This document shows, piece after piece, positions 1 to 64,000 of a stretch of 64,000 bases of DNA. The notes under the pieces were generated by a model. That model ran no database searches. It worked only from the letters and a program-made list of their open reading frames with translations, and was not told where the DNA came from. The translations under genes were made by a program, and so were the position numbers. Origin of the DNA: Azospirillum lipoferum 4B (GTDB lineage: Bacteria > Pseudomonadota > Alphaproteobacteria > Azospirillales > Azospirillaceae). Numbering within the stretch: position 1 is the stretch's first letter; every line of letters starts with the position of its first letter. The stretch is taken from positions 651,501 to 715,500 of the forward strand of contig NC_016585.1 in the NCBI RefSeq assembly GCF_000283655.1, written 5' to 3'.

Positions 1-726
1 CCGCGGGCACGCCACGCCATCGCCATGCGCTCCGTCGCCAGCGGCGGCGAGACCTTGGGCGCCGGGATGCTCGACTGGGGACGGGAGACTTTCGGCGTCA
101 CCATCAACGAGTTCTACGGCCAGACCGAATGCAACATGATCGTCTCCTCGGCAGCCACGCTGATGGCGCCGAAGCCGGGCATCATGGGCCGACCGGTTCC
201 CGGCCATGACGTGGCGGTGATCGACGGGGAGGGCAACCGCCTGCCGCCGGAACGGATCGGGCTGATCGCGGTGCGCCGGCCGGACCCGGTGATGTTCCTC
301 GGCTACTGGAACAACCCGGGCGCCACCGCGGCGAAATTTATCGGCGACTGGCTGGTCACCGGCGACCAGGGGGAACTGGACGAGGACGGCTACATCCGCT
401 TCGTCGGGCGCGATGACGATGTCATCACCTCGGCCGGCTACCGCATCGGTCCCGGCGAGATCGAGGATTGCCTGATCGGCCATCCCGCCGTCCGCATGGC
501 GGCGGTGGTCGGCGTGCCCGACCCGCTGCGCACCGAGATCGTCAAGGCCTTCATCGTGCTGCAGGAGGGGGTAACGGCAGACGACGCGCTGGTCGCCGCG
601 ATCCAGGACCATGTGAAGACGCGGTTGGCCGCCCACGAATATCCGCGCGCAATCGAATTTCTCGAAAGCCTGCCCATGACCACCACCGGCAAGATCATTC
701 GCCGGGAGTTGAGGAATCGTCCCTAA
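1..726 (+). CDS. Acyl-CoA ligase (AMP-binding family), C-terminal part
   Basis: The reading frame is open from base 1, so the N-terminus lies outside the window. It shows the C-terminal half of an adenylate-forming acyl/aryl-CoA ligase: a YGQTE segment near the start (core motif that positions ATP), TGDQGELDEDGY and the GRDDDVITSAGYRIGPGE hinge, and a terminal TTTGKIIRREL containing the catalytic lysine of the mobile C-domain. The family activates a carboxylic acid with ATP and CoA in the cytoplasm. The neighbouring Liv-type ABC genes make an imported organic acid a reasonable substrate, but that is inference and the chain length or aromatic specificity cannot be read from this part. Confidence 0.9.
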   Translation, partial: PRARHAIAMRSVASGGETLGAGMLDWGRETFGVTINEFYGQTECNMIVSSAATLMAPKPGIMGRPVPGHDVAVIDGEGNRLPPERIGLIAVRRPDPVMFLGYWNNPGATAAKFIGDWLVTGDQGELDEDGYIRFVGRDDDVITSAGYRIGPGEIEDCLIGHPAVRMAAVVGVPDPLRTEIVKAFIVLQEGVTADDALVAAIQDHVKTRLAAHEYPRAIEFLESLPMTTTGKIIRRELRNRP

Positions 727-730
727 TATC

Positions 731-1468
731 ATGACAGAATTGATTTTATTGGTCGCGGCCTTCCTGGCCGGAGCGATGAACGCCGTTGCTGGCGGGGGCA
801 GTTTCCTGACCCTGCCGGCCCTGATCTATGCCGGGGTGCCGCCGGTCGCCGCCAACGCCACCGGCACGGTCGCCCTGCTTCCCGGCTATGCCAGCGGAGT
901 CTACGGCTACCGGCAGGATCTGGCGCCGGTCGGCAACCTCAGCCTGCCGCTGCTGTCGGTGGTCAGCCTCGTCGGCGGGCTGGCCGGGGCGGGCCTGCTG
1001 CTGGTGACCCCGGATTCGGTGTTCCGCGGCATCGTCCCGTGGCTGCTGCTGCTTGCCACCGGGCTGTTCGCCTTCGGCACCGTGCTGGCGCAACGGCTGC
1101 GCAGCCTCGGCCTGCACGGCAACGGCGCGATGATGGGCACCTTGTTCGCGGTGTCGGTCTATGGCGGCTATTTCAACGGCGGGCTCGGCATCCTGCTGCT
1201 GGCGCAGCTGAGCCTGTTCGGGATGACCGACCTCAACGCCATGAACGGGCTGAAGAACCTGTTCTCCGCCGTCCTGACCGCCATCGCCGTGGTGGCCTAT
1301 GCGGCCGGCGGGGCGGTGGAATGGCCGAAAGCGCTGCTGATGACGGTAGCGGCGGTGGCCGGCGGCTATGTCGGCGCGCGGGTGGGCCGGAAGATCCCCA
1401 AGCCGGTGCTGCGCGCGGGCATCATCGCCGTCGGGCTGGTCATGAGCGCGGTGTTCTTCGTGAAATGA
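731..1468 (+). CDS. TSUP-family (TauE/SafE) membrane transporter
   Basis: 245 residues, almost wholly hydrophobic with about eight membrane segments. The N-terminal NAVAGGGSFLTLPAL and a second glycine-rich repeat around YFNGGLGILLLA are typical of the TauE/SafE/TSUP family, which moves organosulfonates, sulfite or small organic acids across the inner membrane. It begins 4 bases after the acyl-CoA ligase stop, so the two are probably co-transcribed. Substrate unknown. Confidence 0.85.
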   Translation: MTELILLVAAFLAGAMNAVAGGGSFLTLPALIYAGVPPVAANATGTVALLPGYASGVYGYRQDLAPVGNLSLPLLSVVSLVGGLAGAGLLLVTPDSVFRGIVPWLLLLATGLFAFGTVLAQRLRSLGLHGNGAMMGTLFAVSVYGGYFNGGLGILLLAQLSLFGMTDLNAMNGLKNLFSAVLTAIAVVAYAAGGAVEWPKALLMTVAAVAGGYVGARVGRKIPKPVLRAGIIAVGLVMSAVFFVK

Positions 1469-1533
1469 TCGCGCTATAGAGGGCGCCACCCGCCCTTCAC
1501 GCCCCTGCCCCCGCTGCGACCGGATCCGTTGCC

Positions 1534-2238
1534 ATGCTGACCGTTTCCGACCTCGACCTGTACTATGGTGACGCCCAGGCGCTCGACGGCGTCACTCTGC
1601 AGGTTGCGGCGGGGGCGACCACAGCCATCGTCGGCGCCAACGGGGCGGGCAAGACCTCGCTGATCCGTGCCATCGCCGGAATCCTGAAGCCGGCGCGCGG
1701 CAGCATCCGCTTCAAGGACCGCGAGATCGCCGGCCTGCCCAGCCATGTCGTCTGCGACCTCGGCATCGGGCAGGTGGCGGAAGGCCGACAGATTTTCCCC
1801 AGCCTCAGCGTGCGGGAGAATCTGGAGATGGGCGCCGTCATCCCGCGAGCGCGCGCCACCGCCCGCCAGACTTACGACCGCGTGCTCGACCTGTTCCCCC
1901 GCCTGCGCGAGCGGCTGGACCAAGCCGCCGGCACCCTGTCCGGCGGCGAGCAGCAGATGCTGGCCATTGGCCGCTGCCTGATGGGCAAACCCGACCTGAT
2001 CATGTTCGACGAGCCGTCGCTCGGCCTGTCGCCCGCCCTGGTGCAGGAACTGTTCCGCATCATCCGCGCCCTTGCCGCCGACGGGATGACGATCATTCTG
2101 GTCGAACAGAATGTCGCGGCATCGCTGCGGATCGCCGGGCAGGCCTATGTGCTGGAGAACGGCCGGGTGGTGCTGTCGGGAAGCGGCGAGGCGCTGCTGG
2201 CCGATCCGGCGGTGAAGCAGGCCTATCTCGGGCTGTAA
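1534..2238 (+). CDS. livF: Branched-chain amino acid type ABC transporter ATPase, LivF-like
   Basis: 234 residues. Walker A GANGAGKTS near residue 35, signature LSGGEQQ near 140, Walker B LIMFDEPSLGLSP near 158, and the H-loop region replaced by the usual LivF EQN. The family energises uptake of branched-chain amino acids, amides or aromatic acids together with LivG, LivH and LivM. Those partners lie at 5417-8032, about 3.2 kb away, so the cassette is split by two unrelated genes. No dedicated substrate-binding protein gene is next to it. Confidence 0.9.
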   Translation: MLTVSDLDLYYGDAQALDGVTLQVAAGATTAIVGANGAGKTSLIRAIAGILKPARGSIRFKDREIAGLPSHVVCDLGIGQVAEGRQIFPSLSVRENLEMGAVIPRARATARQTYDRVLDLFPRLRERLDQAAGTLSGGEQQMLAIGRCLMGKPDLIMFDEPSLGLSPALVQELFRIIRALAADGMTIILVEQNVAASLRIAGQAYVLENGRVVLSGSGEALLADPAVKQAYLGL

Positions 2239-2245
2239 CGGAGGT

Positions 2246-2263
2246 GGGGGCGCGACGGCCCCC
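2246..2263. terminator. Short hairpin between convergent genes
   Basis: GGGGGC-N6-GCCCCC, a 6-bp perfect stem between the livF stop and the stop of the minus-strand TPR gene. There is no T-run on either side, so a terminator role is only suggested by position. Confidence 0.35.
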
Positions 2264-2286
2264 GACTGCGGCCCGCAGCCGATCCG

Positions 2287-4083
2287 TCAGAACAGCCCCT
2301 GCGCCTCGCGCGCATAGTCCAGCAGCTTTTCCACCGAGCGGGCGCGGTCGGCCGTTTCCGCGAAACGGGCGCGCGCCGCCTCGGCAGCCTTTGCCCTTTC
2401 GGTGGCATCCGTGCCCAGCGCCACTGCGCGTCCGAGGTAGGCCGTCTCGTCCGCCACCGCCATGACCGGGCCGGCGACGCCGGCCACATCGCCCTTGGCA
2501 TAGGTCACCACCGGCAACCCGTCGGCCAGAGCGAAGGCCGCGCTGCCGCCACCGCCCTGGCGCGGCGGATTCAGATAGGCCGTCGCCACGGCGTACAGCC
2601 CGCGAATGCCGTCCACATGGCCAAGGGCCTTCATCCGTGCGGCGTTGCGGCTGCCGGCGATGCGGCCGGGCAGGTCCTGCACCGCACCGGCAAAGGCGAC
2701 CTGCGCGTCGGACACCCGGTCGAGCAGGCGGTCGAGCGTCTCCAGGAAATCGCCGTCGACCTCCTGATCCAGCCGATTGCCGACGACGACATAGAGCGGC
2801 ACGCCATCGGGCAGGCCGAAATCGGCGCGGCTGCGGGCGGGTCCGCCCTCCGGAAGGGTCCAGCCGAAGGAGAAGGGGCGGAAGCGCGCTTGCGCCTCGG
2901 CCGGCCAGCCGGCGGCGCTGTCCTCCGGCGCGTAGCCCAGCAGAATGGTGGCGAGCGACGGCGGCAGGCCGCTGGAGGTGGGCAGGAACACCACCGGACG
3001 GCTGCGCGCGAACAGGTCCGAGACGGTGTTGGAACCGCCGAAGGCGACGATCACGTCGGGATCGAACCGCTCCACCGCTTCGACGATGGCGGTCAGCTTC
3101 TCCTCGTCGAATCGCGGCTGGGGGAAGGACAGCATGCGCACCGCCGCGCCATGGGCGGCGATGGTCTGCTCGCCTTCATACTCTTCGGTGACGTTGTAGC
3201 TGTATTCGGGGACGAAGCCGTTCTCGCCCGACACCGCCATGGCATTGGGGTTCAGGATCAGCACCTCGCAGCCCTGGTCGTCCTGCAGGCGGCGGGCATA
3301 GTCGAAGGCGTCGGCGGTGGGCTGGTGCCCCTCGCCCAGCATCTGGTTGGTGATCAGCGCCACGCGCTTCACCTCGGTGCGCGGGGCAGCCCTGCGCAGC
3401 AAGGGTTCCAAGTCGTAGCGACGGGCGGTCTCCTCCACCAGCAGGCGGTAGAACCGGCGGAACTCGCCATGGGTGAAGGCGCCGACGTCGCCCTTGCGGA
3501 CATCGCCCTGGAACAGCCGCATGGCGATGCCCCAGTAGGCGTAATGCAGCGACGGCACGGAGAAGCGCAGGGGATCGTCCAGCACCGCGCCGACCAGAGC
3601 ATGGTAATAGGCGATGTCCCCGGTCAGCAGGAAAAGCAGGGACTGGCGCCGCATCACGTCGCCCATGGCATAGCGGGCATCGACCTCCGCCGCCGCCTCG
3701 GCACGGATGTCGTCGTCATAGCGGCGGATCAGGTTGGCCAGCGCCCCGACATTGCCCCAGCCCTCTCCCTCGTTGGTCAGCAGGCTGAGCGCGCGGGCGA
3801 AGCTCAGCGCCGCCTCGCGCTGGCGGCCGCAGGCGTGCAGGGCGTGGCCCAGATTGGCATGGAACAGGGGAGAGTCGTCGTCGCCGGCCACGGCCTGGGC
3901 GATTCGGTCCACCGCCTCCTCCGCCCGGCCGGATTGCAGGGCGATGATCCCCAGCAGATGGAGGGCGTCCGGATGGCCGGGCGACACGTCCAGCACGTCG
4001 CGGTACAGGCGCTCCGCCTCCGCGGTGCGGCCGGCACGGTGATGTTCCGTCGCCACGGCCAACGTCTGCTCGATCTGGTCCAT
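2287..4083 (-). CDS. TPR protein with SPINDLY/OGT-like glycosyltransferase C-domain
   Basis: 598 residues. The start chosen is the ATG at 4083, with an AAGGAC ribosome site about 8 bases upstream; an in-frame upstream ATG lacks one. Residues 1 to about 110 are tetratricopeptide repeats (AEHLYRD-like and RAEEAVDRIAQ helices with PGHPDALHLLG turns). The remainder resembles the GT-B type domain of bacterial O-GlcNAc transferase-like proteins: a VALITN beta strand near 240, a DVIVAFGGSN stretch, and a late LNPPRQGGGGSAAFALADGLPVVTY segment typical of nucleotide-sugar binding ends. Such proteins often glycosylate flagellin or surface polysaccharide; the acceptor here is unknown. It points opposite to the flanking Liv genes. 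Confidence 0.7.
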   Translation of the reverse strand: MDQIEQTLAVATEHHRAGRTAEAERLYRDVLDVSPGHPDALHLLGIIALQSGRAEEAVDRIAQAVAGDDDSPLFHANLGHALHACGRQREAALSFARALSLLTNEGEGWGNVGALANLIRRYDDDIRAEAAAEVDARYAMGDVMRRQSLLFLLTGDIAYYHALVGAVLDDPLRFSVPSLHYAYWGIAMRLFQGDVRKGDVGAFTHGEFRRFYRLLVEETARRYDLEPLLRRAAPRTEVKRVALITNQMLGEGHQPTADAFDYARRLQDDQGCEVLILNPNAMAVSGENGFVPEYSYNVTEEYEGEQTIAAHGAAVRMLSFPQPRFDEEKLTAIVEAVERFDPDVIVAFGGSNTVSDLFARSRPVVFLPTSSGLPPSLATILLGYAPEDSAAGWPAEAQARFRPFSFGWTLPEGGPARSRADFGLPDGVPLYVVVGNRLDQEVDGDFLETLDRLLDRVSDAQVAFAGAVQDLPGRIAGSRNAARMKALGHVDGIRGLYAVATAYLNPPRQGGGGSAAFALADGLPVVTYAKGDVAGVAGPVMAVADETAYLGRAVALGTDATERAKAAEAARARFAETADRARSVEKLLDYAREAQGLF

Positions 4084-4180
4084 GATGCACGTCCTTGCTG
4101 TCGGGGCGGCCCCCATCCCCCGGAGGCCGTCATCCCCTGCTGTTTACCCTGTTTTAGGAGACACGCGATCAACTTTCCGC

Positions 4181-5305
4181 ATGCGTGGATCCACGACCAT
4201 TGGGGGAAGCCGCCGCCAAGCCGCCGTCCCCCATCCGACAACAGCCGTCGCGGCCGTCCTGGCACGCTGCCTTTTGTGCGGTCTTGCCGCCCTTTGCATG
4301 GTCCTGGGCGGCCGGATTGCCCCGGCGGCGGCACAGACGACGGCCGAGAGGGCAGGGATTGCGGCCGCCGGGCCGTCGATCGCCATCAGCCTTGCCGACC
4401 GCCGGCTGTACCTGACCGGGGCGGACGGCTCGACCCGCAGCTTTCCGGTCGCCATCGGCCGCCCCGGCGTTCCGATTCCCGTCGGCGACAGCACCATCCA
4501 GCGCAAGCGCCGCGATCCGACCTGGAGGCCGACCGCCAACCAGCGGCGCGAGAAGCCGTCCCTGCCGCGGGCGGTGCCGCCGGGACCGAACAACCCGCTG
4601 GGCAAATTCGCGCTCGACCTCGGCTGGCCGGCCATCGCCATCCACGGCACCAACGAGCCGGATTCCGTCGGACGGCGGGCCAGCGGCGGCTGTTTCCGCA
4701 TGCTGCCCGCCGATATCGAAACCGTCTTCGCCGCGGCGGAGGTGGGGACACCGGTGCGGGTGGTGCGGGACTCGCTGGGGGGAGGCACGCCGATGCCCAT
4801 GGCCATCCAGCCGGCGAGACCGCTTCCCGTCGCGGTCAAGGCTGCACCGGCAGCCACACGGCAGCCGCCGAAGCCGTTGCCGACCCCGGCCGTCGTTACG
4901 GCCTCCAGGGTGTCCCCGCCGGAACCGCCACCTGAACCGCCACCCCAGCCGGTGGCCGACCCGCGCTGCGCCACGGTCACGGCGCCGCTCAGGCGGATGA
5001 TCTGCGACGTCCCTGAGCTTGCCTTGCTGGACGGCCGCGCCCGCGGGACACAGGAGCGTTTCCTGGCCGGCATCGCCGATCCGGCCGCCCGCGCCGCCGC
5101 GGCCTACGACCTGATCCAGGAGGAACGGCGCTTCCACGAGCGGATCGCCGCGCTTTGCTGGATCCGCAGCGGGACGGAAGGCGACCCGGATGTCGCGGCA
5201 TCGGCACGATCCTGCCTGACCACCGCGCTCGACCGCCGGCTGGACGACGTGGCGGAGCGGATCGCGGCGCTGCGCGGCGGCGCAAGGCTGGCGGGCCGTC
5301 CCTAG
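4181..5305 (+). CDS. Exported L,D-transpeptidase (YkuD) with C-terminal LprI-like domain
   Basis: 374 residues. The N-terminus carries a basic stretch and a hydrophobic signal around residues 25-50 ending in an AAAQ cleavage-like site. A YkuD catalytic domain follows: HGTNEPDSVGRRASGGCFRM contains the conserved His and the Ser-Gly-Gly-Cys nucleophile. A proline-rich linker (PPEPPPEPPPQP) leads to a Cys-rich domain with CATV, MICD, ALCW and SCLT that resembles the lysozyme-inhibitor LprI family. The enzyme would crosslink periplasmic peptidoglycan stem peptides or anchor proteins. The start at 4181 is the best ATG upstream of the signal; an AGGAG lies 20 bases upstream, which is rather far. 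Confidence 0.78.
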   Translation: MRGSTTIGGSRRQAAVPHPTTAVAAVLARCLLCGLAALCMVLGGRIAPAAAQTTAERAGIAAAGPSIAISLADRRLYLTGADGSTRSFPVAIGRPGVPIPVGDSTIQRKRRDPTWRPTANQRREKPSLPRAVPPGPNNPLGKFALDLGWPAIAIHGTNEPDSVGRRASGGCFRMLPADIETVFAAAEVGTPVRVVRDSLGGGTPMPMAIQPARPLPVAVKAAPAATRQPPKPLPTPAVVTASRVSPPEPPPEPPPQPVADPRCATVTAPLRRMICDVPELALLDGRARGTQERFLAGIADPAARAAAAYDLIQEERRFHERIAALCWIRSGTEGDPDVAASARSCLTTALDRRLDDVAERIAALRGGARLAGRP

Positions 5306-5416
5306 AAACGGTCATGGGAAGCGTCGAATCGCACGCCGGTGCAGTCATTCTGTCTTGCCTGGACCAACGGGGACTGCTAACCCGCAGAACCTCACCGTTC
5401 GGACAATCCGCCGCCC

Positions 5417-6286
5417 ATGCCGATCGACTATTACCTGAACATCGCGGCTTCCGGGCTGCTGACCGGCCTGGTCTATGGGCTGGCGGCGCTGGGGCTATCG
5501 GTCATCTTCGGCGTTGTGCGCGTCGTCAACTTCGCCCATGGCGAGATGATGGTGGCCGGCATGTACGGCGCCGTGCTGCTGGGCGGCTGGTGGGGGCTCG
5601 ACCCGCTGCTGTCGGCGCCGGTCATGGCGGCGCTGCTGTTCGCCTGCGGCTGGCTTCTGCAGCGCGGATTGGTGAACAAGTTCGTCGAGCGGCCGGAGCA
5701 CATGCAGTTCATCCTGCTGCTGGGCATCGCCACCATCCTGGTCAACGCCATGCTGATGCTGTTCGGCCCGGACGCCCGCAACGTCCAGGTGCCCTACAGC
5801 TTCGACACGGTGGAGATCGGGCCGATGCTGCTCGACGCCGTGCGGCTGCGCGCCGGGGCGGCGGCCATCGTGGTGGCGGCGGCGCTGTTCGCCTTCTTCC
5901 GCTTCAGCCGCACCGGCAAGGCGATCCGCGCCTGCGCCGACAACCCGCTGGGCGCCCGCGTGGTCGGGCTGAACATCGACGGACTCTATGCCCTGACCTT
6001 CGGCATCGGCGCCGCGGTTGTCGGGGTGGCCGGTGCGCTGATGACGCTGCTGGTCGACGCCCGGCCGCAGCTGGCGCCGGAATATACGCTGCTCAGCTTC
6101 ATCATCGTCATCGTCGGCGGTCTGGGCAGCCTGCCCGGCGCGCTGCTGGGCGGCGTGCTGATCGGCATGTCGGAGGCGCTGGCCGGCTTCCTGCTGACGC
6201 CGTCCCTGAAATCCCTGTTCAGCTACGGGGTGCTGATCGTGGTTCTGCTGCTGCGCCCGCAGGGGCTGTTGGGGAAACGGTCATGA
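5417..6286 (+). CDS. livH: Branched-chain amino acid type ABC permease, LivH-like
   Basis: 289 residues, eight or so membrane segments. Shows the family hallmark GLVYGLAALGLSVIFGVVRVVNFAHGEMMVAGMYG near residues 14-50 and the EAA-like GKAIRACADNPLGARVVGLN loop that contacts the ATPases. It overlaps the next gene by 4 bases (ATGA), indicating translational coupling with livM. Inner-membrane half of a Liv-type importer. Confidence 0.93.
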   Translation: MPIDYYLNIAASGLLTGLVYGLAALGLSVIFGVVRVVNFAHGEMMVAGMYGAVLLGGWWGLDPLLSAPVMAALLFACGWLLQRGLVNKFVERPEHMQFILLLGIATILVNAMLMLFGPDARNVQVPYSFDTVEIGPMLLDAVRLRAGAAAIVVAAALFAFFRFSRTGKAIRACADNPLGARVVGLNIDGLYALTFGIGAAVVGVAGALMTLLVDARPQLAPEYTLLSFIIVIVGGLGSLPGALLGGVLIGMSEALAGFLLTPSLKSLFSYGVLIVVLLLRPQGLLGKRS

Positions 6287-7302
6287 TCGGCCTTGCGGGA
6301 TTGGGGCTTTCGGGAGTGACCGGCCGCGGGTTGGCCCTGCTGGCCCTGACGGCGCTGGGGCTGGCGGTGGCCCCCCTCGTCGCCGACCGCTATCTGGTGT
6401 CGGTTCTGACCACGGTGCTGTGGTTCGCCTATGTCGGGCAGGCCTGGAACGTGATGATGGGCTTTTCCGGCCTGCTGTCGCTGGGCCATGCGCTGTATGT
6501 GGGGCTGGGCGCCTATGTCAGCGCCGCGCTGTTCGTCCATTTCGGCATCGGCCCGTGGGCCGGCATGATCCTGGCGATGCTGGTCGCGGTGGCGGCCGGC
6601 TGCATCATCGGCTTCCTGGGCTTCCGGTTCGGGGTGAAGGGCGTGCATTTCGCCCTGCTGACCATCGCCTTCGCCGAGGTGGCGCGCATCGGCTTCGACC
6701 ACATCGGCTGGGTCGGCGGCTCCGGCGGCTTCTTCCTGCCGGTGGAGGCGGGGGCGAGCGATCCGCTGAACCTGCGCGGTTCGCCCCTGCTGTTCTACTA
6801 TGTGGCGCTGGCGCTGGTGATCGGCGCGCTGGTCCTGTCGCGCCTGCTGCTGCACAGCCGGCTCGGCTATCAATGGCTGGCGGTGCGGGAGGAGCCGGAC
6901 GCGGCGGAGGCGTCGGGCGTCGACCTGTTCCGCGCCCGCATGACCGCGGTGGCGGTGTCGGCCGCCCTGACCGCGCTGGGCGGGGTGTTCCAGGCCTTCT
7001 ACTTCAACAACCTGTTCCCGGAGCAGGTCTTCTCCATGGGCCGCTCCATCGAGATCATCCTGCCGGCCATCGTCGGCGGCATCGGCACTCTGGTCGGCCC
7101 GATCCTGGGCGCCTTCATCCTGACCCCGCTGGGCGAGCTGCTGACCTTCCTGATCGAGGCCGGCGGGCTGGACCTGCCGGGGCTGAAGCAGCTGTTCTAC
7201 GGCGTGGCGCTGGTGGTGATCGTGGTGTTCCGGCCGGAGGGCGTCTGGCCCTGGCTGGCCCGCCGCCTGCGTCTTGTCCGCCAGCCGGGGGAGGGCGCCT
7301 GA
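6283..7302 (+). CDS. livM: Branched-chain amino acid type ABC permease, LivM-like
   Basis: 339 residues. The start is fixed by the ATGA overlap with livH. LivM features include GYAWNVMMGFSGLLSLGHALYVGLGAY-like core (here QAWNVMMGFSGLLSLGH), the EEPDAAEASGVDLFRARM cytoplasmic EAA loop, and a C-terminal RPEGVWP. It pairs with LivH as the second membrane subunit; the LivG ATPase follows 1 base after its stop. Confidence 0.93.
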   Translation: MIGLAGLGLSGVTGRGLALLALTALGLAVAPLVADRYLVSVLTTVLWFAYVGQAWNVMMGFSGLLSLGHALYVGLGAYVSAALFVHFGIGPWAGMILAMLVAVAAGCIIGFLGFRFGVKGVHFALLTIAFAEVARIGFDHIGWVGGSGGFFLPVEAGASDPLNLRGSPLLFYYVALALVIGALVLSRLLLHSRLGYQWLAVREEPDAAEASGVDLFRARMTAVAVSAALTALGGVFQAFYFNNLFPEQVFSMGRSIEIILPAIVGGIGTLVGPILGAFILTPLGELLTFLIEAGGLDLPGLKQLFYGVALVVIVVFRPEGVWPWLARRLRLVRQPGEGA

Positions 7303-7303
7303 G

Positions 7304-8032
7304 ATGACCGCACTGCTTGAGGTCGAAGGCCTGTCCAAGCGCTTCCGCGGGCTGAAGGCGGTGGCCGACGTCAGCTTCACCGTGCCGGAGGGGCGCATCC
7401 TCGCCCTGATCGGCCCGAACGGCGCCGGCAAGACCACCACCTTCAACCTGATCGCCGGCGTCTTTCCGCCCGACGAGGGGCGCGTCACGCTGAAGGGCCG
7501 CTCCCTGACCGGGCTGAAGCCCAACCAGGTCTGCGCCGCCGGGATCGGCCGCACCTTCCAGATCGTCAAGCCCTTCGGCCAGCTGACGGTGGAGGAGAAT
7601 GTCATCGTCGGCGCCCTGGCCCGCGAGAGGTCGGTCGAGACCGCGCGGCAGCAGGCCCGCGCGGTGCTGGAGCGGCTGGAGCTGGCCGATCAGGCCAACC
7701 GGCCGGCGCGCAGCCTGACGCTGCCCGACCGCAAGCGGTTGGAGGTCGCCCGCGCGCTGGCCACCCGTCCGACCCTGCTCCTGCTGGACGAGGTGCTGGC
7801 GGGGCTCCGCCCGACGGAGGTCGACCGCATGGTCGGGGTCCTGCGCGACCTGAACCGCCGCGAAGGTCTGACCATCCTGATGATCGAGCATGTCATGCGC
7901 GCGGTGATGGCGCTGTCCGACCGCGTCGTGGTGCTGGACCATGGCGAGAAGATCGCCGACGGCGCCCCGGCGGAGGTCGTGGCCGACCCCCGCGTGGTCG
8001 AATCCTACCTGGGAGCCGAGGCGCTGGACTGA
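7304..8032 (+). CDS. livG: Branched-chain amino acid type ABC ATPase, LivG-like
   Basis: 242 residues. ATG at 7304 directly follows the livM stop. Walker A GPNGAGKTT near residue 40, Walker B LLLLDEV near 160, and H-loop IEHVMRAVM. The usual ABC signature (LSxGQ, or LPYGQQR in LivG) is replaced by LTLPDRKRLEVARALA, and the D-loop reads DEVLAGL rather than DEPAAGM. This looks like a known LivG side branch rather than damage, since the frame and all other motifs are intact. Confidence 0.92.
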   Translation: MTALLEVEGLSKRFRGLKAVADVSFTVPEGRILALIGPNGAGKTTTFNLIAGVFPPDEGRVTLKGRSLTGLKPNQVCAAGIGRTFQIVKPFGQLTVEENVIVGALARERSVETARQQARAVLERLELADQANRPARSLTLPDRKRLEVARALATRPTLLLLDEVLAGLRPTEVDRMVGVLRDLNRREGLTILMIEHVMRAVMALSDRVVVLDHGEKIADGAPAEVVADPRVVESYLGAEALD

Positions 8033-8042
8033 CGGCATCCGA

Positions 8043-8849
8043 TCAATTGCTGAGATTGGCCGGGTCTTCGCGATAGCTGACGGCGGCGACCTCTGCGGTC
8101 AGCGGATGGCCGGGATAGGTGAAGCGGCGCAGCCATTCGGTATCGCCCGACGCGCTCCAGAAACGCAGCATCAGCCGGCCCGGCATGCGCGGCAGCAGCT
8201 CTCCCTCCCTGGCCACGGCCTTGTGCACCGTCTTGCCGTCGACGGTCCAGACGATGCCGTCGGGTTTCCAGTCGAAGCCATAGCTGTGGAAGCCCCTGGC
8301 GGCGTCGAACCCGAGATCGACCACCGTGTTGCGATGCCCGACGCCGTTGGCGACCCAGCTGATTTCCAGCTTGGTGGTGTCCTTGCCGGCGATGCCGAAG
8401 GTGATCTCGTCCCACGGGTCGCCGAAGGGCGGGCCGGTGTAGTGCGAGACCGAGGTCATCACCCCGTCCGCCTTCACCGCCTTCAGCGACACCGTGTAAT
8501 GTCCGTAGCCATAGAAGCGGTGGGTGGAATATTCGCCGCAGGAGTAGCGGTCCCGGCCGCTGATCTGGTCGCTGACCGACAGGGCCAAATGGCCGGGCTC
8601 GAAGGTGACGTTGGCGCGGTTCCAGCTGCAGTTCATGTGCCCGCCGGTCTTCCAGCCGTCGGAGCGCTGCCAGCGCGAGACCTCGAATTTCCCCGACTTC
8701 TCGCTGAAGCTGCCGCCGAGGTGGCTGAACAGACCGTCGGCCGACGCCGGACCGCCGGCACCGGTCAGCAGGGCCGAAAGCCCACCGGCAATGAAGGTGG
8801 CGACGATGGTTGCTTTCCGCCTGCCCTGTCCTGTGACGTCTTTGCGCAT
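8043..8849 (-). CDS. Exported GH16-family protein (beta-glucanase fold) with degenerate active site
   Basis: 268 residues; ATG at 8849 has GGGAGGA upstream. A signal-type hydrophobic stretch (about 15-38) precedes a concanavalin-fold glycoside hydrolase family 16 domain: ECG/STHRFYGYGHYTVSLKA, SYGFDWKPDGIVWTVDG and the LMLRFWSAS segment align with lichenase/ExoK enzymes. The catalytic ExDxE motif (family pattern DEIDIEFLGKD) reads DEITFGIAGKD here: E148 is kept but the Asp and the acid/base Glu are Thr150 and Gly152. It may therefore bind polysaccharide without cutting it, or use another mechanism. Its stop lies 10 bases from that of livG (convergent). Confidence 0.82.
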   Translation of the reverse strand: MRKDVTGQGRRKATIVATFIAGGLSALLTGAGGPASADGLFSHLGGSFSEKSGKFEVSRWQRSDGWKTGGHMNCSWNRANVTFEPGHLALSVSDQISGRDRYSCGEYSTHRFYGYGHYTVSLKAVKADGVMTSVSHYTGPPFGDPWDEITFGIAGKDTTKLEISWVANGVGHRNTVVDLGFDAARGFHSYGFDWKPDGIVWTVDGKTVHKAVAREGELLPRMPGRLMLRFWSASGDTEWLRRFTYPGHPLTAEVAAVSYREDPANLSN

Positions 8850-8995
8850 GGCTGATCCTCCCGCTGCGAACGGGCCGGCGCGCAATTTCGGTCGGCCCGC
8901 ACCTCCATATCGCGGGGGCGGGGCAGGGTGGCAACGACGCGGGCGGGGGGGTGGCAGCCTCCGGCGGACTTACCCCTGCCGATGATTGCCGGCCC

Positions 8996-10162
8996 TCAGT
9001 CGTCGGTGACGCCGCTCTTCGGGATACGCACGTCGCGGTGGACCGACATGCTCAGCAGCAGGCCGACGCCCACCATCAACGTCATCATCGCCGACCCGCC
9101 ATAGGACACCAGAGGCAGCGGGATGCCGACCACCGGGATCAGCCCCATCACCATCGCCACATTGACGAAGACGTACAGGAAGAACTGCGCGGTCATGCCG
9201 ACCGCCACCAGCCGGCCGAACTGGCTGCGGCTGTTCAGCGCGATGACCCAGCCATAGATGAACAGCAGCAGATAGAGCGCCAGCAGGGTCAGCGCCCCGA
9301 CCATCCCGAATTCCTCGGCCAGCACGACGAAGATGAAGTCGGTGTGCTTTTCCGGCAGGAACATCAGCTGGCTCTGCGAGCCCGACATGAAGCCCTTGCC
9401 GAACAATCCGCCGGACCCCAGCGCGATCTTCGACTGCAGGATGTTGTAGCCGGCGCCGAGCGGATCGGTTTCCGGATCGAGGAAGGTGTAGACGCGCTGC
9501 TTCTGGTAGTCGTGCAGGAACTCCCAGGCGATGGGAATGGCGCCGAGGCCGCCGCCGATCACCAGAAGGAACTTCCACACCCGCACGCCGGCGGCGAAGA
9601 ACACGGCGCCGCTGCCCAGGATCAGCAGCAGCGAAGTGCCCAGGTTCGGCTGCATCAGCACGAGGGCGACCGGCGTAAACACCAGCAGCAGGGGCGGGAT
9701 CAGCAGCAGCGGACGGCCGATCTGGTCCAGGGTCACACCGTGGAAATAGCGGGCGAGCGCCAGGGTCAGTGCCGGCTTCATCAGTTCCGACGGCTGAAGC
9801 TGGAAAAAGCCGAGGTCGATCCAGCGCTGCGCGCCCATGCCGATGCGGCCCATCAGCTCCACCGCGATCAGCAGGCACAGCACGATGAAGAAGATGATGT
9901 AGGCCGATTTCATCAGGTGCCGGATGTCCACCAGCGCGATGCCCAGCATCAGGACGAAGCCGGGAATGGCGCGGACCAGCTGCGGTTGCGCCCAGGGCTT
10001 CCAGTGGCCGCCGGCGGCGGAATAGAGCAGGCCGACGCCGATCCCGGTGATCGTGCAGATCAGCAGGACCAGCCCCCAATTGATGAGCCTGAACTTGGTG
10101 CCGAGCGTCAGCTGCGACCGCTGCGGCTCCAGACTGCCGGAGCCGAGATGGGAAAGAACCAC
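8996..10162 (-). CDS. rodA: Rod-shape protein RodA (SEDS peptidoglycan polymerase)
   Basis: About 388 residues from a GTG at 10162; a longer TTG start at 10252 is also open, and no clear ribosome site decides. The SEDS family signature is present: GAQRWIDLGFFQLQPSELMK, QPNLGTSLL, the large periplasmic loop (GAGYNILQSKIALGSGGLFGKG), LPEKHTDFIF and PLPLVSYGGSAMM near the C-terminus; about ten membrane spans. RodA polymerises lipid II glycan strands with its partner PBP2 (mrdA) in the elongasome. Unusually, mrdA and mreBCD are not adjacent here. Confidence 0.92.
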   Translation of the reverse strand: MVLSHLGSGSLEPQRSQLTLGTKFRLINWGLVLLICTITGIGVGLLYSAAGGHWKPWAQPQLVRAIPGFVLMLGIALVDIRHLMKSAYIIFFIVLCLLIAVELMGRIGMGAQRWIDLGFFQLQPSELMKPALTLALARYFHGVTLDQIGRPLLLIPPLLLVFTPVALVLMQPNLGTSLLLILGSGAVFFAAGVRVWKFLLVIGGGLGAIPIAWEFLHDYQKQRVYTFLDPETDPLGAGYNILQSKIALGSGGLFGKGFMSGSQSQLMFLPEKHTDFIFVVLAEEFGMVGALTLLALYLLLFIYGWVIALNSRSQFGRLVAVGMTAQFFLYVFVNVAMVMGLIPVVGIPLPLVSYGGSAMMTLMVGVGLLLSMSVHRDVRIPKSGVTDD

Positions 10163-10269
10163 GACCGTACGCCGATGTTGCCGGGAGAGGGGACAATAGC
10201 GGATCCGCTCCGGCGGCACGGCCGGAGGTGACCGGGCCGGATAATGCGGCAAGCCGCTTCGCGGGTAAA

Positions 10270-10295
10270 GCCGGCCCGTGCGCCGGCCGATTTTT
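10270..10295. terminator. Hairpin terminator candidate between diguanylate cyclase and rodA
   Basis: GCCGGC-CCGTGC-GCCGGC. On the plus strand it is followed by CGATTTTT, on the minus strand by TTTACC. It lies just past the stop of the minus-strand diguanylate cyclase gene and before rodA, so it could end the former transcript; the minus-side T-run is weak. Confidence 0.4.
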
Positions 10296-10344
10296 CTAAC
10301 CGGCCGTCATCGGGCGAGGGTAGGTGAAAGGGCAGGTGGCCGGC

Positions 10345-11535
10345 TCAGGCGGTCGCCGCCGCACGCAGCGCCGGGGCCTGGAAGAAGCGCACCTGATTGC
10401 GGCCGGCGTTCTTGGCGTCGTAGAGCGCGCTGTCGGACTGGGCGATCAGGTCGGAAAACTGGCTGTGTTCCCGCGTCATGCTGACGCCGCCGATGCTGCA
10501 GGTCACCGTCACCCCGCCCTGGGCACCGAGCGGAGCCAACTGCCGCTCGATGGCGCTGCGCAGCCGTTCGGCCAGCATCCGGCCGGCCTCCGCCCCGGTT
10601 TCGGGCAGCAGGATGGCGAACTCCTCCCCGCCCATGCGGCCGATCGAATCCTCCTGCCGGATCTGGCCGACGCAGCACTCCGTCACCGCCTGGATCACCC
10701 GGTCGCCGAAGGGATGGCCGGCCCGGTCGTTGATCGTCTTGAAACGGTCGATGTCCAGGGTCAGCAGCGTCAGGTCCCCCCCTTGCCGGCGGGCACGGCG
10801 GAACTCGATCTCGCCCAGTTCGAACAGGCGGCGGCGGTTGAGGGCGCCGGTCAGCCCATCGGTGTGGGCGAGCTTTGTCAGTTCGCGGTTGAACTCGTCG
10901 CTCGCCATCAGAACATAGTTGATGGCCCCGATCACCGTGCCCAGCAGCGACAGCAGGAAGGTCGCGCGCTCCACAGTGTCGTCGACCAGTTGGCCGAGCG
11001 GCGCCTCCTGGCTGAGGCCTGCCCCCATGCGGACAAGGTAAACGACGGCAAGTGCGGCCGACAGCAGGCCGGTGACATAGTGCGGAACGCCGCGGTGATC
11101 GTAGCGGACCAGCACTTCGAAGGCGATGACCAGCAGCACGGCGGAGGCCGCGAAACTGACCAGGGTGCGGACCGTGGACAGGTCGCCGCCGGCCAACAGC
11201 AGCAACAGGCAGCAGAGTGCGACGCCCCCTCCCACGGCCGCCGGTCCGAAAGGCCAGACCGGCCGGTTCTGCAGATGGCGAACGCAGGTGTAGTTCAACG
11301 TCAGCCCGGCGAGCCCGATTCCGTTGGCGAGCGGGATGAACAGCTCCGGCGTCCCGCCGCCACGCAGGCCGGCGATGAGAAAGGCCGAGCCCAGCAGGAA
11401 TTTCCCGTAGGCATAGGAACGCAGAGAATTGCGGATATGGCGCGGATAGCGGCCGGCCGCCACGACGATAGAAAGCCCGACGGCAAAGCCGATGACGGTG
11501 ATCACCTGCGCGATGAAGGTCGTGTCGAAATTCAT
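10345..11535 (-). CDS. Membrane-bound diguanylate cyclase (GGDEF)
   Basis: 396 residues. About seven membrane helices (residues 1-215) act as an N-terminal sensor-like region, followed by a GGDEF domain. The A-site reads GGEEF (in GRMGGEEFAILLPE), the allosteric I-site RQED lies exactly five residues before it, and DIDRFKTINDRAGHPFGD is the substrate-binding loop, so an active, product-inhibited cyclic-di-GMP synthase is expected. ATG at 11535 chosen over an upstream GTG at 11550. It stands alone; target process unknown. Confidence 0.92.
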   Translation of the reverse strand: MNFDTTFIAQVITVIGFAVGLSIVVAAGRYPRHIRNSLRSYAYGKFLLGSAFLIAGLRGGGTPELFIPLANGIGLAGLTLNYTCVRHLQNRPVWPFGPAAVGGGVALCCLLLLLAGGDLSTVRTLVSFAASAVLLVIAFEVLVRYDHRGVPHYVTGLLSAALAVVYLVRMGAGLSQEAPLGQLVDDTVERATFLLSLLGTVIGAINYVLMASDEFNRELTKLAHTDGLTGALNRRRLFELGEIEFRRARRQGGDLTLLTLDIDRFKTINDRAGHPFGDRVIQAVTECCVGQIRQEDSIGRMGGEEFAILLPETGAEAGRMLAERLRSAIERQLAPLGAQGGVTVTCSIGGVSMTREHSQFSDLIAQSDSALYDAKNAGRNQVRFFQAPALRAAATA

Positions 11536-11681
11536 CCGCCGATCTGCCACGCCCGATTACGTCAGTATGCCTCTGGCACGCTATATGATGTCTATGCTGC
11601 TGACAAGACGCGCAGGGCGATCTCTGAATCGGGAGTTCCTGCTATTGGCGGTATATTATTATCAATGCTGATAGCGGGACC

Positions 11682-12311
11682 TTATCGCTTTTCGGGCGCA
11701 TAGCCCTTCGCGAACAGGTCGACCGCGGCATCGACGAAGCGTTCCAGGTCCTGGTCGCTCGGCCGTTCGCTGAGGCACAGCAGCAGCTTCATGTGCATGT
11801 TCGCCTTCAGCAGGCCGAAGAACTGGTGGGTGGCGAGATCGAAGTCGGTGATCGCCAGTTCGCCGGTGCTGGCGGCATGGGCCATGAACTCCCCGGCGCG
11901 CTGGAAGGTCTCGGCCGGACCGCTTTCGTAGAAGGCCTGGGCGAGCTGGGGCTGGCGCAGAACTTCGCCCAGAACCATGCGGTAGAGCCCCAGTGCCTTG
12001 GCCGAGGCGATGAAGCGGACGAAGGTTCGCCCGATCAGCCGCAGCCCTTCGGTGGCCGGCAGGCGCATCGCCTCGTCCCAGACGCCGGACATGACGGAGT
12101 TGGCGCATTCACAGGCCACCATCGCCCGGAACAGCTCTTCCTTGCTGCCGAAATGCGCGTACAGCGTGGCCTTGGACACGTTCGCCTTCTTGGCAACCGC
12201 ATCCATGCTGACGGCGCTATAGCCATGCTCCAGGAACAGGGAGCCCGCCGCCTCCATGATCTGGGCCGGCTTCGAACCTGCTTCGGGAGTGGGGGCAACC
12301 AAGGTGGTCAT
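11682..12311 (-). CDS. TetR/AcrR-family repressor of the adjacent efflux genes
   Basis: 209 residues from ATG 12311 (GAGGCG upstream). The N-terminal HTH is classic TetR: ILEAAGSLFLEHGY-like start, SMDAVAKKANVSKATLYAHFGSKEELF at about residues 35-62. The C-terminal half is a ligand-binding TetR_C-type domain. It is divergent from the emrA/emrB pair and the 236-base gap between them holds two matching palindromes, so it very probably represses both itself and the pump. The inducing ligand is unknown. Confidence 0.92.
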   Translation of the reverse strand: MTTLVAPTPEAGSKPAQIMEAAGSLFLEHGYSAVSMDAVAKKANVSKATLYAHFGSKEELFRAMVACECANSVMSGVWDEAMRLPATEGLRLIGRTFVRFIASAKALGLYRMVLGEVLRQPQLAQAFYESGPAETFQRAGEFMAHAASTGELAITDFDLATHQFFGLLKANMHMKLLLCLSERPSDQDLERFVDAAVDLFAKGYAPEKR

Positions 12312-12393
12312 ACGCGCCTCGCCTGAGTCCATGTTCCTGGCCCCTACCGCGTTCCGCATCGCCCGACAAGCCCCCAGACACGCTGTTTTCAAA

Positions 12394-12410
12394 AACTGAA
12401 CCGTTCAGTT
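12394..12410. promoter_or_regulatory. TetR operator copy 1
   Basis: AACTGAACCGTTCAGTT: 8-bp arms AACTGAAC/GTTCAGTT perfectly inverted around one base. The same arms recur at 12456-12474. It lies between the tetR -10 element and the tetR start, suited to blocking tetR transcription. Confidence 0.85.
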
Positions 12411-12415
12411 CGATC

Positions 12416-12451
12416 TTGACAACAGATAGGCCGTCCGCCATCTTCCGGCAA
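12416..12451. promoter_or_regulatory. Divergent promoter region of tetR and emrA
   Basis: Minus strand: TTGCCG (12451-12446), 17-base spacer, TATCTG (12428-12423) is a good sigma-70-type promoter for the repressor gene. Plus strand: TTGACA at 12416-12421 with a weak CATCTT 17 bases on would serve emrA. Both are bracketed by the two operators. Confidence 0.55.
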
Positions 12452-12455
12452 GACT

Positions 12456-12474
12456 AAACTGAACGGTTCAGTTT
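12456..12474. promoter_or_regulatory. TetR operator copy 2
   Basis: AAACTGAACGGTTCAGTTT: 9-bp perfect arms around one base, same core as 12394-12410. The centres are 63 bp apart, six helical turns, which would place two dimers on the same DNA face. It lies downstream of the emrA -35 element. Confidence 0.87.
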
Positions 12475-12547
12475 CTTTTCCGTGGCGCCGGCAAGAGCGC
12501 AATCCGGAAAAGGGGGATCGGACCGCGGTGGATTGGGGATAGAGACA

Positions 12548-13657
12548 ATGGCGAATGGCGTGCGGAAGATCGTGCTGTCGGGCGTCGTGCTGGCCGTGCT
12601 GGCCGGCGGTGCCGTCGCCGGCGGGAATTGGTGGCGGGAAGGCCGGTTCATGGAATCGACCGACAACGCCTATGTGCAGAGTGACATCACCGTCGTCAGC
12701 CCGAAGGTCTCCGCCTATGTCCGGGACGTGAAGGCTGCCGAGAACCAGCTGGTGCGGGCCGGCGACGTGCTGGCGGTGCTGGACGACCAGGATTTCCGCG
12801 CCAAGGTGGCGGAGGCGCAGGCCGCGGTGGCCGCGCAGAGGGCGGCGCTCGGCACGCTGGACAGCAAGCTGGACCTGCAGCGCACCGTGATCGATCAGGC
12901 CGCCGCCACGCTGGCGAGCGCCGAGGCCGAGCAGCGCCGCGCCCAGCAGGAATATGAGCGCAGCCGCTCGCTCGCCAACGACAGCTGGACCAGCCGGCAG
13001 AAGCTGGAGACCGCCGACGCCGACCTGCGCAAGGCGGTGGCGCAGGTCGCCAAGTCGCGGGCGGCGCTCGCCGCGGAGAATGAGCAGGTCAACGTCCTGC
13101 ACGCCACCCGGACCGAGACGGAGGCGCATCTGGCCCAGGCCGAGGCGACGCTGCGGACGGCGCGCATCGACCTGGAGAACACCGTTGTGCGGGCGCCGGT
13201 CGACGGCGTGGTCGGCAACCGCGGCGTCCAGGTCGGCCAGTATGCCCGGCCGGGCGTTCAGCTGCTGTCGCTGGTTCCGCTGCCCGACGTCTATGTGGTC
13301 GCCAACTTCAAGGAGACCCAGCTGTCGCGCATGCGCCCCGGCCAGCATGTCAGCATCTCGGTCGACGCGTTCCCCGACCGCCACCTGGAGGGCACGGTGG
13401 AGAGCTTCGCCCCGGCCTCGGGCTCGAAATTCTCGCTGCTGCCGCCGGAGAACGCGACCGGCAACTTCACCAAGATCGTCCAGCGCGTGCCCGTGCGCAT
13501 CGCCCTGCCGCGCGACAATGCGCTGGCCGGCCTGCTGCGCCCCGGCCTGTCGGTGGAGGCGGAGGTCGACACCCGCGGCGCCGACGCCCTGCCGCATATG
13601 CCCGCCGGCGGTGTGTTCGGCGCGCTCGCCGACAAGCAGGCGGTGGCCGCCAGGTAA
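12548..13657 (+). CDS. EmrA/HlyD-type membrane fusion protein of an MFS efflux pump
   Basis: 369 residues from ATG 12548. One N-terminal membrane anchor (residues 7-25), then the HlyD pattern: STDNAYVQSDITVVSPKVSAYV lipoyl half, a long alpha-helical coiled-coil (about 75-185, rich in A/E/Q/R), the second lipoyl half IDLENTVVRAPVDGVVGNRG, and a beta-barrel with VVANFKETQLSRMRPGQ. It links the inner-membrane MFS pump EmrB to an outer-membrane channel across the periplasm. Controlled by the divergent TetR via the operators just upstream. Confidence 0.92.
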   Translation: MANGVRKIVLSGVVLAVLAGGAVAGGNWWREGRFMESTDNAYVQSDITVVSPKVSAYVRDVKAAENQLVRAGDVLAVLDDQDFRAKVAEAQAAVAAQRAALGTLDSKLDLQRTVIDQAAATLASAEAEQRRAQQEYERSRSLANDSWTSRQKLETADADLRKAVAQVAKSRAALAAENEQVNVLHATRTETEAHLAQAEATLRTARIDLENTVVRAPVDGVVGNRGVQVGQYARPGVQLLSLVPLPDVYVVANFKETQLSRMRPGQHVSISVDAFPDRHLEGTVESFAPASGSKFSLLPPENATGNFTKIVQRVPVRIALPRDNALAGLLRPGLSVEAEVDTRGADALPHMPAGGVFGALADKQAVAAR

Positions 13658-13674
13658 CGGCGGCCACGGTCCGG

Positions 13675-13717
13675 CGGGGACGCAGCCCACCTCCCCCCTT
13701 CCGGGGCGGCGTCCCCG
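13675..13717 (+). other. Inverted repeat between emrA and emrB
   Basis: CGGGGACGC (13675-13683) and GCGTCCCCG (13709-13717) form a 9-bp perfect stem with a 25-base loop directly after the emrA stop. There is no T-run; it may stabilise emrA mRNA or attenuate read-through into the pump gene. Confidence 0.45.
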
Positions 13718-13795
13718 TCACCCATCCAAGCGACATTTTGGCCGGAGCCATCCCCGGGCGGGATTCCGTCGGCCGCGATTCAAGGCAGCGGTTCC

Positions 13796-15349
13796 ATGGC
13801 GACTCCGGCCCAGGGCATGCGCCCGCTCACCACGCGCGACCTCGTCGGCTTCTTTGCGATGGTCGTCGGCATGTTCATGGCGATCCTGGACATCCAGATC
13901 GTCTCCAGCTCGCTGTCGGAGATCCAGGCGGGGCTGGCGGCCAGCGCCGACGAGATCTCGTGGGTGCAGACCTCCTACCTGATCGCGGAGGTCGTGATGA
14001 TCCCGCTGTCGGGCATCCTGTCGCGCATCATGTCGACCCGCATCCTGTTCACCGTGGCGGCCGCCGGCTTCACCCTGACCAGCGTCGCCTGCGCCTTCGC
14101 CGGCAGCATCGAATCGATGATCGTCTGGCGCGCGCTCCAGGGCTTCATCGGCGGCGCGATGATCCCGACGGTCTTCGCCACCAGCTTCATGATCTTCCCG
14201 CCGGAAAAACGGGCCGGCGTGTCGGTGATGATGGGGTTGGTCGCCACCATGGCGCCGACCATCGGCCCGACGCTGGGCGGCTATCTGACCCAGCACATGT
14301 CCTGGCACTGGCTGTTCCTGGCCAACGTGATCCCCGGCATCGTCGTGACCTCGCTGGTCTGGTTCCTGGTCGACGTCGACCGGCCCAATCCGGAGCTGCG
14401 CAAGGGCTTCGATTTCCTCGGCCTGCTGCTGATGGCAGCCTTCCTGGGCAGCCTGGAATATGTGGTGGAGGAGGGGCCGCGCAACGACTGGTTCGACGAC
14501 GAGGCCATTCTGGCGCTCGCCGTCGTGGCCACCCTGGCCGCCATCGGGTTCTTCTGGCGGGTGCTGTCCTACCGCAACCCCATCGTGGAATTGCGGGCCT
14601 TCGCCGACCGCAATTTCGCCATCGGGTCTCTCTACAGCTTCATCCTCGGCATCGGGCTCTACGGGTCGGTCTATCTGCAGCCGCTGTTCCTGGCGCGCGT
14701 GCGCGGCTTCAACAGCCTGCAGATCGGCGAGATCATGTTCGTGACCGGCGCCTTCCAGTTCCTGTCGGCCCCCATCGCCGGCGCCCTGTCGAAGCGGATG
14801 GACCTGCGCGCCATGCTGGCGCTGGGGCTGATCCTGTTCGGCAGCGGCGTCTGGATGAACAGCCACTTCACCGCCGAGACCGGATTCTGGGAGCTGTTCC
14901 TGCCGCAGGCGGTGCGCGGCATGTCGCTGATGCTATGCTTCATCCCGATCAACAGCGTGGCGCTGGGCACCCTGCCGCCGGACAAGCTGAAGAACGCGTC
15001 GGGCCTGTACAACCTGATGCGCAACCTGGGCGGCGCCATCGGGCTGGCGGCGATCAACACGGTGCTGACCGACCGCAACGCCCTGCACCTGAACCGCCTG
15101 GGCGACAACGTGAACCTTGCCCGGCCGGAGGTGCAGCAGATGGTCGACAACCTCAGCCAGCGATTCGACGGTCTGGTCGCCGATCCGACCGCCGCGGCGA
15201 TGGCCCGGCTGGTCGGGCTGGTCCAGCGCGAGGCCATGATCCTGACCTTCAACGATGCCATGCTGCTGATGTCGGCGGTGTTCTTCGGCGCATTGCTGTT
15301 CATGCCGCTGGTGCGGCGGCCCGGTGGCCCGGTGAAGGCCGACCACTGA
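13796..15349 (+). CDS. EmrB-type DHA2 MFS multidrug exporter
   Basis: 517 residues with about 14 membrane segments, the DHA2 layout. Family features: WVQTSYLIAEVVMIPLSGILS after TM1, RALQGFIGGAMIPTVFATSF (motif C region with GxxxxPTxG-like TIGPTLGGYLTQHMSWHWLFLANVIPG), and a late INSVALGTLPPDKLKNASGLYNLMRNLGGAIGLA. It exports drugs or aromatic/fatty compounds in exchange for protons with EmrA. It starts 138 bases after emrA; same operon presumed. Confidence 0.93.
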   Translation: MATPAQGMRPLTTRDLVGFFAMVVGMFMAILDIQIVSSSLSEIQAGLAASADEISWVQTSYLIAEVVMIPLSGILSRIMSTRILFTVAAAGFTLTSVACAFAGSIESMIVWRALQGFIGGAMIPTVFATSFMIFPPEKRAGVSVMMGLVATMAPTIGPTLGGYLTQHMSWHWLFLANVIPGIVVTSLVWFLVDVDRPNPELRKGFDFLGLLLMAAFLGSLEYVVEEGPRNDWFDDEAILALAVVATLAAIGFFWRVLSYRNPIVELRAFADRNFAIGSLYSFILGIGLYGSVYLQPLFLARVRGFNSLQIGEIMFVTGAFQFLSAPIAGALSKRMDLRAMLALGLILFGSGVWMNSHFTAETGFWELFLPQAVRGMSLMLCFIPINSVALGTLPPDKLKNASGLYNLMRNLGGAIGLAAINTVLTDRNALHLNRLGDNVNLARPEVQQMVDNLSQRFDGLVADPTAAAMARLVGLVQREAMILTFNDAMLLMSAVFFGALLFMPLVRRPGGPVKADH

Positions 15350-15456
15350 CCGGTGCGAACCCGCGAGCGGCATAGGTTGTCGCCCGCGGGTTGTGCTATA
15401 GCTTGGGTCGGCGACCGATCGCCTGTCCGAACCCTGCCGAGCCCCCGTCGATTCCC

Positions 15457-15984
15457 ATGAGCAAGCGCCAATACACCCGAGCCGAGGTCAAGGAACTGCT
15501 GGGCGCCCTGGAGCGCCAGTGCCGCGAAGCGTCCAAGCTGGCCCAGCTGGCGGAGCATGAGGCGAGCAAGCACAGCTTCGGCGCCTACCGCGATTTCCGC
15601 GACAAGGTCGGGGAGTTCCAGGCGCTGGTGATCCTGATCGAGCAGCGCATGCGCAATCTGGTCGATGCGCGGTCGGACGACCTGCGCGACCAGTTTGAGA
15701 AGCTCGACACCGTGATGCTGGCCCTGCTGGTGCGCGCCAGCATGCGATTCTTCTTCGTGCTGTCGGCCAACCCGATCCTGCCGATGGGCGCCCGCGAGAT
15801 CTTCGTCGCGGAGCTGCGCAGCTTGCACGACGCCGCGGAGAAGCTGCGGCGTCCCAACTATGCCGGCAAGCTCGGCCCGGAACTGGAGCGGGAGCTGGAA
15901 ACGGCGTCGCTGATTCTGGAAGAGATCATCGACAAGGCGCCGAGCCTGCTGAACTTCCGCGGTGCGCCGGTGAGTGGGGAGTAG
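15457..15984 (+). CDS. Unrecognised mainly helical protein
   Basis: 175 residues from ATG 15457 (MSKRQYTRAEVKELL). No family recognised. The sequence is charged and helical with heptad-like stretches (LERQCREASKLAQLAEHEASKH, and QFEKLDTVMLALLVRASMRFFFVL in the middle), no signal peptide and no clear membrane span. It follows emrB by 107 bases and ends at a convergent intergenic repeat. Codon use matches neighbours, so it is likely a real lineage-specific gene. Confidence 0.65.
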   Translation: MSKRQYTRAEVKELLGALERQCREASKLAQLAEHEASKHSFGAYRDFRDKVGEFQALVILIEQRMRNLVDARSDDLRDQFEKLDTVMLALLVRASMRFFFVLSANPILPMGAREIFVAELRSLHDAAEKLRRPNYAGKLGPELERELETASLILEEIIDKAPSLLNFRGAPVSGE

Positions 15985-15992
15985 CCCGCGGG

Positions 15993-16143
15993 TGCCCCCT
16001 CCCTAGCCCTCCCCCGCTCTCGGTCGGCCGAAGGCCGATCCGATCGCGGGAGAGGGGACTGCCGCCGCTATGCAAATCGATCACGCCGACAAGCGTTCTA
16101 CCCCCTCCACCGCCAAAGGCGGGGGAGGGATGGGGAGGGGGCA
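15993..16143. repeat. Mosaic intergenic repeat, copy A
   Basis: A 151-base block between convergent stops. Ends are inverted (TGCCCCCTCCC ... GGAGGGGGCA). Internally it holds GAGAGGGGACTGCCGCCGC at 16050-16068, identical to a segment of the repeat at 22222-22320. The middle sections between the shared boxes differ. It could act as a bidirectional terminator or a REP-like element. Confidence 0.75.
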
Positions 16144-16163
16144 TCGAAGCCTGCCCCCGGCCC

Positions 16164-17378
16164 TCACTTCGCCAGAAACTGCGTGATCGTCTCCCCCGCC
16201 TTGGCGATGTTCGCCACGCCGTCCAGATGGCCGAGCGTCGAGGTGATCGCCTCGGTGTACTCCACCGCATTGCCCTGCTTTTCCAGCCGGTCCTTCAGCG
16301 GGCGCATGTTGCGGTCGGGCGGGAAGACGAGGTCGTCGGCGGACGGGATCAGCAGGACCGGCGCCTTGATCTTCGCCAAACCGTCCTCCAGCGAGGCGCC
16401 GTTGCCGGTGACGAAGGTCTGGTTGGCCTTCACCAGATAAAGGAAGTGGTTGGCATCGCTGACCGCGGCGCGGCCGGATGCCGCCTTGTCCAGCCAGGCT
16501 TCGATGGCGTACTGGTTGCCCATCGCGGCCTTCGGGTCCTTGCCCTCCTCCGCCCATTTGCGGCCGAAGGCGGCGTCGGCCCATTTCCAGTGGCGGGCGT
16601 GCAGGGTGACCAGCTTCAGCGCCTCGGTCAGGCCGGCCTTCGGCTCCGCCTTGCCGTAATAGTCGCCGTTGTTCCAGTTGGGGTCGAGCTTGATCGGCGC
16701 CGCCCACAGGTTCAGCCAGCCGATCAGGAAGGGGTCCGCCTCCGGCCCGCCGATCACCGCGATCAGGCGCTTGACCATGTCCGGATGGTCGGCCGCCCAT
16801 TCGAAGGCCTGCAGCGAGCCCATCGAGCCGCCCATCACCGCCTGCAGGGACTTGATGCCCAGGCTGTCGATCAGCGCCTTCTGGACATTGACAAAATCCT
16901 TGATGGTGACGATGGGGAAGCTCATGCCATAGGGCTTGCCGGTGTCCGGGTTGATGCTGGCCGGGCCGGTGGTGACGACGGTGGGGTCCTTGGGCGACAG
17001 GTTCACCAGCGTGTCGGAGCTGATGATGAAGTATTTGTCGGTGTCCAGCGGCTTGCCCGGCCCGATGATGCTGTCCCAATAGCCGGGCGCCGCATCCTCC
17101 GCCTTGTATCTCCCGGCGGCGTGGCTGTTGCCGCTGAAGAAATGGGTGATGAGGATGACGTTGTCCTTCGCCTCGTTCAGCTTGCCGTAGCTTTCCCAGC
17201 CGATGCGGACGTTCTTGATCGTCCCGCCGCCCACGGTGGTGTAGGACGGCATCTCGAAAACCTTCTTTTCGACGATGCCGTCCAGCGCCAGCGCCGGCAA
17301 GGCGCCGAACAGGCATGCGGCCATGGCGAGCCCGCCGAGACGAGCGGACCAGGTGGACCCGCGGACAACCCGAGGCAT
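16164..17378 (-). CDS. Exported MetX-like alpha/beta hydrolase (homoserine acetyltransferase family)
   Basis: 404 residues; ATG 17378 has GGGAGGGGG upstream. A signal peptide (residues 5-32, ending ALPALA-LD) marks it as periplasmic or secreted, which is unusual for the MetX family. The fold is clear: ITHFFSGNSHAAG oxyanion region, AVMGGSMGSLQAFEWA nucleophile elbow with the catalytic Ser, LIPSADDLVFPP with the Asp, and TLGHLDGV with the His. Homoserine acetylation needs acetyl-CoA, absent from the periplasm, so a hydrolase or esterase role is more likely than methionine synthesis. Confidence 0.8.
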   Translation of the reverse strand: MPRVVRGSTWSARLGGLAMAACLFGALPALALDGIVEKKVFEMPSYTTVGGGTIKNVRIGWESYGKLNEAKDNVILITHFFSGNSHAAGRYKAEDAAPGYWDSIIGPGKPLDTDKYFIISSDTLVNLSPKDPTVVTTGPASINPDTGKPYGMSFPIVTIKDFVNVQKALIDSLGIKSLQAVMGGSMGSLQAFEWAADHPDMVKRLIAVIGGPEADPFLIGWLNLWAAPIKLDPNWNNGDYYGKAEPKAGLTEALKLVTLHARHWKWADAAFGRKWAEEGKDPKAAMGNQYAIEAWLDKAASGRAAVSDANHFLYLVKANQTFVTGNGASLEDGLAKIKAPVLLIPSADDLVFPPDRNMRPLKDRLEKQGNAVEYTEAITSTLGHLDGVANIAKAGETITQFLAK

Positions 17379-17475
17379 GGGCAACCCCCTCCCAATTGTT
17401 TGCTGGACGGGCAGTCTACCCATACGGTTGTATCTGTCCAGACGGCTTTGCTGACGCTTACGGTCAGGTGCACCG

Positions 17476-17796
17476 TCAGCGCAGGCGGACGGCGGTGCCG
17501 TTGACCGACACCATCAGCATGCCGTTCTCCTTGCCCAGCACCTCGTAATCGACATCCACCCCGACGATGGCGTCGGCGCCGAGCGAGCGAGCCGCGTCCT
17601 GCATGTCGGCAAAGGCCGCCTCGCGCGCCTCGCGCAGAGCCGCCTGATAGCCGCCGGCCCGGCCGCCGACGATGTCGCGCACGGAGGAGAACAGGTCGCG
17701 GAACACGTTCACGCCCATGATCGCCTCGCCGGCGACGATGCCCAGATACTGGGCGACCGGGCGGCCTTCCACGGAATCGGTGCTGGTGACGATCAT
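17476..17796 (-). CDS. YbjQ/UPF0145-family protein
   Basis: 106 residues, the usual family length, from ATG 17796. Conserved segments: [43 protein letters not shown], and [18 protein letters not shown]. Members form homopentamers and are annotated as putative heavy-metal-binding, with no firm function. It is divergent from the S24-like repressor; a perfect palindrome (17865-17878) lies between them and could affect both. Confidence 0.88.
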
Positions 17797-17864
17797 GGTC
17801 GCGTTTCCCCAAACGGTTTCGATGCCGCACAGATGGTGCCTCCACGGCAGAGTCCAAGGCGGCA

Positions 17865-17878
17865 CTGCGAATTCGCAG
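17865..17878. promoter_or_regulatory. Palindromic operator candidate upstream of the S24-like repressor
   Basis: CTGCGAATTCGCAG, a perfect 14-bp palindrome. The same arms CTGCGA/TCGCAG with two swapped central bases occur at 18851-18864 upstream of the exonuclease gene. The position, about 100 bases before the repressor start, fits autoregulation. Confidence 0.7.
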
Positions 17879-17977
17879 CCGCGCCTAGCCCATCGCGCCT
17901 TCCCCCACCCCGTCCGTACCGTGTAGGACAGGGTCAAGGGTCGCCGGGGGGCGATAAGAGCGGTTTGGGGGAAAGCG

Positions 17978-18613
17978 ATGGACGACACGCGGCGCGCCAT
18001 CCTGCGCTGGATGACCGGTGTCATGGAGGCGAAGGGCTGGAGCGCCGGCGGCTGGGCGCGGCTGGCCGGCGTCACCGCCACCAACCTGACCCGCTTCCTG
18101 CGCGATCCCGTCATGGGCAGCGTGCCCAGCGCCGACACGCTGGCCCGGCTGGCCCGCGTCGCCGGGTCGGAGCCGCGCTTCCTCGACGACCATGCCTATG
18201 CGCCGGTCTCCCGTGTGCCGGTGCTGACGCTGGAGCAGGCCCACATCTTCCTCGATCTCGGCAGCCGTGCAGGGGAGGCGTTCCTGGCGGGAGCGCTGAA
18301 GGACGGCGCGTCGTCGGTCGCCATGGACGGCCGGACCTCCCGCCGGGCCTTCGCGCTGCGCATCCTGTCCAAGAGCCTGGATGCCGCCGGTGTGCTGCCG
18401 CGCGACTGCGTGGTGCTGGAACCGCTGGACGTCCTGACGCCGCAGACCGGCGACGTGGTGGTGACGGTGGGGGAGGGCACCATCTGCGGATACCGCTTCT
18501 TCCCGCCCCATCTGATGCCGGTTTCGACCGATCCCGACTGCCGCCCGACCGCCATCGACCGCGCCCAGGTGGCCGGAGTCGCCGTCCACGTGGTGCGAGC
18601 GCTTCGCATGTAA
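17978..18613 (+). CDS. Phage-type repressor with S24/LexA-like C-terminal domain
   Basis: 211 residues. The N-terminal helix-turn-helix ([40 protein letters not shown]) resembles lambda C2/CI-type repressors, with [13 protein letters not shown] completing the domain. The C-terminal part has the S24 fold order: [23 protein letters not shown] (the Ser position of the SM motif is Ser in SKSL), [22 protein letters not shown]. The Lys that activates the Ser in LexA seems replaced (ICGYRF), so self-cleavage is doubtful. It probably controls the recombination genes that follow. Confidence 0.78.
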
Positions 18614-18931
18614 AAGGGTGGGCCGGACCGAGTCGCGGCACGCGCCCCAACCCTCCGCGACTCGCAAAAATGGACGCCTCTACTCCGTCCGTTTTGCCTT
18701 GTGACGACTCTCGCCAGAAGACACCAAATATAGCGTGTTTTCAGGACTTTGGGCTGGTCTACAGCCAAGCCAAAGGTTCTTGTTTTGTTCTTGAAAGCTG
18801 CATGTTCGCATCCCATATTCAGGGTCCGGTCAGGCGGTCCGAAAACAATGCTGCGATATCGCAGCGACGGTCACGCTTCGAAGCCGGAATGGCGGCCCGT
18901 CAGGGGCCGGAACCGGAACTGTCGGGGCAGC
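18614..18931. other. Intergenic region with inverted repeat and palindrome
   Basis: 318 bases without a gene. Just after the repressor stop lie CGAGTCGCGG (18629-18638) and CCGCGACTCG (18655-18664), a 10-bp perfect stem with a 16-base loop and no T-run. The middle (about 18700-18800) is markedly AT-richer than the surroundings and probably contains the exonuclease promoter. The operator palindrome at 18850-18865 follows. Confidence 0.7.
18850..18865. promoter_or_regulatory. Palindromic operator candidate upstream of the YqaJ exonuclease
   Basis: GCTGCGATATCGCAGC, a perfect 16-bp palindrome, 66 bases before the exonuclease start. Its core matches the site at 17865-17878 except for the two central bases. 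Likely bound by the S24-like repressor. Confidence 0.72.
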
Positions 18932-19933
18932 ATGGCGATCACTCAGGCACAGCGGGAATTGCGGGCGGGGCGGATCGGCTCGTCGGACGCCACGCGCGTG
19001 ATGGCCGGCGACTGGCTGTCGCTGTGGCGCGAGAAGACCGGCCGGGTCGAGCCCGACAACCTCGACCTTGTCGCCGCCGTGCAGATCGGCATCGCGACCG
19101 AGCATCTGCACCCGCGCTTCGTCACCCATGCGACCGGGTTCCCCTGCGTGGCCGCACCCGACACCTACCGCCATGTCGATCATGACTGGATGGTGGCGCA
19201 CCCCGACTTCCTGACCGGAAGCGAGGCGGGCGGTGCGCTCGACACCATCGTGGAGGCGAAGTTCAACAGCGGCTTCCAGAGCGATGCAGACCTTGCCCGC
19301 CGCTATCACTGGCAGATCCAGCATCAGCTGGAGGTGGTCGGGCTGGACCGTGCGCTGCTGTCGATCCTGCGCCCGACCGGCCACAGCCTGGTGACGGTGG
19401 AGCGCCGGCCGGACGATGTCGAACGGTTGGTGGAAACGCTGGAAGCCTTCTGGTGGCACGTCGTCAACGACGTCGAGCCGTCGGACCCGCTGCCGATGGA
19501 CGGGCCGTCCTATGAGAACGGCCGCGTCTTCGACATGGGCCGGCACAACCGCTTCCGGGCCTTGGCCGACCGGCTGGTCGCCAACCGGGCGGCGGCGCTG
19601 GAGGTGAAGGAGGATGAGGCGGCCCTGAAGGCGTTGATGCCCGACGATGCCCGCATCGCCTTCGTCGCAGTCGATCAGGCCGACGGCCAAGCCGACGGCC
19701 GGTCCGGCGGCCTCTATCTCGCGCGCGACCGCGAGGGCCGGCTCAGCCTGCGCTATGGCGCACCGCCGCGCCGGGCCCTGGCCGACGCGCAATCCTGGCC
19801 CCAATCACCTGAAGAGCACTCCGCTGACCCGAACGCGGTGGAACTCAGCCTGGAAACAGTGCTGACCGCCGGCTGGGGTGAGGGGAGAGCAGAAACGTTT
19901 GGACAAGAAGGACCCAAATCATGGGACGCATGA
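18932..19933 (+). CDS. YqaJ-family (lambda exonuclease-like) recombination nuclease
   Basis: 333 residues from ATG 18932. YqaJ motifs in order: RAGRIGSSDATRVMAGD near the N-terminus, GIATEHLHPRFV (first acidic residue), VAHPDFL (Asp), IVEAKFNS with the E108-x-K110 catalytic pair of the restriction-like fold, and YHWQIQHQLEVVGLD. The enzyme would resect double-stranded DNA ends 5' to 3' with Mg2+, handing single strands to an annealing protein. The C-terminal 100 residues look like an added domain. It overlaps the next gene by 13 bases, the typical exonuclease-annealase arrangement of phages. Confidence 0.85.
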   Translation: MAITQAQRELRAGRIGSSDATRVMAGDWLSLWREKTGRVEPDNLDLVAAVQIGIATEHLHPRFVTHATGFPCVAAPDTYRHVDHDWMVAHPDFLTGSEAGGALDTIVEAKFNSGFQSDADLARRYHWQIQHQLEVVGLDRALLSILRPTGHSLVTVERRPDDVERLVETLEAFWWHVVNDVEPSDPLPMDGPSYENGRVFDMGRHNRFRALADRLVANRAAALEVKEDEAALKALMPDDARIAFVAVDQADGQADGRSGGLYLARDREGRLSLRYGAPPRRALADAQSWPQSPEEHSADPNAVELSLETVLTAGWGEGRAETFGQEGPKSWDA

Positions 19934-20805
19934 GCAAGACCGACCACGTCGTCGCCGACACTGAAGCCGCCGAATCCAACGTGGCAGACTCCGGTGCAAC
20001 CGAGTCCACCGTGACGGAGACCGTTCCGGTCGAAGCGAAGGCCGGCGGCAGCCGCGGCTCGCAAGGGTCCAAGGGGTCCGCCGGCGGCAGCCGGGCAGCG
20101 GAGCCGCAGCGCATCGACACCATGTTCCTGTGGAACCGGCTGAAGCGCACCGACCCGAAGGCGACCAAGCCCTTCACCCGCTCCGGCGGCTTCCGCGGCA
20201 CGCAGATCGACCCGACCTGGCGCTTCCAGATGATGACGGAGGTGTTCGGTCCGATCGGCAAGGGCTGGGGTTACGAGCAGGTGGACTGGACCATCGCGGA
20301 ACGGATGATCTTCATCTGCGCCCGCGTCTGGTACATCGACCCGGAGACGAAGGAAAAATGCTTCACCGGCCCGCAATGGGGCGGGACCGAGATGGTCCGC
20401 CGCCGCAACGGGATGGAGATGCCGGACGACGAGTGCTTCAAGATGTCGATGACCGATGCCGTCGGCAAATGCCTGCTGCAGCTGGGTCTGGCCGCCGACG
20501 TCTATATGGGTCAGTTCGACGACAGCAAGTATCGGGAGGAGTCGGAGGCCTTCTATGCCGCCAAGTCCAACCCGGACCTGCAGCCCACCGCCGTCGAGGC
20601 CTTCGAGGCGGAGGTGAAGCGCCGCCTGGGCGCCTGCCTGGACCTGGACGACCTGGAAGAGGTCTGGCGGTCCGGCGTCGGCACCCGCCTGCGGGAGATC
20701 GGCACTGTGGACCGCGCCGCCCAGCACCGCATCACCGGCCTGTTCGCCCAGAAGAAGGCCGAGATTCTGAAGCGCGAGGAAGAGGACGGGCGGGAAGCCG
20801 CCTGA
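19921..20805 (+). CDS. Putative phage-type single-strand annealing protein
   Basis: 294 residues; ATG 19921 has AAGGAC 7-8 bases upstream. Residues 1-60 are low-complexity (Thr/Glu/Gly/Ser). The body (LWNRLKRTDPKATKPF, GGFRGTQIDPTWRFQMMTEVFGPIGKGWG, MPDDECFKMSMTDAVGKCLLQLGLAADVYMGQFDDSKY) matches a common phage and mobile-element family that I remember as Rad52/Sak-type annealing proteins; assignment rests on this memory and on its overlap with the exonuclease. It would anneal complementary single strands during recombination or repair. The C-terminus is charged and helical. Confidence 0.65.
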   Translation: MGRMSKTDHVVADTEAAESNVADSGATESTVTETVPVEAKAGGSRGSQGSKGSAGGSRAAEPQRIDTMFLWNRLKRTDPKATKPFTRSGGFRGTQIDPTWRFQMMTEVFGPIGKGWGYEQVDWTIAERMIFICARVWYIDPETKEKCFTGPQWGGTEMVRRRNGMEMPDDECFKMSMTDAVGKCLLQLGLAADVYMGQFDDSKYREESEAFYAAKSNPDLQPTAVEAFEAEVKRRLGACLDLDDLEEVWRSGVGTRLREIGTVDRAAQHRITGLFAQKKAEILKREEEDGREAA

Positions 20806-20813
20806 CGGAATGC

Positions 20814-21143
20814 ATGACCCGGACGACTCATAGCACCGGCGACCGGTCGCCCAGCGGTCTTTTCCGCATGAGCGCCTGGGAAGGCGAGTTCGAGCGCGCC
20901 AATGCCCAGCTGCCGCGCTGGTACTGGAACCGCGACCAGCGCCGCCGCCATTACGCCCGTTGGGTGGAGGCGGAGGCGGAAACACTGGCGATGCGTCTGT
21001 CGGGCCTGCTGCGGTCCGACACCCCGGCGGAAACCGCCGGGGCGGCCCGCGTCCTCGTCGACCAGCTGGCGCGTGATATCGACTGGGCTCGCCGGTTGGA
21101 AGACCCAAAATCGGAAGACGGCAAGTTCGCCCACGCCGCCTGA
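20814..21143 (+). CDS. Small unrecognised protein of the recombination module
   Basis: 109 residues from ATG 20814, 8 bases after the annealing gene; an internal ATG at 20868 (MSAWEGEFERANAQLPRWYWNRDQ) is an alternative start. Charged, Trp/Arg-rich, no signal or membrane span. Function unknown; likely expressed with the two genes before it. Its stop codon lies inside the first copy of a duplicated hairpin. Confidence 0.6.
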   Translation: MTRTTHSTGDRSPSGLFRMSAWEGEFERANAQLPRWYWNRDQRRRHYARWVEAEAETLAMRLSGLLRSDTPAETAGAARVLVDQLARDIDWARRLEDPKSEDGKFAHAA

Positions 21144-21184
21144 TGGCAGGCGGCAACCGCCCAAGCCGCCTGATCGCAGGCGGC
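21135..21184. repeat. Tandemly duplicated hairpin
   Basis: GCCGCCTGATGGCAGGCGGC (21135-21154) and GCCGCCTGATCGCAGGCGGC (21165-21184), 30 bases apart, differing by one loop base. Each forms an 8-bp perfect stem GCCGCCTG/CAGGCGGC with a 4-base loop. The first copy contains the stop codon of the preceding gene. Confidence 0.85.
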
Positions 21185-21206
21185 ATCAAGGGAAGGATAT
21201 CATCTC

Positions 21207-21467
21207 ATGACGATAGAAGAGGTCCAGGCGCGACTGTGCGCCGCTCAAGCCCGTCTGGGGCGTGAGGGCCGCTTCGCCCTCACCCTCAGCCTGGACGGGC
21301 GCGAGGAATGCTACATCACCCATTGGTTCCGCCCCGAGCCGCATGCCTTCGAGGATTGCCGCGCGGTCGGTTCCGGAACCCTCAGCGAATGCCTCGACGC
21401 GCTGGACCGCTATGTGGCGGTGAACCGGGTGCGCGAAGAAGCTCCGGTGCTGATGGCCGCCGAATGA
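21207..21467 (+). CDS. Small unrecognised protein, end of the recombination module
   Basis: 86 residues; GGGAAGGA upstream of ATG 21207. Acidic-basic mix, begins with an amphipathic helix (TIEEVQARLCAAQARL) and has CYITHWFRPEPHAFEDCRAVGSGTLSECLDALDRYVA. No family recognised; similar short ORFs accompany phage recombination genes. It is followed by a strong terminator, marking the end of the transcription unit. Confidence 0.6.
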   Translation: MTIEEVQARLCAAQARLGREGRFALTLSLDGREECYITHWFRPEPHAFEDCRAVGSGTLSECLDALDRYVAVNRVREEAPVLMAAE

Positions 21468-21498
21468 CATCCCCGTAACGGCCAAGCCATCGGCCTTC

Positions 21499-21535
21499 GT
21501 CCCCTCGTTCCCCCCGCGGACGAGGGGACTTTTTT
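21499..21535 (+). terminator. Rho-independent terminator of the recombination module
   Basis: GTCCCCTCGT (21499-21508), 11-base loop, ACGAGGGGAC (21520-21529), then six T. A 10-bp perfect stem, the clearest terminator in this half of the window. Confidence 0.92.
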
Positions 21536-21599
21536 GTTCGACATGTGCGTTGCCGAGGTTGTGTTATGGTCTCCACCTTCGAGCCGTGGGAGAGCATTC

Positions 21600-22235
21600 A
21601 TGGATCCGGTCCTTGCCTTCGTCAGCATCGCTGCTGCCATAGCGGTCGGCGCCGCCAGCCCCGGTCCGAGCTTCGTGCTGGTCGCCCGCACCTCCATCGC
21701 CGTATCCCGCCGGGCCGGCCTGGCCACCGCGCTCGGCATGGGGATCGGCGGCGTGTTCTTTGCCTCCCTGGCCCTGCTGGGGCTGCATGCGCTGCTGTCG
21801 CAGGTCGGCTGGCTCTACGCGGTCCTGAAGCTGGCGGGCGGCGCCTATCTGCTCTATCTCGCGTTTCGCATCTGGCGCGGCGCGGCCGAGGCTCTCGTGG
21901 TGGCGGACGAGGGAAAGACCGCGCCCGCCGGATTGTTGCGGCCGCTGCTGTTCGGTCTGCTGACGCAACTGAGCAACCCGAAGACAGCACTGGTTTACGG
22001 CAGCATCTTCGCCGCGCTGATGCCGGCCGAGCCGCCGCTTTGGCTATTCGTCTTCCTGCCGCCGGCAGTCTTTCTTATCGAGGCCGGCTGGTACGCGATC
22101 GTCGCCGCGGCATTTTCCGCCGGCCGACCGCGCGCCGCCTACCTGCGGTCCAAACGCTGGGTCGACCGGGTTGCCGCCGCCGCCATAGGCGGACTGGGTA
22201 TCCGCCTGATGTCGGACGCTCTGCCCCCTCCCTAA
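21600..22235 (+). CDS. LysE-family amino acid exporter
   Basis: 211 residues from ATG 21600 (GGGAGAG upstream). Six membrane segments; the family motif GAASPGPSFVLVARTSIAVSRRAGLATALGMGIGG at residues 16-50 and LTQLSNPKTALVYGSIFA in the middle. Exports an amino acid or homoserine-lactone-like solute by proton exchange; substrate unknown. Ends beside the second copy of the mosaic intergenic repeat. Confidence 0.9.
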   Translation: MDPVLAFVSIAAAIAVGAASPGPSFVLVARTSIAVSRRAGLATALGMGIGGVFFASLALLGLHALLSQVGWLYAVLKLAGGAYLLYLAFRIWRGAAEALVVADEGKTAPAGLLRPLLFGLLTQLSNPKTALVYGSIFAALMPAEPPLWLFVFLPPAVFLIEAGWYAIVAAAFSAGRPRAAYLRSKRWVDRVAAAAIGGLGIRLMSDALPPP

Positions 22236-22320
22236 CCCTCCCCCACCTTCGGTGGGAGAGGGGACTGCCGCCGCATCGCAAACTTACCCTCTCCCGTCGA
22301 AGACGGGGAGGGAGGGGGCA
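22222..22320. repeat. Mosaic intergenic repeat, copy B
   Basis: 99 bases at the convergent ends of the LysE and tex genes, overlapping the last codons of LysE. Shares with copy A (15993-16143) the left box TGCCCCCTCCCTARCCCTCC, the internal GAGAGGGGACTGCCGCCGC (22256-22274) and the right GGGAGGGGGCA. The inner CTCCCGTCGAAGACGGGGAG forms an extra hairpin. Confidence 0.75.
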
Positions 22321-22335
22321 CCCGCTCCCCAACCC

Positions 22336-24678
22336 TTACTTCTTCTTCCCCGACTGCGCCCTGGCGAACGCCTCGGCGAAGGCGCTGTTGACCGGCTCCG
22401 GCGCCTTGACCGGCTTCGCCGCCACCTTCGGCGCAGGCGCCGCCGGACGGCGATCCTGCTGCTGCGGCGGACGCGCCGGCCCCCGCTGCTCTTCCCGCCG
22501 GGCCGGGCGCGGGGCTTCCTCGCCCATGCGCATGGTCAGCGCGATGCGCTTGCGCGGGATGTCGACCTCCAGAACCTTCACCTTCACCACATCGCCGGCC
22601 TTCACCACCGTGTGAGGATCCTTCACGAAGCTGTTGGCCAGCTGCGAGATATGCACCAGCCCGTCCTGGTGGACGCCGATGTCGACGAAGGCGCCGAAGG
22701 CGGTGACGTTGGTCACGACACCCTCCAGCATCATGCCGGGCTGCAGGTGCTTCAGCTCCTCCACGCCCTCCTTGAAGGTGGCGGTCTTGAACTCCGGGCG
22801 CGGGTCGCGGCCGGGCTTCTCCAGCTCCTTGATGATGTCCTCCACCGTCGGAACGCCGAAGCGTTCGTCGGTGAAGTCCTCCGCACTCAGGCCGCGCAGG
22901 AAGCGGGCGTCGCCGATGACGCTGCCGAGGTCGCGCCCGGTCGTCTTTATGATGCGCTGAACCACCGGATAGGCTTCCGGGTGAACGGCGGAGCCGTCGA
23001 GCGGATTCTCGCCGTCCCTGATGCGCAGGAAGCCGGCGGCCTGTTCGAAGGTCTTAGGCCCCAGCCGCGCCACGTCGAGCAGCTGCTTGCGCGAGCGGAA
23101 GGCGCCGTTGCGGTCGCGATGCTCGACGATGTTGCGGGCGATGGTCTCGTTCAGGCCGGACACGCGGGTCAGCAGCGGAATCGAGGCGGTGTTGAGATCG
23201 ACGCCGACTGCGTTCACGCAATCCTCGACCACGGCATCCAGCGAGCGGGCCAGCTTGCCGCCGGCCACGTCATGCTGGTACTGGCCGACGCCGATGGATT
23301 TCGGCTCGATCTTCACCAGCTCGGCCAGAGGATCCTGCAGGCGCCGGGCGATGGACACCGCGCCGCGCAGGCTGACATCCAGGCTGGGGAACTCGTGCGC
23401 CGCGGTCTCCGACGCCGAATAGACCGAGGCGCCGGCCTCGCTGACCACCAGCTTGGTCAGGGACAGCTCGGGATGGCGCTTCATCAGGTCGGCAGCCAGC
23501 TTGTCGGTCTCGCGCGAGGCGGTGCCGTTGCCGATGGAGATCAGCTCCACCTTGTGACGCGCCGCCAGCGCGGCCAGAACGGCGATGGAGCCGTCCCAGT
23601 CGTTGCGCGGCGGGTGCGGGTAGATCGTCGTCGTCTCCACCAGCTTGCCGGTGGAATCGACGACGGCCACCTTCACGCCGGTGCGGATGCCGGGATCGAG
23701 CCCGATGGTGGCGCGCTGGCCGGCCGGGGCGGCCAGCAGCAGATCGTGCAGGTTGCGGGCGAAGACGCGGATCGCCTCGTCCTCCGCCCGCTCACGCAAG
23801 CTCCCCATCAGGTCGGTCTCGATGTGCGGGCCGATCTTCAGCTTCCAGGTCCAGCGCACCACGTCGGAAAGCCACTTGTCGGCCGGACGGCCCTGGTCGC
23901 GGATGCCGGTGTGGGCGGCAATGGTGCCCTCCGCCGGGTGCGGCTGCCCTTCTTCCACCGGCAGATCCAGACGGATGTCGAGCACGCCCTGCGCCCGGCC
24001 GCGGAACAGCGCCAGCGCCCGGTGCGACGGCAGCTTCGACCAGTTTTCCGAGAAGTCGAAATAATCGGAGAATTTGGCACCCTCGGCCTTCTTCTCCTCG
24101 ATCACCTTGGAGGTGACGACGCCCTTGTCGGCCATGGCGGTGCGCAGGCGCCCGACCAGTTCGGCATCCTCGCCGAAGCGTTCCACCAGGATATGGCGGG
24201 CGCCGTCCAGCGCCGCCTTGACGTCGGCGACGCCCTTGTCGGCATCGACGAAGGCGGCGGCCTCGGAGTCCGGCTGCTTCGCAGGGTCGGCCAGCAGTGC
24301 GTCGGCCAGCGGCTCCAGCCCGGCTTCGCGGGCGATCTGGGCCTTGGTGCGGCGCTTCTGCTTGTAGGGGAGGTAGAGGTCCTCCAGCCGGGTCTTGGTG
24401 TCGGCCTGCTTGATCTGGCGTTCCAGCTCGGGCGTCAGCTTGCCCTGGTCCTGGATGGTCGACAGGATGCTGGCGCGGCGGTCCTCCAGCTCCCGCAGGT
24501 AGCCCAGCCGCTCCTCGAGGGTGCGGAGCTGGGTGTCGTCCAGGCCGCCGGTCGCCTCCTTGCGGTAGCGCGCGATGAAGGGAACGGTCGATCCCTCGTC
24601 GAGCATGGCGATGGCGGAAGCGACCTGGGACTCGCGGACCGACAGTTCGTCGGCGATGCGCTGGCTGATGGACAGCAT
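22336..24678 (-). CDS. tex: Tex-family transcription accessory / RNA-binding protein
   Basis: 780 residues, the normal Tex length. N-terminal Tex domain ([48 protein letters not shown]), YqgF/RNase H-like core ([18 protein letters not shown]), helix-hairpin-helix ([32 protein letters not shown]), and a C-terminal S1 domain ([28 protein letters not shown] at about 665-690). A Pro/Arg/Ala-rich tail of about 60 residues follows. Tex binds nucleic acid and RNA polymerase in many bacteria. Single gene, convergent with the LysE gene. Confidence 0.95.
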
Positions 24679-25080
24679 GAGGCAGGGATCCTGCGGACTG
24701 GTGACGACATGAAAGGGCGTCTGTCATAGCGCGTCAGGGCAGGGCGGCGCCACCCCGCCCTTTCGGCAGAAAGCCGGATAAGGCCAAGCCAAAGCGCGGC
24801 CATTCGAGACAGTTGTTCGCAAAAAGGTGGTAGGGGCCGATTTTCCGCATCCCTTCACCCGTCGTTAACCATATCGGCCCTATACCTCTGCTTGCAACTT
24901 GGTTGCGTTTCCTCCCGAACCGAACTTACGGGCGGCCCGGCGGCGATAGCGCGGGGCCGCCCTTTCCTTTTGTGCGACGGGATGCCGCGACCGGACCTGC
25001 CGGCAAGAAAAAGGGCCGGGACGGACATGCCGCCCCGGCCTTACCCCGGAAGTGTCTGCCACCGGTCGAAACCGAAAGGA
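24679..25080. other. 402-base intergenic region with a plus-strand terminator but no plus-strand gene
   Basis: Both flanking genes are on the minus strand. GGGCGGCCC (24930-24938) and GGGCCGCCC (24954-24962) form a 9-bp perfect stem followed by TTTCCTTTT on the plus strand. Upstream lies an AT-richer stretch (GTTAACCATATCGG, CTATACCTC) that could hold a promoter, and an unpaired CCTCCC. A small RNA of roughly 80-100 bases ending near 24972 is possible. Confidence 0.45.
24930..24972 (+). terminator. Rho-independent terminator without an obvious upstream gene
   Basis: 9-bp GC stem with 15-base loop and T-rich tail on the plus strand only; the nearest plus-strand gene upstream ends at 22235 and its read-through would have to cross the antisense of tex. 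Confidence 0.65.
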
Positions 25081-25521
25081 TCAGGGAAGGCGGCTTTCAG
25101 CGAGACGCAGGCGGCCTTCCGGGGACAAGCGGGACATGGTGTCGGCGACGCGTGCCTCGAACTCGCTCCGAAGTGCGGCGTCGTTGGCGTGGATGCTCTC
25201 GAACAGCGCCTTCAGGCGCTTCGGATCGAAGGGTTCGGCCATCAATTCCGTGCGCAGGCGCGGCGCGAACTCCTCACGGCCGACGCGGATGCGGACGAAC
25301 AGCGGACGCGCATCGTCGAGCGCCTTGCGCAGGATCGTCGCGTCCGCCGACGACAGCCGGGCCGATACCTCGTCGACAAACCGTTCCAGCATTTGTTCCG
25401 GTCCGGGTGGCGGAGGCGGCCGGAAAGCGTGGGCGACGACGAAGCCGCCCGCCAGCATGTTCAGCGCAAGAGACCCGACCAGAAGGAACCAGGGCCAACG
25501 GCGCCGGATGGACGGCGTCAT
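25081..25521 (-). CDS. Periplasmic heavy-metal-sensor-like (Spy/CpxP/CnrX-type) protein
   Basis: 146 residues. One N-terminal membrane anchor (WPWFLLVGSLALNMLAGGFVVA, residues 9-31), then a proline run and a periplasmic helical hairpin domain (MLERFVDEVSARLSSADATILRKALDDARPLF ... RLKALFESIHANDAALRSEFEARVADTMSRLSPEGR) as in the periplasmic heavy-metal sensor family. No His-rich site is visible, so metal sensing is unproven. It is the third gene of a translationally coupled set with a TGATG junction: ECF sigma, membrane protein, this gene. Confidence 0.75.
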   Translation of the reverse strand: MTPSIRRRWPWFLLVGSLALNMLAGGFVVAHAFRPPPPPGPEQMLERFVDEVSARLSSADATILRKALDDARPLFVRIRVGREEFAPRLRTELMAEPFDPKRLKALFESIHANDAALRSEFEARVADTMSRLSPEGRLRLAESRLP

Positions 25522-25946
25522 CACACGTCTCCCAGATAGCTGACGATCATCACGCCCGACAGGTTGGGTGCGCTCGTCTTTTCGAAGGTGATCAGACCCT
25601 GGCTGTAGCTGAGGAAACCGACCACCGCCATGACGGCCAGGAGTCCGGCGAGCGGGGCAGGGCGGAAGGGCGGTCGCGACAGGAACCACGGCACGAATTC
25701 GGGAACGACCCGCTGGGCCAGGCAATCGGCGATGCGGGCATAGACCTGCGCCTCCCGCTTGGACGAGACCAGCGGAGCCGATGCGGCATCCAGCAGCGTG
25801 TCGGTGACGGCGGCATCGGCCAGCAGGTCGCGGGCCTCGGCGCTGTCGTCGAGAAGGGCCAGGGCATCCACCCGGGCTGAGCGCGGCCAGCGGTCCAGAT
25901 CGGCGCCATAGGCCGCGGCGAAGCGTTTGAACTCTTTGAGCGTCAT
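25521..25946 (-). CDS. Probable anti-sigma factor (single-span membrane protein)
   Basis: 141 residues. Cytoplasmic N-terminal part (about 1-90) begins TLKEFKRFAAAYGADLDRWP, a pattern shared by short membrane proteins found beside ECF sigma genes; one membrane span (LAGLLAVMAVVGFLSY) around 98-115 and a short periplasmic tail. No zinc-binding HxxxCxxC motif, so it is not a ZAS-type anti-sigma. Role inferred from its ATGA overlap with the sigma gene and the TGATG overlap with the sensor-like gene. Confidence 0.65.
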   Translation of the reverse strand: MTLKEFKRFAAAYGADLDRWPRSARVDALALLDDSAEARDLLADAAVTDTLLDAASAPLVSSKREAQVYARIADCLAQRVVPEFVPWFLSRPPFRPAPLAGLLAVMAVVGFLSYSQGLITFEKTSAPNLSGVMIVSYLGDV

Positions 25947-26518
25947 GACCGTGCACCGTCCTTCTGACGGATCAGGGGTTGAAGCCGGGCCCGCACCACG
26001 CGGCGCGCCCGGACCAGCAGACTTTCCATGGCCGAAACCGACACCTGCAATATTTCCGAAGCCTCAGCGCACGTCATCTCCTCATGGTAGCAGAGACTGA
26101 GCGCCGCCCGCTGGCGTTCGGGCAGCGCCGCGATGGCGGCATCCACCGCCGCACCGATCCGGATGCCGTCGATCACCGTTTCGGCGCTCCAGGCCGGATC
26201 GGCGATCTCGCCGGCATCGTCGAGCGGGGCGAAGCTGCGCCGCCGTTTATAGTCGATGGCACGGTTCACCACGATCCTGTACAGCCAGGTCGTGAAGCGG
26301 GTTCCGTCGCCGCGCCAGCGGTCGGCATTGGCCCAGATCTGCAGGAAGGCGTCCTGCGCGACCTCTTCGGCGTCGGCGGCGTTCCCGACCACCCGTTGGG
26401 CCAAGGCGATGCTGCGGCGCAGATGTCGGCGCGTGAGCGTTCCAAATGCCTTCCGGTCGCCGGCCGCGGCGCTCGCCATCAGCGCCTCGTCGGTCACCGT
26501 TTCCTCGGTAGGCTCCAC
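25943..26518 (-). CDS. ECF-family RNA polymerase sigma factor
   Basis: 191 residues from GTG 26518, with GGAAG upstream. Sigma region 2 (RVVGNAADAEEVAQDAFLQIWANADRW, TRFTTWLYRIVVNRAIDYKRRR) and region 4 (LPERQRAALSLCYHEEMTCAEASEILQVSVSAMESLLVRARRVVR) are intact. It directs transcription of an envelope or metal stress regulon, held inactive by the coupled membrane protein. The likely autoregulated promoter lies in 26519-26780, but no convincing ECF -35/-10 pair could be fixed by eye. Confidence 0.92.
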   Translation of the reverse strand: MEPTEETVTDEALMASAAAGDRKAFGTLTRRHLRRSIALAQRVVGNAADAEEVAQDAFLQIWANADRWRGDGTRFTTWLYRIVVNRAIDYKRRRSFAPLDDAGEIADPAWSAETVIDGIRIGAAVDAAIAALPERQRAALSLCYHEEMTCAEASEILQVSVSAMESLLVRARRVVRARLQPLIRQKDGARS

Positions 26519-26780
26519 GCCGTCTTCCGCCCGCTCCCGGTTGCTGTCATGGGTTTATACGCCGTAAGTGCAGAATCCCTGCGCGGGCACCTGTAACTTT
26601 TTGATCGGGGATTACCCTGAGCCCTGCCCCAGCCACGCAGCAATTTCCATAAGAATCGTTATGCGTTTTTGTTCGCCCGCAAAGTGGGAATGTCAGTGTC
26701 CGGTCCGCGCAACTTCCCCCGGCCGCTTCCGTCCGCTATCGTCCCGGACTTTCCCTCCCCGTATCCGGAGACCGCAAGTC

Positions 26781-27590
26781 ATGACCCGCAACATCGACCG
26801 GCTGCTCGACGTGATGGCGCGGCTGCGGAATCCCGACGGCGGATGCCCGTGGGATCTGGAGCAGACCTACCGCAGCATCGCGCCGCACACCATCGAAGAG
26901 GCCTACGAGGTCGCCGACGCCATCGAGAAGGACGACAAGGTCGCCCTGCGCGAGGAGTTGGGCGATCTGCTGTTCCAGGTCGTCTATTACAGCCAGATGG
27001 CGCGCGAGGAAGGCCTGTTCGACTTCGACGAGGTGGCCGGCGTCATCACCGACAAGATGATCCGCCGCCATCCCCATGTCTTCGGACCGGAAGAGGTGAA
27101 ATCCTCCGACCAGCAGACCTCGCGCTGGGAGGATCACAAGGCGGCCGAACGGGCGGCCAAGGCGGCGGAGGAAGGCCGGGCGCCATCGGCGCTGGAGGGC
27201 GTGATCGCCGGCCTGCCCGCCCTGACCCGCGCGCTGAAGCTGCAGAACCGCGCGGCGCGGGTTGGCTTCGACTGGACCGACGCCCGCGACATTCTCGACA
27301 AGATCGAGGAGGAAGTGCGGGAATTGCGGGCGGAGATGGACGCCGGCTCGGCGCAGGACCGGGTGGCGGACGAGCTGGGCGACCTGCTGTTCGCGCTGGT
27401 CAACCTCGCCCGGCGCCTGAAGGTGGAGCCGGAGACGGCCCTGCGCGGCACCAATGCCAAGTTCGAACGCCGCTTCCACCGGATCGAGGCGCTGCTGTCG
27501 GCCGAGGGCCGCAAGCCGCAGGACGCCACGCTGGACGAGATGGAAGCGCTGTGGCAGCAGGCCAAGCGCGAGGAACGCGGCGAATCCTGA
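26781..27590 (+). CDS. mazG: Nucleoside triphosphate pyrophosphohydrolase MazG
   Basis: 269 residues; ATG 26781 preceded by CCGGAG. Two MazG repeats: LRNPDGGCPWDLEQTYRSIAPHTIEEAYEVADAI with EELGDLLFQVVYYSQMA (about 45-70), and the second with EVRELRAEMD and ADELGDLLFALVNLARRL (about 195-215), each carrying the ExxE/ExxD metal sites. Hydrolyses NTPs and dNTPs to monophosphates, cleaning the nucleotide pool. Convergent with the sulfotransferase gene, 4 bases between stops. Confidence 0.95.
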   Translation: MTRNIDRLLDVMARLRNPDGGCPWDLEQTYRSIAPHTIEEAYEVADAIEKDDKVALREELGDLLFQVVYYSQMAREEGLFDFDEVAGVITDKMIRRHPHVFGPEEVKSSDQQTSRWEDHKAAERAAKAAEEGRAPSALEGVIAGLPALTRALKLQNRAARVGFDWTDARDILDKIEEEVRELRAEMDAGSAQDRVADELGDLLFALVNLARRLKVEPETALRGTNAKFERRFHRIEALLSAEGRKPQDATLDEMEALWQQAKREERGES

Positions 27591-27594
27591 GCCG

Positions 27595-28716
27595 TCAATA
27601 ATCCCAGCGGTCGAAGGCGAAGGCCCACTGCCGGCGCACCGCGCGGCGGGCCTGGTCCTCCAGCTCGTGCCGGGCTCGCCGGTAATCGCGCACACCGGCC
27701 AGATAGCGCTCCATCCGCGGCTGCACCGGCTCGTACGGCCCGAGGGCGAGCCCGTCATAGACGTGACGCAGCGTTTCCAGCGGATCGGCGATGAAGCGGT
27801 CATAGCGGATTTCCACCAGCCGGCCGGGTGGCAGCAGCGCCCGGTCGCGGTCGAACCGCGCCATGATCGCCGGATAAAGGTCCAGCACCAGCCCGTCCAC
27901 CGCCCGCGGATCGTAGGATTGCAGTGAGAATTCCCGCAGCAGGGTCAGCAGCATGCGGCGAGTGGAGCTGAAGACCTCATAGGGGTCGCGGTGAATGTGG
28001 AGGAAGACCGCATTGGGGCGCAGGGCCAGCAATTCCCCTATCCTTGCGGTATGGGCGGGATTCTTGATCAGCAGGCGCCGGCTGCCGGAATAGAGCTGCA
28101 GCTTGGTCAGGTAATGGTCCATCCGGCGGCGCCACAGCGCGACCGCTTCCGGACGGCAGCCTTCGAACAGCACGCCCTGGCGGAAGGCGCGGTACAGGTG
28201 CTTGGGGAAGAAGATGCCGTGGTAGTAGGACAGCGGCTGCATCAGCGCCAATGCCAACTCGTCCTCCTGCGGGGCGGTCGGGTCGATGGGCATCGGGTCG
28301 ATGATCCGGTCGGGCGGCAGCCACGCCTCAAGCCGCGAGCGCCAGAAGGAACTCAGGCCCAGGAAGCCCCAGGGCAGGCCGACCGCCAGCGGGTCGGGCG
28401 CGGCGAAGCGCTCGTCCTGGGCCAGCAGGTTCAGCAGATGGGTGGTGCCGCTGCGCCAGTGGCCGAGGATGAACAGCGGCGGCGGCGCCACCCTGCCCTG
28501 CCCCCGGCCCCGGCCGGCCAGCCGCTCCACCCGCCGCCGCTCCAGCAGGTCCAGCGGCGCGCGGATGGCCGCGGCGCCGGCTGCGGTCACCACCCGGTGC
28601 AGATGCAACGGCCCCACCCCGCCGCCCTCGATCAGCACCGTCGCCAGCGTCGCGGCGTCGGCGCCGGCCAGCGGGTGGAAGATGCGGTGGGCGCGGCGGC
28701 GCAGCCAGGGGGTCAT
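27595..28716 (-). CDS. Sulfotransferase (Sulfotransfer_3 type) in the carotenoid cluster
   Basis: 373 residues. The 5'-phosphosulfate loop FILGHWRSGTTHLLNLLA lies near residue 80 and the 3'-phosphate motif RPNAVFLHIHRDPYEVFSSTRR near 225, so PAPS binding looks intact. Bacterial members of this family sulfate lipids or small secondary metabolites. It is the last gene of the five-gene minus-strand operon, overlapping the glycosyltransferase gene by 4 bases (28713-28716). The staphyloxanthin-type pathways I know of have no such enzyme, so sulfation of a carotenoid glycoside is a prediction. Confidence 0.85.
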   Translation of the reverse strand: MTPWLRRRAHRIFHPLAGADAATLATVLIEGGGVGPLHLHRVVTAAGAAAIRAPLDLLERRRVERLAGRGRGQGRVAPPPLFILGHWRSGTTHLLNLLAQDERFAAPDPLAVGLPWGFLGLSSFWRSRLEAWLPPDRIIDPMPIDPTAPQEDELALALMQPLSYYHGIFFPKHLYRAFRQGVLFEGCRPEAVALWRRRMDHYLTKLQLYSGSRRLLIKNPAHTARIGELLALRPNAVFLHIHRDPYEVFSSTRRMLLTLLREFSLQSYDPRAVDGLVLDLYPAIMARFDRDRALLPPGRLVEIRYDRFIADPLETLRHVYDGLALGPYEPVQPRMERYLAGVRDYRRARHELEDQARRAVRRQWAFAFDRWDY

Positions 28717-29858
28717 GACGCCCCCGGCCCGGTCGGATAGGCCCGCCCGCGCCACTCCGACGGCCGGCCATGACGGGCGCGCAACAGCGCCGCCCATTGG
28801 ATCGCCAGCATGATCAGGATGCCGACCGGGTGCAGAAGCGCGCCGACGACGCTCTGGCGGAAACGGACCAGCAGCAGCAACCGGAACAGCAGTCCCGCCG
28901 CCGCCGCCAGCCCCGCCATGACGACGGCCTCGTCGGGCAGCGGGTCCAGCGCCGCCCAGCCCAGCAGAAGCCAGGGCAGGACATGGCCGCCGAACAGAAG
29001 AAACGTCCAGACCGGCAGGGCGGCCGGGGTCGCCATCCCCTCCGTCGCATTCTTGGTGAAGCCGGACCACACCTCCCGCCAGCCGCGATACATGCGGCAG
29101 CGGGCAAGGCCGGTGGCGTCGAACAGGTCGGTCCCCTGCCCCGCCCGGCGAAAAGCGCGCGGCAGCGTCACCCCGTCATGCAGCGACGCCGCGATGGCCG
29201 CATGGCCCCCGGCCTTCCGGTAGGCCTTCCGCCGCACCGCGATCAGCTGGCCGCAGGCGGCGCCGAATCGTGGATCGCCCGACCGCCGCATCCCCAGCAT
29301 CGGCAGATAGCCCAGCAGCAGCACATGGATCAGCGGGATCACCAGCGCTTCGGCCATCGTCCCGGTCTCCTGGCGCGGAAAGCCGCTGACCAGACCATGC
29401 CGGCCGGACAGCAGGGCGCCGCAGGTCAGGCGGGCGGCGTCCGGAGCAAGCCGCACGTCGGCGTCCTGGAACAGCAGCACCGGATGCCGTGCCAGCGTGG
29501 CGAGCGCCTGACAGGCATGCTGCTTGCCCGACCAGCCCGGCGGCAGCGGCGGCGCGCTTTCCAATCGGACGCGCGGGTCGCGCCCGGCGATAGCGTCGAC
29601 GATCTCCGCCGTGCGGTCGGTGGAGTGGTCGTCCAGCACAACCACCTCCACCTCGACGCCGCGGCTGGCGAGTGCGGCCTCGACCGAAGCGGCGATGGTC
29701 GCCTCCTCGTTGCGGGCGGGGATCAGGATGCTGACGGCGCTGCCGGGCGGTGGAGCGGCCTTGGGAGGGCGGTAGAGCAGCAGGTTGACGATCCCCTGCC
29801 CCAGCGGCAGCAGGGCAAGGAACAGGCTGACGGCGGCGATCCACTCGACGACGCTCAT
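28713..29858 (-). CDS. GT2 glycosyltransferase, CrtQ-like
   Basis: 381 residues. N-terminal membrane helix (1-25), GT-A domain with SILIPARNEEATIAASVEAAL, VVVLDDHSTDRTAEIVD, the metal-binding LLFQDADVRL near 150, and three or four C-terminal membrane helices (LPVWTFLLFGGHVLPWLLLGWAALD onward). This layout matches 4,4'-diaponeurosporenoate glycosyltransferase (CrtQ) of staphyloxanthin synthesis. It would attach a sugar to the carotenoid acid at the inner membrane. Overlaps its neighbours on both sides by 4 bases. Confidence 0.82.
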   Translation of the reverse strand: MSVVEWIAAVSLFLALLPLGQGIVNLLLYRPPKAAPPPGSAVSILIPARNEEATIAASVEAALASRGVEVEVVVLDDHSTDRTAEIVDAIAGRDPRVRLESAPPLPPGWSGKQHACQALATLARHPVLLFQDADVRLAPDAARLTCGALLSGRHGLVSGFPRQETGTMAEALVIPLIHVLLLGYLPMLGMRRSGDPRFGAACGQLIAVRRKAYRKAGGHAAIAASLHDGVTLPRAFRRAGQGTDLFDATGLARCRMYRGWREVWSGFTKNATEGMATPAALPVWTFLLFGGHVLPWLLLGWAALDPLPDEAVVMAGLAAAAGLLFRLLLLVRFRQSVVGALLHPVGILIMLAIQWAALLRARHGRPSEWRGRAYPTGPGAS

Positions 29859-30664
29859 GGCCGGCGCACCTCCTGCCCATCACGCGATCCTGCCCCATGG
29901 GCCGGGGAGAAGGACCGCCCGCCGGCCCAGGCCCGCGCCCTTCGCCACAGGTCATAGACGCCGCCGACCCCCGCGCTGCCGTCGATCAGCGTCAGGAAAC
30001 GGGCCGGGTCGCGGCTCTGGGCGTCGAGCGCCAATGCGTCCATCGCCGCCTCCAGCCGCCGTTCCAGCACATGGGCGATGTTCGTCACCGGCTCTCCGGC
30101 GAAGGCCCCCGCCGCCATCGGCTCGCCGAAGCGGGCGAGCGCCTCCGGCGTGCTTTCGTCCCAGAACGGGTATTCGAGCGCCAGCGGCACCAGCAGGGCC
30201 GACGGCACGCGGCGGACCAGATGGGCGATTCCCGGCCGCAGGCTGACCGGGCGGCGGCGCGGGTCGGTGAAGGTGCCCTCCGCCGTGATCCACAGCATGG
30301 AGCGCGGATCGGCCAGGATGTGTTCGACATTGCGCAGGAAGGCGACGGCTCCGGCGCGGCCGGGTTCGATGCCGAACAGGCCGATGCGGGCCATGAAACG
30401 GTAGCGGCGCAGCATCGCCGCGTCGATGGGGCCATAACCCGGCCGGTCGCGGAACCGGGTGGTTCCCATCACGATCAGCAGGGCGGGATCCCACCAGGAC
30501 GGGTGGTTCAGATAGACGATCACCGCCCGGTCGGGCGGCAGCACCGGCCAGCCCGGCCGGGCCAGCCGCACCGCGTGGAAGTCGCGCCGCATCCGCCGCG
30601 CCATGATGCCGCCGAAAAAGCGGCAGAGCGCCGGCGACCGTAACGCGACCGGATCGTCCGTCAT
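29855..30664 (-). CDS. PlsC-type acyltransferase, CrtO-like role
   Basis: 269 residues; ATG 30664 preferred to the GTG directly before it. The acyltransferase motif NHPSWWDP gives H54-x4-D59 and ITAEGTFTDPRRRP is the second (EGT) block. Probably transfers an acyl chain from acyl-CoA or acyl-ACP. In staphyloxanthin formation the last step is acylation of the glucose by CrtO; the same role is inferred here from the operon. A housekeeping phospholipid role is less likely because the gene is embedded between carotenoid genes. Confidence 0.75.
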   Translation of the reverse strand: MTDDPVALRSPALCRFFGGIMARRMRRDFHAVRLARPGWPVLPPDRAVIVYLNHPSWWDPALLIVMGTTRFRDRPGYGPIDAAMLRRYRFMARIGLFGIEPGRAGAVAFLRNVEHILADPRSMLWITAEGTFTDPRRRPVSLRPGIAHLVRRVPSALLVPLALEYPFWDESTPEALARFGEPMAAGAFAGEPVTNIAHVLERRLEAAMDALALDAQSRDPARFLTLIDGSAGVGGVYDLWRRARAWAGGRSFSPAHGAGSRDGQEVRRP

Positions 30665-30683
30665 CACACGCCTGCCCTCCGTG

Positions 30684-32237
30684 TCAGGCCACGGCGCGGG
30701 CAGGGCCGGCCTGGGCGCCGGCCTGCACGCCGCCGCGCAGGTCGCGGTCCAGGCTGTCGGCGGCGATCCAGCCCGACATCAGCACCATCGGCATGCCCGG
30801 CCCCGGATGGGCGGCCCCGCCGGCCAGATACAGCCCCTCCACATCGCGGGACCGGTTCCCCGGCTTGAAGGCGCCCATGAAGCGTCCGTGGCTCGCCAAG
30901 CCGTAGATGGCGCCGTTCAGCACATTGTAGCGGTCGTGGATGTCCTGCGGGGTCAGCACATGCTCCACCCGGATGCGATCCTCCAGGTCGGCCATGCCGG
31001 CGGTGCGTTTCAGCTTGTCGAACACCACGCGGCGGTACTCCGGCAGCATACGCTTCCAGTCATGGTGCGGACGCAGATAGGGGGTATGGACCAGCACATA
31101 CAGCGCCTCGCCCCCCGGCGGGGCGACGCCCGGCTCGGTGCGGGCAGGGGCGGCGATGTAGCAGGTCGGGTCGGGCGCCGGTTCGCCGCGGCGGTAGATC
31201 CAGTCGAATTCCTCCGCCGGGTCGCGCGAGAAGACGAAATCATGATGCAGCAGATGGTCGTAGCCACGGTCGAGCCCCAGGTAGAACACCACGCCCGAAC
31301 AGGCCGGCTCGTAGCTGCGGCGCTTGGCGAAGCGCTTGGCCGGCGCCCCTCCGACCAACTCCCGATAGGTGCGGACGGAGTCCATGTTGGACACCACGGC
31401 AGAGACGGGGATGCGCTCGCCCGCGTCGGTCTCCACCGCCACCGCGCGGCCACCCTCCACCTGCAGGCGGCGGACGCCGGTGCCGGTGCGGATTTCCACG
31501 CCCAGCCGCCGCGCCACCCGTTCCAGCGCCACCGGCACGGCACGGGTGCCGCCCATCGGATACCAGACGCCGTCATTCGTCTGCATATGCGCGATGGCGC
31601 ACAGCACCGCCGGGGAGCCGTAGGGCGACGACCCGACATACTGGGTGAAATGGTCGAGCATCTGGGCCGCCCGCGCGTCCGGCACATGGCCGCGAATGGT
31701 GCCGGCCACCGTGCTGCCCATGCGCAGGGCCAGGACATCCGACAGGGTGCCGGCGTTCAGGCTGTTGCGGAAATTCAGCGTGTCGCCGAGATCCTCCACC
31801 GACTTCCAGAAGAAGAAGCGTTCGGAGATGCCGTGCAGCCGCTCCGACAGCGCCTGGAAGCGGCGATAGCCCTCCCCCGCCCCGCGGCCGGGCGCCAGCC
31901 GGTCGAGTTCGGCCGCCATCCTGTCGATCTCCTCCGACAGGTCCAGCACCGTGCCGTCGTCGAAGAAGCAACGCCATTGCGGCTCCAGCCTGACCATCTC
32001 CAGCTCGCGGTCCAGGTCGCAGCCGGCCTCCTCCAGGATGCGGCGCAGGACGCGCGGCACCGTCAGGATGGTCGGCCCCATGTCGAAGCGGAAGCCGCCC
32101 TCCTCCAGCACGGCGGCCTTGCCGCCGACCCAGGCGTTCTTTTCCAGCAGGGTCACCTTGTGCCCGCGCGCCGCCAGCACCACCGCCGAAGCCAGCCCGC
32201 CGAGCCCGCCGCCGATCACCGCGATCCGATCCGTCAT
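30684..32237 (-). CDS. CrtI/CrtN-type carotenoid desaturase or oxidase (1)
   Basis: 517 residues. FAD-binding GxGxxG at the N-terminus (AVIGGGLGGLASAVVLAARGHKVTLLEKN), FDMGPTILTVPRVL, and the C-terminal carotenoid-desaturase block GLYLAGGAAHPGPGMPMVLMSGWIAAD. Members dehydrogenate phytoene or diapophytoene, or oxidise terminal methyls. With a second paralogue next door, one is likely the desaturase (CrtN role) and the other the terminal oxidase (CrtP/CrtNb role); sequence alone does not say which. ATGA overlap with the upstream paralogue. Confidence 0.88.
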   Translation of the reverse strand: MTDRIAVIGGGLGGLASAVVLAARGHKVTLLEKNAWVGGKAAVLEEGGFRFDMGPTILTVPRVLRRILEEAGCDLDRELEMVRLEPQWRCFFDDGTVLDLSEEIDRMAAELDRLAPGRGAGEGYRRFQALSERLHGISERFFFWKSVEDLGDTLNFRNSLNAGTLSDVLALRMGSTVAGTIRGHVPDARAAQMLDHFTQYVGSSPYGSPAVLCAIAHMQTNDGVWYPMGGTRAVPVALERVARRLGVEIRTGTGVRRLQVEGGRAVAVETDAGERIPVSAVVSNMDSVRTYRELVGGAPAKRFAKRRSYEPACSGVVFYLGLDRGYDHLLHHDFVFSRDPAEEFDWIYRRGEPAPDPTCYIAAPARTEPGVAPPGGEALYVLVHTPYLRPHHDWKRMLPEYRRVVFDKLKRTAGMADLEDRIRVEHVLTPQDIHDRYNVLNGAIYGLASHGRFMGAFKPGNRSRDVEGLYLAGGAAHPGPGMPMVLMSGWIAADSLDRDLRGGVQAGAQAGPARAVA

Positions 32238-33787
32238 GCCATCCCCCCTGCAACGGCCTGCCGCAGCATGCCGGACAATCCAGTGGTCTTCGTGCGCCAC
32301 GGCGTCGGCAGGCCCAGTTCCTGGGCCAGCAGCCGCGACGTGATGCGTGCGCCTTCGAAAATGACCGGCAGGCCGCTGCCGGGATGGGTGCCGCCGCCCA
32401 CCAGATAGACGCCGTCCAGATCCTCGAACCGGTTGCGCGGACGGCGGTGGAGCATCTGGTCCAGGCTGTGCGCCAGGTTGAAGGTGGCGCCGCGATGCAC
32501 CGCGAACTGGCTTTCCCAATCGGCCGGGGTCACCACGCGTTCCACCCGGATGCGGCGCTCGATGTCGCCCAGCCCGAAGCCGGCCAGCCGGTCGAGCACG
32601 GCGCGGCGATAGCGCGGCGCCTCCGCCTGCCAATCGATGTGTCCCCGCTGGTGGCCGACCGGCACCAGGATGTAGAGCGTGCTGCAGCCGGGCGGCGCCA
32701 GATCGGGGTCGGAGACGCAGGCGTTCTGCACGTAGATCGACGGTTCGCGCGGCAGTTCGCGGCATTCCTCGATCTCCGCTAGGTTGCGGGCGTAATCCTT
32801 CGCCAGATAGACGGTGTGATGGTCCAGCCCGTCGACCTTGCCCTCGGTGCCGAGGTACAGCATGAAGGTGGAGCAGGAGAATTTCTTGGTGGCGAGCCGC
32901 GCGTCGCTCCAGCGCCGCCGCAGGTCGTCGGGCACCAGGGTGGTCATCGCCCGCGCGAAATCGGCGTTGATGACCAGCGCGTCGGCCGGATAGTCGCCGG
33001 CCTCCGTCCGCACGCCGACCGCTCGGCGGCCCTGGAACTTGATATGGCGCACCGTTTCGTTCAGGCGGACGGTGACGCCCAGGCTTTCGGCCACGCGGCG
33101 CATCGCCGACATCACCGCATCCGTCCCGCCGCGGGGGTGGAAGATGCCGTGCTCATGCTCCAGAAAGGACAGGATGGTGAACAGGCTGGGGCAGCGGAAG
33201 GGCGACATGCCCAGATACTTGCTCTGGAACGAGAAGGCGAGGCGGATGCGCGGGTCCTGGAAGTAACGGGAGAGATCGCGGTCGACCGAGCGGTGCGGCG
33301 ACAGCTTGCCCAGAGCCTTCAGCATCGGCAGCGTCGCGAGCGCCCAGGGGCTGGAGAAGTCGGATTCCAGCACCGGGCGGAAGCGCTCCATCTTCGTCCG
33401 GTTGTCGGCCAGGAAGCGCGGCAGCCCTTCGGCAACGCCCGGGCTGAGCCTGGCGATTTCCGCCATCAGCGCCTTCATCTGGGCGTGGACCCGCAGTTCC
33501 CCGCCGCCTTCGAACACCAGCCGGTAGAGCGGGTCCATACGGATCAGGTCGACCTCGTCCGACAGCCGGCTTCCGCAGGCCTCGAAGATTTCCTCCAGAA
33601 TGCGGGGATAGAGGAAGAAGGTCGGTCCGCTGTCGAACCGGTATCCGTCCATGGAGAAGCCGGCCGACCGGCCGCCGACGCGGTCCTTCCGCTCCAGCAC
33701 CGTCACCTTGGCACCGGTGAGCGCCAGGAGCATCGCGGATGCCAATCCGCCCGGTCCTGCACCGATGATCACGACTTGTCGTTCCAT
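32234..33787 (-). CDS. CrtI/CrtN-type carotenoid desaturase or oxidase (2)
   Basis: 517 residues from ATG 33787. FAD-binding VIIGAGPGGLASAMLLALTGAKVTVLERKDRVGGR, FDSGPTFFLYPRIL, LEHEHGIFHPRGGTDAVMSAM and the C-terminal GVYLVGGGTHPGSGLPVIFEGARI. First gene of the five-gene operon; only 63 bases separate it from the divergent aldehyde dehydrogenase gene, implying a shared control region. See the neighbouring paralogue for role assignment. No crtM or hpnCDE synthase gene is in the window, so the C30 or C40 precursor must come from elsewhere. Confidence 0.88.
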   Translation of the reverse strand: MERQVVIIGAGPGGLASAMLLALTGAKVTVLERKDRVGGRSAGFSMDGYRFDSGPTFFLYPRILEEIFEACGSRLSDEVDLIRMDPLYRLVFEGGGELRVHAQMKALMAEIARLSPGVAEGLPRFLADNRTKMERFRPVLESDFSSPWALATLPMLKALGKLSPHRSVDRDLSRYFQDPRIRLAFSFQSKYLGMSPFRCPSLFTILSFLEHEHGIFHPRGGTDAVMSAMRRVAESLGVTVRLNETVRHIKFQGRRAVGVRTEAGDYPADALVINADFARAMTTLVPDDLRRRWSDARLATKKFSCSTFMLYLGTEGKVDGLDHHTVYLAKDYARNLAEIEECRELPREPSIYVQNACVSDPDLAPPGCSTLYILVPVGHQRGHIDWQAEAPRYRRAVLDRLAGFGLGDIERRIRVERVVTPADWESQFAVHRGATFNLAHSLDQMLHRRPRNRFEDLDGVYLVGGGTHPGSGLPVIFEGARITSRLLAQELGLPTPWRTKTTGLSGMLRQAVAGGMA

Positions 33788-33850
33788 CCGCTTGCCAAAC
33801 GCTCCTGCGCTGCCGACTTTTGTCGTGACGGTTACGAAGCTAAGTCGGAA

Positions 33851-35323
33851 ATGGATCACAACAACATCCCCACCTCTCTAGTCGTAACCCCTTTGTCTTA
33901 TGAGGCGATTTCACCATCGCCTGAAGTCAGGGAGCGATGGTCCTCCACCGATATTTCATCGCGACTTACGGTCATTCACGGAATTCGCCGCAGGATTGCG
34001 GCGAATGCCGAGGACCTCGTGCAGGCATTGGCGACACGTCCGGGCCGGACAGTGGCTGAGAGCGTGAGCGCCGAACTCCTGCCGCTGGCCGAGGCCTGCC
34101 GCTTCTTGGAACGCGAGGCGCCCCGGCTGCTGGCTCCCCGGCGCCTTGGGCGGCGCGGCCGGCCGGTCTGGCTGTTCGGGGTGGAGGCAGAGGTGCGGCG
34201 CGAGCCCTTCGGGACGGTCCTGGTCGTCGGGCCGTCCAACTACCCGCTGCTGCTGCCGGGGGTGCAAGCGGTGCAGGCGCTCGCCGCCGGCAATGCCGTG
34301 CTGGTCAAGCCGGCGCCGGGATGCCGCGCGCCGATGGACATTCTGGCGGGCTTGCTGGCGGAATGCGGCCTGCCCGATGGGCTGTTCCGGGTTCTGGACG
34401 AGTCTGCCGACGCGGTCGGCGATGCCATCGAGGCCGGAATCGACAAGCTGGTTCTGACCGGATCGGCCGGCACCGGCCGGGCGGTGGCGGAACGGCTCGC
34501 CCGCCATCTGGTGCCCTCGACCATGGAGCTGTCGGGCAACGATGCCGTCTTCGTTCTGCCGGGCGCCGATATGGAGAGCCTCGCCCGCGCCCTGGCTTTC
34601 GGCCTGCGGCTGAACGGCTCCGCCACCTGCATCGCGCCGCGACGGGTCTTCGTGCCGCGCGGCATGGCGGCGGGGCTGGAAAAGGCGCTGGGGCGCCATG
34701 CCGCATCCATCCCGCCGGCATCGGTTCCGGCACCGACCATGCGCCGGCTCGCCGTCCTCGCGCGGGACGCGGTGGCACAAGGCGCCCATGCGCTTTCCGG
34801 ACTGCCGGAGGAGGAGGGGGCATCGATGGCGCCGCTGATCCTGGCGAACGCAAAGCCGGACATGGCGCTGCTGCGCGAGGAGCTGTTCGCCCCCGTCCTG
34901 TCGCTGGTCCCGGTGCGCGACATGGACGAGGCGCTGGCCGGCGCGGCGCTCAGCCCCTACGCGCTGGGTGCCTCGGTCTTCGGACCGGAGACGGAAGCGC
35001 GGGCGCTGGCCCTGCGGCTGGATGCCGGAACGGTGACGATCAACGACCTGATCGTGCCCACCGCCGACCCGCGTCTGCCCTTCGGCGGCCGCCATGCCAG
35101 CGGCTGGGGCGTCACCCGCGGGGCGGAAGGATTGCTGGAGATGACGCAGGTGAAGGCCGTCTGCGTCCGCACCGGCCGGCAGCGCCCGCATTTCGACCCT
35201 CCGCGCGACGGCGACGAGGCGCTGATGCTGGCGGCGCTGCGCCTGCTCCATGGCGGACCCGGCACCCGCACCGGGGCCATACGGCGGCTGGTCCAGGCGG
35301 TGAGACGCCGCCTTAAGTCATAA
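33851..35323 (+). CDS. Aldehyde dehydrogenase, likely for a carotenoid aldehyde
   Basis: 490 residues from ATG 33851. NAD-binding VVGPSNYPLLLPGVQAVQALAAGNAVLVKPAP, the GSAGTGRAV turn, catalytic Glu in TMELSGNDAVFVLPG and catalytic Cys in LNGSATCIAPRR, then EELFAPVLSLVPV. Resembles the short-N-terminus ALDH group that includes 4,4'-diaponeurosporenal dehydrogenase (AldH/CrtNc). It would oxidise the carotenoid aldehyde made by the oxidase to the acid that the glycosyltransferase uses. Divergent from the operon with 63 bases between starts. Confidence 0.82.
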   Translation: MDHNNIPTSLVVTPLSYEAISPSPEVRERWSSTDISSRLTVIHGIRRRIAANAEDLVQALATRPGRTVAESVSAELLPLAEACRFLEREAPRLLAPRRLGRRGRPVWLFGVEAEVRREPFGTVLVVGPSNYPLLLPGVQAVQALAAGNAVLVKPAPGCRAPMDILAGLLAECGLPDGLFRVLDESADAVGDAIEAGIDKLVLTGSAGTGRAVAERLARHLVPSTMELSGNDAVFVLPGADMESLARALAFGLRLNGSATCIAPRRVFVPRGMAAGLEKALGRHAASIPPASVPAPTMRRLAVLARDAVAQGAHALSGLPEEEGASMAPLILANAKPDMALLREELFAPVLSLVPVRDMDEALAGAALSPYALGASVFGPETEARALALRLDAGTVTINDLIVPTADPRLPFGGRHASGWGVTRGAEGLLEMTQVKAVCVRTGRQRPHFDPPRDGDEALMLAALRLLHGGPGTRTGAIRRLVQAVRRRLKS

Positions 35324-35353
35324 CCAACAACAATCCGATGGACCGCCCTGCCG

Positions 35354-35815
35354 ATGCTTGCCCTGATCCTCGCCTTTCTGATCGGCGCCGTCGCCGGTTC
35401 GCGCACCCTGATCGCCCCGGCGGCGGTCAGCTGGGCCGCCTATGCCGGCTGGCTGGACCTGTCCGGCAGCTGGCTGTTCTTCCTGGGGCACCCGGTTTCG
35501 CCCTGGGTCTTCACCGCGATGGCGGTGGTTGAGCTGATCGTCGACACGCTGCCCACCACACCCAGCCGCAAGCTGCCCTTCCCCTTCGCCAGCCGCATCG
35601 CCGGCGGGGCCATAGCGGGTTCCGCCATCGGTGCCGATGCGGGATTCTGGATCGGCGGACTGGTCGCCGGCGGCATCGGAGCGGTTGCCGGGACGCTTGT
35701 CGGCTATACGGCACGGATGCGCATGGCCGCCGCCTTCGGCCGCGACCGCCCGGCCGCCCTGCTGGAGGATGCCGTCGCGCTGGCCGCCGCCGTCCTGATC
35801 GTGGCGGCGGCCTGA
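35354..35815 (+). CDS. DUF4126-type small membrane protein
   Basis: 153 residues, four membrane helices with small residues. Pattern LILAFLIGAVAGSRTLIAPAAVSWAAYAG, HPVSPWVFTAMAVVELIVDTLPTTPSRK, and glycine-rich SRIAGGAIAGSAIGA fits the DUF4126 family of unknown function. It starts 30 bases after the aldehyde dehydrogenase gene and is probably co-transcribed; DUF4126 proteins are mostly of unknown role, so a link to carotenoid handling is speculative. Confidence 0.7.
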   Translation: MLALILAFLIGAVAGSRTLIAPAAVSWAAYAGWLDLSGSWLFFLGHPVSPWVFTAMAVVELIVDTLPTTPSRKLPFPFASRIAGGAIAGSAIGADAGFWIGGLVAGGIGAVAGTLVGYTARMRMAAAFGRDRPAALLEDAVALAAAVLIVAAA

Positions 35816-35828
35816 CGGCAAAGCCTCC

Positions 35829-37010
35829 TTACACCCGCTCGAACACCGCGGCGATGCCCTGGCCGCCGCCGATGCACATGGTGACCAGGGCGTAGCGGCC
35901 GCCGATGCGGTGCAGCTCGTGGATGGCCTTGACCGTGATGATGGCGCCGGTCGCCCCCACCGGATGGCCGAGCGAGATGCCGGAGCCGTTCGGGTTCACC
36001 TTGGCCGGGTCGAAGTCCAGTTCGCGGATCACGGCGCAGGCCTGGGCGGCGAAGGCCTCGTTGGATTCGATCACGTCCATGTCGGCGACCGACAGGCCGG
36101 TGCGCTCCAGCACCTTGCGGGTCGCCGGGACCGGGCCGATGCCCATGTAGTCGGGCTCGACGCCGGCATGGGCGTAGCCGACCAGACGGGCCAGCGGCTT
36201 CAGACCCAGCGCCTGGGCGCGGCGGGCGTCGGCCAGCACCACGGCGGCGGCACCGTCGTTGAGGCCGGAGGCGTTTCCGGCGGTGACCGACCCGTCCTTC
36301 TTGAAGACGGGCTTCATCTTCGCCAGCCCCTCCGCGGTCACGTCGCCGCGGACATGCTCGTCGGTGTCGAAGACGATGGTGCCCTTGCGCGACGGGATCT
36401 CGACCGGGATGATCTGGTCCTTGAATCGGCCCTCGGCGATGGCGCGGGCGGCACGGCGCTGGCTTTCCGCCGACAGGGCGTCCTGCGCCTCGCGGTCGAT
36501 GCCGTAGCGGGCGGCGACATTCTCGGCGGTGACGCCCATGTGAATCTTCTGCCACGGGTCGTGCAGGATGCCGTTCATGTAGTCGACCAGCGCCCCGTCG
36601 CCGAGACGGGTGCCCCAGCGGGCGCTGGGAACGAAATAGGGGCCGCGGCTCATCGATTCCGCACCGCCGCCGATGGCGATCTCGCAGTCGCCGAGCGCGA
36701 TGGCCTGCGCCGCCGAGACGATGGCCTGCAGGCCCGAGCCGCAGAGCCGGTTGACGTTGAAGGCCGGCACCTCGATCGGAATGCCGGCGTCGATGGCGGC
36801 GACGCGGCTGAGATAGGCGTCGTTGGTCTCGGTCGGGATGACGTTGCCCATCACCACATGGCCGATGCTGTCCGCCGCGGCGCCGGAGCGCTGCAGCGCC
36901 GCCTTGACGGCGACGGTGGCGAGCTGGGTCAGCGGCACATCCTTCAGCGTGCCGCCAAATCCGCCGATGGCGGTGCGGGCGGCGCCGACGATGACGATGT
37001 CGTTCTGCAT
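35829..37010 (-). CDS. Acetyl-CoA acetyltransferase (thiolase)
   Basis: 393 residues, the usual length. Acylated Cys in [12 protein letters not shown] near residue 90, [20 protein letters not shown] with the conserved His-region ([11 protein letters not shown]), and the terminal catalytic Cys in TMCIGGGQG. Condenses two acetyl-CoA to acetoacetyl-CoA or cleaves 3-ketoacyl-CoA; a PHB-synthesis or beta-oxidation role cannot be told apart from sequence. Start ATG 37010 preferred to an upstream GTG. Downstream of the enoyl-CoA hydratase gene, same strand. Confidence 0.93.
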
Positions 37011-37042
37011 GGTTGGGTCCACTTCTCGGGCGGAGGGAAGGG

Positions 37043-37858
37043 TCAGCGGCCGGTGAAGTCCGGCCGGCGCTTGGCGGTGAAGGCGGCGATGCCCTCGCGG
37101 AAATCGGCGGTTTCGGCGGTGGAAAGGAAGCGGTCGCGCTCGGCGTCCAGCTGCCCGTCCAGCGTCCGGTCGAAGGATTGCCTCATCAGGTGGCGGATGC
37201 CGGCATAGGCGACGGTCGGCCCGGCGGCGAGCCGCTCGGCCAGCTTCGCCGTCTCCGCCGCCAGATCGGCGGCCGGCACCACCCGGTTGACCAGCCCGAT
37301 GCGCAGAGCCTCGGCGGCGTCGATCACGTCCGACAGCATCGCCAGCTCCATGGCGCGGCGCAGCCCGACCAGACGCGGCAGATGGAAGCTGCCCGACCCG
37401 TCCGGCGTGGCGCCGATGCGGGCATAGGCCATGGTGAATTTGGCGTCGTCTGCGGCGATGCAGAGATCCGCGGCGGTGGCAAGGCTCATGCCCGCGCCCG
37501 CCACCGGCCCATGCACCGAGGCCAGCACCGGCACGTCCAGCCGGTCGAGGATGCGCGCCGCCTCGTGCAGGTGGGCGATGATGGCGCCGGCCACGGCAGG
37601 GGCGGCGGCGGGATCGTCGTTGAAGCGGCCGACATCGCCGCCGGCCATGAAGCCGCGGCCGTTGCCGGCGATGACCAGCACGCGGGTCGGCCCCTGCCCG
37701 CCTTCATCAGCCCCCTCATCCGCCACACTGCGGCAGGCGTCCAGCAGGGCGGCGGCGGTCGGCTCGTCCAGCGCGTTCAGCACGGCGGGGCGGTTCAGCC
37801 GGATCCAGGACACGGCCCCCTCGCGGGTGAGAAGGACCGGCGGGGCGGTGTCGGACAT
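37043..37858 (-). CDS. Enoyl-CoA hydratase/isomerase family protein
   Basis: 271 residues from ATG 37858 (GGGAGA upstream). Crotonase fold: [13 protein letters not shown], oxyanion loop [13 protein letters not shown] and [53 protein letters not shown]-terminal [16 protein letters not shown]. Hydrates or isomerises an acyl-CoA double bond. First gene of a two-gene unit with the thiolase 32 bases downstream. Its upstream region holds two inverted repeats that look like a TetR-type operator. Confidence 0.9.
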
Positions 37859-37878
37859 GATGGCATCTCCCGGATGTC

Positions 37879-37909
37879 TACCTGAAGGAAGGTATGTTAC
37901 CGGACGGTA
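37879..37909. promoter_or_regulatory. Two inverted repeats upstream of the enoyl-CoA hydratase gene
   Basis: TACCT-N6-AGGTA (37879-37894) and TACCG-GA-CGGTA (37898-37909) lie 20-50 bases before the hydratase start on its coding strand. Spacing and composition resemble sites of TetR-type regulators of acyl-CoA metabolism; no regulator gene is adjacent. Confidence 0.5.
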
Positions 37910-38108
37910 TGCTCTGTCAACGGTCAGGTTGCCCCAATGGTAAACCAGCCTATCGACGCGGCGGACCAAATCCGGGACTTGGCTGTTGGACATCAGGCCA
38001 GGGCAGCGGCCCTAGTCAGAAAACGCAGATGTGGAGTCCCGTCATGCACCATCGCCTCCCCACCGGTTTACCGGCCACCATGCGCTGACGACGGACGGGA
38101 GGTATGGC

Positions 38109-39356
38109 ATGACATCGGTTGCGCGTTCGGTCGCCTCGCTTCTGCTCGGCGTGGCTTTCCTGATGCTGGGGAACGGCGTCCTGTCCACCCTGATCGGGCT
38201 GCGGCTGTCGGCGACGGAGTCCGGCCCGACCGCGGTCGGGCTGATCACGGCGGCCTTCTATGCCGGGCTGACGCTGGGGTCGCTCTACGCCCACCGCGTC
38301 ATCGCCCGCGTCGGCCATATCCGGTCCTTCTCCGCCTTCGCCTCCATCGTTTCGGTGGCGGCGCTGGCCCATGCGCTGTTCGTCGACGTGCCGCTCTGGG
38401 CCTTGCTGCGGCTGGTGCAGGGCTTCTGCATGGCCGGCCTCTACATGTGCATCGAAAGCTGGCTGAACGGCACCGCGACGAACGAAAGCCGCGGGCAGAT
38501 GCTGTCGGCCTATATGGTGACTCTGTACGGCGCTTCCGGCATCGGACAGCAGCTGTTGCGGCTGGACGACGAGGCCGGGGTCCGGATCTTCATGATCGTG
38601 TCGATCCTGATGTCGCTGGCCCTGGTGCCGGTTGCCCTGACGCGGACCACGCCGCCGCAATTGCCGAACGTCTCCTCCTTCGGTGTCCGGCGGCTCTACC
38701 GGAGTTCGCCGCTGGGGGTGGCCGGCGTCTTCATCAGCGGGGCGATCACCGGGTCGATCTATGGGCTGGCCCCGGTGTTCGGCGCGGCTTCCAGCTTCGG
38801 GGTGTCGGGAACGGCGCTGTTCATGTCGGCGCTGATCCTGGGCGGCATGGCCCTGCAATGGCCGCTCGGCAAGCTGTCGGACCGGTTCGACCGGCGCACC
38901 GTGATCATCGGCCTGTCGGCCGCGTTGTCGCTGACCAGCTTCGGCATGATCGCCGCCGCTGGGCTGGACCAGCCGCTGGCCCTGATGCTGGTCGCGCCGC
39001 TGTTCGGCGGGCTGTCCTTCACGCTCTATCCGATCTGCCTCGCCCACACCAACGACCATGTGCGGCGGGAGGATCTGGTGTCGGCCAGCGGTGGCCTGAT
39101 CCTCGCCAACTCCATCGGCGCCATCGTCGGGCCGCCGCTGGCATCGGCGATGATGTCCGCCGGCGGGCCGCAGGGGCTGTTCGCCTTCATCGCCGGCGGT
39201 GCGCTCTGTGCCACGCTGTATGGCCTTTGGCGCACCCGCGTCCGCCCGCCCCTGCCGGCAGAGGCGCAGGCGGCCTTCCGCCCCCTGCCCCAGACCACGC
39301 CGACGGTCGGCCCACTGGACCCGCTCGGCCCCCTGAAGCCGCCACTGCCGCAATAG
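38109..39356 (+). CDS. MFS transporter (YcaD-like)
   Basis: 415 residues from ATG 38109, with GGGAGG 7 bases upstream. Twelve membrane helices; MFS motif A-like segments AGLTLGSLYAHRVIARVGHIR and GKLSDRFDRRTVIIG, and FCMAGLYMCIESWLNGTATNESRG typical of YcaD relatives. A proline-rich cytoplasmic tail of about 25 residues ends the protein. Substrate unknown. It is divergent from the enoyl-CoA hydratase gene. Confidence 0.88.
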   Translation: MTSVARSVASLLLGVAFLMLGNGVLSTLIGLRLSATESGPTAVGLITAAFYAGLTLGSLYAHRVIARVGHIRSFSAFASIVSVAALAHALFVDVPLWALLRLVQGFCMAGLYMCIESWLNGTATNESRGQMLSAYMVTLYGASGIGQQLLRLDDEAGVRIFMIVSILMSLALVPVALTRTTPPQLPNVSSFGVRRLYRSSPLGVAGVFISGAITGSIYGLAPVFGAASSFGVSGTALFMSALILGGMALQWPLGKLSDRFDRRTVIIGLSAALSLTSFGMIAAAGLDQPLALMLVAPLFGGLSFTLYPICLAHTNDHVRREDLVSASGGLILANSIGAIVGPPLASAMMSAGGPQGLFAFIAGGALCATLYGLWRTRVRPPLPAEAQAAFRPLPQTTPTVGPLDPLGPLKPPLPQ

Positions 39357-39366
39357 AGGATCCAAC

Positions 39367-39648
39367 CTACTCCACGAGGTCGGCGTAGTCGGGATGGCGC
39401 TCGATGTAGGCCTCGATGAAGGAGCAGAGCGGCAGCGCCTTCTTTCCCTGGGCGCGGACATCCTCCAGGGCGCCCTTCGCCAAGGCCGACCCGACACCCT
39501 TGCCGGACATGCTTTCCGGCACGTGGGTGTGGGTGAAGACGATCTTGCCATCCCGCAGCTCGTACTCCGCCACCGCGGTGGCGCCGTCGATGGTCAGCTC
39601 GTACCGGCTGAGCTGTTCGTTGTTCCGCACGGTTTCAGTCACGCTCAT
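39367..39648 (-). CDS. Short GNAT-type N-acetyltransferase (YidJ/GtaT group)
   Basis: 93 residues, the normal size of this compact GCN5-related family. Features: SRYELTIDGATAVAEYELRDGKIVFTHTHVPESMSGKGVGSALAKGALEDVRAQGKKALPLCSFIEAYIERHPDYADLV, where GKGVGSALAKGAL binds acetyl-CoA and LCSF...RHP is the family C-terminal signature. Substrate unknown. Lies 53 bases after the SDR gene on the same strand. Confidence 0.9.
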   Translation of the reverse strand: MSVTETVRNNEQLSRYELTIDGATAVAEYELRDGKIVFTHTHVPESMSGKGVGSALAKGALEDVRAQGKKALPLCSFIEAYIERHPDYADLVE

Positions 39649-39701
39649 GGGAGTTCCGCCTTTTCCGACCGGTCGTTCGATGACCAACGAATGCCCGAAC
39701 C

Positions 39702-40487
39702 TCAGCCGACCATCAAGGATTCCGCCCCGTCGATCCACACCGGCGTGCCGCTGATGTGCTTGGCCCGGTCCGACGCCAGGAACAGGGCGAGCTCCGCCAC
39801 GTCGAAGCTGTCGCCGGATTTCCCGTCGGTCAAGGGCACCTTGCCCTCGGGATACTCGATCGGCACCCGCAGGGAGTCGAGGTTGCGGGGCTGGGTGTTG
39901 TCGGGAATTTCCGTATCGATGATGCCGGGGCAGATGGCGTTGACGCGGATGCGGTCCTTCGCCAGTTCCAGCGCCAGCATCTTCACCATCGCGACCTGGG
40001 CCGCCTTGCTGCAGGAATAGGCGGTGGCGCCCGTGTTGCTGAACACCCGCGTGCCGTTGATCGACGCCGTGACGATCACCGACCCGCCGCCCGCCTTCTT
40101 CAGATGCGGAACGGCATGGTGCAGCGTCAGGTAGGTGCCGCGCAGATTGGTGTCGATGGTGCGGTCCCATTCCTCCGGCGTCAGCTCGTCGATGGCCGCC
40201 CAGACGCCGTTGATGCCGGCATTGGCGAAGACGATGTCGATCCGCCCGTATTCCGCCGCCAGCCGGTCCACCGCCTGCCGCATCGCCGCGTCGTCGCCGA
40301 CATCGGCGGTCAGCGCCAGCGCCTTGCCGCCCGCCGCGGTGATCTCCTCGGCGGTCTTGCGGATTTCGTCCTCGGTGCGGCTCAGCACCCCGACGCTGGC
40401 CCCGGCCCTGGCGAACAGCACCGCCGACGCCTTGCCGATCCCCGACCCGGCGCCGGTGACCAGCGCGACCTTCCCCGACAACTCCAT
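39702..40487 (-). CDS. Short-chain dehydrogenase/reductase
   Basis: 261 residues from ATG 40487. Classical SDR: NAD(P) motif TGAGSGIG at residues 12-19, NAG motif (FANAGING), catalytic Ser in VTASINGT, and YSCSKAA giving the Tyr-x3-Lys pair. Followed by PGIIDTEIP. The substrate is not evident. Probably co-transcribed with the small GNAT gene. Confidence 0.92.
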   Translation of the reverse strand: MELSGKVALVTGAGSGIGKASAVLFARAGASVGVLSRTEDEIRKTAEEITAAGGKALALTADVGDDAAMRQAVDRLAAEYGRIDIVFANAGINGVWAAIDELTPEEWDRTIDTNLRGTYLTLHHAVPHLKKAGGGSVIVTASINGTRVFSNTGATAYSCSKAAQVAMVKMLALELAKDRIRVNAICPGIIDTEIPDNTQPRNLDSLRVPIEYPEGKVPLTDGKSGDSFDVAELALFLASDRAKHISGTPVWIDGAESLMVG

Positions 40488-40806
40488 GACCTTCGGCTCC
40501 AACAAAGACAATGAGACGGGAAAGCCAACCATGCGTCCGGCGGTTCGGTTCCCGTCTTTCGCCCCCGTGTCATGAAGTCGATGCGGTTCTGGTCAGGACG
40601 GGGCTGCGGTGCCTGGGAAGCGCGAACGGTCGCTGAATCGAGACATAGGGCGCGGTCCCAATGTTCATGCACACATGCGATGTCATACATCAGAGGTCTT
40701 GACTCGGACGCTCTGCTTGTTGTGCACTGCAACATAACCATGAAATGAGCCCGAACGGCGGAGGTCAAACGGGGTCGCCCGCAACATTCCTGACTCTGGA
40801 GATGTC
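40488..40806. other. 319-base intergenic region
   Basis: No gene seen. AGACGGGAA (40514-40522) and TTCCCGTCT (40549-40557) form a 9-bp perfect stem with a 26-base loop just upstream of the SDR start, a possible leader structure. A TTGACT at about 40698 and the imperfect palindrome around TTGTTGTGCACTGCAAC (about 40717-40733) may belong to the promoter of the small gene at 40807. Confidence 0.5.
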
Positions 40807-41001
40807 ATGATCGAGTTGCTTTTCGTGGTCTGCCTCGTGTCCAGCCCCGACAGCTGCACCGTCGAACGCCCCTCGTTCCAGGAGCCCTTCGCCAACGTGA
40901 TGGCCTGTTCGCGCAACGGCATGTTCCGGGCCGCCGAATGGGCGGAACAGCACCCGAAATACACCGTCCGCCGTTGGAAGTGCGAACCGCGTCAGGTCTG
41001 A
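40807..41001 (+). CDS. Small conserved-type hypothetical protein
   Basis: 64 residues; GGAGA 4-7 bases before ATG 40807. Begins with a hydrophobic stretch (IELLFVVCLVSSPDSC), contains MACSRNGMFRAAEWAEQHPKYTVRRWKC. The pattern of spaced Cys and a terminal RRWKC recalls short alphaproteobacterial proteins of unknown role. Four Cys could form disulfides if exported; no clear signal cleavage site. Confidence 0.65.
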   Translation: MIELLFVVCLVSSPDSCTVERPSFQEPFANVMACSRNGMFRAAEWAEQHPKYTVRRWKCEPRQV

Positions 41002-41201
41002 CCCAGCGGACGCCCGCCGTTCCGGACGTTGCCCCCTCGGCGCCCTCACTCTCCCTCGCGTCCACTCCGAAGGAGGCCCCACTCCTTTGGGGTGGACGAG
41101 TTCAATCCGTATCGATGATGGTTATATAGGGAAATCATCGTGGATGGACGGTCGCGGCTTTCCGGCGGCGATCCATGGGCAAGAGGGGGAGAATTCCGGG
41201 C

Positions 41202-41546
41202 ATGCCAATTCGCATCGTGCTTGTCCTCGCGGCAATCTTCCTCGGGACGGCTCCCGCTGCCGCCGGTCCGGCCAACGACTACCCCACGGCGGCGCGGGCC
41301 GATTACGTGATCGCCTGCATGGCGGCGAACGGCCAGTCGCACATCGTCATGGAGAAATGCGCCTGCAGCATCGACGCCATCGCCGACCGCATCACCTATG
41401 ACGACTACACCGCCATTGAAACGGTGAAGGTGATGGCCGACCTGCCGGGCGAACGGGCGGGGATCTTCCGCAGTTCCGGCTGGGCCAAGGACCTGATGGA
41501 CCGCTTCCGCCAGGCCCAGGTCGCCGCCGACCGCCAGTGCTTCTAA
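41202..41546 (+). CDS. Small periplasmic Cys-containing protein next to the methanol-oxidation accessory genes
   Basis: 114 residues from ATG 41202; a longer start at 41175 is possible. Signal peptide IVLVLAAIFLGTAPAAAG (residues 4-21). The mature part has five Cys (VIACMAANG, EKCACSID, terminal RQCF) and is otherwise helical. Family not recognised. It is convergent with the SoxYZ-like carrier gene; genes of this sort often sit near PQQ dehydrogenase loci, so a periplasmic accessory role is possible but unproven. Confidence 0.7.
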   Translation: MPIRIVLVLAAIFLGTAPAAAGPANDYPTAARADYVIACMAANGQSHIVMEKCACSIDAIADRITYDDYTAIETVKVMADLPGERAGIFRSSGWAKDLMDRFRQAQVAADRQCF

Positions 41547-41585
41547 AATAAGTGCTTCTGAGGCGCGCCGCCTTGTGGTTCGCCC

Positions 41586-42395
41586 TCATCCGCCCCCGGC
41601 AACCAACGGCACCGTCCGGCTGAAGGTGGCGCCCTTGGTGTCCTGGGCGGTCACCTCCAGGCTGCCGCCCTCGACGGGGATGAAGCTGAAGCGCAGGTTC
41701 GGGTCCTCGCTGATCGAGATGTCGGTGTCCGCCTCCAGGACCGTCTGTCCGCCGACACCGATGGCGATGGACTGGATGTAATGGGCGGGGATGTAGGTGC
41801 GGCTGATCTGATCGAACTGCAGGCCGCTGGCGTTGGGATGGCCGATCATCAGTTGCGCCTCGGCCGGGCTGCCCGTGCCGACCGTCTCCGGCAGCTTCAC
41901 CTTGATGCGGCCAAGCCGCGCCATCGCCTCCTGCGGGTCCTTGAGGGCCGGCGCGGAACAGCCGCCGGCCGCCTTGACGAAGACCCGCGTCATCAGCAGG
42001 CGCCCGTCCTGCGTTTCGCCCACGGCACGAAGGTTGGTGTATTCGTTGACGCGCAGGCGGGTCTCGATGCTGCTGCCGGCGCTGGCCGGGCCATAGCGGA
42101 AGGTGGCCGCCAGCGGCACCGGGTTCTTGTCGACCAGCAGCGACAGCGACTTCAGGCGAAGGGTGGGATCGACCTCCACCCGCACCGGCACCAGCGCCGC
42201 GTCATGGGCGCGCTCCGGGGCGTCGATCCGCATGAGGTCGCCGGCCTCCTCGACCGGACGGTCCTTGAAATACATGTCGCGCAGCAGGTCCCAGCGCGCG
42301 GCATCCTCCGCCGCATCGCCGGCGGCAAGCGCCGGCATGGACAGCACCATCAGGAACCCGGCAAGACTCAGCTTCAGCATCGGGCATCCGGTCAT
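41586..42395 (-). CDS. Quinoprotein dehydrogenase-associated SoxYZ-like carrier protein
   Basis: 269 residues; ATG 42395 has GGGAGGGAGG 7 bases upstream and leads straight into a signal peptide (LKLSLAGFLMVLSMPALAAG). The N-terminal half resembles SoxY with the carrier Cys in KAAGGCSAP, the C-terminal half SoxZ. Such fusions accompany PQQ-dependent alcohol dehydrogenases together with a metallohydrolase; their exact task in the periplasm is not known. Last gene of the minus-strand mptG-mtdB-mch operon. Confidence 0.88.
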   Translation of the reverse strand: MTGCPMLKLSLAGFLMVLSMPALAAGDAAEDAARWDLLRDMYFKDRPVEEAGDLMRIDAPERAHDAALVPVRVEVDPTLRLKSLSLLVDKNPVPLAATFRYGPASAGSSIETRLRVNEYTNLRAVGETQDGRLLMTRVFVKAAGGCSAPALKDPQEAMARLGRIKVKLPETVGTGSPAEAQLMIGHPNASGLQFDQISRTYIPAHYIQSIAIGVGGQTVLEADTDISISEDPNLRFSFIPVEGGSLEVTAQDTKGATFSRTVPLVAGGG

Positions 42396-42421
42396 CGCGT
42401 CCTCCCTCCCGTATCGCGCTC

Positions 42422-43336
42422 CTATTCCCATTCCAACTCGGCGAAGGTCGCCGTCACGTTGCGCGGATTGTACACATCGAACAACAGCCAGCGGTCCCGT
42501 TCATCCTCCGCCACATGGGCGACGGCCTCCTGAATGCTGCCGCCGGTCTTCAGCACCCGCCGCACCCCCTCCACCAGCGTGGTGAGGTAGCGCCGCTGGG
42601 GATCCAGCGCACCCGGCCAATCGACGGACGGCGGACCATGGCCCGGAACGGCGCGCACCGCCGGAATGCGCTCCAGCGCGTCGATCACGCGCAGCCAGCC
42701 CACCGCGCTGCCGTCCACCGCAGGCAGATGGTCGAGAAACAGCAGGTCGCCGGTGAACAGCGTCCCGGTCTGCCGGTCGAAGACGGTCAGGTCGTTGTTG
42801 GTGTGCGCCGTCGGATGGGCGGTCAGGACGATGATGCGGTCGCCGAGGTCGATCCGCAACTCCCCCGCCACCGGGCGGTCCACCCGCACCGGCGCGATCC
42901 CGGCAGCGGCCTCCGCGCCCAGCTCGTCGGCCAGCCGGCGCCGGTAGACCTCGATGCGGGCGGCCAGCGCGTCGCGCAGGTTGGCATGGCCGACGACCGG
43001 AACCCCGTCGAAGGCGGCGTTTCCGAACAGATGGTCCGGGTGCATGTGGGTGTTGATGACGACGACCGGCGGCGTGTCGGTCCGGGCGGCGATGGTCTCG
43101 CGCAGGCGCCGGCCCAGCTCCGGCGTGCCGCCGGTGTCGATCACCGCCACGCCGCTGCCGCCGACGATGAAGCCGATGTTGGCGGTGTCGCCGCGATTGT
43201 CCGGCGCCGGTTCGGCTATGGCGCCCTGATGGACGAAGATGCCGGGCGCGATCTCCGTCACGGCGAGCGGCTCCGCCCATGCGGGTGCAGCGGTGACGAC
43301 GGACACCATCGCGGCCAGGATCAGGCGCACGCCCAT
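42422..43336 (-). CDS. Quinoprotein relay system zinc metallohydrolase
   Basis: 304 residues from ATG 43336 (GGGAGG upstream). Signal peptide (residues 3-21, APAWA-EP). Metallo-beta-lactamase fold: zinc motif NTHMHPDHLFGNAAF, later HPTAHTNNDL, FTGDLLFLDHLP and PGHGPP. It overlaps the CitG-like gene by 16 bases and lies 26 bases before the SoxYZ-like carrier gene. The pair is a known companion of PQQ dehydrogenases with cytochrome partners. Confidence 0.88.
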   Translation of the reverse strand: MGVRLILAAMVSVVTAAPAWAEPLAVTEIAPGIFVHQGAIAEPAPDNRGDTANIGFIVGGSGVAVIDTGGTPELGRRLRETIAARTDTPPVVVINTHMHPDHLFGNAAFDGVPVVGHANLRDALAARIEVYRRRLADELGAEAAAGIAPVRVDRPVAGELRIDLGDRIIVLTAHPTAHTNNDLTVFDRQTGTLFTGDLLFLDHLPAVDGSAVGWLRVIDALERIPAVRAVPGHGPPSVDWPGALDPQRRYLTTLVEGVRRVLKTGGSIQEAVAHVAEDERDRWLLFDVYNPRNVTATFAELEWE

Positions 43337-44217
43337 GCCACCCTCCCACTTGGGGTCTCCCGTCCGCCCCCCGTCCGGTCTCTGTCCTCCAGGCAATGGG
43401 CGAAGAGGCTGGCGACGGTGAGGTCGGCGGAGGTGCCGGGGTTGATGCCCTGCCATTTCAGCCTTGCGTCGAAGGCGAACAGGTGGTCGTGCCGGACGGC
43501 ATCGGACGATACCGCCGCCAGTTGCCGGCGCACCTCCTGCGCCTCGGCCATCAGGCCCGCCGCCACCGCCTCCCCCTGCTTGCGCAGGACGTGGCTGTCG
43601 GGGAAGGCGGTCAGGAACTCCAGATAGACCGCTTCGGCCATCGATACGGCATCCTTGCCAACATCCTTGCCAGTGAGCGCCCGCGCACGGGCAACGCCGA
43701 TCCCGAACACGTCGCGGTAGCCATCGGCATATTGGGCGGCGATGCGGTCGCGCGACTGTGCCGCGGCCATCGCGGTACGCAGATCCACCGTCGCAGGCCC
43801 GGCGACGTCATGCTCCGCCGCGCGGCCCAGCCCGCCGGGTGACGCAAGGCGGATCGCCTCAAAGGCGGCTTCGGCATCCTCCACGCTCAGCTCCTCCAGC
43901 ACGGCACAAACCCTGTCGTGGAGCGGACGGGACGGCGGCATCTCCGCGGCACGGGCCAGCGGGGCGGTCAGAAGCAGGATGCCGAGGTTGGTGTTGCAGT
44001 TCACCGCCGCCCGCGTCGCCCGCACCGCCCGCAGGATCCGCTCCCCCACCGCTGCGCCCGGCCGTGCGATCTCCGGCGCCGCAACGTCCGCCGACAGCAG
44101 GAAGTCCGCCACCGTCATGCCGTGGCCGGCGGCATGCACATGGACGTTCCCGGGCTTCAGCGCCATCACCTCCGCCCGGCAGACAGCCATGAACAGCTCC
44201 GCGACGCCGGGACCCAT
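43321..44217 (-). CDS. CitG/MdcB-family protein, candidate C1-cofactor biosynthesis enzyme
   Basis: 298 residues; ATG 44217 chosen, a GTG at 44226 overlapping the mch stop is possible. Family features: KPGNVHVHAAGHGMTVADFLLSA, NTNLGILLLTAPLA, SPGGLGRAAEHDVAG, and a C-terminal INPGTSADLTVASLFAHCL. CitG makes the citrate-lyase prosthetic group, but relatives lie next to mch in methylotrophs (as I recall, orf5 of Methylobacterium) and are required for formaldehyde oxidation. No citrate lyase genes are here, so a methanopterin or methanofuran-analogue role is favoured. Confidence 0.8.
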   Translation of the reverse strand: MGPGVAELFMAVCRAEVMALKPGNVHVHAAGHGMTVADFLLSADVAAPEIARPGAAVGERILRAVRATRAAVNCNTNLGILLLTAPLARAAEMPPSRPLHDRVCAVLEELSVEDAEAAFEAIRLASPGGLGRAAEHDVAGPATVDLRTAMAAAQSRDRIAAQYADGYRDVFGIGVARARALTGKDVGKDAVSMAEAVYLEFLTAFPDSHVLRKQGEAVAAGLMAEAQEVRRQLAAVSSDAVRHDHLFAFDARLKWQGINPGTSADLTVASLFAHCLEDRDRTGGGRETPSGRVAWACA

Positions 44218-44222
44218 CCCCG

Positions 44223-45188
44223 TCACCCCGCGAAGGACCGGTCGAGCATGCCCGACGCAAGATGCCCGCCGTGAAAGCTGCGGCCGGAGTCCAGCGCCGT
44301 CACCACAGCGCGGGCCGGCGCGAACAGCAGCGGGTCGATGGCGTAGAAATCCTTGTTCACCGCCGCGAACACCTCGGCGAAGGGGCGCCCATAGTCGCGC
44401 GATTCCGTGCTCGGCAGGCGCTTCGCCAGATCGGCCGCGTCGTCGTCCGGCCCGTCGACCAGCAGATGGACGGTGCCGCCGAACAGGATGGCGTCGTTGG
44501 TCCGCCCCATCGCCTCGACGAAGCCCTTGCCCGGCGGCGGCAGCGGTGCGACGCCGATGCCGTCGACGACGTCGTGCAGCGGGAAGCCCAGCGCATGCAC
44601 CTTGTGCAGCGCGACCTCCAGCACGCGGGCGACGATCTGGACGGTGCCGGCGAGGCTCGCCGTCGGCGTCAGCACCAGGGTCAGCCGCTCCGGCGCCACC
44701 CCGCAATCGGCGGCGATCCGCTCCACCAGCGGGGCCGGCGGGACGGTGCCGCTTTCCAGAACCAGCACCGCATGGTCGCCGCTGTCGCTGTAGCCCAGTT
44801 CGTCGAACAGCGTCTCCTTGCGGGCCATGGCGCGTCCGGGGCCGGAGCCGAGCGCGAAGAAGGACCCGGCTTCGTCCTTATGCGTCAGGCTCCACCCCGC
44901 ATATTGGCTGCCCAGGCAGGCGAGCACCGGGTCGGTGCTGTGCACCGCCACCTGGAAGGGCCAGCGGTCGGACTGGGTGTCGGCCTGCAGCGTCACCCGG
45001 CCGAGGCCGCCCATGCACAGCTCGGCGATGCGGCGTCCGGCCTCCAGCCCACCGGGTCGGGCAATGCCGCCATCGATGATCGTCGCACCGGCAACGCGGT
45101 CGATGCCGATCCGCAATTGCGCCGCATCGGCGACCAGTGCGGCGGCGAGCGGGGCGGAGAGTGCCGACAGGCTGGGGCGATCCTGCAT
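44223..45188 (-). CDS. mch: Methenyltetrahydromethanopterin cyclohydrolase
   Basis: 321 residues. Mch signatures: ARPGGLEAGRRIAELCMGGLG, STDPVLACLGSQYAGWSL, LALGSGPGRAMA-like FFALGSGPGRAMA, DELGYSDSGDHAVLVLE, APLPPPGKGFVEAMGRTNDAILFGGTVHL and PSTESRDYGRPFAEVF. Hydrolyses methenyl-H4MPT to formyl-H4MPT in the cytoplasm, third step of formaldehyde oxidation. TGATG overlap with mtdB upstream. Confidence 0.95.
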   Translation of the reverse strand: MQDRPSLSALSAPLAAALVADAAQLRIGIDRVAGATIIDGGIARPGGLEAGRRIAELCMGGLGRVTLQADTQSDRWPFQVAVHSTDPVLACLGSQYAGWSLTHKDEAGSFFALGSGPGRAMARKETLFDELGYSDSGDHAVLVLESGTVPPAPLVERIAADCGVAPERLTLVLTPTASLAGTVQIVARVLEVALHKVHALGFPLHDVVDGIGVAPLPPPGKGFVEAMGRTNDAILFGGTVHLLVDGPDDDAADLAKRLPSTESRDYGRPFAEVFAAVNKDFYAIDPLLFAPARAVVTALDSGRSFHGGHLASGMLDRSFAG

Positions 45189-46105
45189 CACGATGCCTTT
45201 CCGGCGATGGTCCGCGCCGCGTCCATGGCGTCCTGGAAATCGAAGGCGACGGCGGTGCCGCCGGTCTGCATCCGCTCCAGCAGATGATGCTGGACCTTGA
45301 ACTTGACGTTGCCGATGGCGAGCGCGCCGATGCCGACGGCGCCCGATGCAGCGCCGGATGCGGTCGGCAAGGCAACCCCGTCGTCCTGCACGCCGACGCC
45401 CTCCACCCCGGCCGGCGGGACGGCGTTGATGTCGGCCGCCACCCGCAGGCGCTTGGCCGCACGCAGGTCCTCGGCGGACAGCACCGTGATCCCGGCCTTG
45501 CCGCAGGCCAGCACCACCTCCGCCCGCTCCAGCAGAGCCGCCTTGCCGGCGCTCGCCGTGTCGGCGCAGGACAGCGTCACTCCATAGCGGCGCCCGAACT
45601 CCTCCGCCTTGCCCTGTACGGCCGACACGCCGCGGTGGCTGACCAGGGTGACGTTGCCGCCGGCCTGGGCGGCGATCAGCCCGGCGATGCCGCCGACCAC
45701 GCCGGTCGCACCATAGACCTGGACGTCCAGCCCGGTGAGACCGTCGAGCCCGGCCCGCCGCAGGGCACGCTCCACCACCGCGACCATGGCGGCGGCGGTG
45801 GTGAAGGCGCCGGAGGGGTCGGCGAAGACCGAGATCTGGAAGGGCGGGAACATCGCCTTGCGGGCCACGTCCAGCATGTCCAGCGCCATCGCCGCATCGC
45901 GCCCGCCGATGAACAGGCCGGTGCGCGCCGCGTTCTTCGGGTCGCGGGAGAACATGGCATCCTGGGTCAGGGCTTCGACCTGCGCGGTCTCGATGCCGGT
46001 GTAGGGAACCACCATGTCGATGCCGGCATCCATCGCCATGTTGACGTCGAACGGGCTGACATTCGCCAGCGGCGTGATCATGTGCAGCACGTAAGGGGCG
46101 CTCAT
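45188..46105 (-). CDS. mtdB: Methylene-tetrahydromethanopterin dehydrogenase
   Basis: 305 residues from ATG 46105 (GGGAGG upstream). LHMITPLANVSPFDVNMAMDAGID, SRDPKNAARTGLFIGGRD, the NAD(P)-binding VYGATGVVGGIAGLIAAQAGGN, and ADINAVPPAGVEGVG. Oxidises methylene-H4MPT to methenyl-H4MPT with NAD(P)+. MtdB rather than MtdA is preferred because it heads the mch cluster and has the MtdB-like N-terminus; cofactor preference cannot be proven by eye. Confidence 0.93.
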   Translation of the reverse strand: MSAPYVLHMITPLANVSPFDVNMAMDAGIDMVVPYTGIETAQVEALTQDAMFSRDPKNAARTGLFIGGRDAAMALDMLDVARKAMFPPFQISVFADPSGAFTTAAAMVAVVERALRRAGLDGLTGLDVQVYGATGVVGGIAGLIAAQAGGNVTLVSHRGVSAVQGKAEEFGRRYGVTLSCADTASAGKAALLERAEVVLACGKAGITVLSAEDLRAAKRLRVAADINAVPPAGVEGVGVQDDGVALPTASGAASGAVGIGALAIGNVKFKVQHHLLERMQTGGTAVAFDFQDAMDAARTIAGKAS

Positions 46106-46134
46106 GCCTGCCTCCCTTCTGTTGTTCACCTCTG

Positions 46135-47151
46135 CTATTCGCCCGCCGCCCGCCGGGCCGCAGGCACGAAGCCCGTCCCGGCGTTCAAATTCTCCACCGT
46201 CGCGCCGACGTTCCGGCCACGGCAGACCATGACCTCCAGCGGCGATCCGGCCCAGCGGCCGCGCATCTCGTCGGCCAGCCGCTCCGCCGATGCGGCATCG
46301 CCGACGATGGCGAAGCCGGTCGGCCCCCAGGAGCTCTGGCCGACGCCGGCGACCCCCTGAGCCTCCAGCCATACCAGCACCTCCGCCACCAGCGGGCTGG
46401 TGAAGCGTCCGCCCTGCGCCGGGGCGAAATGGTCGCCGACGGTGCGCTGAAGCTCGCCGACGGCCCGGCCGAACGCCTCCACGTCCCGCTCCGCAAGGGC
46501 CGGGAGTGCCACCATCAGCATCAACCGGCAGAGATGGGCCGCGGCATCCGGCGGAAAGGGCGGCAGGCGCCGGAAGGCCTCTACCTCCGGCGCGCCGTGC
46601 AGTCCGTGCCCGCCGCGGTGGAGCAGCAGCAGGATGCGCCAGTCCTCGGGAAACTCGGCCCGCGCGATCAGCGGGGGCGCCGCATCCAGCCCGCCCCGGC
46701 CGCCGTCCAGCAGCACGCCGCCCTGCTCGAAGGCTGCCAGCCCGATGCCGGACCGCGCCCCCCGTTCCAGCGCGCGGGCGAGATCGCGGGCGGCGGTGCG
46801 GCGCCCCTCCAGGCAGACCAGCGCCGCCGCGACGGCAAGGTCCGTCTGGGTGCCGGAGCCAAGCCCGACATGCGCCGGGATCGCCTCCTCCACCGTCACC
46901 GCGACCCTATCGGAAAGCCCGGCCTGCCGGCCCAGCCGTTCGATGCTGCGCCGGACACGCTCGGCGGACGGGCCGTCGACGGTCAGCCGGTCGGCCGGGC
47001 GGATGCGCAGGGTGATCGCCGGCCGGTCGATGGCGATGCCCAGGCTGCCGAAACGGCGCCCAAGCCCGCCATTGAGGTCGACGAAGCCGGCATGCAGGCG
47101 CGCGGGCGCATGGACCCGCACCTCCCCTATCCGATTGCGCTGGTGGCTCAT
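46135..47151 (-). CDS. mptG: Beta-ribofuranosylaminobenzene 5'-phosphate synthase
   Basis: 338 residues. ATG 47151 is chosen because AAAGGGA lies 6 bases before it; an ATG at 47157 is too close. GHMP-kinase fold: RVHAPARLHAGFVDLNGGLGRRFGSLGIAI, EEAIPAHVGLGSGTQTDLAVAAAL (the glycine-rich phosphate loop) and GSGIGLAAFEQGGVLLDGG-like ARSGIGLAAFEQGG. Joins 4-aminobenzoate to PRPP with loss of CO2, the first committed step of methanopterin synthesis. First gene of the operon, divergent from fhcB. Confidence 0.93.
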   Translation of the reverse strand: MSHQRNRIGEVRVHAPARLHAGFVDLNGGLGRRFGSLGIAIDRPAITLRIRPADRLTVDGPSAERVRRSIERLGRQAGLSDRVAVTVEEAIPAHVGLGSGTQTDLAVAAALVCLEGRRTAARDLARALERGARSGIGLAAFEQGGVLLDGGRGGLDAAPPLIARAEFPEDWRILLLLHRGGHGLHGAPEVEAFRRLPPFPPDAAAHLCRLMLMVALPALAERDVEAFGRAVGELQRTVGDHFAPAQGGRFTSPLVAEVLVWLEAQGVAGVGQSSWGPTGFAIVGDAASAERLADEMRGRWAGSPLEVMVCRGRNVGATVENLNAGTGFVPAARRAAGE

Positions 47152-47491
47152 CTGCATTCCCTTTGCGCGGGTCCCGACACAATGTTAGCGTTGCAAACAA
47201 GATTTTCCGTAGCGCGAACGAATATCCGCGCGGATTAACCCGAACGGGGTACGGATTTCCGGGGAGGAAACTGGTCATGAACGGACCCAACGGCATGTCC
47301 GGGGCCGACCATGTCCAAACATCGGGGCTTCCATACCGGGGCCGATGCTTGGGCGGTCGCCGGCGAAGACGACGGCTCATTTGAAATCAACCGCATAGGC
47401 CGCCAGCAATAGTACCTGCGGCCTATGCGGTCGACTGCGCATCCGGGTCCATTCTCCCCGGTTCATTCTCCGCTCAGGCGATTGGGGGGCC
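47152..47491. other. Divergent control region of mptG and fhcB
   Basis: 340 bases. Contains a perfect 12-bp palindrome ATCCGCGCGGAT (47224-47235) about 75 bases from mptG, and a 14-bp inverted repeat at 47390-47431 about 60 bases from fhcB. Promoter hexamers could not be assigned with confidence. Confidence 0.6.
47390..47431. promoter_or_regulatory. 14-bp perfect inverted repeat upstream of fhcB
   Basis: ACCGCATAGGCCGC (47390-47403) and GCGGCCTATGCGGT (47418-47431) with a 14-base loop. No T-run follows, so a protein-binding site or mRNA leader stem for the fhc operon is likelier than a terminator. Confidence 0.7.
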
Positions 47492-48760
47492 ATGACCTTC
47501 CACCCCGAAATCCTCTGTCCGTTCTGCGGCCTGGGATGCGGCGACATCGGGATCGATCGGGACGATTCCGGCATCGCCCCCCGGCCCAGCGGCTGCCCGC
47601 AGGCCGACCGTCTGTTCCGCCGGCCGATGGCGGTGGCGACGGACGCCCGCATGGCCGGCACCCCCGTCGCCATGGATCAAGCCATCGCCGAGGCGGCGCG
47701 GCTGCTCGGCGCCGCGCGTGCGCCGCTGATCGCCGGATTGGCCACCGATGTCGAGGGCGTGCTCGCCGCATTGACGCTCGCCGCACGCATCGGGGCGACG
47801 GTGGACCATGAGCGGTCCGACGCCCTGTTCCGCAACCTCGCGGTCCTGCGGCGCTTCGGCTGGTCGGTCACCACGCTGGCGGAGCTGCGCAACCGCTGCG
47901 ACCTCGTCCTGGTCGTCGGGCCGGATCCGGCCGCCGCCTTCCCGCGCCTGTGGGAACGCTGGGTGGCACCGGCACCGGCCTTCGTCCCTGGCGGCGGCCG
48001 GAGCGCCGTCTTCCTGGGCGGGAAACCGCTGCCCGAGACCGTGCAATGCCTTGCCGGCCAGATCGAAACGCAGGGCATGGAGGCCGACCCGCAGCCGGAC
48101 CTCGCCACCCTGGTTACGAGACTGAGGACCGCACTGGCGGGCCGGACGGCGTCGAGCGATGCCCGGATGGCGGAACTGGCGGCCCGGCTGCGGGCCGCGC
48201 GCTATGCGGTGGTGGTGTGGGCGGCGGGGCTGTTCGACGGACCGCAGCCGGACCTGATCGTCGAGGGGCTGGCCCGGCTGGTCCGCACCGTCGACGGCAC
48301 GACGCGCTGCGCCGGCCTGCCGCTGTCGGGTGCCGACAACCTGATCGGCGCCAACCAGGCCTGCACCTGGCGAACCGGCTTTCCCCTGCGCACCGGCTTC
48401 GACGCAGGCGCGCCCGTCCATGATCCCGACAGGTTCGACTGGCGGACACGCCTGCGCGATGCCGACGTGACGCTGTGGATCTCCGCCTTTCGGCCCGAAG
48501 TGCCGGAGTTCGGCACCAGCGGCAGCGTCATCATGCTGGCGCCGCCGGAGACGGCCATCACGCCCGAACCGGCGCTGTTCATCCCGGTGGGGACGCCGGG
48601 CATCGACCATGCCGGCGACGTGTTCCGCGCCGACAGCGTGGTGGCTCTGCATGCCGGCGCGCTGATCGACCGCGGCCTGCCCAGCGTCGCCGACGTGATC
48701 GGCCGGATGCTGGCGGCGCTGGAGCAAACCGCCGATACCAGGGAGAAGGCCGGATGCTGA
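47492..48760 (+). CDS. fhcB: Formyltransferase/hydrolase complex subunit B
   Basis: 422 residues. FwdB-like: N-terminal ILCPFCGLGCGD (CxxCxxxC), GLATDVEGVLAALTLAARIGATVDHE, GADNLIGANQACTWRTGFPLRTGF, and VPVGTPGIDHAGDVFRADSVVAL-like ending. In bacterial Fhc the subunit is a structural relative of the molybdopterin subunit of archaeal formylmethanofuran dehydrogenase without redox role. Opens the fhcB-A-D-C operon; overlaps fhcA by 7 bases. Confidence 0.93.
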   Translation: MTFHPEILCPFCGLGCGDIGIDRDDSGIAPRPSGCPQADRLFRRPMAVATDARMAGTPVAMDQAIAEAARLLGAARAPLIAGLATDVEGVLAALTLAARIGATVDHERSDALFRNLAVLRRFGWSVTTLAELRNRCDLVLVVGPDPAAAFPRLWERWVAPAPAFVPGGGRSAVFLGGKPLPETVQCLAGQIETQGMEADPQPDLATLVTRLRTALAGRTASSDARMAELAARLRAARYAVVVWAAGLFDGPQPDLIVEGLARLVRTVDGTTRCAGLPLSGADNLIGANQACTWRTGFPLRTGFDAGAPVHDPDRFDWRTRLRDADVTLWISAFRPEVPEFGTSGSVIMLAPPETAITPEPALFIPVGTPGIDHAGDVFRADSVVALHAGALIDRGLPSVADVIGRMLAALEQTADTREKAGC

Positions 48761-50421
48761 CGAAGCTTGCCGGCGGGCAGCTGTTCGACCCGGCCAACGG
48801 CCGGCATGGCGAGGTCGCCGACCTCTGGCTGCGCGACGACCGCATCGCCGCCGATCCGGGACCGGGTGCTGCGCCCGACGCCACCTATGACCTGACCGGA
48901 AAGGTGGTGATGGCCGGCGCCATCGACATCCACAGCCACATCGCCGGCGGCAAGGTCAACCTCGCCCGCCTGCTGATGGGGGAGGAGCACGAACACCACC
49001 GCTTCGCCGGCAGCGCCTGCGGTTGCGGCGGGGGAAGCGGCCTCGCCACCCCCTCCACCCACACGACCGGCGCCCGCTATATCGAGATGGGCTTCACCGC
49101 CGCCTTCGAGCCGGCGATGCTGGGCTCCAACGCCCGGCATGCGCATATGGAGATGGGCGACATCCCCTATATCGACACCGGCGGCTATCTGGTTCTGGGC
49201 AGCGACGATTTCCTGCTGGACCTGATCGCCACCAATGCCGGGCAGGCCGCGATCGACGACTATGTCGCCTGGATGCTGACGGCGACCCAGAGCCTTGCCG
49301 TCAAGGTGGTCAATCCCGGCGGCATCAACGCCTTCAAGTTCAACGCCCGCAGCCTCGACCTGGACGAGCCCGGACCCTATTACGGCGTCACCCCGCGCAG
49401 CGTCCTGACCGTGCTGGCCCGCGCGGTGTACGAGCTGGGACTGCCCCACCCGCTGCATGTCCATGGCTGCAACCTGGGCGTTCCCGGTAACGTCGCCACG
49501 ACGCTGGACACCATCCAGGCGGCGTCCGGCCTGCCGATGCACATGACGCACATCCAGTTCCACAGCTACGACACGGAGGGCGACCGCAAATTCTCCTCCG
49601 GCGCCGCGGCGCTGGCGGAGGCGGTGAACCGGACCCCGACCCTGTCGGTGGACATCGGGCAGGTGATGTTCGGGCAGACGGTGACCGCGTCGGCCGACAC
49701 CATGGCGCAGCGCCACACCGCGCCGCTGGCCCATCCGCGCAAATGGCTGGCGATGGACATCGAATGCGATGCCGGCTGCGGCGTGGTGCCGTTCCGCTAC
49801 CGCGACAACTCCTATGTCAACGCGCTGCAATGGGCGATCGGGCTGGAGCTGTTCCTGCTGCTGGACGATCCCTGGCGGGTGTTCCTGACCACCGACCACC
49901 CCAACGGCGCGCCCTTCACCTTCTATCCCGAGTTGATCCGGCTGCTGATGGACCGCGATTACCGGCTGGCGAAGCTGGCGGAAATCCATCCCGACGCGCC
50001 GGCCCACACCACGCTGGGCTCGATCACCCGCGAATACACGCTGGCGGAGATCGCCGTCATGACCCGTGCAGCGCCGTCGCGCATCCTCGGCCTTGCCGAC
50101 CGTGGCCATCTGGCGCCCGGCGCCTCGGCCGACGTCACCGTCTACACCGACCGGCCCGACCGCCGCGCCATGTTCGAACGGCCGGATCTGGTCTTCAAGA
50201 GCGGACGGCTGGTGGTGCGCGACGGCACGCTGGTGGCGATGGCCCAGGGCTGCACCCATGTCGTCCGCCCCGGCTTCGACGACCTGATCGAGCGCCGCAT
50301 CGCCCGCCATTTCGACGAGCGCCTCGGCCTGTCCCTCAAGCATTTCCGCATCCGCGACGAGGAGATCCGCCACGGCGCCGGCCCCGTCCTCCACCCCTGC
50401 CGGCGGCGGGAGGTGCCGTGA
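48754..50421 (+). CDS. fhcA: Formyltransferase/hydrolase complex subunit A
   Basis: 555 residues. Amidohydrolase fold: metal-ligand IDIHSHIAGGKVNLARLL near residue 55, GFTAAFEPAMLGSNARHAHMEM, PLHVHGCNLGVPGN, MHMTHIQFHSYDTEGD, and FLTTDHPNGAPFTFYPELIRLLMD. Subunit A hydrolyses the formyl group from the methanofuran analogue to formate. An insert GCGGGSGLATPSTHTTGARY follows the HHRFAGSACG segment. TGATG junction with fhcD. Confidence 0.95.
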   Translation: MLTKLAGGQLFDPANGRHGEVADLWLRDDRIAADPGPGAAPDATYDLTGKVVMAGAIDIHSHIAGGKVNLARLLMGEEHEHHRFAGSACGCGGGSGLATPSTHTTGARYIEMGFTAAFEPAMLGSNARHAHMEMGDIPYIDTGGYLVLGSDDFLLDLIATNAGQAAIDDYVAWMLTATQSLAVKVVNPGGINAFKFNARSLDLDEPGPYYGVTPRSVLTVLARAVYELGLPHPLHVHGCNLGVPGNVATTLDTIQAASGLPMHMTHIQFHSYDTEGDRKFSSGAAALAEAVNRTPTLSVDIGQVMFGQTVTASADTMAQRHTAPLAHPRKWLAMDIECDAGCGVVPFRYRDNSYVNALQWAIGLELFLLLDDPWRVFLTTDHPNGAPFTFYPELIRLLMDRDYRLAKLAEIHPDAPAHTTLGSITREYTLAEIAVMTRAAPSRILGLADRGHLAPGASADVTVYTDRPDRRAMFERPDLVFKSGRLVVRDGTLVAMAQGCTHVVRPGFDDLIERRIARHFDERLGLSLKHFRIRDEEIRHGAGPVLHPCRRREVP

Positions 50422-51332
50422 TGGCGGAGTTGCAGATCAACGGCGTGCGCATCGAGGACACCTTCGCCGAAGCCTTTCCGATGACCTACACGCGGCTGGT
50501 CATCACCGCCGACACGCCAGCCTGGGTCGATGCGGCGACCTCCAGCCTGACCGGCTTCGCCACATCCGTCATCGGCTGCGGCTGCGAAGCGGCGGTGGAA
50601 CGGCTGCTGACACCGGAGGAGACGCCGGACAGCCGGCCGGGCGCCGCGGTGATGATCTTCGGCATGTCGACCGGCGACCTTGCAAAGCATGTCGTCAACC
50701 GGGTCGGGCAATGCGTCATGACCTCGCCGGGCTCGGCCTGCTATGCCGGACTTCTCGACGGTGCCAAGCGCATCCTGCTCGGCGGCGGCCTGCGCTATTT
50801 CGGCGACGGGCACCAGATCGCCAAGAAGTTCGGCGACCGCCGATTCTGGCGCCTGCCGGTGATGGATGGGGAGTTCGTCTGCGAGGACAGCGTTGCCGTG
50901 GGCAAGGGCATCGGCGGCGGCAATTTCCTGATCCTGGCCGCCAGCCACCGCCAGTGCCTTGCCGCGGCAGAGGCGGCGGTCGCGGCGATCCGGCCGCTGC
51001 CCGGCATCATCCTGCCCTTCCCCGGCGGGGTGGTGCGCTCCGGCTCCAAGGTCGGGTCGAAATACAAGGCGCTGATCGCCTCCACCAACACCCGCTTCTG
51101 CCCGACCTTGCGGGCGGTCGAACCCGAAACCCTGCTGACTCCCGATGTCGAGGCGGTGCTGGAGCTGGTGCTGGACGGCACCGACGAAACTGCCATCCGC
51201 GCCGGCATGCGCGCCGGGATCGCCGCAGCCGTTGCCGGCGGGACGGCGGCCGGCGTGCTGGCGATCACCGCCGGGAATTACGGCGGCAAGCTCGGACCGC
51301 ATCACTTCCATCTGCACGAGGTGATGGCATGA
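50421..51332 (+). CDS. fhcD: Formylmethanofuran-tetrahydromethanopterin formyltransferase (subunit D)
   Basis: 303 residues; GGGAGG before ATG 50421. Ftr family pattern: INGVRIEDTFAEAFPMTYTRLVITA, GFATSVIGCGCEAAVER, VVNRVGQCVMTSPGSACYAGL, GGGLRYFGDGHQIAKKF, and FPGGVVRSGSKVGSKYKALIASTN. Transfers the formyl group from formyl-H4MPT to the methanofuran analogue. Overlaps fhcA and fhcC by one and four bases. Confidence 0.96.
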   Translation: MAELQINGVRIEDTFAEAFPMTYTRLVITADTPAWVDAATSSLTGFATSVIGCGCEAAVERLLTPEETPDSRPGAAVMIFGMSTGDLAKHVVNRVGQCVMTSPGSACYAGLLDGAKRILLGGGLRYFGDGHQIAKKFGDRRFWRLPVMDGEFVCEDSVAVGKGIGGGNFLILAASHRQCLAAAEAAVAAIRPLPGIILPFPGGVVRSGSKVGSKYKALIASTNTRFCPTLRAVEPETLLTPDVEAVLELVLDGTDETAIRAGMRAGIAAAVAGGTAAGVLAITAGNYGGKLGPHHFHLHEVMA

Positions 51333-52084
51333 GCGGCCTGTCCCTGACCTATCGCGGCGGCGCCGGCATGATGGTGGACATGTCCGCGCTGCTGCCGGAG
51401 CGGCTGGCCGGGCTGACGACTGACGCCATCGCAGGGATGCCGCTTCCCAGCGGCGGCGGGTCGGCGAGGCTCGGCGACCTGTTCGAGCTGTCGGCCGGTG
51501 ATGCGGCGGAGGGACTGCTGATCCGGCCGGGCGGCGCCATCCTGCACCGGGTCGGCGCCGGCATGACGATGGGCCGCATCCTGGTCGCGGGCGATGCCGG
51601 CAACCATGCCGGTGCCGGCATGGCCGGCGGCCTCCTGCGGATCGACGGCAGTGCCGGCGACAGCCTGGGCGGGGTGCTGCCCGGCCTGCCGTTGGGAATG
51701 CGCGGCGGGCTGATCAGCGTCGGCGGCGATGCCGGAGACCGGGCGGCCGAGCGGATGCGGCGCGGAATCGTCGTCGTCGACGGCCGGGCCGGCGCCTATG
51801 CCGCCGCCTTCATGGTCGCCGGCACGCTCGCCGTCGGGGGAGGCTGCGGTCCCCATCCGGGCTTCGGCATGCGGCGCGGCACCCTGCTGCTGGGCCGGCC
51901 GGCGAGCGCGGCGCCCGATGGCTTCGCCGACGGCGGCACGCGGGACTGGCTGTTCCTGCACCTGCTGCGCCGAGCGCTGGAGGGCACCGGAAGCTGGTTC
52001 GAGCGCGCGGGCAGCACCCGCGCCCACCGTTTCATCGGCGATCTTGCGGAAGGAGGAAGAGGTGAGATTCTGGCCGTTGTCTAG
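51329..52084 (+). CDS. fhcC: Formyltransferase/hydrolase complex subunit C
   Basis: 251 residues. FwdC/GltB-type beta-helix: repeated glycine-rich rungs such as GMTMGRILVAGDAGNHAGAGMAGGLLRIDG, DSLGGVLPGLPLGMRGGLISVGGDAGDRAAERMRRGIVVVDG, and GFGMRRGTLLLG. Structural subunit of the Fhc complex. The last 23 bases overlap the ABC binding-protein gene. Confidence 0.94.
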   Translation: MSGLSLTYRGGAGMMVDMSALLPERLAGLTTDAIAGMPLPSGGGSARLGDLFELSAGDAAEGLLIRPGGAILHRVGAGMTMGRILVAGDAGNHAGAGMAGGLLRIDGSAGDSLGGVLPGLPLGMRGGLISVGGDAGDRAAERMRRGIVVVDGRAGAYAAAFMVAGTLAVGGGCGPHPGFGMRRGTLLLGRPASAAPDGFADGGTRDWLFLHLLRRALEGTGSWFERAGSTRAHRFIGDLAEGGRGEILAVV

Positions 52085-53321
52085 GCGACGCTCCGACTTA
52101 TCGAAGGCCATAGGACGAAGGCGCCTCATCGCCGCGCTGCCGCTTGCCGGGATTCTGCTTCTGTCGCCCGCGGCGGCGGCATTGGCCCAGGATGCCGGCG
52201 GGCAGTCGATTCTGATCGGCTATCTTGGACGGCAGGAGGATCCGCGCACGCCGGCCAGTTTCCTCGAACCGGTGGCGACCGACGAGGGGCTCCAGGGCGC
52301 CCGGCTGGCTTTGGCCGACAACAACTCCACCGGAATGTTCCTGAACCAGAGCTTCCGGCTGGTGGAGCAGGTGCTGCCCCCCGACGGCGACATCGCCGCC
52401 GGGCTGAAGGCGCTGGCGGATGAAGGCGTGCGCTTCGTCGTCGCCGATCTGCCGGGCGATGCGCTGCTCGCCGTCGCCGACCGGCCGGAAGCGCGGTCGA
52501 TGCTGCTGTTCAACGCCCGCGCGCCCGACGATGCGCTGCGCAACGAGCAGTGCCGGGCCAACATCCTGCACACCGCCGCCAGCCGGCGCATGCTGGCCGA
52601 CGCGCTGGCGCAGTATCTCGCCTGGAAGAAATGGACGGGCTGGAGCCTGCTGACCGGCCGCGATCCCGGCGACGCGCTCTATGCCGACGCGGTGCGCCGC
52701 GCCGCCAAGCGCTTCGGCGGCCGGATCGTCGCCGAGAAGGGTTGGACCTTCGACACCGGCAACCGCCGCACCGACACCGGCGTCACCACCATCCAGTCCG
52801 ACATCCCGCTCGCCACCCAGGGGCCGGACTACGACGTGCTGGTCGTCGCCGACGAGGCGGGGAATTTCGGCGACTACCTCGACGGGCGCACCTGGCATCC
52901 CCGGCCGGTGGCCGGCACCCAGGGCCTGACCGCCACCGCCTGGTCGCGGGTGAACGAGCAGTGGGGCGGCACCCAGCTGCAAAGCCGGTTCGAGAAGCTG
53001 GCCGACCGCTGGATGCTGCCGCGCGACTACGCCGCCTGGCTGGCGGTGCGCAGCGTGGGAGAGGCGGCGACCCGCACCGGCGCCGCCGGCTTCGACGACC
53101 TCGTCGCCTATCTGCACAGCGCCGACTTCGAACTGGCCGGCTTCAAGGGCGAAGCCCTGTCCTTCCGCAAATGGGACGGCCAGATGCGGCAACCCATCCT
53201 GATCGCCGGGCCGCGCATGCTGGTCTCGGTGTCGCCCCAGGAGGGTTTCCTGCACCCCGTGACGCCCCTCGATACGCTCGGCGACGACGCGCCGGAAAGC
53301 AAATGCCATTTCAACCGATGA
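52062..53321 (+). CDS. Periplasmic binding protein of the PQQ-dehydrogenase-associated ABC system
   Basis: 419 residues from GTG 52062, with AGGAGG 5 bases upstream; it overlaps fhcC. Signal peptide RRRLIAALPLAGILLLSPAAAALAQ. The body has the two-lobed Liv-type fold (ILIGYLGRQEDPRTP, VVADLPGDALLAVAD, WSLLTGRDPGDALYADAVRRAAKRFG, YDVLVVADEAGNFGDYL). This is the binding protein that accompanies PQQ-dependent alcohol dehydrogenases; its ATPase and permease are at 59339-60954. Ligand unknown. Confidence 0.87.
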   Translation: MRFWPLSRRRSDLSKAIGRRRLIAALPLAGILLLSPAAAALAQDAGGQSILIGYLGRQEDPRTPASFLEPVATDEGLQGARLALADNNSTGMFLNQSFRLVEQVLPPDGDIAAGLKALADEGVRFVVADLPGDALLAVADRPEARSMLLFNARAPDDALRNEQCRANILHTAASRRMLADALAQYLAWKKWTGWSLLTGRDPGDALYADAVRRAAKRFGGRIVAEKGWTFDTGNRRTDTGVTTIQSDIPLATQGPDYDVLVVADEAGNFGDYLDGRTWHPRPVAGTQGLTATAWSRVNEQWGGTQLQSRFEKLADRWMLPRDYAAWLAVRSVGEAATRTGAAGFDDLVAYLHSADFELAGFKGEALSFRKWDGQMRQPILIAGPRMLVSVSPQEGFLHPVTPLDTLGDDAPESKCHFNR

Positions 53322-53337
53322 AGAGGCGGACCACCCC

Positions 53338-54309
53338 ATGCGTTCCTTACTGTGCACCATGCTGTTCCTCGCCGCCCCGGTCCTGATCGCCGAGCCGGTG
53401 CTGGCCGAAACCATTTTCGTATCCAACGAAAAGGACAACCAGATCGCCGTGGTCGACGGCGACAGCCTGCAGATCACCAACAAGATCAAGGTCGGCCGCC
53501 GGCCGCGCGGCATCACGCTGAGCGGCGACGGGACGCAGCTCTATGTCTGCGCCGGCGACGACAACCGTGTCGATGTGGTGGACATCGCCAGCGGCAAGGT
53601 GGTCCATTCCTTGCCCTCCGGCCCCGATCCGGAGCTGTTCGTCCTCTCCCCCGACGGCAACCGGCTGTATGTCGCCAACGAGGACGACAACATGGTGACC
53701 ATCATCGACATCCCCAGCCGCAAGGCGGTCGGCAACATCCAGGTCGGGGTGGAGCCGGAAGGCATGGGGATCAGCCCCGACGGCAAGATCCTGGTCAACA
53801 CCTCCGAAACCACCAACATGGCGCATTTCATCGACACCGAGAAACGCGCCGTCGTCGGCAACGTTCTGGTCGACAGCCGGCCGCGCGTCGCCCAGTTCAG
53901 CGGCGACGGCAAGCATGTCTGGGTGTCCAGCGAGATCGGCGGCACGGTCAGCGTCATCGACGCTGCCACCCGCAAGGTGGTGAAGAAGATCCGCTTCGAG
54001 GTCACCGGCGTCCGGCGCGAGGCGATCCAGGCGGTCGGCATCCAGATGACCCGCGACGGCAAGCGCGCCTTCGTGGCGCTCGGCCCCGCCAACCGGATCG
54101 CCGAGATCGACACCGAGAACTTCGAGGTGAAGCGCTACTTCCTGGTCGGCCAGCGCGTCTGGAACCTCGCCTTCTCGCCGGACGAAAAGCGGCTCTACAC
54201 CACGAACGGCATCAGCAACGACCTTTCGGTGATCGACCTGGAGCGCAACAAGGTCATCAAGAGCATCCCCGTCGGTGGCGCCCCCTGGGGGGTCGTGGTC
54301 AAGCCGTGA
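53338..54309 (+). CDS. PQQ-catabolism-associated YVTN beta-propeller protein
   Basis: 323 residues with a signal peptide (1-23, PVLA-ET). About seven blades with the pattern VSNEKDNQIAVVDGDSLQITNKIKVGRRPRGI, YVANEDDNMVTIIDIPSRKAVGNIQVGVEPEGM and VWVSSEIGGTVSVIDAATRKVVKKI. Periplasmic companion of PQQ dehydrogenase loci; role unknown. Sixteen bases after the binding-protein gene, so same operon. Confidence 0.9.
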   Translation: MRSLLCTMLFLAAPVLIAEPVLAETIFVSNEKDNQIAVVDGDSLQITNKIKVGRRPRGITLSGDGTQLYVCAGDDNRVDVVDIASGKVVHSLPSGPDPELFVLSPDGNRLYVANEDDNMVTIIDIPSRKAVGNIQVGVEPEGMGISPDGKILVNTSETTNMAHFIDTEKRAVVGNVLVDSRPRVAQFSGDGKHVWVSSEIGGTVSVIDAATRKVVKKIRFEVTGVRREAIQAVGIQMTRDGKRAFVALGPANRIAEIDTENFEVKRYFLVGQRVWNLAFSPDEKRLYTTNGISNDLSVIDLERNKVIKSIPVGGAPWGVVVKP

Positions 54310-54414
54310 CAGGTAACGGTATCACGGAACCCGCGGCCGCAGCGCATGGTTGAGGGGAAGGGCCGGGTGCGGCGGCGGCTGTCGGCGACGGCCCGGCCCC
54401 AGGGAGGTGTAATC

Positions 54415-54843
54415 ATGACGATGAAGCTCTCCAGCGGCCGTGCCCTGGCCTGTGCGGCCGTAATCGGTGCCGGCATACTCGGAGTGGCGGCCGTGGCCCC
54501 GCCGGCTTTTGCCCAATCCACCACCGGCACAGAGACACAGAACGCCCCGGCGGCGACCGGCGGACAATTGCCGTCGGAGTCCCTGCCCGGCCAGCGCCAG
54601 GGCGCCATCGGCGGCGCTCCGGTGCCACAGGGCAGTTCCGGCACGTCGAACGGTTCTGGAAACAGTTCCGGCAGCGGTTCCGCCACCGGCTCGACCCCCG
54701 GGGGCGGCAGTGCGGCGCCGACCGGGCAGCTGCCCGACACGTCGCTCCAGCAGCAGCGGCAGGGCACCATCGGCGGCGACCCGGTGACGCAGGGCGGCTC
54801 CGGCGGAACGGCCGGATCGACCGACAAGCAAGGACAGCAGTGA
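54415..54843 (+). CDS. Secreted low-complexity protein with duplicated GQLP motif
   Basis: 142 residues from ATG 54415, GGGAGG 8 bases upstream. Signal peptide ALACAAVIGAGILGVAAVAPPAFAQ (residues 10-34). The mature protein has two copies of a 25-residue motif, GQLPSESLPGQRQGAIGG-APVPQG and GQLPDTSLQQQRQGTIGG-DPVTQG, separated by a Gly/Ser/Asn/Thr-rich linker. No family recognised. It lies between the beta-propeller gene and fae. A periplasmic or surface binding role, perhaps with two equal sites, is speculative. Confidence 0.75.
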   Translation: MTMKLSSGRALACAAVIGAGILGVAAVAPPAFAQSTTGTETQNAPAATGGQLPSESLPGQRQGAIGGAPVPQGSSGTSNGSGNSSGSGSATGSTPGGGSAAPTGQLPDTSLQQQRQGTIGGDPVTQGGSGGTAGSTDKQGQQ

Positions 54844-55168
54844 CGCCATCCCGCGGCCCGATCGCAGCCGCTGCCGCAAAGATGGGGTAACGACCACCGA
54901 ACGGTCATGCCTTCCCGGTCGATACCGGTGCGGCACGAAGACGGCGGCTGCGATTTCAAGGTACTCCGGAACCCTTTTGTGAGTTTGTTTTACAAACGAA
55001 CAAACTGGCATAATGCCCACCGTGACCGACGCCGGAACTCGCAGACGATCCAGACGCCGCGTTACCGGCGACCTGCCCGGATTGAGCTGACAGGATCGAG
55101 CTGACCGGCGTGACCGCGTGACTGCGGCGGTCCTCCAATGATTTTCAAAAACATGGGAGAAAACGGCG
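54844..55168. other. Control region of fae
   Basis: 325 bases without a gene, AT-richer around 54975-55020. The candidate promoter and overlapping palindromes are listed separately at 54982-55017. CCGGT-CGAT-ACCGG lies near 54917. The leader from the promoter to fae is about 150 bases, long enough for structure or post-transcriptional control. Confidence 0.6.
54982..55017 (+). promoter_or_regulatory. Candidate fae promoter with overlapping palindromes
   Basis: AGTTTGTT (54982-54989) / AACAAACT (54999-55006) is an 8-bp inverted repeat with a 9-base loop; GTTTGT-TTT-ACAAAC (54983-54997) is a second, overlapping one. A TTGTTT (54985-54990), 18-base spacer and CATAAT (55009-55014) resemble a sigma-70 promoter, and CATAAT lies in GGCAT-A-ATGCC. 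Confidence 0.55.
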
Positions 55169-55696
55169 ATGGGCATGTGGCAGGGGTCATCCCCGAAAAT
55201 CAATCGCGTGCTGGTGGGTGAGTCGCTGGTCGGCGACGGGAACGAGGTGGCCCACATCGACCTGATCATGGGGCCGCGTGGCAGTGCCGCGGAAACCGCA
55301 TTCTGCAACGCACTGACCAACAACAAGGACGGTTTCACCAGCCTGCTGGCGGTCATCGCCCCCAACCTGCAGTGCAAGCCCTCGACCATCCTGTTCAACA
55401 AGGTCACGATCAAGGGCGCGGAACAGGCGGTCCAGATGTTCGGCCCGGCCCAGCACGGCGTCGCCAAGGCGGTCGCCGACTGCGTGGCCGAGGGCACCAT
55501 TCCGCAGGACGAGATCGACAACATCTTTATCTGCGTCGGCGTCTTCATCCATTGGGAGGCGAAGGACAACGCCAAGATCCAGGATTACAACTACCGCGCC
55601 ACCAAGGAGGCCATCGAACGCGCGGTGTCCGGCTATCCCACCGTCAAGGATCTGCTGAACCAGAAGGATGTCGCGAAGCACCCGTTCGCCGCCTGA
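55169..55696 (+). CDS. fae: Formaldehyde-activating enzyme
   Basis: 175 residues; GGGAGA upstream. Strongly conserved: [30 protein letters not shown] with catalytic His29, [57 protein letters not shown], and C-terminal HPFAA. Speeds condensation of formaldehyde with H4MPT to methylene-H4MPT, the entry step for MtdB, Mch and Fhc encoded nearby. Single-gene unit with its own promoter-like region and a strong terminator. Confidence 0.97.
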
Positions 55697-56144
55697 ATTT
55701 TCACCGGAATCCGCGTCCTCCGAAAGCCCCTCCCCCCTCTGCGGTGGAGGGGCTTTTTCTCTGTCGGATGGTGGTTGCCGCTTCCGGCCATTCTTGAGCC
55801 GAGCAGAGAAAAAGGACCGAATACCTTCCGTCTGCGAACCAGTCCGCTGTTACCGATACGCCGCAAAATCCGGTCTGGTGCTGACCCCTGACAAACCAGA
55901 ACATTTGAAGCGAATAAAGATACGATGCGGGATTGCGCCATATCAGCGCTTAACACGTTGATTTATTCCAATTCCAATGAGGGCCGGCGGTCCGGTTCGT
56001 TTTGCATCGCACAAAGAACTAGCCAAAATTCTCAAGCTCCTATCCGTTCGGGTAGTGGTGGCGCGGAGGCATCATCGGTACCATTTCCTAATGGGCACCA
56101 AGGCAATCATGCCAATCTGCCCATTTCCAGTGGAGGAAGCAGAC
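55697..56144. other. Region between fae and pqqA
   Basis: 448 bases. The fae terminator is at 55724-55758. From about 55890 the sequence is AT-rich (GAATAAAGATACG, GTTGATTTATTCC) and may hold the pqqA promoter; no other gene or repeat was recognised. Confidence 0.6.
55724..55758 (+). terminator. Rho-independent terminator of fae
   Basis: AAGCCCCTCC (55724-55733), loop of 12, GGAGGGGCTT (55746-55755), T-run through 55758. Typical strong terminator. Confidence 0.92.
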
Positions 56145-56225
56145 ATGAAAACCTGGCGCAAACCGACGACCGCCGAAATCCGGGTCGGCACGGAAATCAA
56201 CGCCTACGCCTGCGCCGGCCTGTAA
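56145..56225 (+). CDS. pqqA: PQQ precursor peptide PqqA
   Basis: Only 26 residues. GTGGAGGA lies 7-9 bases before ATG 56145. It begins MKTWRKP, like many PqqA peptides, and has VGTEINAYAC, where Glu and Tyr are three residues apart (E-x3-Y), the pair that PqqE crosslinks to build PQQ. The stop is TAA. pqqB to pqqE are not in the window, so this is a stand-alone or extra precursor gene inside the methanol dehydrogenase region. PQQ is the cofactor of XoxF encoded 5 kb away. Confidence 0.85.
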   Translation: MKTWRKPTTAEIRVGTEINAYACAGL

Positions 56226-56271
56226 TCGGCACGGTAGCTTTCCAGTCAGAACAAGTGTTCACTTCGGCCAC

Positions 56272-57108
56272 TCAGGCCGGCCGCGGCTCGAAATGGGCGA
56301 AGAACTGCCCTGTGCCGTCCGGCGCGCTGGCATCGTAATTCAGCGCGCAGAGTCGCAGCCGGCCGGCATCGCCCAACTCAGGCCCGGCCAGCATGCTGTG
56401 AAAGCTCTCACCGCCGAGCAAACGATGGGCGGTGGTCAGGTACAGGCGCGAAAGCCTGTGGCCCCGCATCATGGTGTCGAGCATGCGCGGCCCCGTCAGC
56501 AGATAGATGCTGCGCAGCCCCCGCCGACCGAGTTCATCGACCAGCGGCCCACCCTCCACCGACGCTCCCGATCCGACGGCCAGCACCTCATGGCCGGCGG
56601 CCCGCCACTGGGCGACACGCTCGGCCGGTGCCGCGGCGCCGGTGGCGATGACGACACGCTGGCCATGGCGCGCCGGGGAATCCGGCATCGGAAAATCCAG
56701 GCTGGCGCTGGCGATGACCAGGGCCGGCTGGGGCGCCAAGCCGTTGTCGGCCCGCCATCGGGCGAGGTCCCGCGTCGCCTCCTGCGTCCCCACCTGCAGC
56801 ACATCGTCCAGCCGGCCGGCCGCCAGATCACGCAGATACCCGCCATGGGTGACGAAGCAATCCGCCTGCGCCTGGAGTTCCTGGAACAGCCGGAAGTCGT
56901 TGCCGCTGACCAGCCCGGCGGGCAGCCGGCTTTCCCCGGTGGCGGGGTCGCGCAGGGCGATGCGCCCGTCCAGGCTGGCGACGAAGCTGGCATAGACCAA
57001 CGGCCTCCCGGCACTCCCCCGCTCATGCAGGCGGTGGGCGAGATAGGCGCCGTCGAGCGCGATCTCCTCCGGCGGGCCGGGGAACAGCCGCAGCATGCGG
57101 GCGGTCAT
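56272..57108 (-). CDS. RibD C-terminal/DHFR-fold reductase, candidate dihydromethanopterin reductase
   Basis: 278 residues; ATG 57108 overlaps the upstream gene (ATGA). RibD_C features: RPLVYASFVASLDGRIALRDPATGESRL, VSGNDFRLFQELQAQADCFVTHGGYLRDL, a central nucleotide-binding part, and LRSIYLLTGPRMLDTMMRGHRLSRLYLTTAHRLLGG. Known members reduce a ribosylamino-pyrimidine in riboflavin synthesis, but single-domain relatives in methylotrophs are thought to reduce dihydromethanopterin. The operon with two ATP-grasp enzymes supports a cofactor-building role. Confidence 0.72.
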   Translation of the reverse strand: MTARMLRLFPGPPEEIALDGAYLAHRLHERGSAGRPLVYASFVASLDGRIALRDPATGESRLPAGLVSGNDFRLFQELQAQADCFVTHGGYLRDLAAGRLDDVLQVGTQEATRDLARWRADNGLAPQPALVIASASLDFPMPDSPARHGQRVVIATGAAAPAERVAQWRAAGHEVLAVGSGASVEGGPLVDELGRRGLRSIYLLTGPRMLDTMMRGHRLSRLYLTTAHRLLGGESFHSMLAGPELGDAGRLRLCALNYDASAPDGTGQFFAHFEPRPA

Positions 57109-58013
57109 TGCGGCACCCGCGATGCGGCGGCCTCGACGCGGGCAAGGAAATCCGCCGCCAGCGCGTCGGCGATATCGGCGTCGCTGACCGTTTGGAGCCC
57201 CTGCCATGCCGGCATCGAATTCACCTCCAGCACCATCCAAGTCCCTTCATTAAAGGGGGCGGCAATCAGATCGACCCCGGCATAGTCGGCGCCCACCGCC
57301 GCCGCGGCACGCACCGCCAGCTCGGCCACCGCCCCGTCCGGCGCCATGGCTTCGCAGCGCCCGCCCTGATGGACATTCGTGATCCAGCTGCGGCCGTGGC
57401 GGATCATCGCCGCCACCGCGCGCCCTCCCACCACGAAGACCCGGCAGTCGCGCCACTCGCCGTCGCGGCGGGGCGGAACGAAGGGCTGCAGGTAATAGAC
57501 GCCGGCCATGGCCTCGGGTTCCGGCAGGTCTTCCGGCCGCGGCAGGCGGCGCAGGCCGCGCCCCTGGGCGCCGAACAGCGGCTTCAGCACGCAGTCCGGC
57601 CAAGCCTCCACCACCGCGCGAGCCGTCGCGGCATCCTGCACGGTGACGGAGGGCGGCGTCGGCAGGCCGGCACGGGCCAGCAGGAAGCTGGTCATGCTCT
57701 TGTCCACGCAAGCTTCGATGGCACGGGCGGAGTTGTAGACCGGCACCCCCAGCCGGTCGAGCGCGTGAAGCACCCCCAGCCGCAGCGTCACCTGTTCGAA
57801 GCTGCCCTGCCCGACCACCCGCATGAAGGCGCCCGCCGGCAGCGCATCGCCAAATCCCGGCAGCAGCAGCCCCGTCGCCGTCCGCCCGACGGCGAAGCCG
57901 CAGGCGCTCAGTGGCACGCGGCGGCATTCGACGCCGCGCCGCGTCATCGCCTGTTCCAGCCTTGCCGCGTGCCAGTCGGCACCATCGGTGAACAGGGCGA
58001 CCACGCCGCTCAT
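57105..58013 (-). CDS. RimK-like ATP-grasp ligase
   Basis: 302 residues from ATG 58013. ATP-grasp features: VYNSARAIEACVDKSMTSFLLARAGLPTPPSVT (B-domain start), CVLKPLFGAQGRGLRR (lysine that binds ATP and the glycine loop), CRVFVVGGRAVAAMIR, ITNVHQGGRCEA and LIAAPFNEGTWMVLEVNSMPAWQG (metal-binding E and N). RimK relatives add glutamate or a similar acid to a cofactor, for example MptN in archaea. The substrate is unknown; H4MPT tail addition is a natural guess. Coupled to both neighbours by 4-base overlaps. Confidence 0.8.
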   Translation of the reverse strand: MSGVVALFTDGADWHAARLEQAMTRRGVECRRVPLSACGFAVGRTATGLLLPGFGDALPAGAFMRVVGQGSFEQVTLRLGVLHALDRLGVPVYNSARAIEACVDKSMTSFLLARAGLPTPPSVTVQDAATARAVVEAWPDCVLKPLFGAQGRGLRRLPRPEDLPEPEAMAGVYYLQPFVPPRRDGEWRDCRVFVVGGRAVAAMIRHGRSWITNVHQGGRCEAMAPDGAVAELAVRAAAAVGADYAGVDLIAAPFNEGTWMVLEVNSMPAWQGLQTVSDADIADALAADFLARVEAAASRVPQ

Positions 58014-59185
58014 GCCGCCTCCGCCAGGGCATGCCGCCGGAACAGCTCCCGCGCGCGCCGGCCGGCAAGGCGACGGGCCTCCGCCGGGTCGGCAGCATCG
58101 GCCAGAACCGTGCAGAGCGGCGCTCCCGCCGGGATGTGGGCCGGCGTGCCGGGACGGTCGGCGGTCCAGTCCGGCCAGCGCATGCAACCGTCCAGCAGGA
58201 CCGGCGTCCGCGCATAGACGACCATGGCGGCGCGGCAGCCGGCCAGCGCCGGCAGAGCCTGCGGAAGCTCCGCGGTGCAGGCGGCCATGTGCAGGCCCAG
58301 CAGGCCCGGCATCGGCGCACGGTCGAACAGGTCGAGCGTCGCCCCGGGCCGCGGGTTGATCTCCAGCAGGCACCAGCCGTCCGGTCCGGCCAGGAAATCG
58401 GCGCTGTTGAGCCCGACCAGCCCGACCTCCGCGGCGATCCGCGAGACGGCGGCGGTCATGGCCGCGGCAAACCCCGCATGGATCGGCGCCACCGGCAAGG
58501 GGCCAACCGCGCCGCCATAGCGAAAGGGCTGGCGGGGTGCCGGGGCCACCCATTGCCGGCTGAATCCAACCGGCAGAACGCGCCGGCCATCGGCCAGGAA
58601 CAGCAGGGACACCGGACGCCCCGGCATGCGGCGCTGGAGGTAATGTCCGGCCGGCAATCGGTGACTCCGCCGATCCGCCGGCCGGATATGCCCGCCGCCG
58701 CTGGCACCGGCGCGCTTCATCAGCCATCGCCCGCCATCGTCCGGCGGCGAGGTGGCGATCTCCGGATGCGGGATGCCGAGGCGGGCGAGCAGTGCGGCGA
58801 AGGCAAACGGGTCCTTCAGCCTCGCCACCGTCCCCGCGGCGTTGCCGAGGACCGGCCGGTCGCGCTCCAGCGCCGCCAGCAGCTCCGGCCTATCCTCGAA
58901 CCCGGCGCCATAGACCAGCGGCACCCCGCGCAGATCGGGCGCCGCCAGGGCGCGCCGCAGCGCCGGGCCGAGAAGGTGCAGCCGCCTTGACGGCAGGGCG
59001 AGACAGCGGTCGGCCATGGCCGCGGTGTCCGCGTCGGCGAACAGGTCGAGGGCCGTTACGCCCAGCCCGCTGCGGCGTGCACTGGCCGCCAGCGCCCGCG
59101 CCGACAGCGCCACCACCAGGACATCACTCTTCGGGAGTATGGTCGGGGTCAAGCTCACGTCCCGGCGCGAAAGCGCCTTGAACAT
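58010..59185 (-). CDS. ATP-grasp ligase (MfnD-like or similar), candidate C1-cofactor biosynthesis
   Basis: 391 residues from ATG 59185. VLVVALSARALAASARRSGLGVTALDLFAD at the N-terminus, GRWLMKRAGASGGGHIRP (ATP-binding Lys and Gly loop), VGLVGLNSADFLAGPDGWCLLEINPRPGATLDLFDRA (metal-binding residues E and N). Similar proteins are called ATP-grasp fold enzymes of methanofuran analogue synthesis (OrfY in methylotrophs, tyramine-glutamate ligase MfnD in archaea). First gene of the three-gene minus operon. Confidence 0.75.
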   Translation of the reverse strand: MFKALSRRDVSLTPTILPKSDVLVVALSARALAASARRSGLGVTALDLFADADTAAMADRCLALPSRRLHLLGPALRRALAAPDLRGVPLVYGAGFEDRPELLAALERDRPVLGNAAGTVARLKDPFAFAALLARLGIPHPEIATSPPDDGGRWLMKRAGASGGGHIRPADRRSHRLPAGHYLQRRMPGRPVSLLFLADGRRVLPVGFSRQWVAPAPRQPFRYGGAVGPLPVAPIHAGFAAAMTAAVSRIAAEVGLVGLNSADFLAGPDGWCLLEINPRPGATLDLFDRAPMPGLLGLHMAACTAELPQALPALAGCRAAMVVYARTPVLLDGCMRWPDWTADRPGTPAHIPAGAPLCTVLADAADPAEARRLAGRRARELFRRHALAEAA

Positions 59186-59338
59186 TCATTCGCAATCCCA
59201 ACAATCATGCGGCAAAGCCATCTTTGCAATCACCCTTCCGAACAACGGCGCGTGCCGCCCTTCCGGCGCCCTTTCGGGTGAAGACGGGGGTGCGGCCCGT
59301 GGAAAGACAGTTGGGGGAAGACAGTTGGGGAAGACAGG

Positions 59339-60142
59339 ATGTTCGAGGCCGTGGTTCTACCGGTAGCTCCGTCGATTCCCGCAATTCAAGAATCCGCCGC
59401 CGGGGCTGTGGCCGCCCTGGCCGTGGAGGACCTCAGCCACAGCTTCGGCAAGCGCGTGGCACTCGACCATGTGTCCTTCACCGTGCCGCCGGCCGGCTTC
59501 ACCATGCTGCTGGGGCTGAACGGCGCGGGCAAGACCACGCTGTTCTCGCTGATCACCCGGCTCTATTCCAGCCGCAGCGGCGACATCCGCATCTTCGGCT
59601 TCGACCTGCGGCGCCAGCCGACCCGCGCGCTGGAGCGCATCGGCGTGGTGTTCCAGCAGCCGACGCTCGACCTCGACCTCACCGTGCGGCAGAACCTGCG
59701 CTACCATGGCGGCCTGCACGGCATGCGGCCATCGGACTGCGAAGCCCGCGCGCGGGAGGAGCTGGCCCGCATCGGACTGTCCGACCGCGCCGACGACAAG
59801 GTCCGCGCCCTGTCCGGCGGGCAGCGCCGCCGCGTGGAGATCGCCCGCGCCCTGCTGCACCGCCCGAACCTGCTGCTTCTCGACGAGCCGACCGTCGGGC
59901 TGGACGTGGACTCGCGCCGCCACATCCTTGCCCATGTCCGCGCGCTCTGCCGCGAGCAGGGCCTCGCCGTGCTGTGGGCCACCCACCTGATGGACGAGGC
60001 GGCGGACGAGGACTCCGTCGTCGTGCTGCACCAGGGCCGTCTGCGCGCCTCCGGCAGTGTCCGCACGGTCTGCGCCGAAACCGGCACCGACGCCCTGCCC
60101 TCCGCCTTCGCCGCCCTGACGGCGGGGGAGCGCCGGCCATGA
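59339..60142 (+). CDS. ABC ATPase of the PQQ-dehydrogenase-associated efflux system
   Basis: 267 residues. Walker A LGLNGAGKTT near residue 62, Q-loop VVFQQPTLDLDLTVRQNL, signature LSGGQRRRVEIARALL near 160, Walker B LLLLDEPTVGLDVDSR, H-loop ATHLMDEA. A 25-residue N-terminal extension precedes the core. It overlaps the permease gene by four bases. Such ABC-2 type pairs accompany PQQ dehydrogenases and are thought to export a product or toxic intermediate. Confidence 0.92.
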   Translation: MFEAVVLPVAPSIPAIQESAAGAVAALAVEDLSHSFGKRVALDHVSFTVPPAGFTMLLGLNGAGKTTLFSLITRLYSSRSGDIRIFGFDLRRQPTRALERIGVVFQQPTLDLDLTVRQNLRYHGGLHGMRPSDCEARAREELARIGLSDRADDKVRALSGGQRRRVEIARALLHRPNLLLLDEPTVGLDVDSRRHILAHVRALCREQGLAVLWATHLMDEAADEDSVVVLHQGRLRASGSVRTVCAETGTDALPSAFAALTAGERRP

Positions 60143-60954
60143 GCGCCGCCACCTACTGGTACTGCCTGCGCAGCATCATCGTACGAGAAGGACTGCGCTT
60201 CCTGCACCAGCGCGAGCGCTTCTTTGCCGCACTGGTCCGGCCGCTGGTCTGGCTGGCGATCTTCGCCGTCGGCTTCCGCGCCGTGCTGGGCGTGTCGATC
60301 ATCCCGCCCTACGAGACCTACATCCTCTACGACGAATATGTCGTGCCCGGTCTGGTCGCGATGATCCAGCTGTTCAACGGCATGCAGAATTCCCTGTCGA
60401 TGGTCTACGACCGCGAGATGGGCAGCATGCGGACGCTGCTGGTCAGCCCGCTGCCGCGCTGGTACCTGCTGGTCGCCAAGCTGCTGGCCGGTGTCGCGGT
60501 GTCCATCGCGCAGGTCTATGTCTTCCTCGGCATCGCTTGGCTGTGGGGGGTGGAGCCGCCGCCGCTGGGCTACCTCGCCGCATTGCCGGCGCTGGTGCTG
60601 AGCGGGCTGATGCTGGGGGCGCTGGGCCTGCTGCTGTCGTCCTTCGTCAAGCAGCTGGAGAATTTCGCCGGGGTGATGAACTTCGTCATCTTCCCGATGT
60701 TCTTCGCCTCCTCCGCCCTCTACCCGCTCTGGCGGATTCGGGAAGGCAGCCCGACCCTGTACCTGATCGCCGCCTACAACCCCTTCACCCAGGCGGTGGA
60801 GCTGATCCGCTTCAGCCTGTATCTCCGAGTCGACGTCACCGCCCTGCTGTCGGTGGCCGGCTGCCTCGCGCTGTTCCTCGGCGCTGCGGTGCTGGCCTAT
60901 GATCCGGGTCGCGGTTTCTGGGCGAGACGGGGCGGACCGGCGGAGCAGGCCTGA
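60139..60954 (+). CDS. ABC-2 type permease of the PQQ-dehydrogenase-associated efflux system
   Basis: 271 residues, six membrane segments. ABC-2 signature: RPLVWLAIFAVGFRAVLGV, GLVAMIQLFNGMQNSLSMVYDREMGSMRTLLVSPLPRWYLLVAKLLAG, PMFFASSALYPLWRIREG and LIAAYNPFTQAVELIRFSLY. Partners the ATPase just upstream; the binding protein at 52062 is the third part. Confidence 0.92.
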   Translation: MSAATYWYCLRSIIVREGLRFLHQRERFFAALVRPLVWLAIFAVGFRAVLGVSIIPPYETYILYDEYVVPGLVAMIQLFNGMQNSLSMVYDREMGSMRTLLVSPLPRWYLLVAKLLAGVAVSIAQVYVFLGIAWLWGVEPPPLGYLAALPALVLSGLMLGALGLLLSSFVKQLENFAGVMNFVIFPMFFASSALYPLWRIREGSPTLYLIAAYNPFTQAVELIRFSLYLRVDVTALLSVAGCLALFLGAAVLAYDPGRGFWARRGGPAEQA

Positions 60955-61368
60955 TCGCACGACCGCAAGCTCGACCTTTTACCCCTTTCGGATTACCGCT
61001 TTTTTGTAACAATCACTCATTATTTCGATTCGTTCGAAAACTTTCGAACGGCGTCGGAAAATAATCTTCACAGACTATCTTTATTTGAGCAAACTGACTG
61101 TCAGCATCTCCAACATAATGCGGGGCAGTTCAGAACCCCGCCAAGGGCCGTGCTCCGGCACTTGATACCGGCACGCCTGAATGCCGGCCCCACTTGGATT
61201 CGGAACCTTGGGTGTCGCGATGGCACCCCCGACGCCGCCCGATCGACATCACGCGCCAACGATGGAGGGAGACCGCCCTCTCAAAAGACCGATTCACCGA
61301 CACCGCCGCCTGTCGCTGCACAGTCTCCGGGACCACGAACCACCCCTTAAAAAAACGGGAGGAAACAG
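60955..61368. other. Control region of xoxF
   Basis: 414 bases, AT-rich between 60970 and 61110, unlike the GC-rich surroundings. Holds the 20-base palindrome at 61031-61050. CATAATGC at 61114-61121 repeats the -10 context of the fae promoter (CATAATGCC); CAAACTG also occurs in both (61090-61096 and about 55001-55007). A leader of about 240 bases would precede xoxF. Confidence 0.6.
61031..61050. promoter_or_regulatory. Perfect palindrome upstream of the xoxF promoter
   Basis: CGTTCGAAA-AC-TTTCGAACG: 9-bp arms, 2-base spacer. It lies about 70 bases before the CATAAT element, a typical place for an activator dimer. No regulator gene is in the window. Confidence 0.75.
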
Positions 61369-63195
61369 ATGAACCCCTTTGTGCGCTGTCTGCTCGTCAC
61401 CGCCGCGATCCAGGCGGCCACCGCCACGGTCGCCTATGCCAACGAAGACACCCTGAAAAACCAGAAGGATCCGGCCAACTGGGCGATGCAGCTCGGCAAC
61501 TATGCCGGCCAGCGCTACAGCACGCTCGACCAGATCACCCGCGACAACGTGAAGAACCTCCGGCCGGTCTGGCAGTTCTCCACCGGCGTGTTGCGCGGAC
61601 ACGAGGGCGGTCCCGTGGTGATCGGCGACACGATGTACATATCGACGCCCTTCCCCAACATCGTCTATGCGCTGGACCTGAACGACAACGGCCGCATCAA
61701 GTGGAAGTATGAACCCAAGCAGGACTCCGCCGTCATCCCGGTGATGTGCTGCGACACCGTCACCCGCGGCGTCGCGGTGGCCGGCAACAAGGTCTTCCTG
61801 GGTCAGGCCGACAACACGCTGGTGGCGCTGGACGCGCAGAGCGGCAAGGTGCTGTGGTCGGTCAAGAACGGCGATGCCAGCAAGGGCGAGACGCTGACCG
61901 CGGCCCCGATGGTCGTCAAGGACAAGGTCTATGTCGGCATCAGCGGCGGCGAGTTCGGCGTCCGCGGCCATCTGACCGCCTACGACATCAACAGCGGCAA
62001 GATGGTGTGGCGGGCCTATTCGACCGGTCCCGACAAGGACGTGATGATCGACCCGCAGAAGACGCTGATGATGGGCAAGCCGATCGGCGAGCCAGACCTC
62101 GGCATCAAGACCTGGCCGGCCGACCAGTGGAAGATCGGCGGCGGCACCACCTGGGGCTGGTACACCTACGACCCCGACCTGAACCTGATCTATTACGGCA
62201 CCGGCAACCCGGGCACCTGGAATCCGGCGCAGCGCGCCGTCAACAACGACCGGGCCAAGAGCGACAACAAATGGTCGATGACCATCTTCGCCCGCGATGC
62301 CGATACCGGACAGGCGAAGTGGGTGTTCCAGAAGACGCCGTTCGACGAGTGGGACTATGACGGCGTGAACGAGAACATCCTGGCCGACATCAACATCGGC
62401 GGCCAGCAGCGCAAGGTCCTGGTCAACATGGACCGCAACGGCTTCGGCTATACGCTCGACCGCAACACCGGCGAGCTTCTCGTCGCGAAGAAGTTCGATC
62501 CGACCGTCAACTGGGCGACCGAGATCGACATGGCGACCGGCCGGCCCAAGGTCGTCGACAAATACAGCACCTTCGCCCAGGGCGAGGACACCAACACCAC
62601 CGGCGTCTGCCCGGCGGCGCTGGGTTCGAAGGACCAGCAGCCGGCGTCCTACTCGCCGGACAGCGGCCTGCTCTATGTGCCGACCAACCACATCTGCATG
62701 GATTACGAGCCGTTCAAGGTGGAGTATTCGGCCGGCCAGCCCTATGTCGGCGCGACGCTCAGCATGTATCCGGCCCCCGCCTCGCATGGCGGGATGGGCA
62801 ACTTCATCGCCTGGGACCCGGCCGCCGGCAAGGTCGTCTGGTCGAAGCCGGAACGCTTCGCGGTGTGGAGCGGTGCACTGACGACCAAGGGCGGCGTCGG
62901 CTTCTACGGCACGCTGGAAGGCTATCTGAAGGCCTTCGACCTGCGTGACGGCAAGGATCTCTACAACTTCAAGACGTCGTCCGGCATCATCGGCAACGTC
63001 AACACCTACACGCACAAGGGCAAGCAGTACATCGCGGTGCTGTCGGGTGTCGGCGGCTGGGCCGGCATCGGGCTGGCCGCCGGGCTGACCGGCGCACAGG
63101 AAGGCCTTGGCGCCGTCGGCGCGCACAAGTCGCTGGGCGAATACACCCAGCTCGGCGGCACGCTGACCGTCTTCGCCCTCCCCGACAACCAGTAA
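61369..63195 (+). CDS. xoxF: Lanthanide-dependent methanol dehydrogenase XoxF
   Basis: 608 residues. Signal peptide 1-24 (AYAN-ED). Eight-bladed PQQ dehydrogenase propeller; vicinal disulfide C127-C128 (VMCCDTV) contacts PQQ. The metal site reads [11 protein letters not shown]329 and D331, where MxaF has Ala, is the hallmark of lanthanide-binding XoxF. Also [25 protein letters not shown]. Oxidises methanol (and often formaldehyde) in the periplasm, passing electrons to the cytochrome encoded next. AGGAGG-like GGGAGGAAAC precedes ATG 61369. Confidence 0.97.
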
Positions 63196-63202
63196 CCGGC
63201 AA

Positions 63203-63245
63203 GCTTGTCGCCGTCCCCCGATCGGGGCGGCGACAAGCCCCTTTT
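63203..63245 (+). terminator. Terminator or attenuator between xoxF and xoxG
   Basis: GCTTGTCGCCG (63203-63213), 14-base loop, CGGCGACAAGC (63228-63238), CCC and TTTT. An 11-bp perfect stem, likely setting xoxF well above the cytochrome gene. Confidence 0.85.
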
Positions 63246-63293
63246 CATGCCGATGGCAAGCCACGAACAAAGGCAGTGGGGAGAGACAGTGAG

Positions 63294-63764
63294 ATGCCCA
63301 AATACCTGATCGGGCTGTGTGCCGCTCTTGGGTTCACCGCAACAATGGCCCTCGGCAGCGCGTTCGGCCAGCAGGAAGCGAAGGTCGCCGAACCGGAAGA
63401 GCTGGTGAACGACGAAGGGGTGCCGCTCTATGCGGTGCGGGACGGAAAGGTGGACCAGGGGACCTACAACGGATATCGGCGCTATGCCTCGTCCTGCCAT
63501 GTCTGCCACGGGCCGGACGGGCTGGGATCGTCCTTCGCCCCGGCCCTGACCGACTCGCTGAAGCGGATGGATTACTGGCAGTTCACCGACGTGGTGACCA
63601 ACGGCCGCACCAACTTGGGGGCCACCGGCGACCGGGTGATGCCGACCTTCGGCACCGATCCCAACGTGATGACGAATCTCGCCGACATCTACCGGTATCT
63701 CAAGGCCCGTTCCGACGAGAAGATCGGCCGCGGTCGGCCCGAGCGGTTCAAGTCGGCCTCGTGA
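63294..63764 (+). CDS. xoxG: c-type cytochrome, methanol oxidation partner (XoxG/CytcL type)
   Basis: 156 residues from ATG 63294. Signal peptide YLIGLCAALGFTATMALGSAFG (4-25). Heme-binding CHVCH with C68, C71 and H72; distal Met probably in RVMPTFG. Begins its mature part with EPEELVNDEGVPLYAVRDGKVDQGTYNGYRRY, typical of the methanol-metabolism-related cytochrome group. Accepts electrons from XoxF in the periplasm. Confidence 0.9.
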   Translation: MPKYLIGLCAALGFTATMALGSAFGQQEAKVAEPEELVNDEGVPLYAVRDGKVDQGTYNGYRRYASSCHVCHGPDGLGSSFAPALTDSLKRMDYWQFTDVVTNGRTNLGATGDRVMPTFGTDPNVMTNLADIYRYLKARSDEKIGRGRPERFKSAS

Positions 63765-63771
63765 GTCCGGC

Positions 63772-64000
63772 ATGATCCGCAGGTCCGCTCGTTCCTTGAT
63801 GCTGGCCTTCATGCTGGCCGCCGTGCTCTGTGCGGCGGCCCCCGCCGGCCGCCCGGCCTTTGCTGCGGAAGGCATCCCGATGGAGGTGCTGCGCGTCTGC
63901 GCCGACGCCAACCTGCTTCCCTTCTCCAACGACCGGCAGGAGGGGTTCGAGAACCGCATCGCCAAACTGATCGCCGACGAGCTGAAGGTTCCGCTGGCCT
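63772..64000 (+). CDS. xoxJ: Periplasmic binding protein XoxJ, N-terminal part
   Basis: Open from ATG 63772 to the window end (76 codons). Signal peptide LMLAFMLAAVLCAAAPAG...AFA, then MEVLRVCADANLLPFSNDRQEGFENRIAKLIADEL, the start of the solute-binding-like protein that follows xoxF and xoxG in methylotrophs. Thought to help assemble or mature the dehydrogenase. Truncated by the window edge, not broken. Confidence 0.85.
   Translation, partial: MIRRSARSLMLAFMLAAVLCAAAPAGRPAFAAEGIPMEVLRVCADANLLPFSNDRQEGFENRIAKLIADELKVPLA

Follow-up and report, generated by a model that had tools for sequence, protein, structure and literature searches.

What a carotenoid operon does with a sulfotransferase is the question raised by positions 27595-35815 of the window (the whole stretch of 64,000 nucleotides analysed, from Azospirillum lipoferum 4B). 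Gene calls and family models bore out the layout described in an earlier note on this DNA, including the gene families, the divergent aldehyde dehydrogenase (ALDH), the 4-base gene overlaps (28713-28716, 29855-29858 and 32234-32237) and a single gap of 19 bases within the operon (30665-30683, provided that PlsC begins at its ATG). Both CrtI-family enzymes are of the CrtN/CrtP kind, and the tailoring set of ALDH, GT2 and acyltransferase is complete in the cluster, as judged from family models and identity to Azospirillum brasilense Sp7. The earlier note had seen no synthase gene, and indeed all seven proteins scanned in this interval were without an SQS_PSY match. The DUF4126 gene, which that note did not name, also lies inside it.

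Table 1. Features of the carotenoid-sulfotransferase cluster, with positions in the window.
Feature	Positions	Strand	Basis
Sulfotransferase (PF13469), subfamily here named SULT-C	27595..28716	-	373 aa; PF13469 112.7 bits (cut-off 27)
Putative 3'-phosphate-binding motif, sulfotransferase residues 240-251, HIHRDPYEVFSS	27964..27999	-	homologue alignment
Putative 5'-phosphosulfate-binding loop, sulfotransferase residues 82-94, FILGHWRSGTTHL	28435..28473	-	homologue alignment
GT2 glycosyltransferase, CrtQ-type role	28713..29858	-	PF00535 64.7 bits (cut-off 23.3); 85.6% identity with Sp7 gene over 348 aa
PlsC-type acyltransferase, CrtO-type role	29855..30664	-	PF01553 28.8 bits (cut-off 23); 84.8% identity with Sp7 gene over 257 aa
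CrtI-family oxidoreductase adjoining PlsC	30684..32237	-	TIGR02734 crtI_fam 408.5 bits (cut-off 238.1); 91.7% identity with Sp7
CrtI-family oxidoreductase heading the operon	32234..33787	-	TIGR02734 crtI_fam 536.9 bits (cut-off 238.1); 89.0% identity with Sp7
Divergent intergenic region, 63 bases	33788..33850	.	alignment of 17 Azospirillum sequences
Aldehyde dehydrogenase (ALDH), aldH role	33851..35323	+	PF00171 (Aldedh) 272.1 bits (cut-off 23); 74.9% identity with Sp7
DUF4126 protein, beside ALDH here and in Sp7 (locus L196)	35354..35815	+	PF13548 27.5 bits, at cut-off

The operon probably specifies a C30 carotenoid that is made from squalene and finished by sulfation. This reading draws on the squalene route and the requirement for crtNPOQ, both demonstrated by others in a close relative, and on orthology, gene order, fold, cofactor motifs, constraint and co-occurrence as computed here. 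The relative is A. brasilense Sp7, in which PMC13274349 describes crtNPOQ-aldH and hpnCDE; the same five pathway genes are found there in the same order, with ALDH divergent and DUF4126 beside it. Sp7 carries orthologues of ALDH and of all four crt operon genes at 75-92% identity, and deletion of crtNPOQ in that strain is reported to abolish the pigment and lead to accumulation of squalene. The C30 backbone proposed in the earlier note is supported, the orthologues in A. brasilense being deletion-tested C30 genes. With regard to the precursor, that note had allowed for either squalene or phytoene, and the squalene route is supported. In the nearest genome examined (G001) hpnC, hpnD and hpnE are grouped elsewhere and score above cut-off (251.1, 307.7 and 361 bits, respectively). 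The phytoene (C40) route is unlikely, because none of the three SQS_PSY genes of G001 reaches a CrtB model cut-off.

In the proposed pathway, HpnCDE, encoded elsewhere, would supply squalene, which the two CrtI-type enzymes would desaturate and oxidise at its end(s) to an aldehyde. The first gene of the operon likely encodes the C30 desaturase and the CrtI-family gene adjoining PlsC likely encodes the C30 end-group oxidase, the latter because META1p3665 of Methylobacterium extorquens, which adjoins META1p3664 by number, is an oxidase. ALDH would convert the aldehyde to the acid, GT2 would form a glucosyl ester and PlsC would acylate the sugar. Finally, a PAPS-dependent sulfotransferase would place sulfate on, most likely, a free sugar hydroxyl, yielding an anionic sulfated carotenoid glycolipid; the substrate of this enzyme, the position of the sulfate and the order of the steps are as we infer them.

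The staphyloxanthin cluster of Staphylococcus aureus, crtOPQMN, includes the diapophytoene synthase CrtM. The likeness to this cluster drawn in the earlier note stands for the desaturase, oxidase, aldehyde dehydrogenase, glycosyltransferase and acyltransferase steps. However, CrtM has no counterpart in the cluster, its place being taken in relatives by squalene from HpnCDE; the acyltransferase is of the PlsC type, and the sulfotransferase is additional. The closest characterised end product is not staphyloxanthin, but the acylated glucosyl ester of diapolycopenedioic acid from Methylobacterium. In M. extorquens AM1 an oxidase, a lysophospholipid-type acyltransferase and a glycosyltransferase, counterparts to the set in the window, lead to the C30 carotenoid 4-[2-O-11Z-octadecenoyl-glucopyranosyl]-4,4'-diapolycopenedioic acid, and two candidate ALDH genes had no effect when tested (PMC10448405). 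No sulfotransferase is named for that strain (the string 'sulf' occurs 0 times in the main text of PMC10448405). The related Microvirga (Methylobacteriaceae) encodes counterparts of crt, PlsC and GT2 at 45-71% identity.

SULT-C has the sulfotransferase fold and, from its PF13469 score, this fold and its cofactor motifs, is a predicted PAPS-dependent sulfotransferase. Residues 82-94 and 240-251 are what we take to be the 5'-phosphosulfate loop and the 3'-phosphate motif; within them F82, G85, W87, R88, G90, T91, T92, H93 and L94, and H240, R243, P245 and S251, are identical across 24 homologues. A supply of PAPS is likely available, as predicted from apsK, which scored above cut-off in all 10 Azospirillum genomes searched. 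Identity to the mycobacterial sulfotransferases STF1 (2zq5) and STF9 (2z6v) is 17-20%, and we know of no carotenoid context for either.

The six genes occur in identical order in eight loci (L031, L032, L034-L038 and L040) and, according to the annotation of the public record, in A. ramasamyi. In Palleronia, which belongs to another order, hpnE-hpnD-hpnC diverges from DUF2141, crtI, crtI, PlsC, GT2 and sulfotransferase, with ALDH following on the opposite strand; the sulfotransferase likewise comes directly after GT2. The order in Geminicoccus is sulfotransferase, crt, crt, PlsC, GT2, HpnC/D, HpnE, IspH. At some of the compared loci the neighbouring genes derive from a crude choice of ORFs and were family-scanned only where a family is named. 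Linkage to a full C30 cluster thus recurs in two further families, and gene order is conserved in relatives, as the earlier note had asked, which supports the sulfotransferase as a member of the operon. Chance grouping or mis-called genes are ruled out by the same repetition. A conserved sulfotransferase gene in a C30 operon suggests that the pigment might be finished with sulfate. In Sp7 the position after GT2 is occupied by DUF2141, whereas the sulfotransferase homologue of that strain (43% identity) is on a different replicon; in the matching genome G019 this homologue lies some 4 kb away from the hopene cyclase gene. No linked sulfotransferase accompanies the clusters of Limimaricola, Gluconobacter or Microvirga.

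SULT-C might instead sulfate some other lipid of the membrane, such as a different glycolipid or a polyol lipid, whose synthesis is controlled in the same way as that of the pigment, its place in the operon then reflecting co-expression alone. We consider this unlikely, although linkage is incomplete and homologues are located in hopanoid loci. SULT-C is within a few kb of crt on one contig in 13 of the 16 Azospirillum genomes that bear it; G425 has SULT-C and crt on separate contigs, and in G028 and G029, as in Arenibaculum (G421), they are unlinked. Among ten genomes of the class with a long sulfotransferase match, only G001 has the match beside carotenoid genes, no close crt match being found in the stretches around the other nine, and the 20 kb around the second copy in G384 contain no crt match. 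Yet G028, G029 and G421 are all carotenoid-positive, the linkage to full C30 clusters is repeated in two other families, and the 13 Azospirillum genomes that are carotenoid-negative were all without an intact SULT-C.

Co-occurrence was scored in the 25 Azospirillum genomes without squalene-hopene cyclase (SHC): all 14 carotenoid-positive genomes have SULT-C (broken in 2 of them), and none of the 11 carotenoid-negative ones has an intact copy (Fisher p 2e-7, a value that ignores kinship and scores the two broken copies as present). One of the 11 has a SULT-C remnant, accompanied by remnants of PlsC and GT2, and the joint loss in the lipoferum clade could simply reflect deletion of a single operon. 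On the tree, only 6 independent contrasts fall on supported branches, of which on average 4.7 go in the same direction and 0 in the opposite (sign test, median p 0.0625), or 3.7 in the same direction (p 0.125) when broken copies were scored absent. Carotenoid genes without a full-length sulfotransferase homologue were found in G435, G437, G438, G449 and G450 of the family and in G051, and a hopanoid-type sulfotransferase without carotenoid gene in G018 and G023. G035, scored as sulfotransferase-negative, contains a 37-bit partial match.

The two broken copies, both from carotenoid-positive genomes (G001, with two overlapping frames; G027, with the middle unmatched), lie beside crt genes that are open, as might be expected if SULT-C were a passenger of little function retained through operon linkage. 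This is improbable, given dN/dS values of 0.09-0.34 for SULT-C, similar to GT2 (0.13-0.27), usually higher than for the two crt genes (0.05-0.18) and, in 7 of 8 comparisons, lower than for PlsC, and given core cofactor residues identical in 24 of 24 aligned homologues.

A hopanoid-locus subfamily, SULT-H, is defined here as sulfotransferases whose genes adjoin hopanoid genes and whose genome contains SHC; the gene of the window, with its crt neighbours, falls outside it. The 27-row sister clade of SULT-C contains hopanoid-locus genes, with HpnA or HpnE no more than 5 kb away in 9 of 9 scanned loci, and every genome tested with this subfamily (19 from Azospirillum and 8 others of the class) contains SHC. 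That SULT-C is itself a hopanoid enzyme is nevertheless very improbable, and for the nearest kin mostly disproved, because 14 of the 16 Azospirillum genomes with SULT-C lack SHC, including G001, G014 and G428 (the exceptions are G029 and G426, which also has a hopanoid-type gene). Simple relocation of a hopanoid-locus gene into the operon was rejected, since the sulfotransferases of the window and of A. brasilense type are 43-44% identical, compared with 89-92% for crt proteins, and since in G426 the two subfamilies coexist at separate loci. Many relatives of SULT-C are hopanoid-locus proteins, which is invisible from the window alone.

The Geminicoccus and Palleronia proteins are 40% and 38% identical to SULT-C, and a single clade for all crt-linked sulfotransferases gave an AU p of 0.075 in a set of 26 chosen rows in which long branches meet. 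Tentatively, one alphaproteobacterial lineage might serve squalene-derived lipids, with one branch acting on hopanoids at hpn loci and others on the pigment of C30 carotenoid operons, though we hold this to be rather doubtful. If true, it predicts two lipid classes, sulfated forms of hopanoids and of C30 carotenoid glycolipids, for which no report was found in the literature searched. The finding also draws attention to a family of sulfotransferases encoded at hopanoid loci.

The earlier note took a sulfated carotenoid glycoside or glycosyl ester to be new. Sulfated carotenoids as such are known from another alphaproteobacterium, Erythrobacter, as C40 compounds sulfated on ring hydroxyls, compared with the C30 predicted here; no gene was identified in that 2019 paper (PMC6627997), which termed carotenoid-sulfation genes unexplored, and no later report on such genes was found in the literature searched. 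For C30 the claim holds within that search, which included little subscription content and returned neither a sulfated C30 carotenoid nor a sulfotransferase gene clustered with carotenoid or hopanoid genes. If sulfation of the pigment is true, SULT-C is a gene candidate for carotenoid sulfation, and plant-associated nitrogen fixers would possess an anionic, amphiphilic pigment. This is directly testable in naturally occurring pairs of which one member has the gene and the other does not (A. ramasamyi and A. agricola; Palleronia and Limimaricola). The gene is intact in A. ramasamyi and A. oryzae, whereas in A. agricola its middle is unmatched.

No linkage to a regulator is claimed, because the window has only a 30% partial sigma factor match (26186-26458) and no match to ChrR; in A. 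ramasamyi, a sigma factor and ChrR are encoded about 4 kb past the ALDH gene.

Re-derivation of the gene positions in the window bore out the coordinates and overlaps that the earlier note had given for the cluster (see table). Family-model scans assign its proteins to Sulfotransfer_3, GT2, PlsC-type acyltransferase, the CrtI family (twice) and Aldedh. Sequence comparison identifies the window as Azospirillum DNA, and its sulfotransferase is 97% identical to the copy in Azospirillum sp. B21; identity to the A. oryzae and A. melinis proteins is 85-86%. A sigma-70-family factor gene (regions 2 and 4) is separated from the cluster by mazG; within the window there is no match to ChrR.

Features of the window and of loci (L) in compared genomes
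Feature	Location	Strand	Remark
Operon of five genes	window 27595-33787	-	three 4-base overlaps, one 19-base gap
Aldehyde dehydrogenase (ALDH)	window 33851-35323	+	divergent from five-gene operon
Sigma-70-family factor	window 25943-26518	-	
Third synthase-like gene	L163:7016-7948		genome G001
Methyltransferase	L193:10651-11733		Microvirga ossetica
Unlinked SULT-C	L042:6687-7825		A. oleiclasticum
Common large neighbour gene	L166:12528-14852, L128:13271-15610, L170:12791-15151		
DUF2141, carotenoid clusters	L196:14085-14549, L172:6630-7016, L194:13967-14326		
DUF2141, near hopanoid-locus genes	L058:3394-3753, L061:3006-3350, L063:3788-4192, L139:16449-16784		
hpnC/hpnD matches	L200, L201, L202, L208, L222, L227, L229, L230, L232, L234		G003, G004, G005, G011, G025, G030, G032, G033, G035, G037

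The carotenoid part of the cluster is already known from A. brasilense Sp7, where it is located on plasmid p3 and the orthologues are 89 and 92% (CrtI-type), 85% (PlsC), 86% (GT2) and 75% (ALDH) identical to those of the window. PMC13274349 reports that Sp7 loses its pigment when either hpnCDE or crtNPOQ is deleted, and that squalene accumulates on crtNPOQ deletion. In G001, the nearest kin genome examined, adjoining genes for HpnC (251.1 bits), HpnD (307.7) and HpnE (361) all score above cut-offs, and none of three SQS_PSY genes reaches that for CrtB. Because of the deletion data and these hits, the window cluster is probably a squalene-route C30 carotenoid cluster; of the precursor routes left open earlier, squalene is supported and phytoene unlikely. 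The earlier note's staphyloxanthin comparison was right as to C30, but the Methylobacterium C30 type is nearer. Our best guess at the end product of such a cluster comes from PMC10448405, in which the glycosyltransferase and acyltransferase were deletion-tested: it would be diapolycopenedioic acid carrying an acylated glucosyl ester. G001 has a third squalene/phytoene-synthase-like gene, divergent from the adjoining hpnC, which scores just 120 bits against the HpnD model, under cut-off.

The gene order, whose conservation in related genomes had been proposed as a check, is kept: the full cluster, with the sulfotransferase as final gene, is found at L031, L032, L034-L038 and L040 and in the public annotation of A. 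ramasamyi. Palleronia sp. LCG004, from another order (Rhodobacterales), carries on a plasmid the run DUF2141, crtI, crtI, PlsC, GT2, sulfotransferase, then ALDH on the opposite strand; HpnE, HpnD and HpnC, all slightly under cut-offs, are divergent from this run. In Geminicoccus harenae the order is sulfotransferase, crt, crt, PlsC, GT2, HpnC/HpnD (in a single 620-aa frame), HpnE (under cut-off) and IspH, with no ALDH match at the locus. These two sulfotransferases are 38% (Palleronia) and 40% (Geminicoccus) identical to that of the window. The clusters of Sp7, Limimaricola, Gluconobacter and Microvirga are equally real and have no linked sulfotransferase; in Microvirga ossetica a methyltransferase gene, possibly a further tailoring variant, sits between both crtI genes.

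A 47-row family tree separates SULT-C, the window's subfamily (17 rows, 14 crt-linked and 3 solitary; support 100/100), from SULT-H (27 rows; 97/95), to which the A. brasilense-type genes and those of other class members belong. In A. oleiclasticum, where SULT-C is unlinked, a sigma factor/ChrR-like pair is situated some 2 kb away from it, beyond an RlmN gene; the pair is 51% and 34% identical to that near the A. ramasamyi carotenoid cluster. A common large gene (71-79% identity or more) flanks the Arenibaculum crt cluster and a second sulfotransferase copy in two g27 genomes, a hint that these loci had common surroundings in the past.

Among 45 Azospirillum genomes, 32 are carotenoid-positive (P0004 match above 900 bits), and each of these carries SULT-C or SULT-H. 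SULT-C occurs in 16, all carotenoid-positive, and SULT-H in 19; G426 has both, at separate loci. The 13 carotenoid-negative genomes comprise two with SULT-H (G018, G023), ten with neither and G025, in which PlsC, GT2 and sulfotransferase remnants lie side by side. Where squalene-hopene cyclase (SHC) is absent (25 genomes), SULT-C is present in 14/14 carotenoid-positive and intact in 0/11 carotenoid-negative genomes; two of those 14 copies are broken (G001, two overlapping frames; G027, middle part without match). Such a distribution is to be expected of an enzyme that depends on the carotenoid while the carotenoid can do without it. As caveats, where the genes are linked, a single deletion takes out both, and when a tree built from three neighbouring genes (37 genomes) is used, just 6 independent contrasts fall on supported branches, on average 4.7 the same way and 0 opposite (median p 0.0625), or 3.7 (p 0.125) with broken copies scored absent. 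Carotenoid genes without a homologue of the window's sulfotransferase (E 0.001) occur in the wider family (G435, G437, G438, G449, G450) and outside it (G051). Ten Azospirillum genomes keep hpnC and hpnD matches with no hopene cyclase and no close C30 carotenoid gene match; distant CrtI-like matches (84-98 bits) occur in G030, G032 and G037.

Since SHC is absent from 14 of 16 examined genomes with SULT-C, nearest kin included, hopanoids are excluded as substrate across most of this clade, so far as these genomes show. The simplest reading is that the operon's final gene, following those for glycosyl and acyl transfer, encodes an enzyme that completes the lipid on which those two act. From this place we infer substrate, position and order: a sulfate ester would be formed on the sugar of an acylated C30 carotenoid glucosyl ester. 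The literature, covered in part, mentions neither sulfated C30 carotenoids nor any sulfotransferase gene within a cluster for carotenoids or hopanoids, in line with the suggestion that a sulfated carotenoid glycoside would be new. C40 carotenoid sulfates are reported in PMC6627997, which describes their genes as unexplored.

SHC accompanies SULT-H in 19/19 Azospirillum and 8/8 other class genomes tested, and HpnA or HpnE lies within 5 kb at 9/9 SULT-H loci scanned. At L058, L061, L063, L126, L127, L130, L131 and L133 a gene no more than about 2 kb away has HpnA as its best NCBIfam family, each time under the curated cut-off; L125 has HpnE above it, and L131 additionally HpnN, HpnM, HpnB, HpnC, HpnD and HpnE, three of them above cut-off. 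The SULT-H product may be a sulfated hopanoid. Sulfotransferase matches above 240 bits occur in 10 of the 385 genomes sampled from the class. A DUF2141 protein is encoded both in C30 carotenoid clusters and near hopanoid-locus genes, so that two small families are common to both kinds of squalene-lipid locus.
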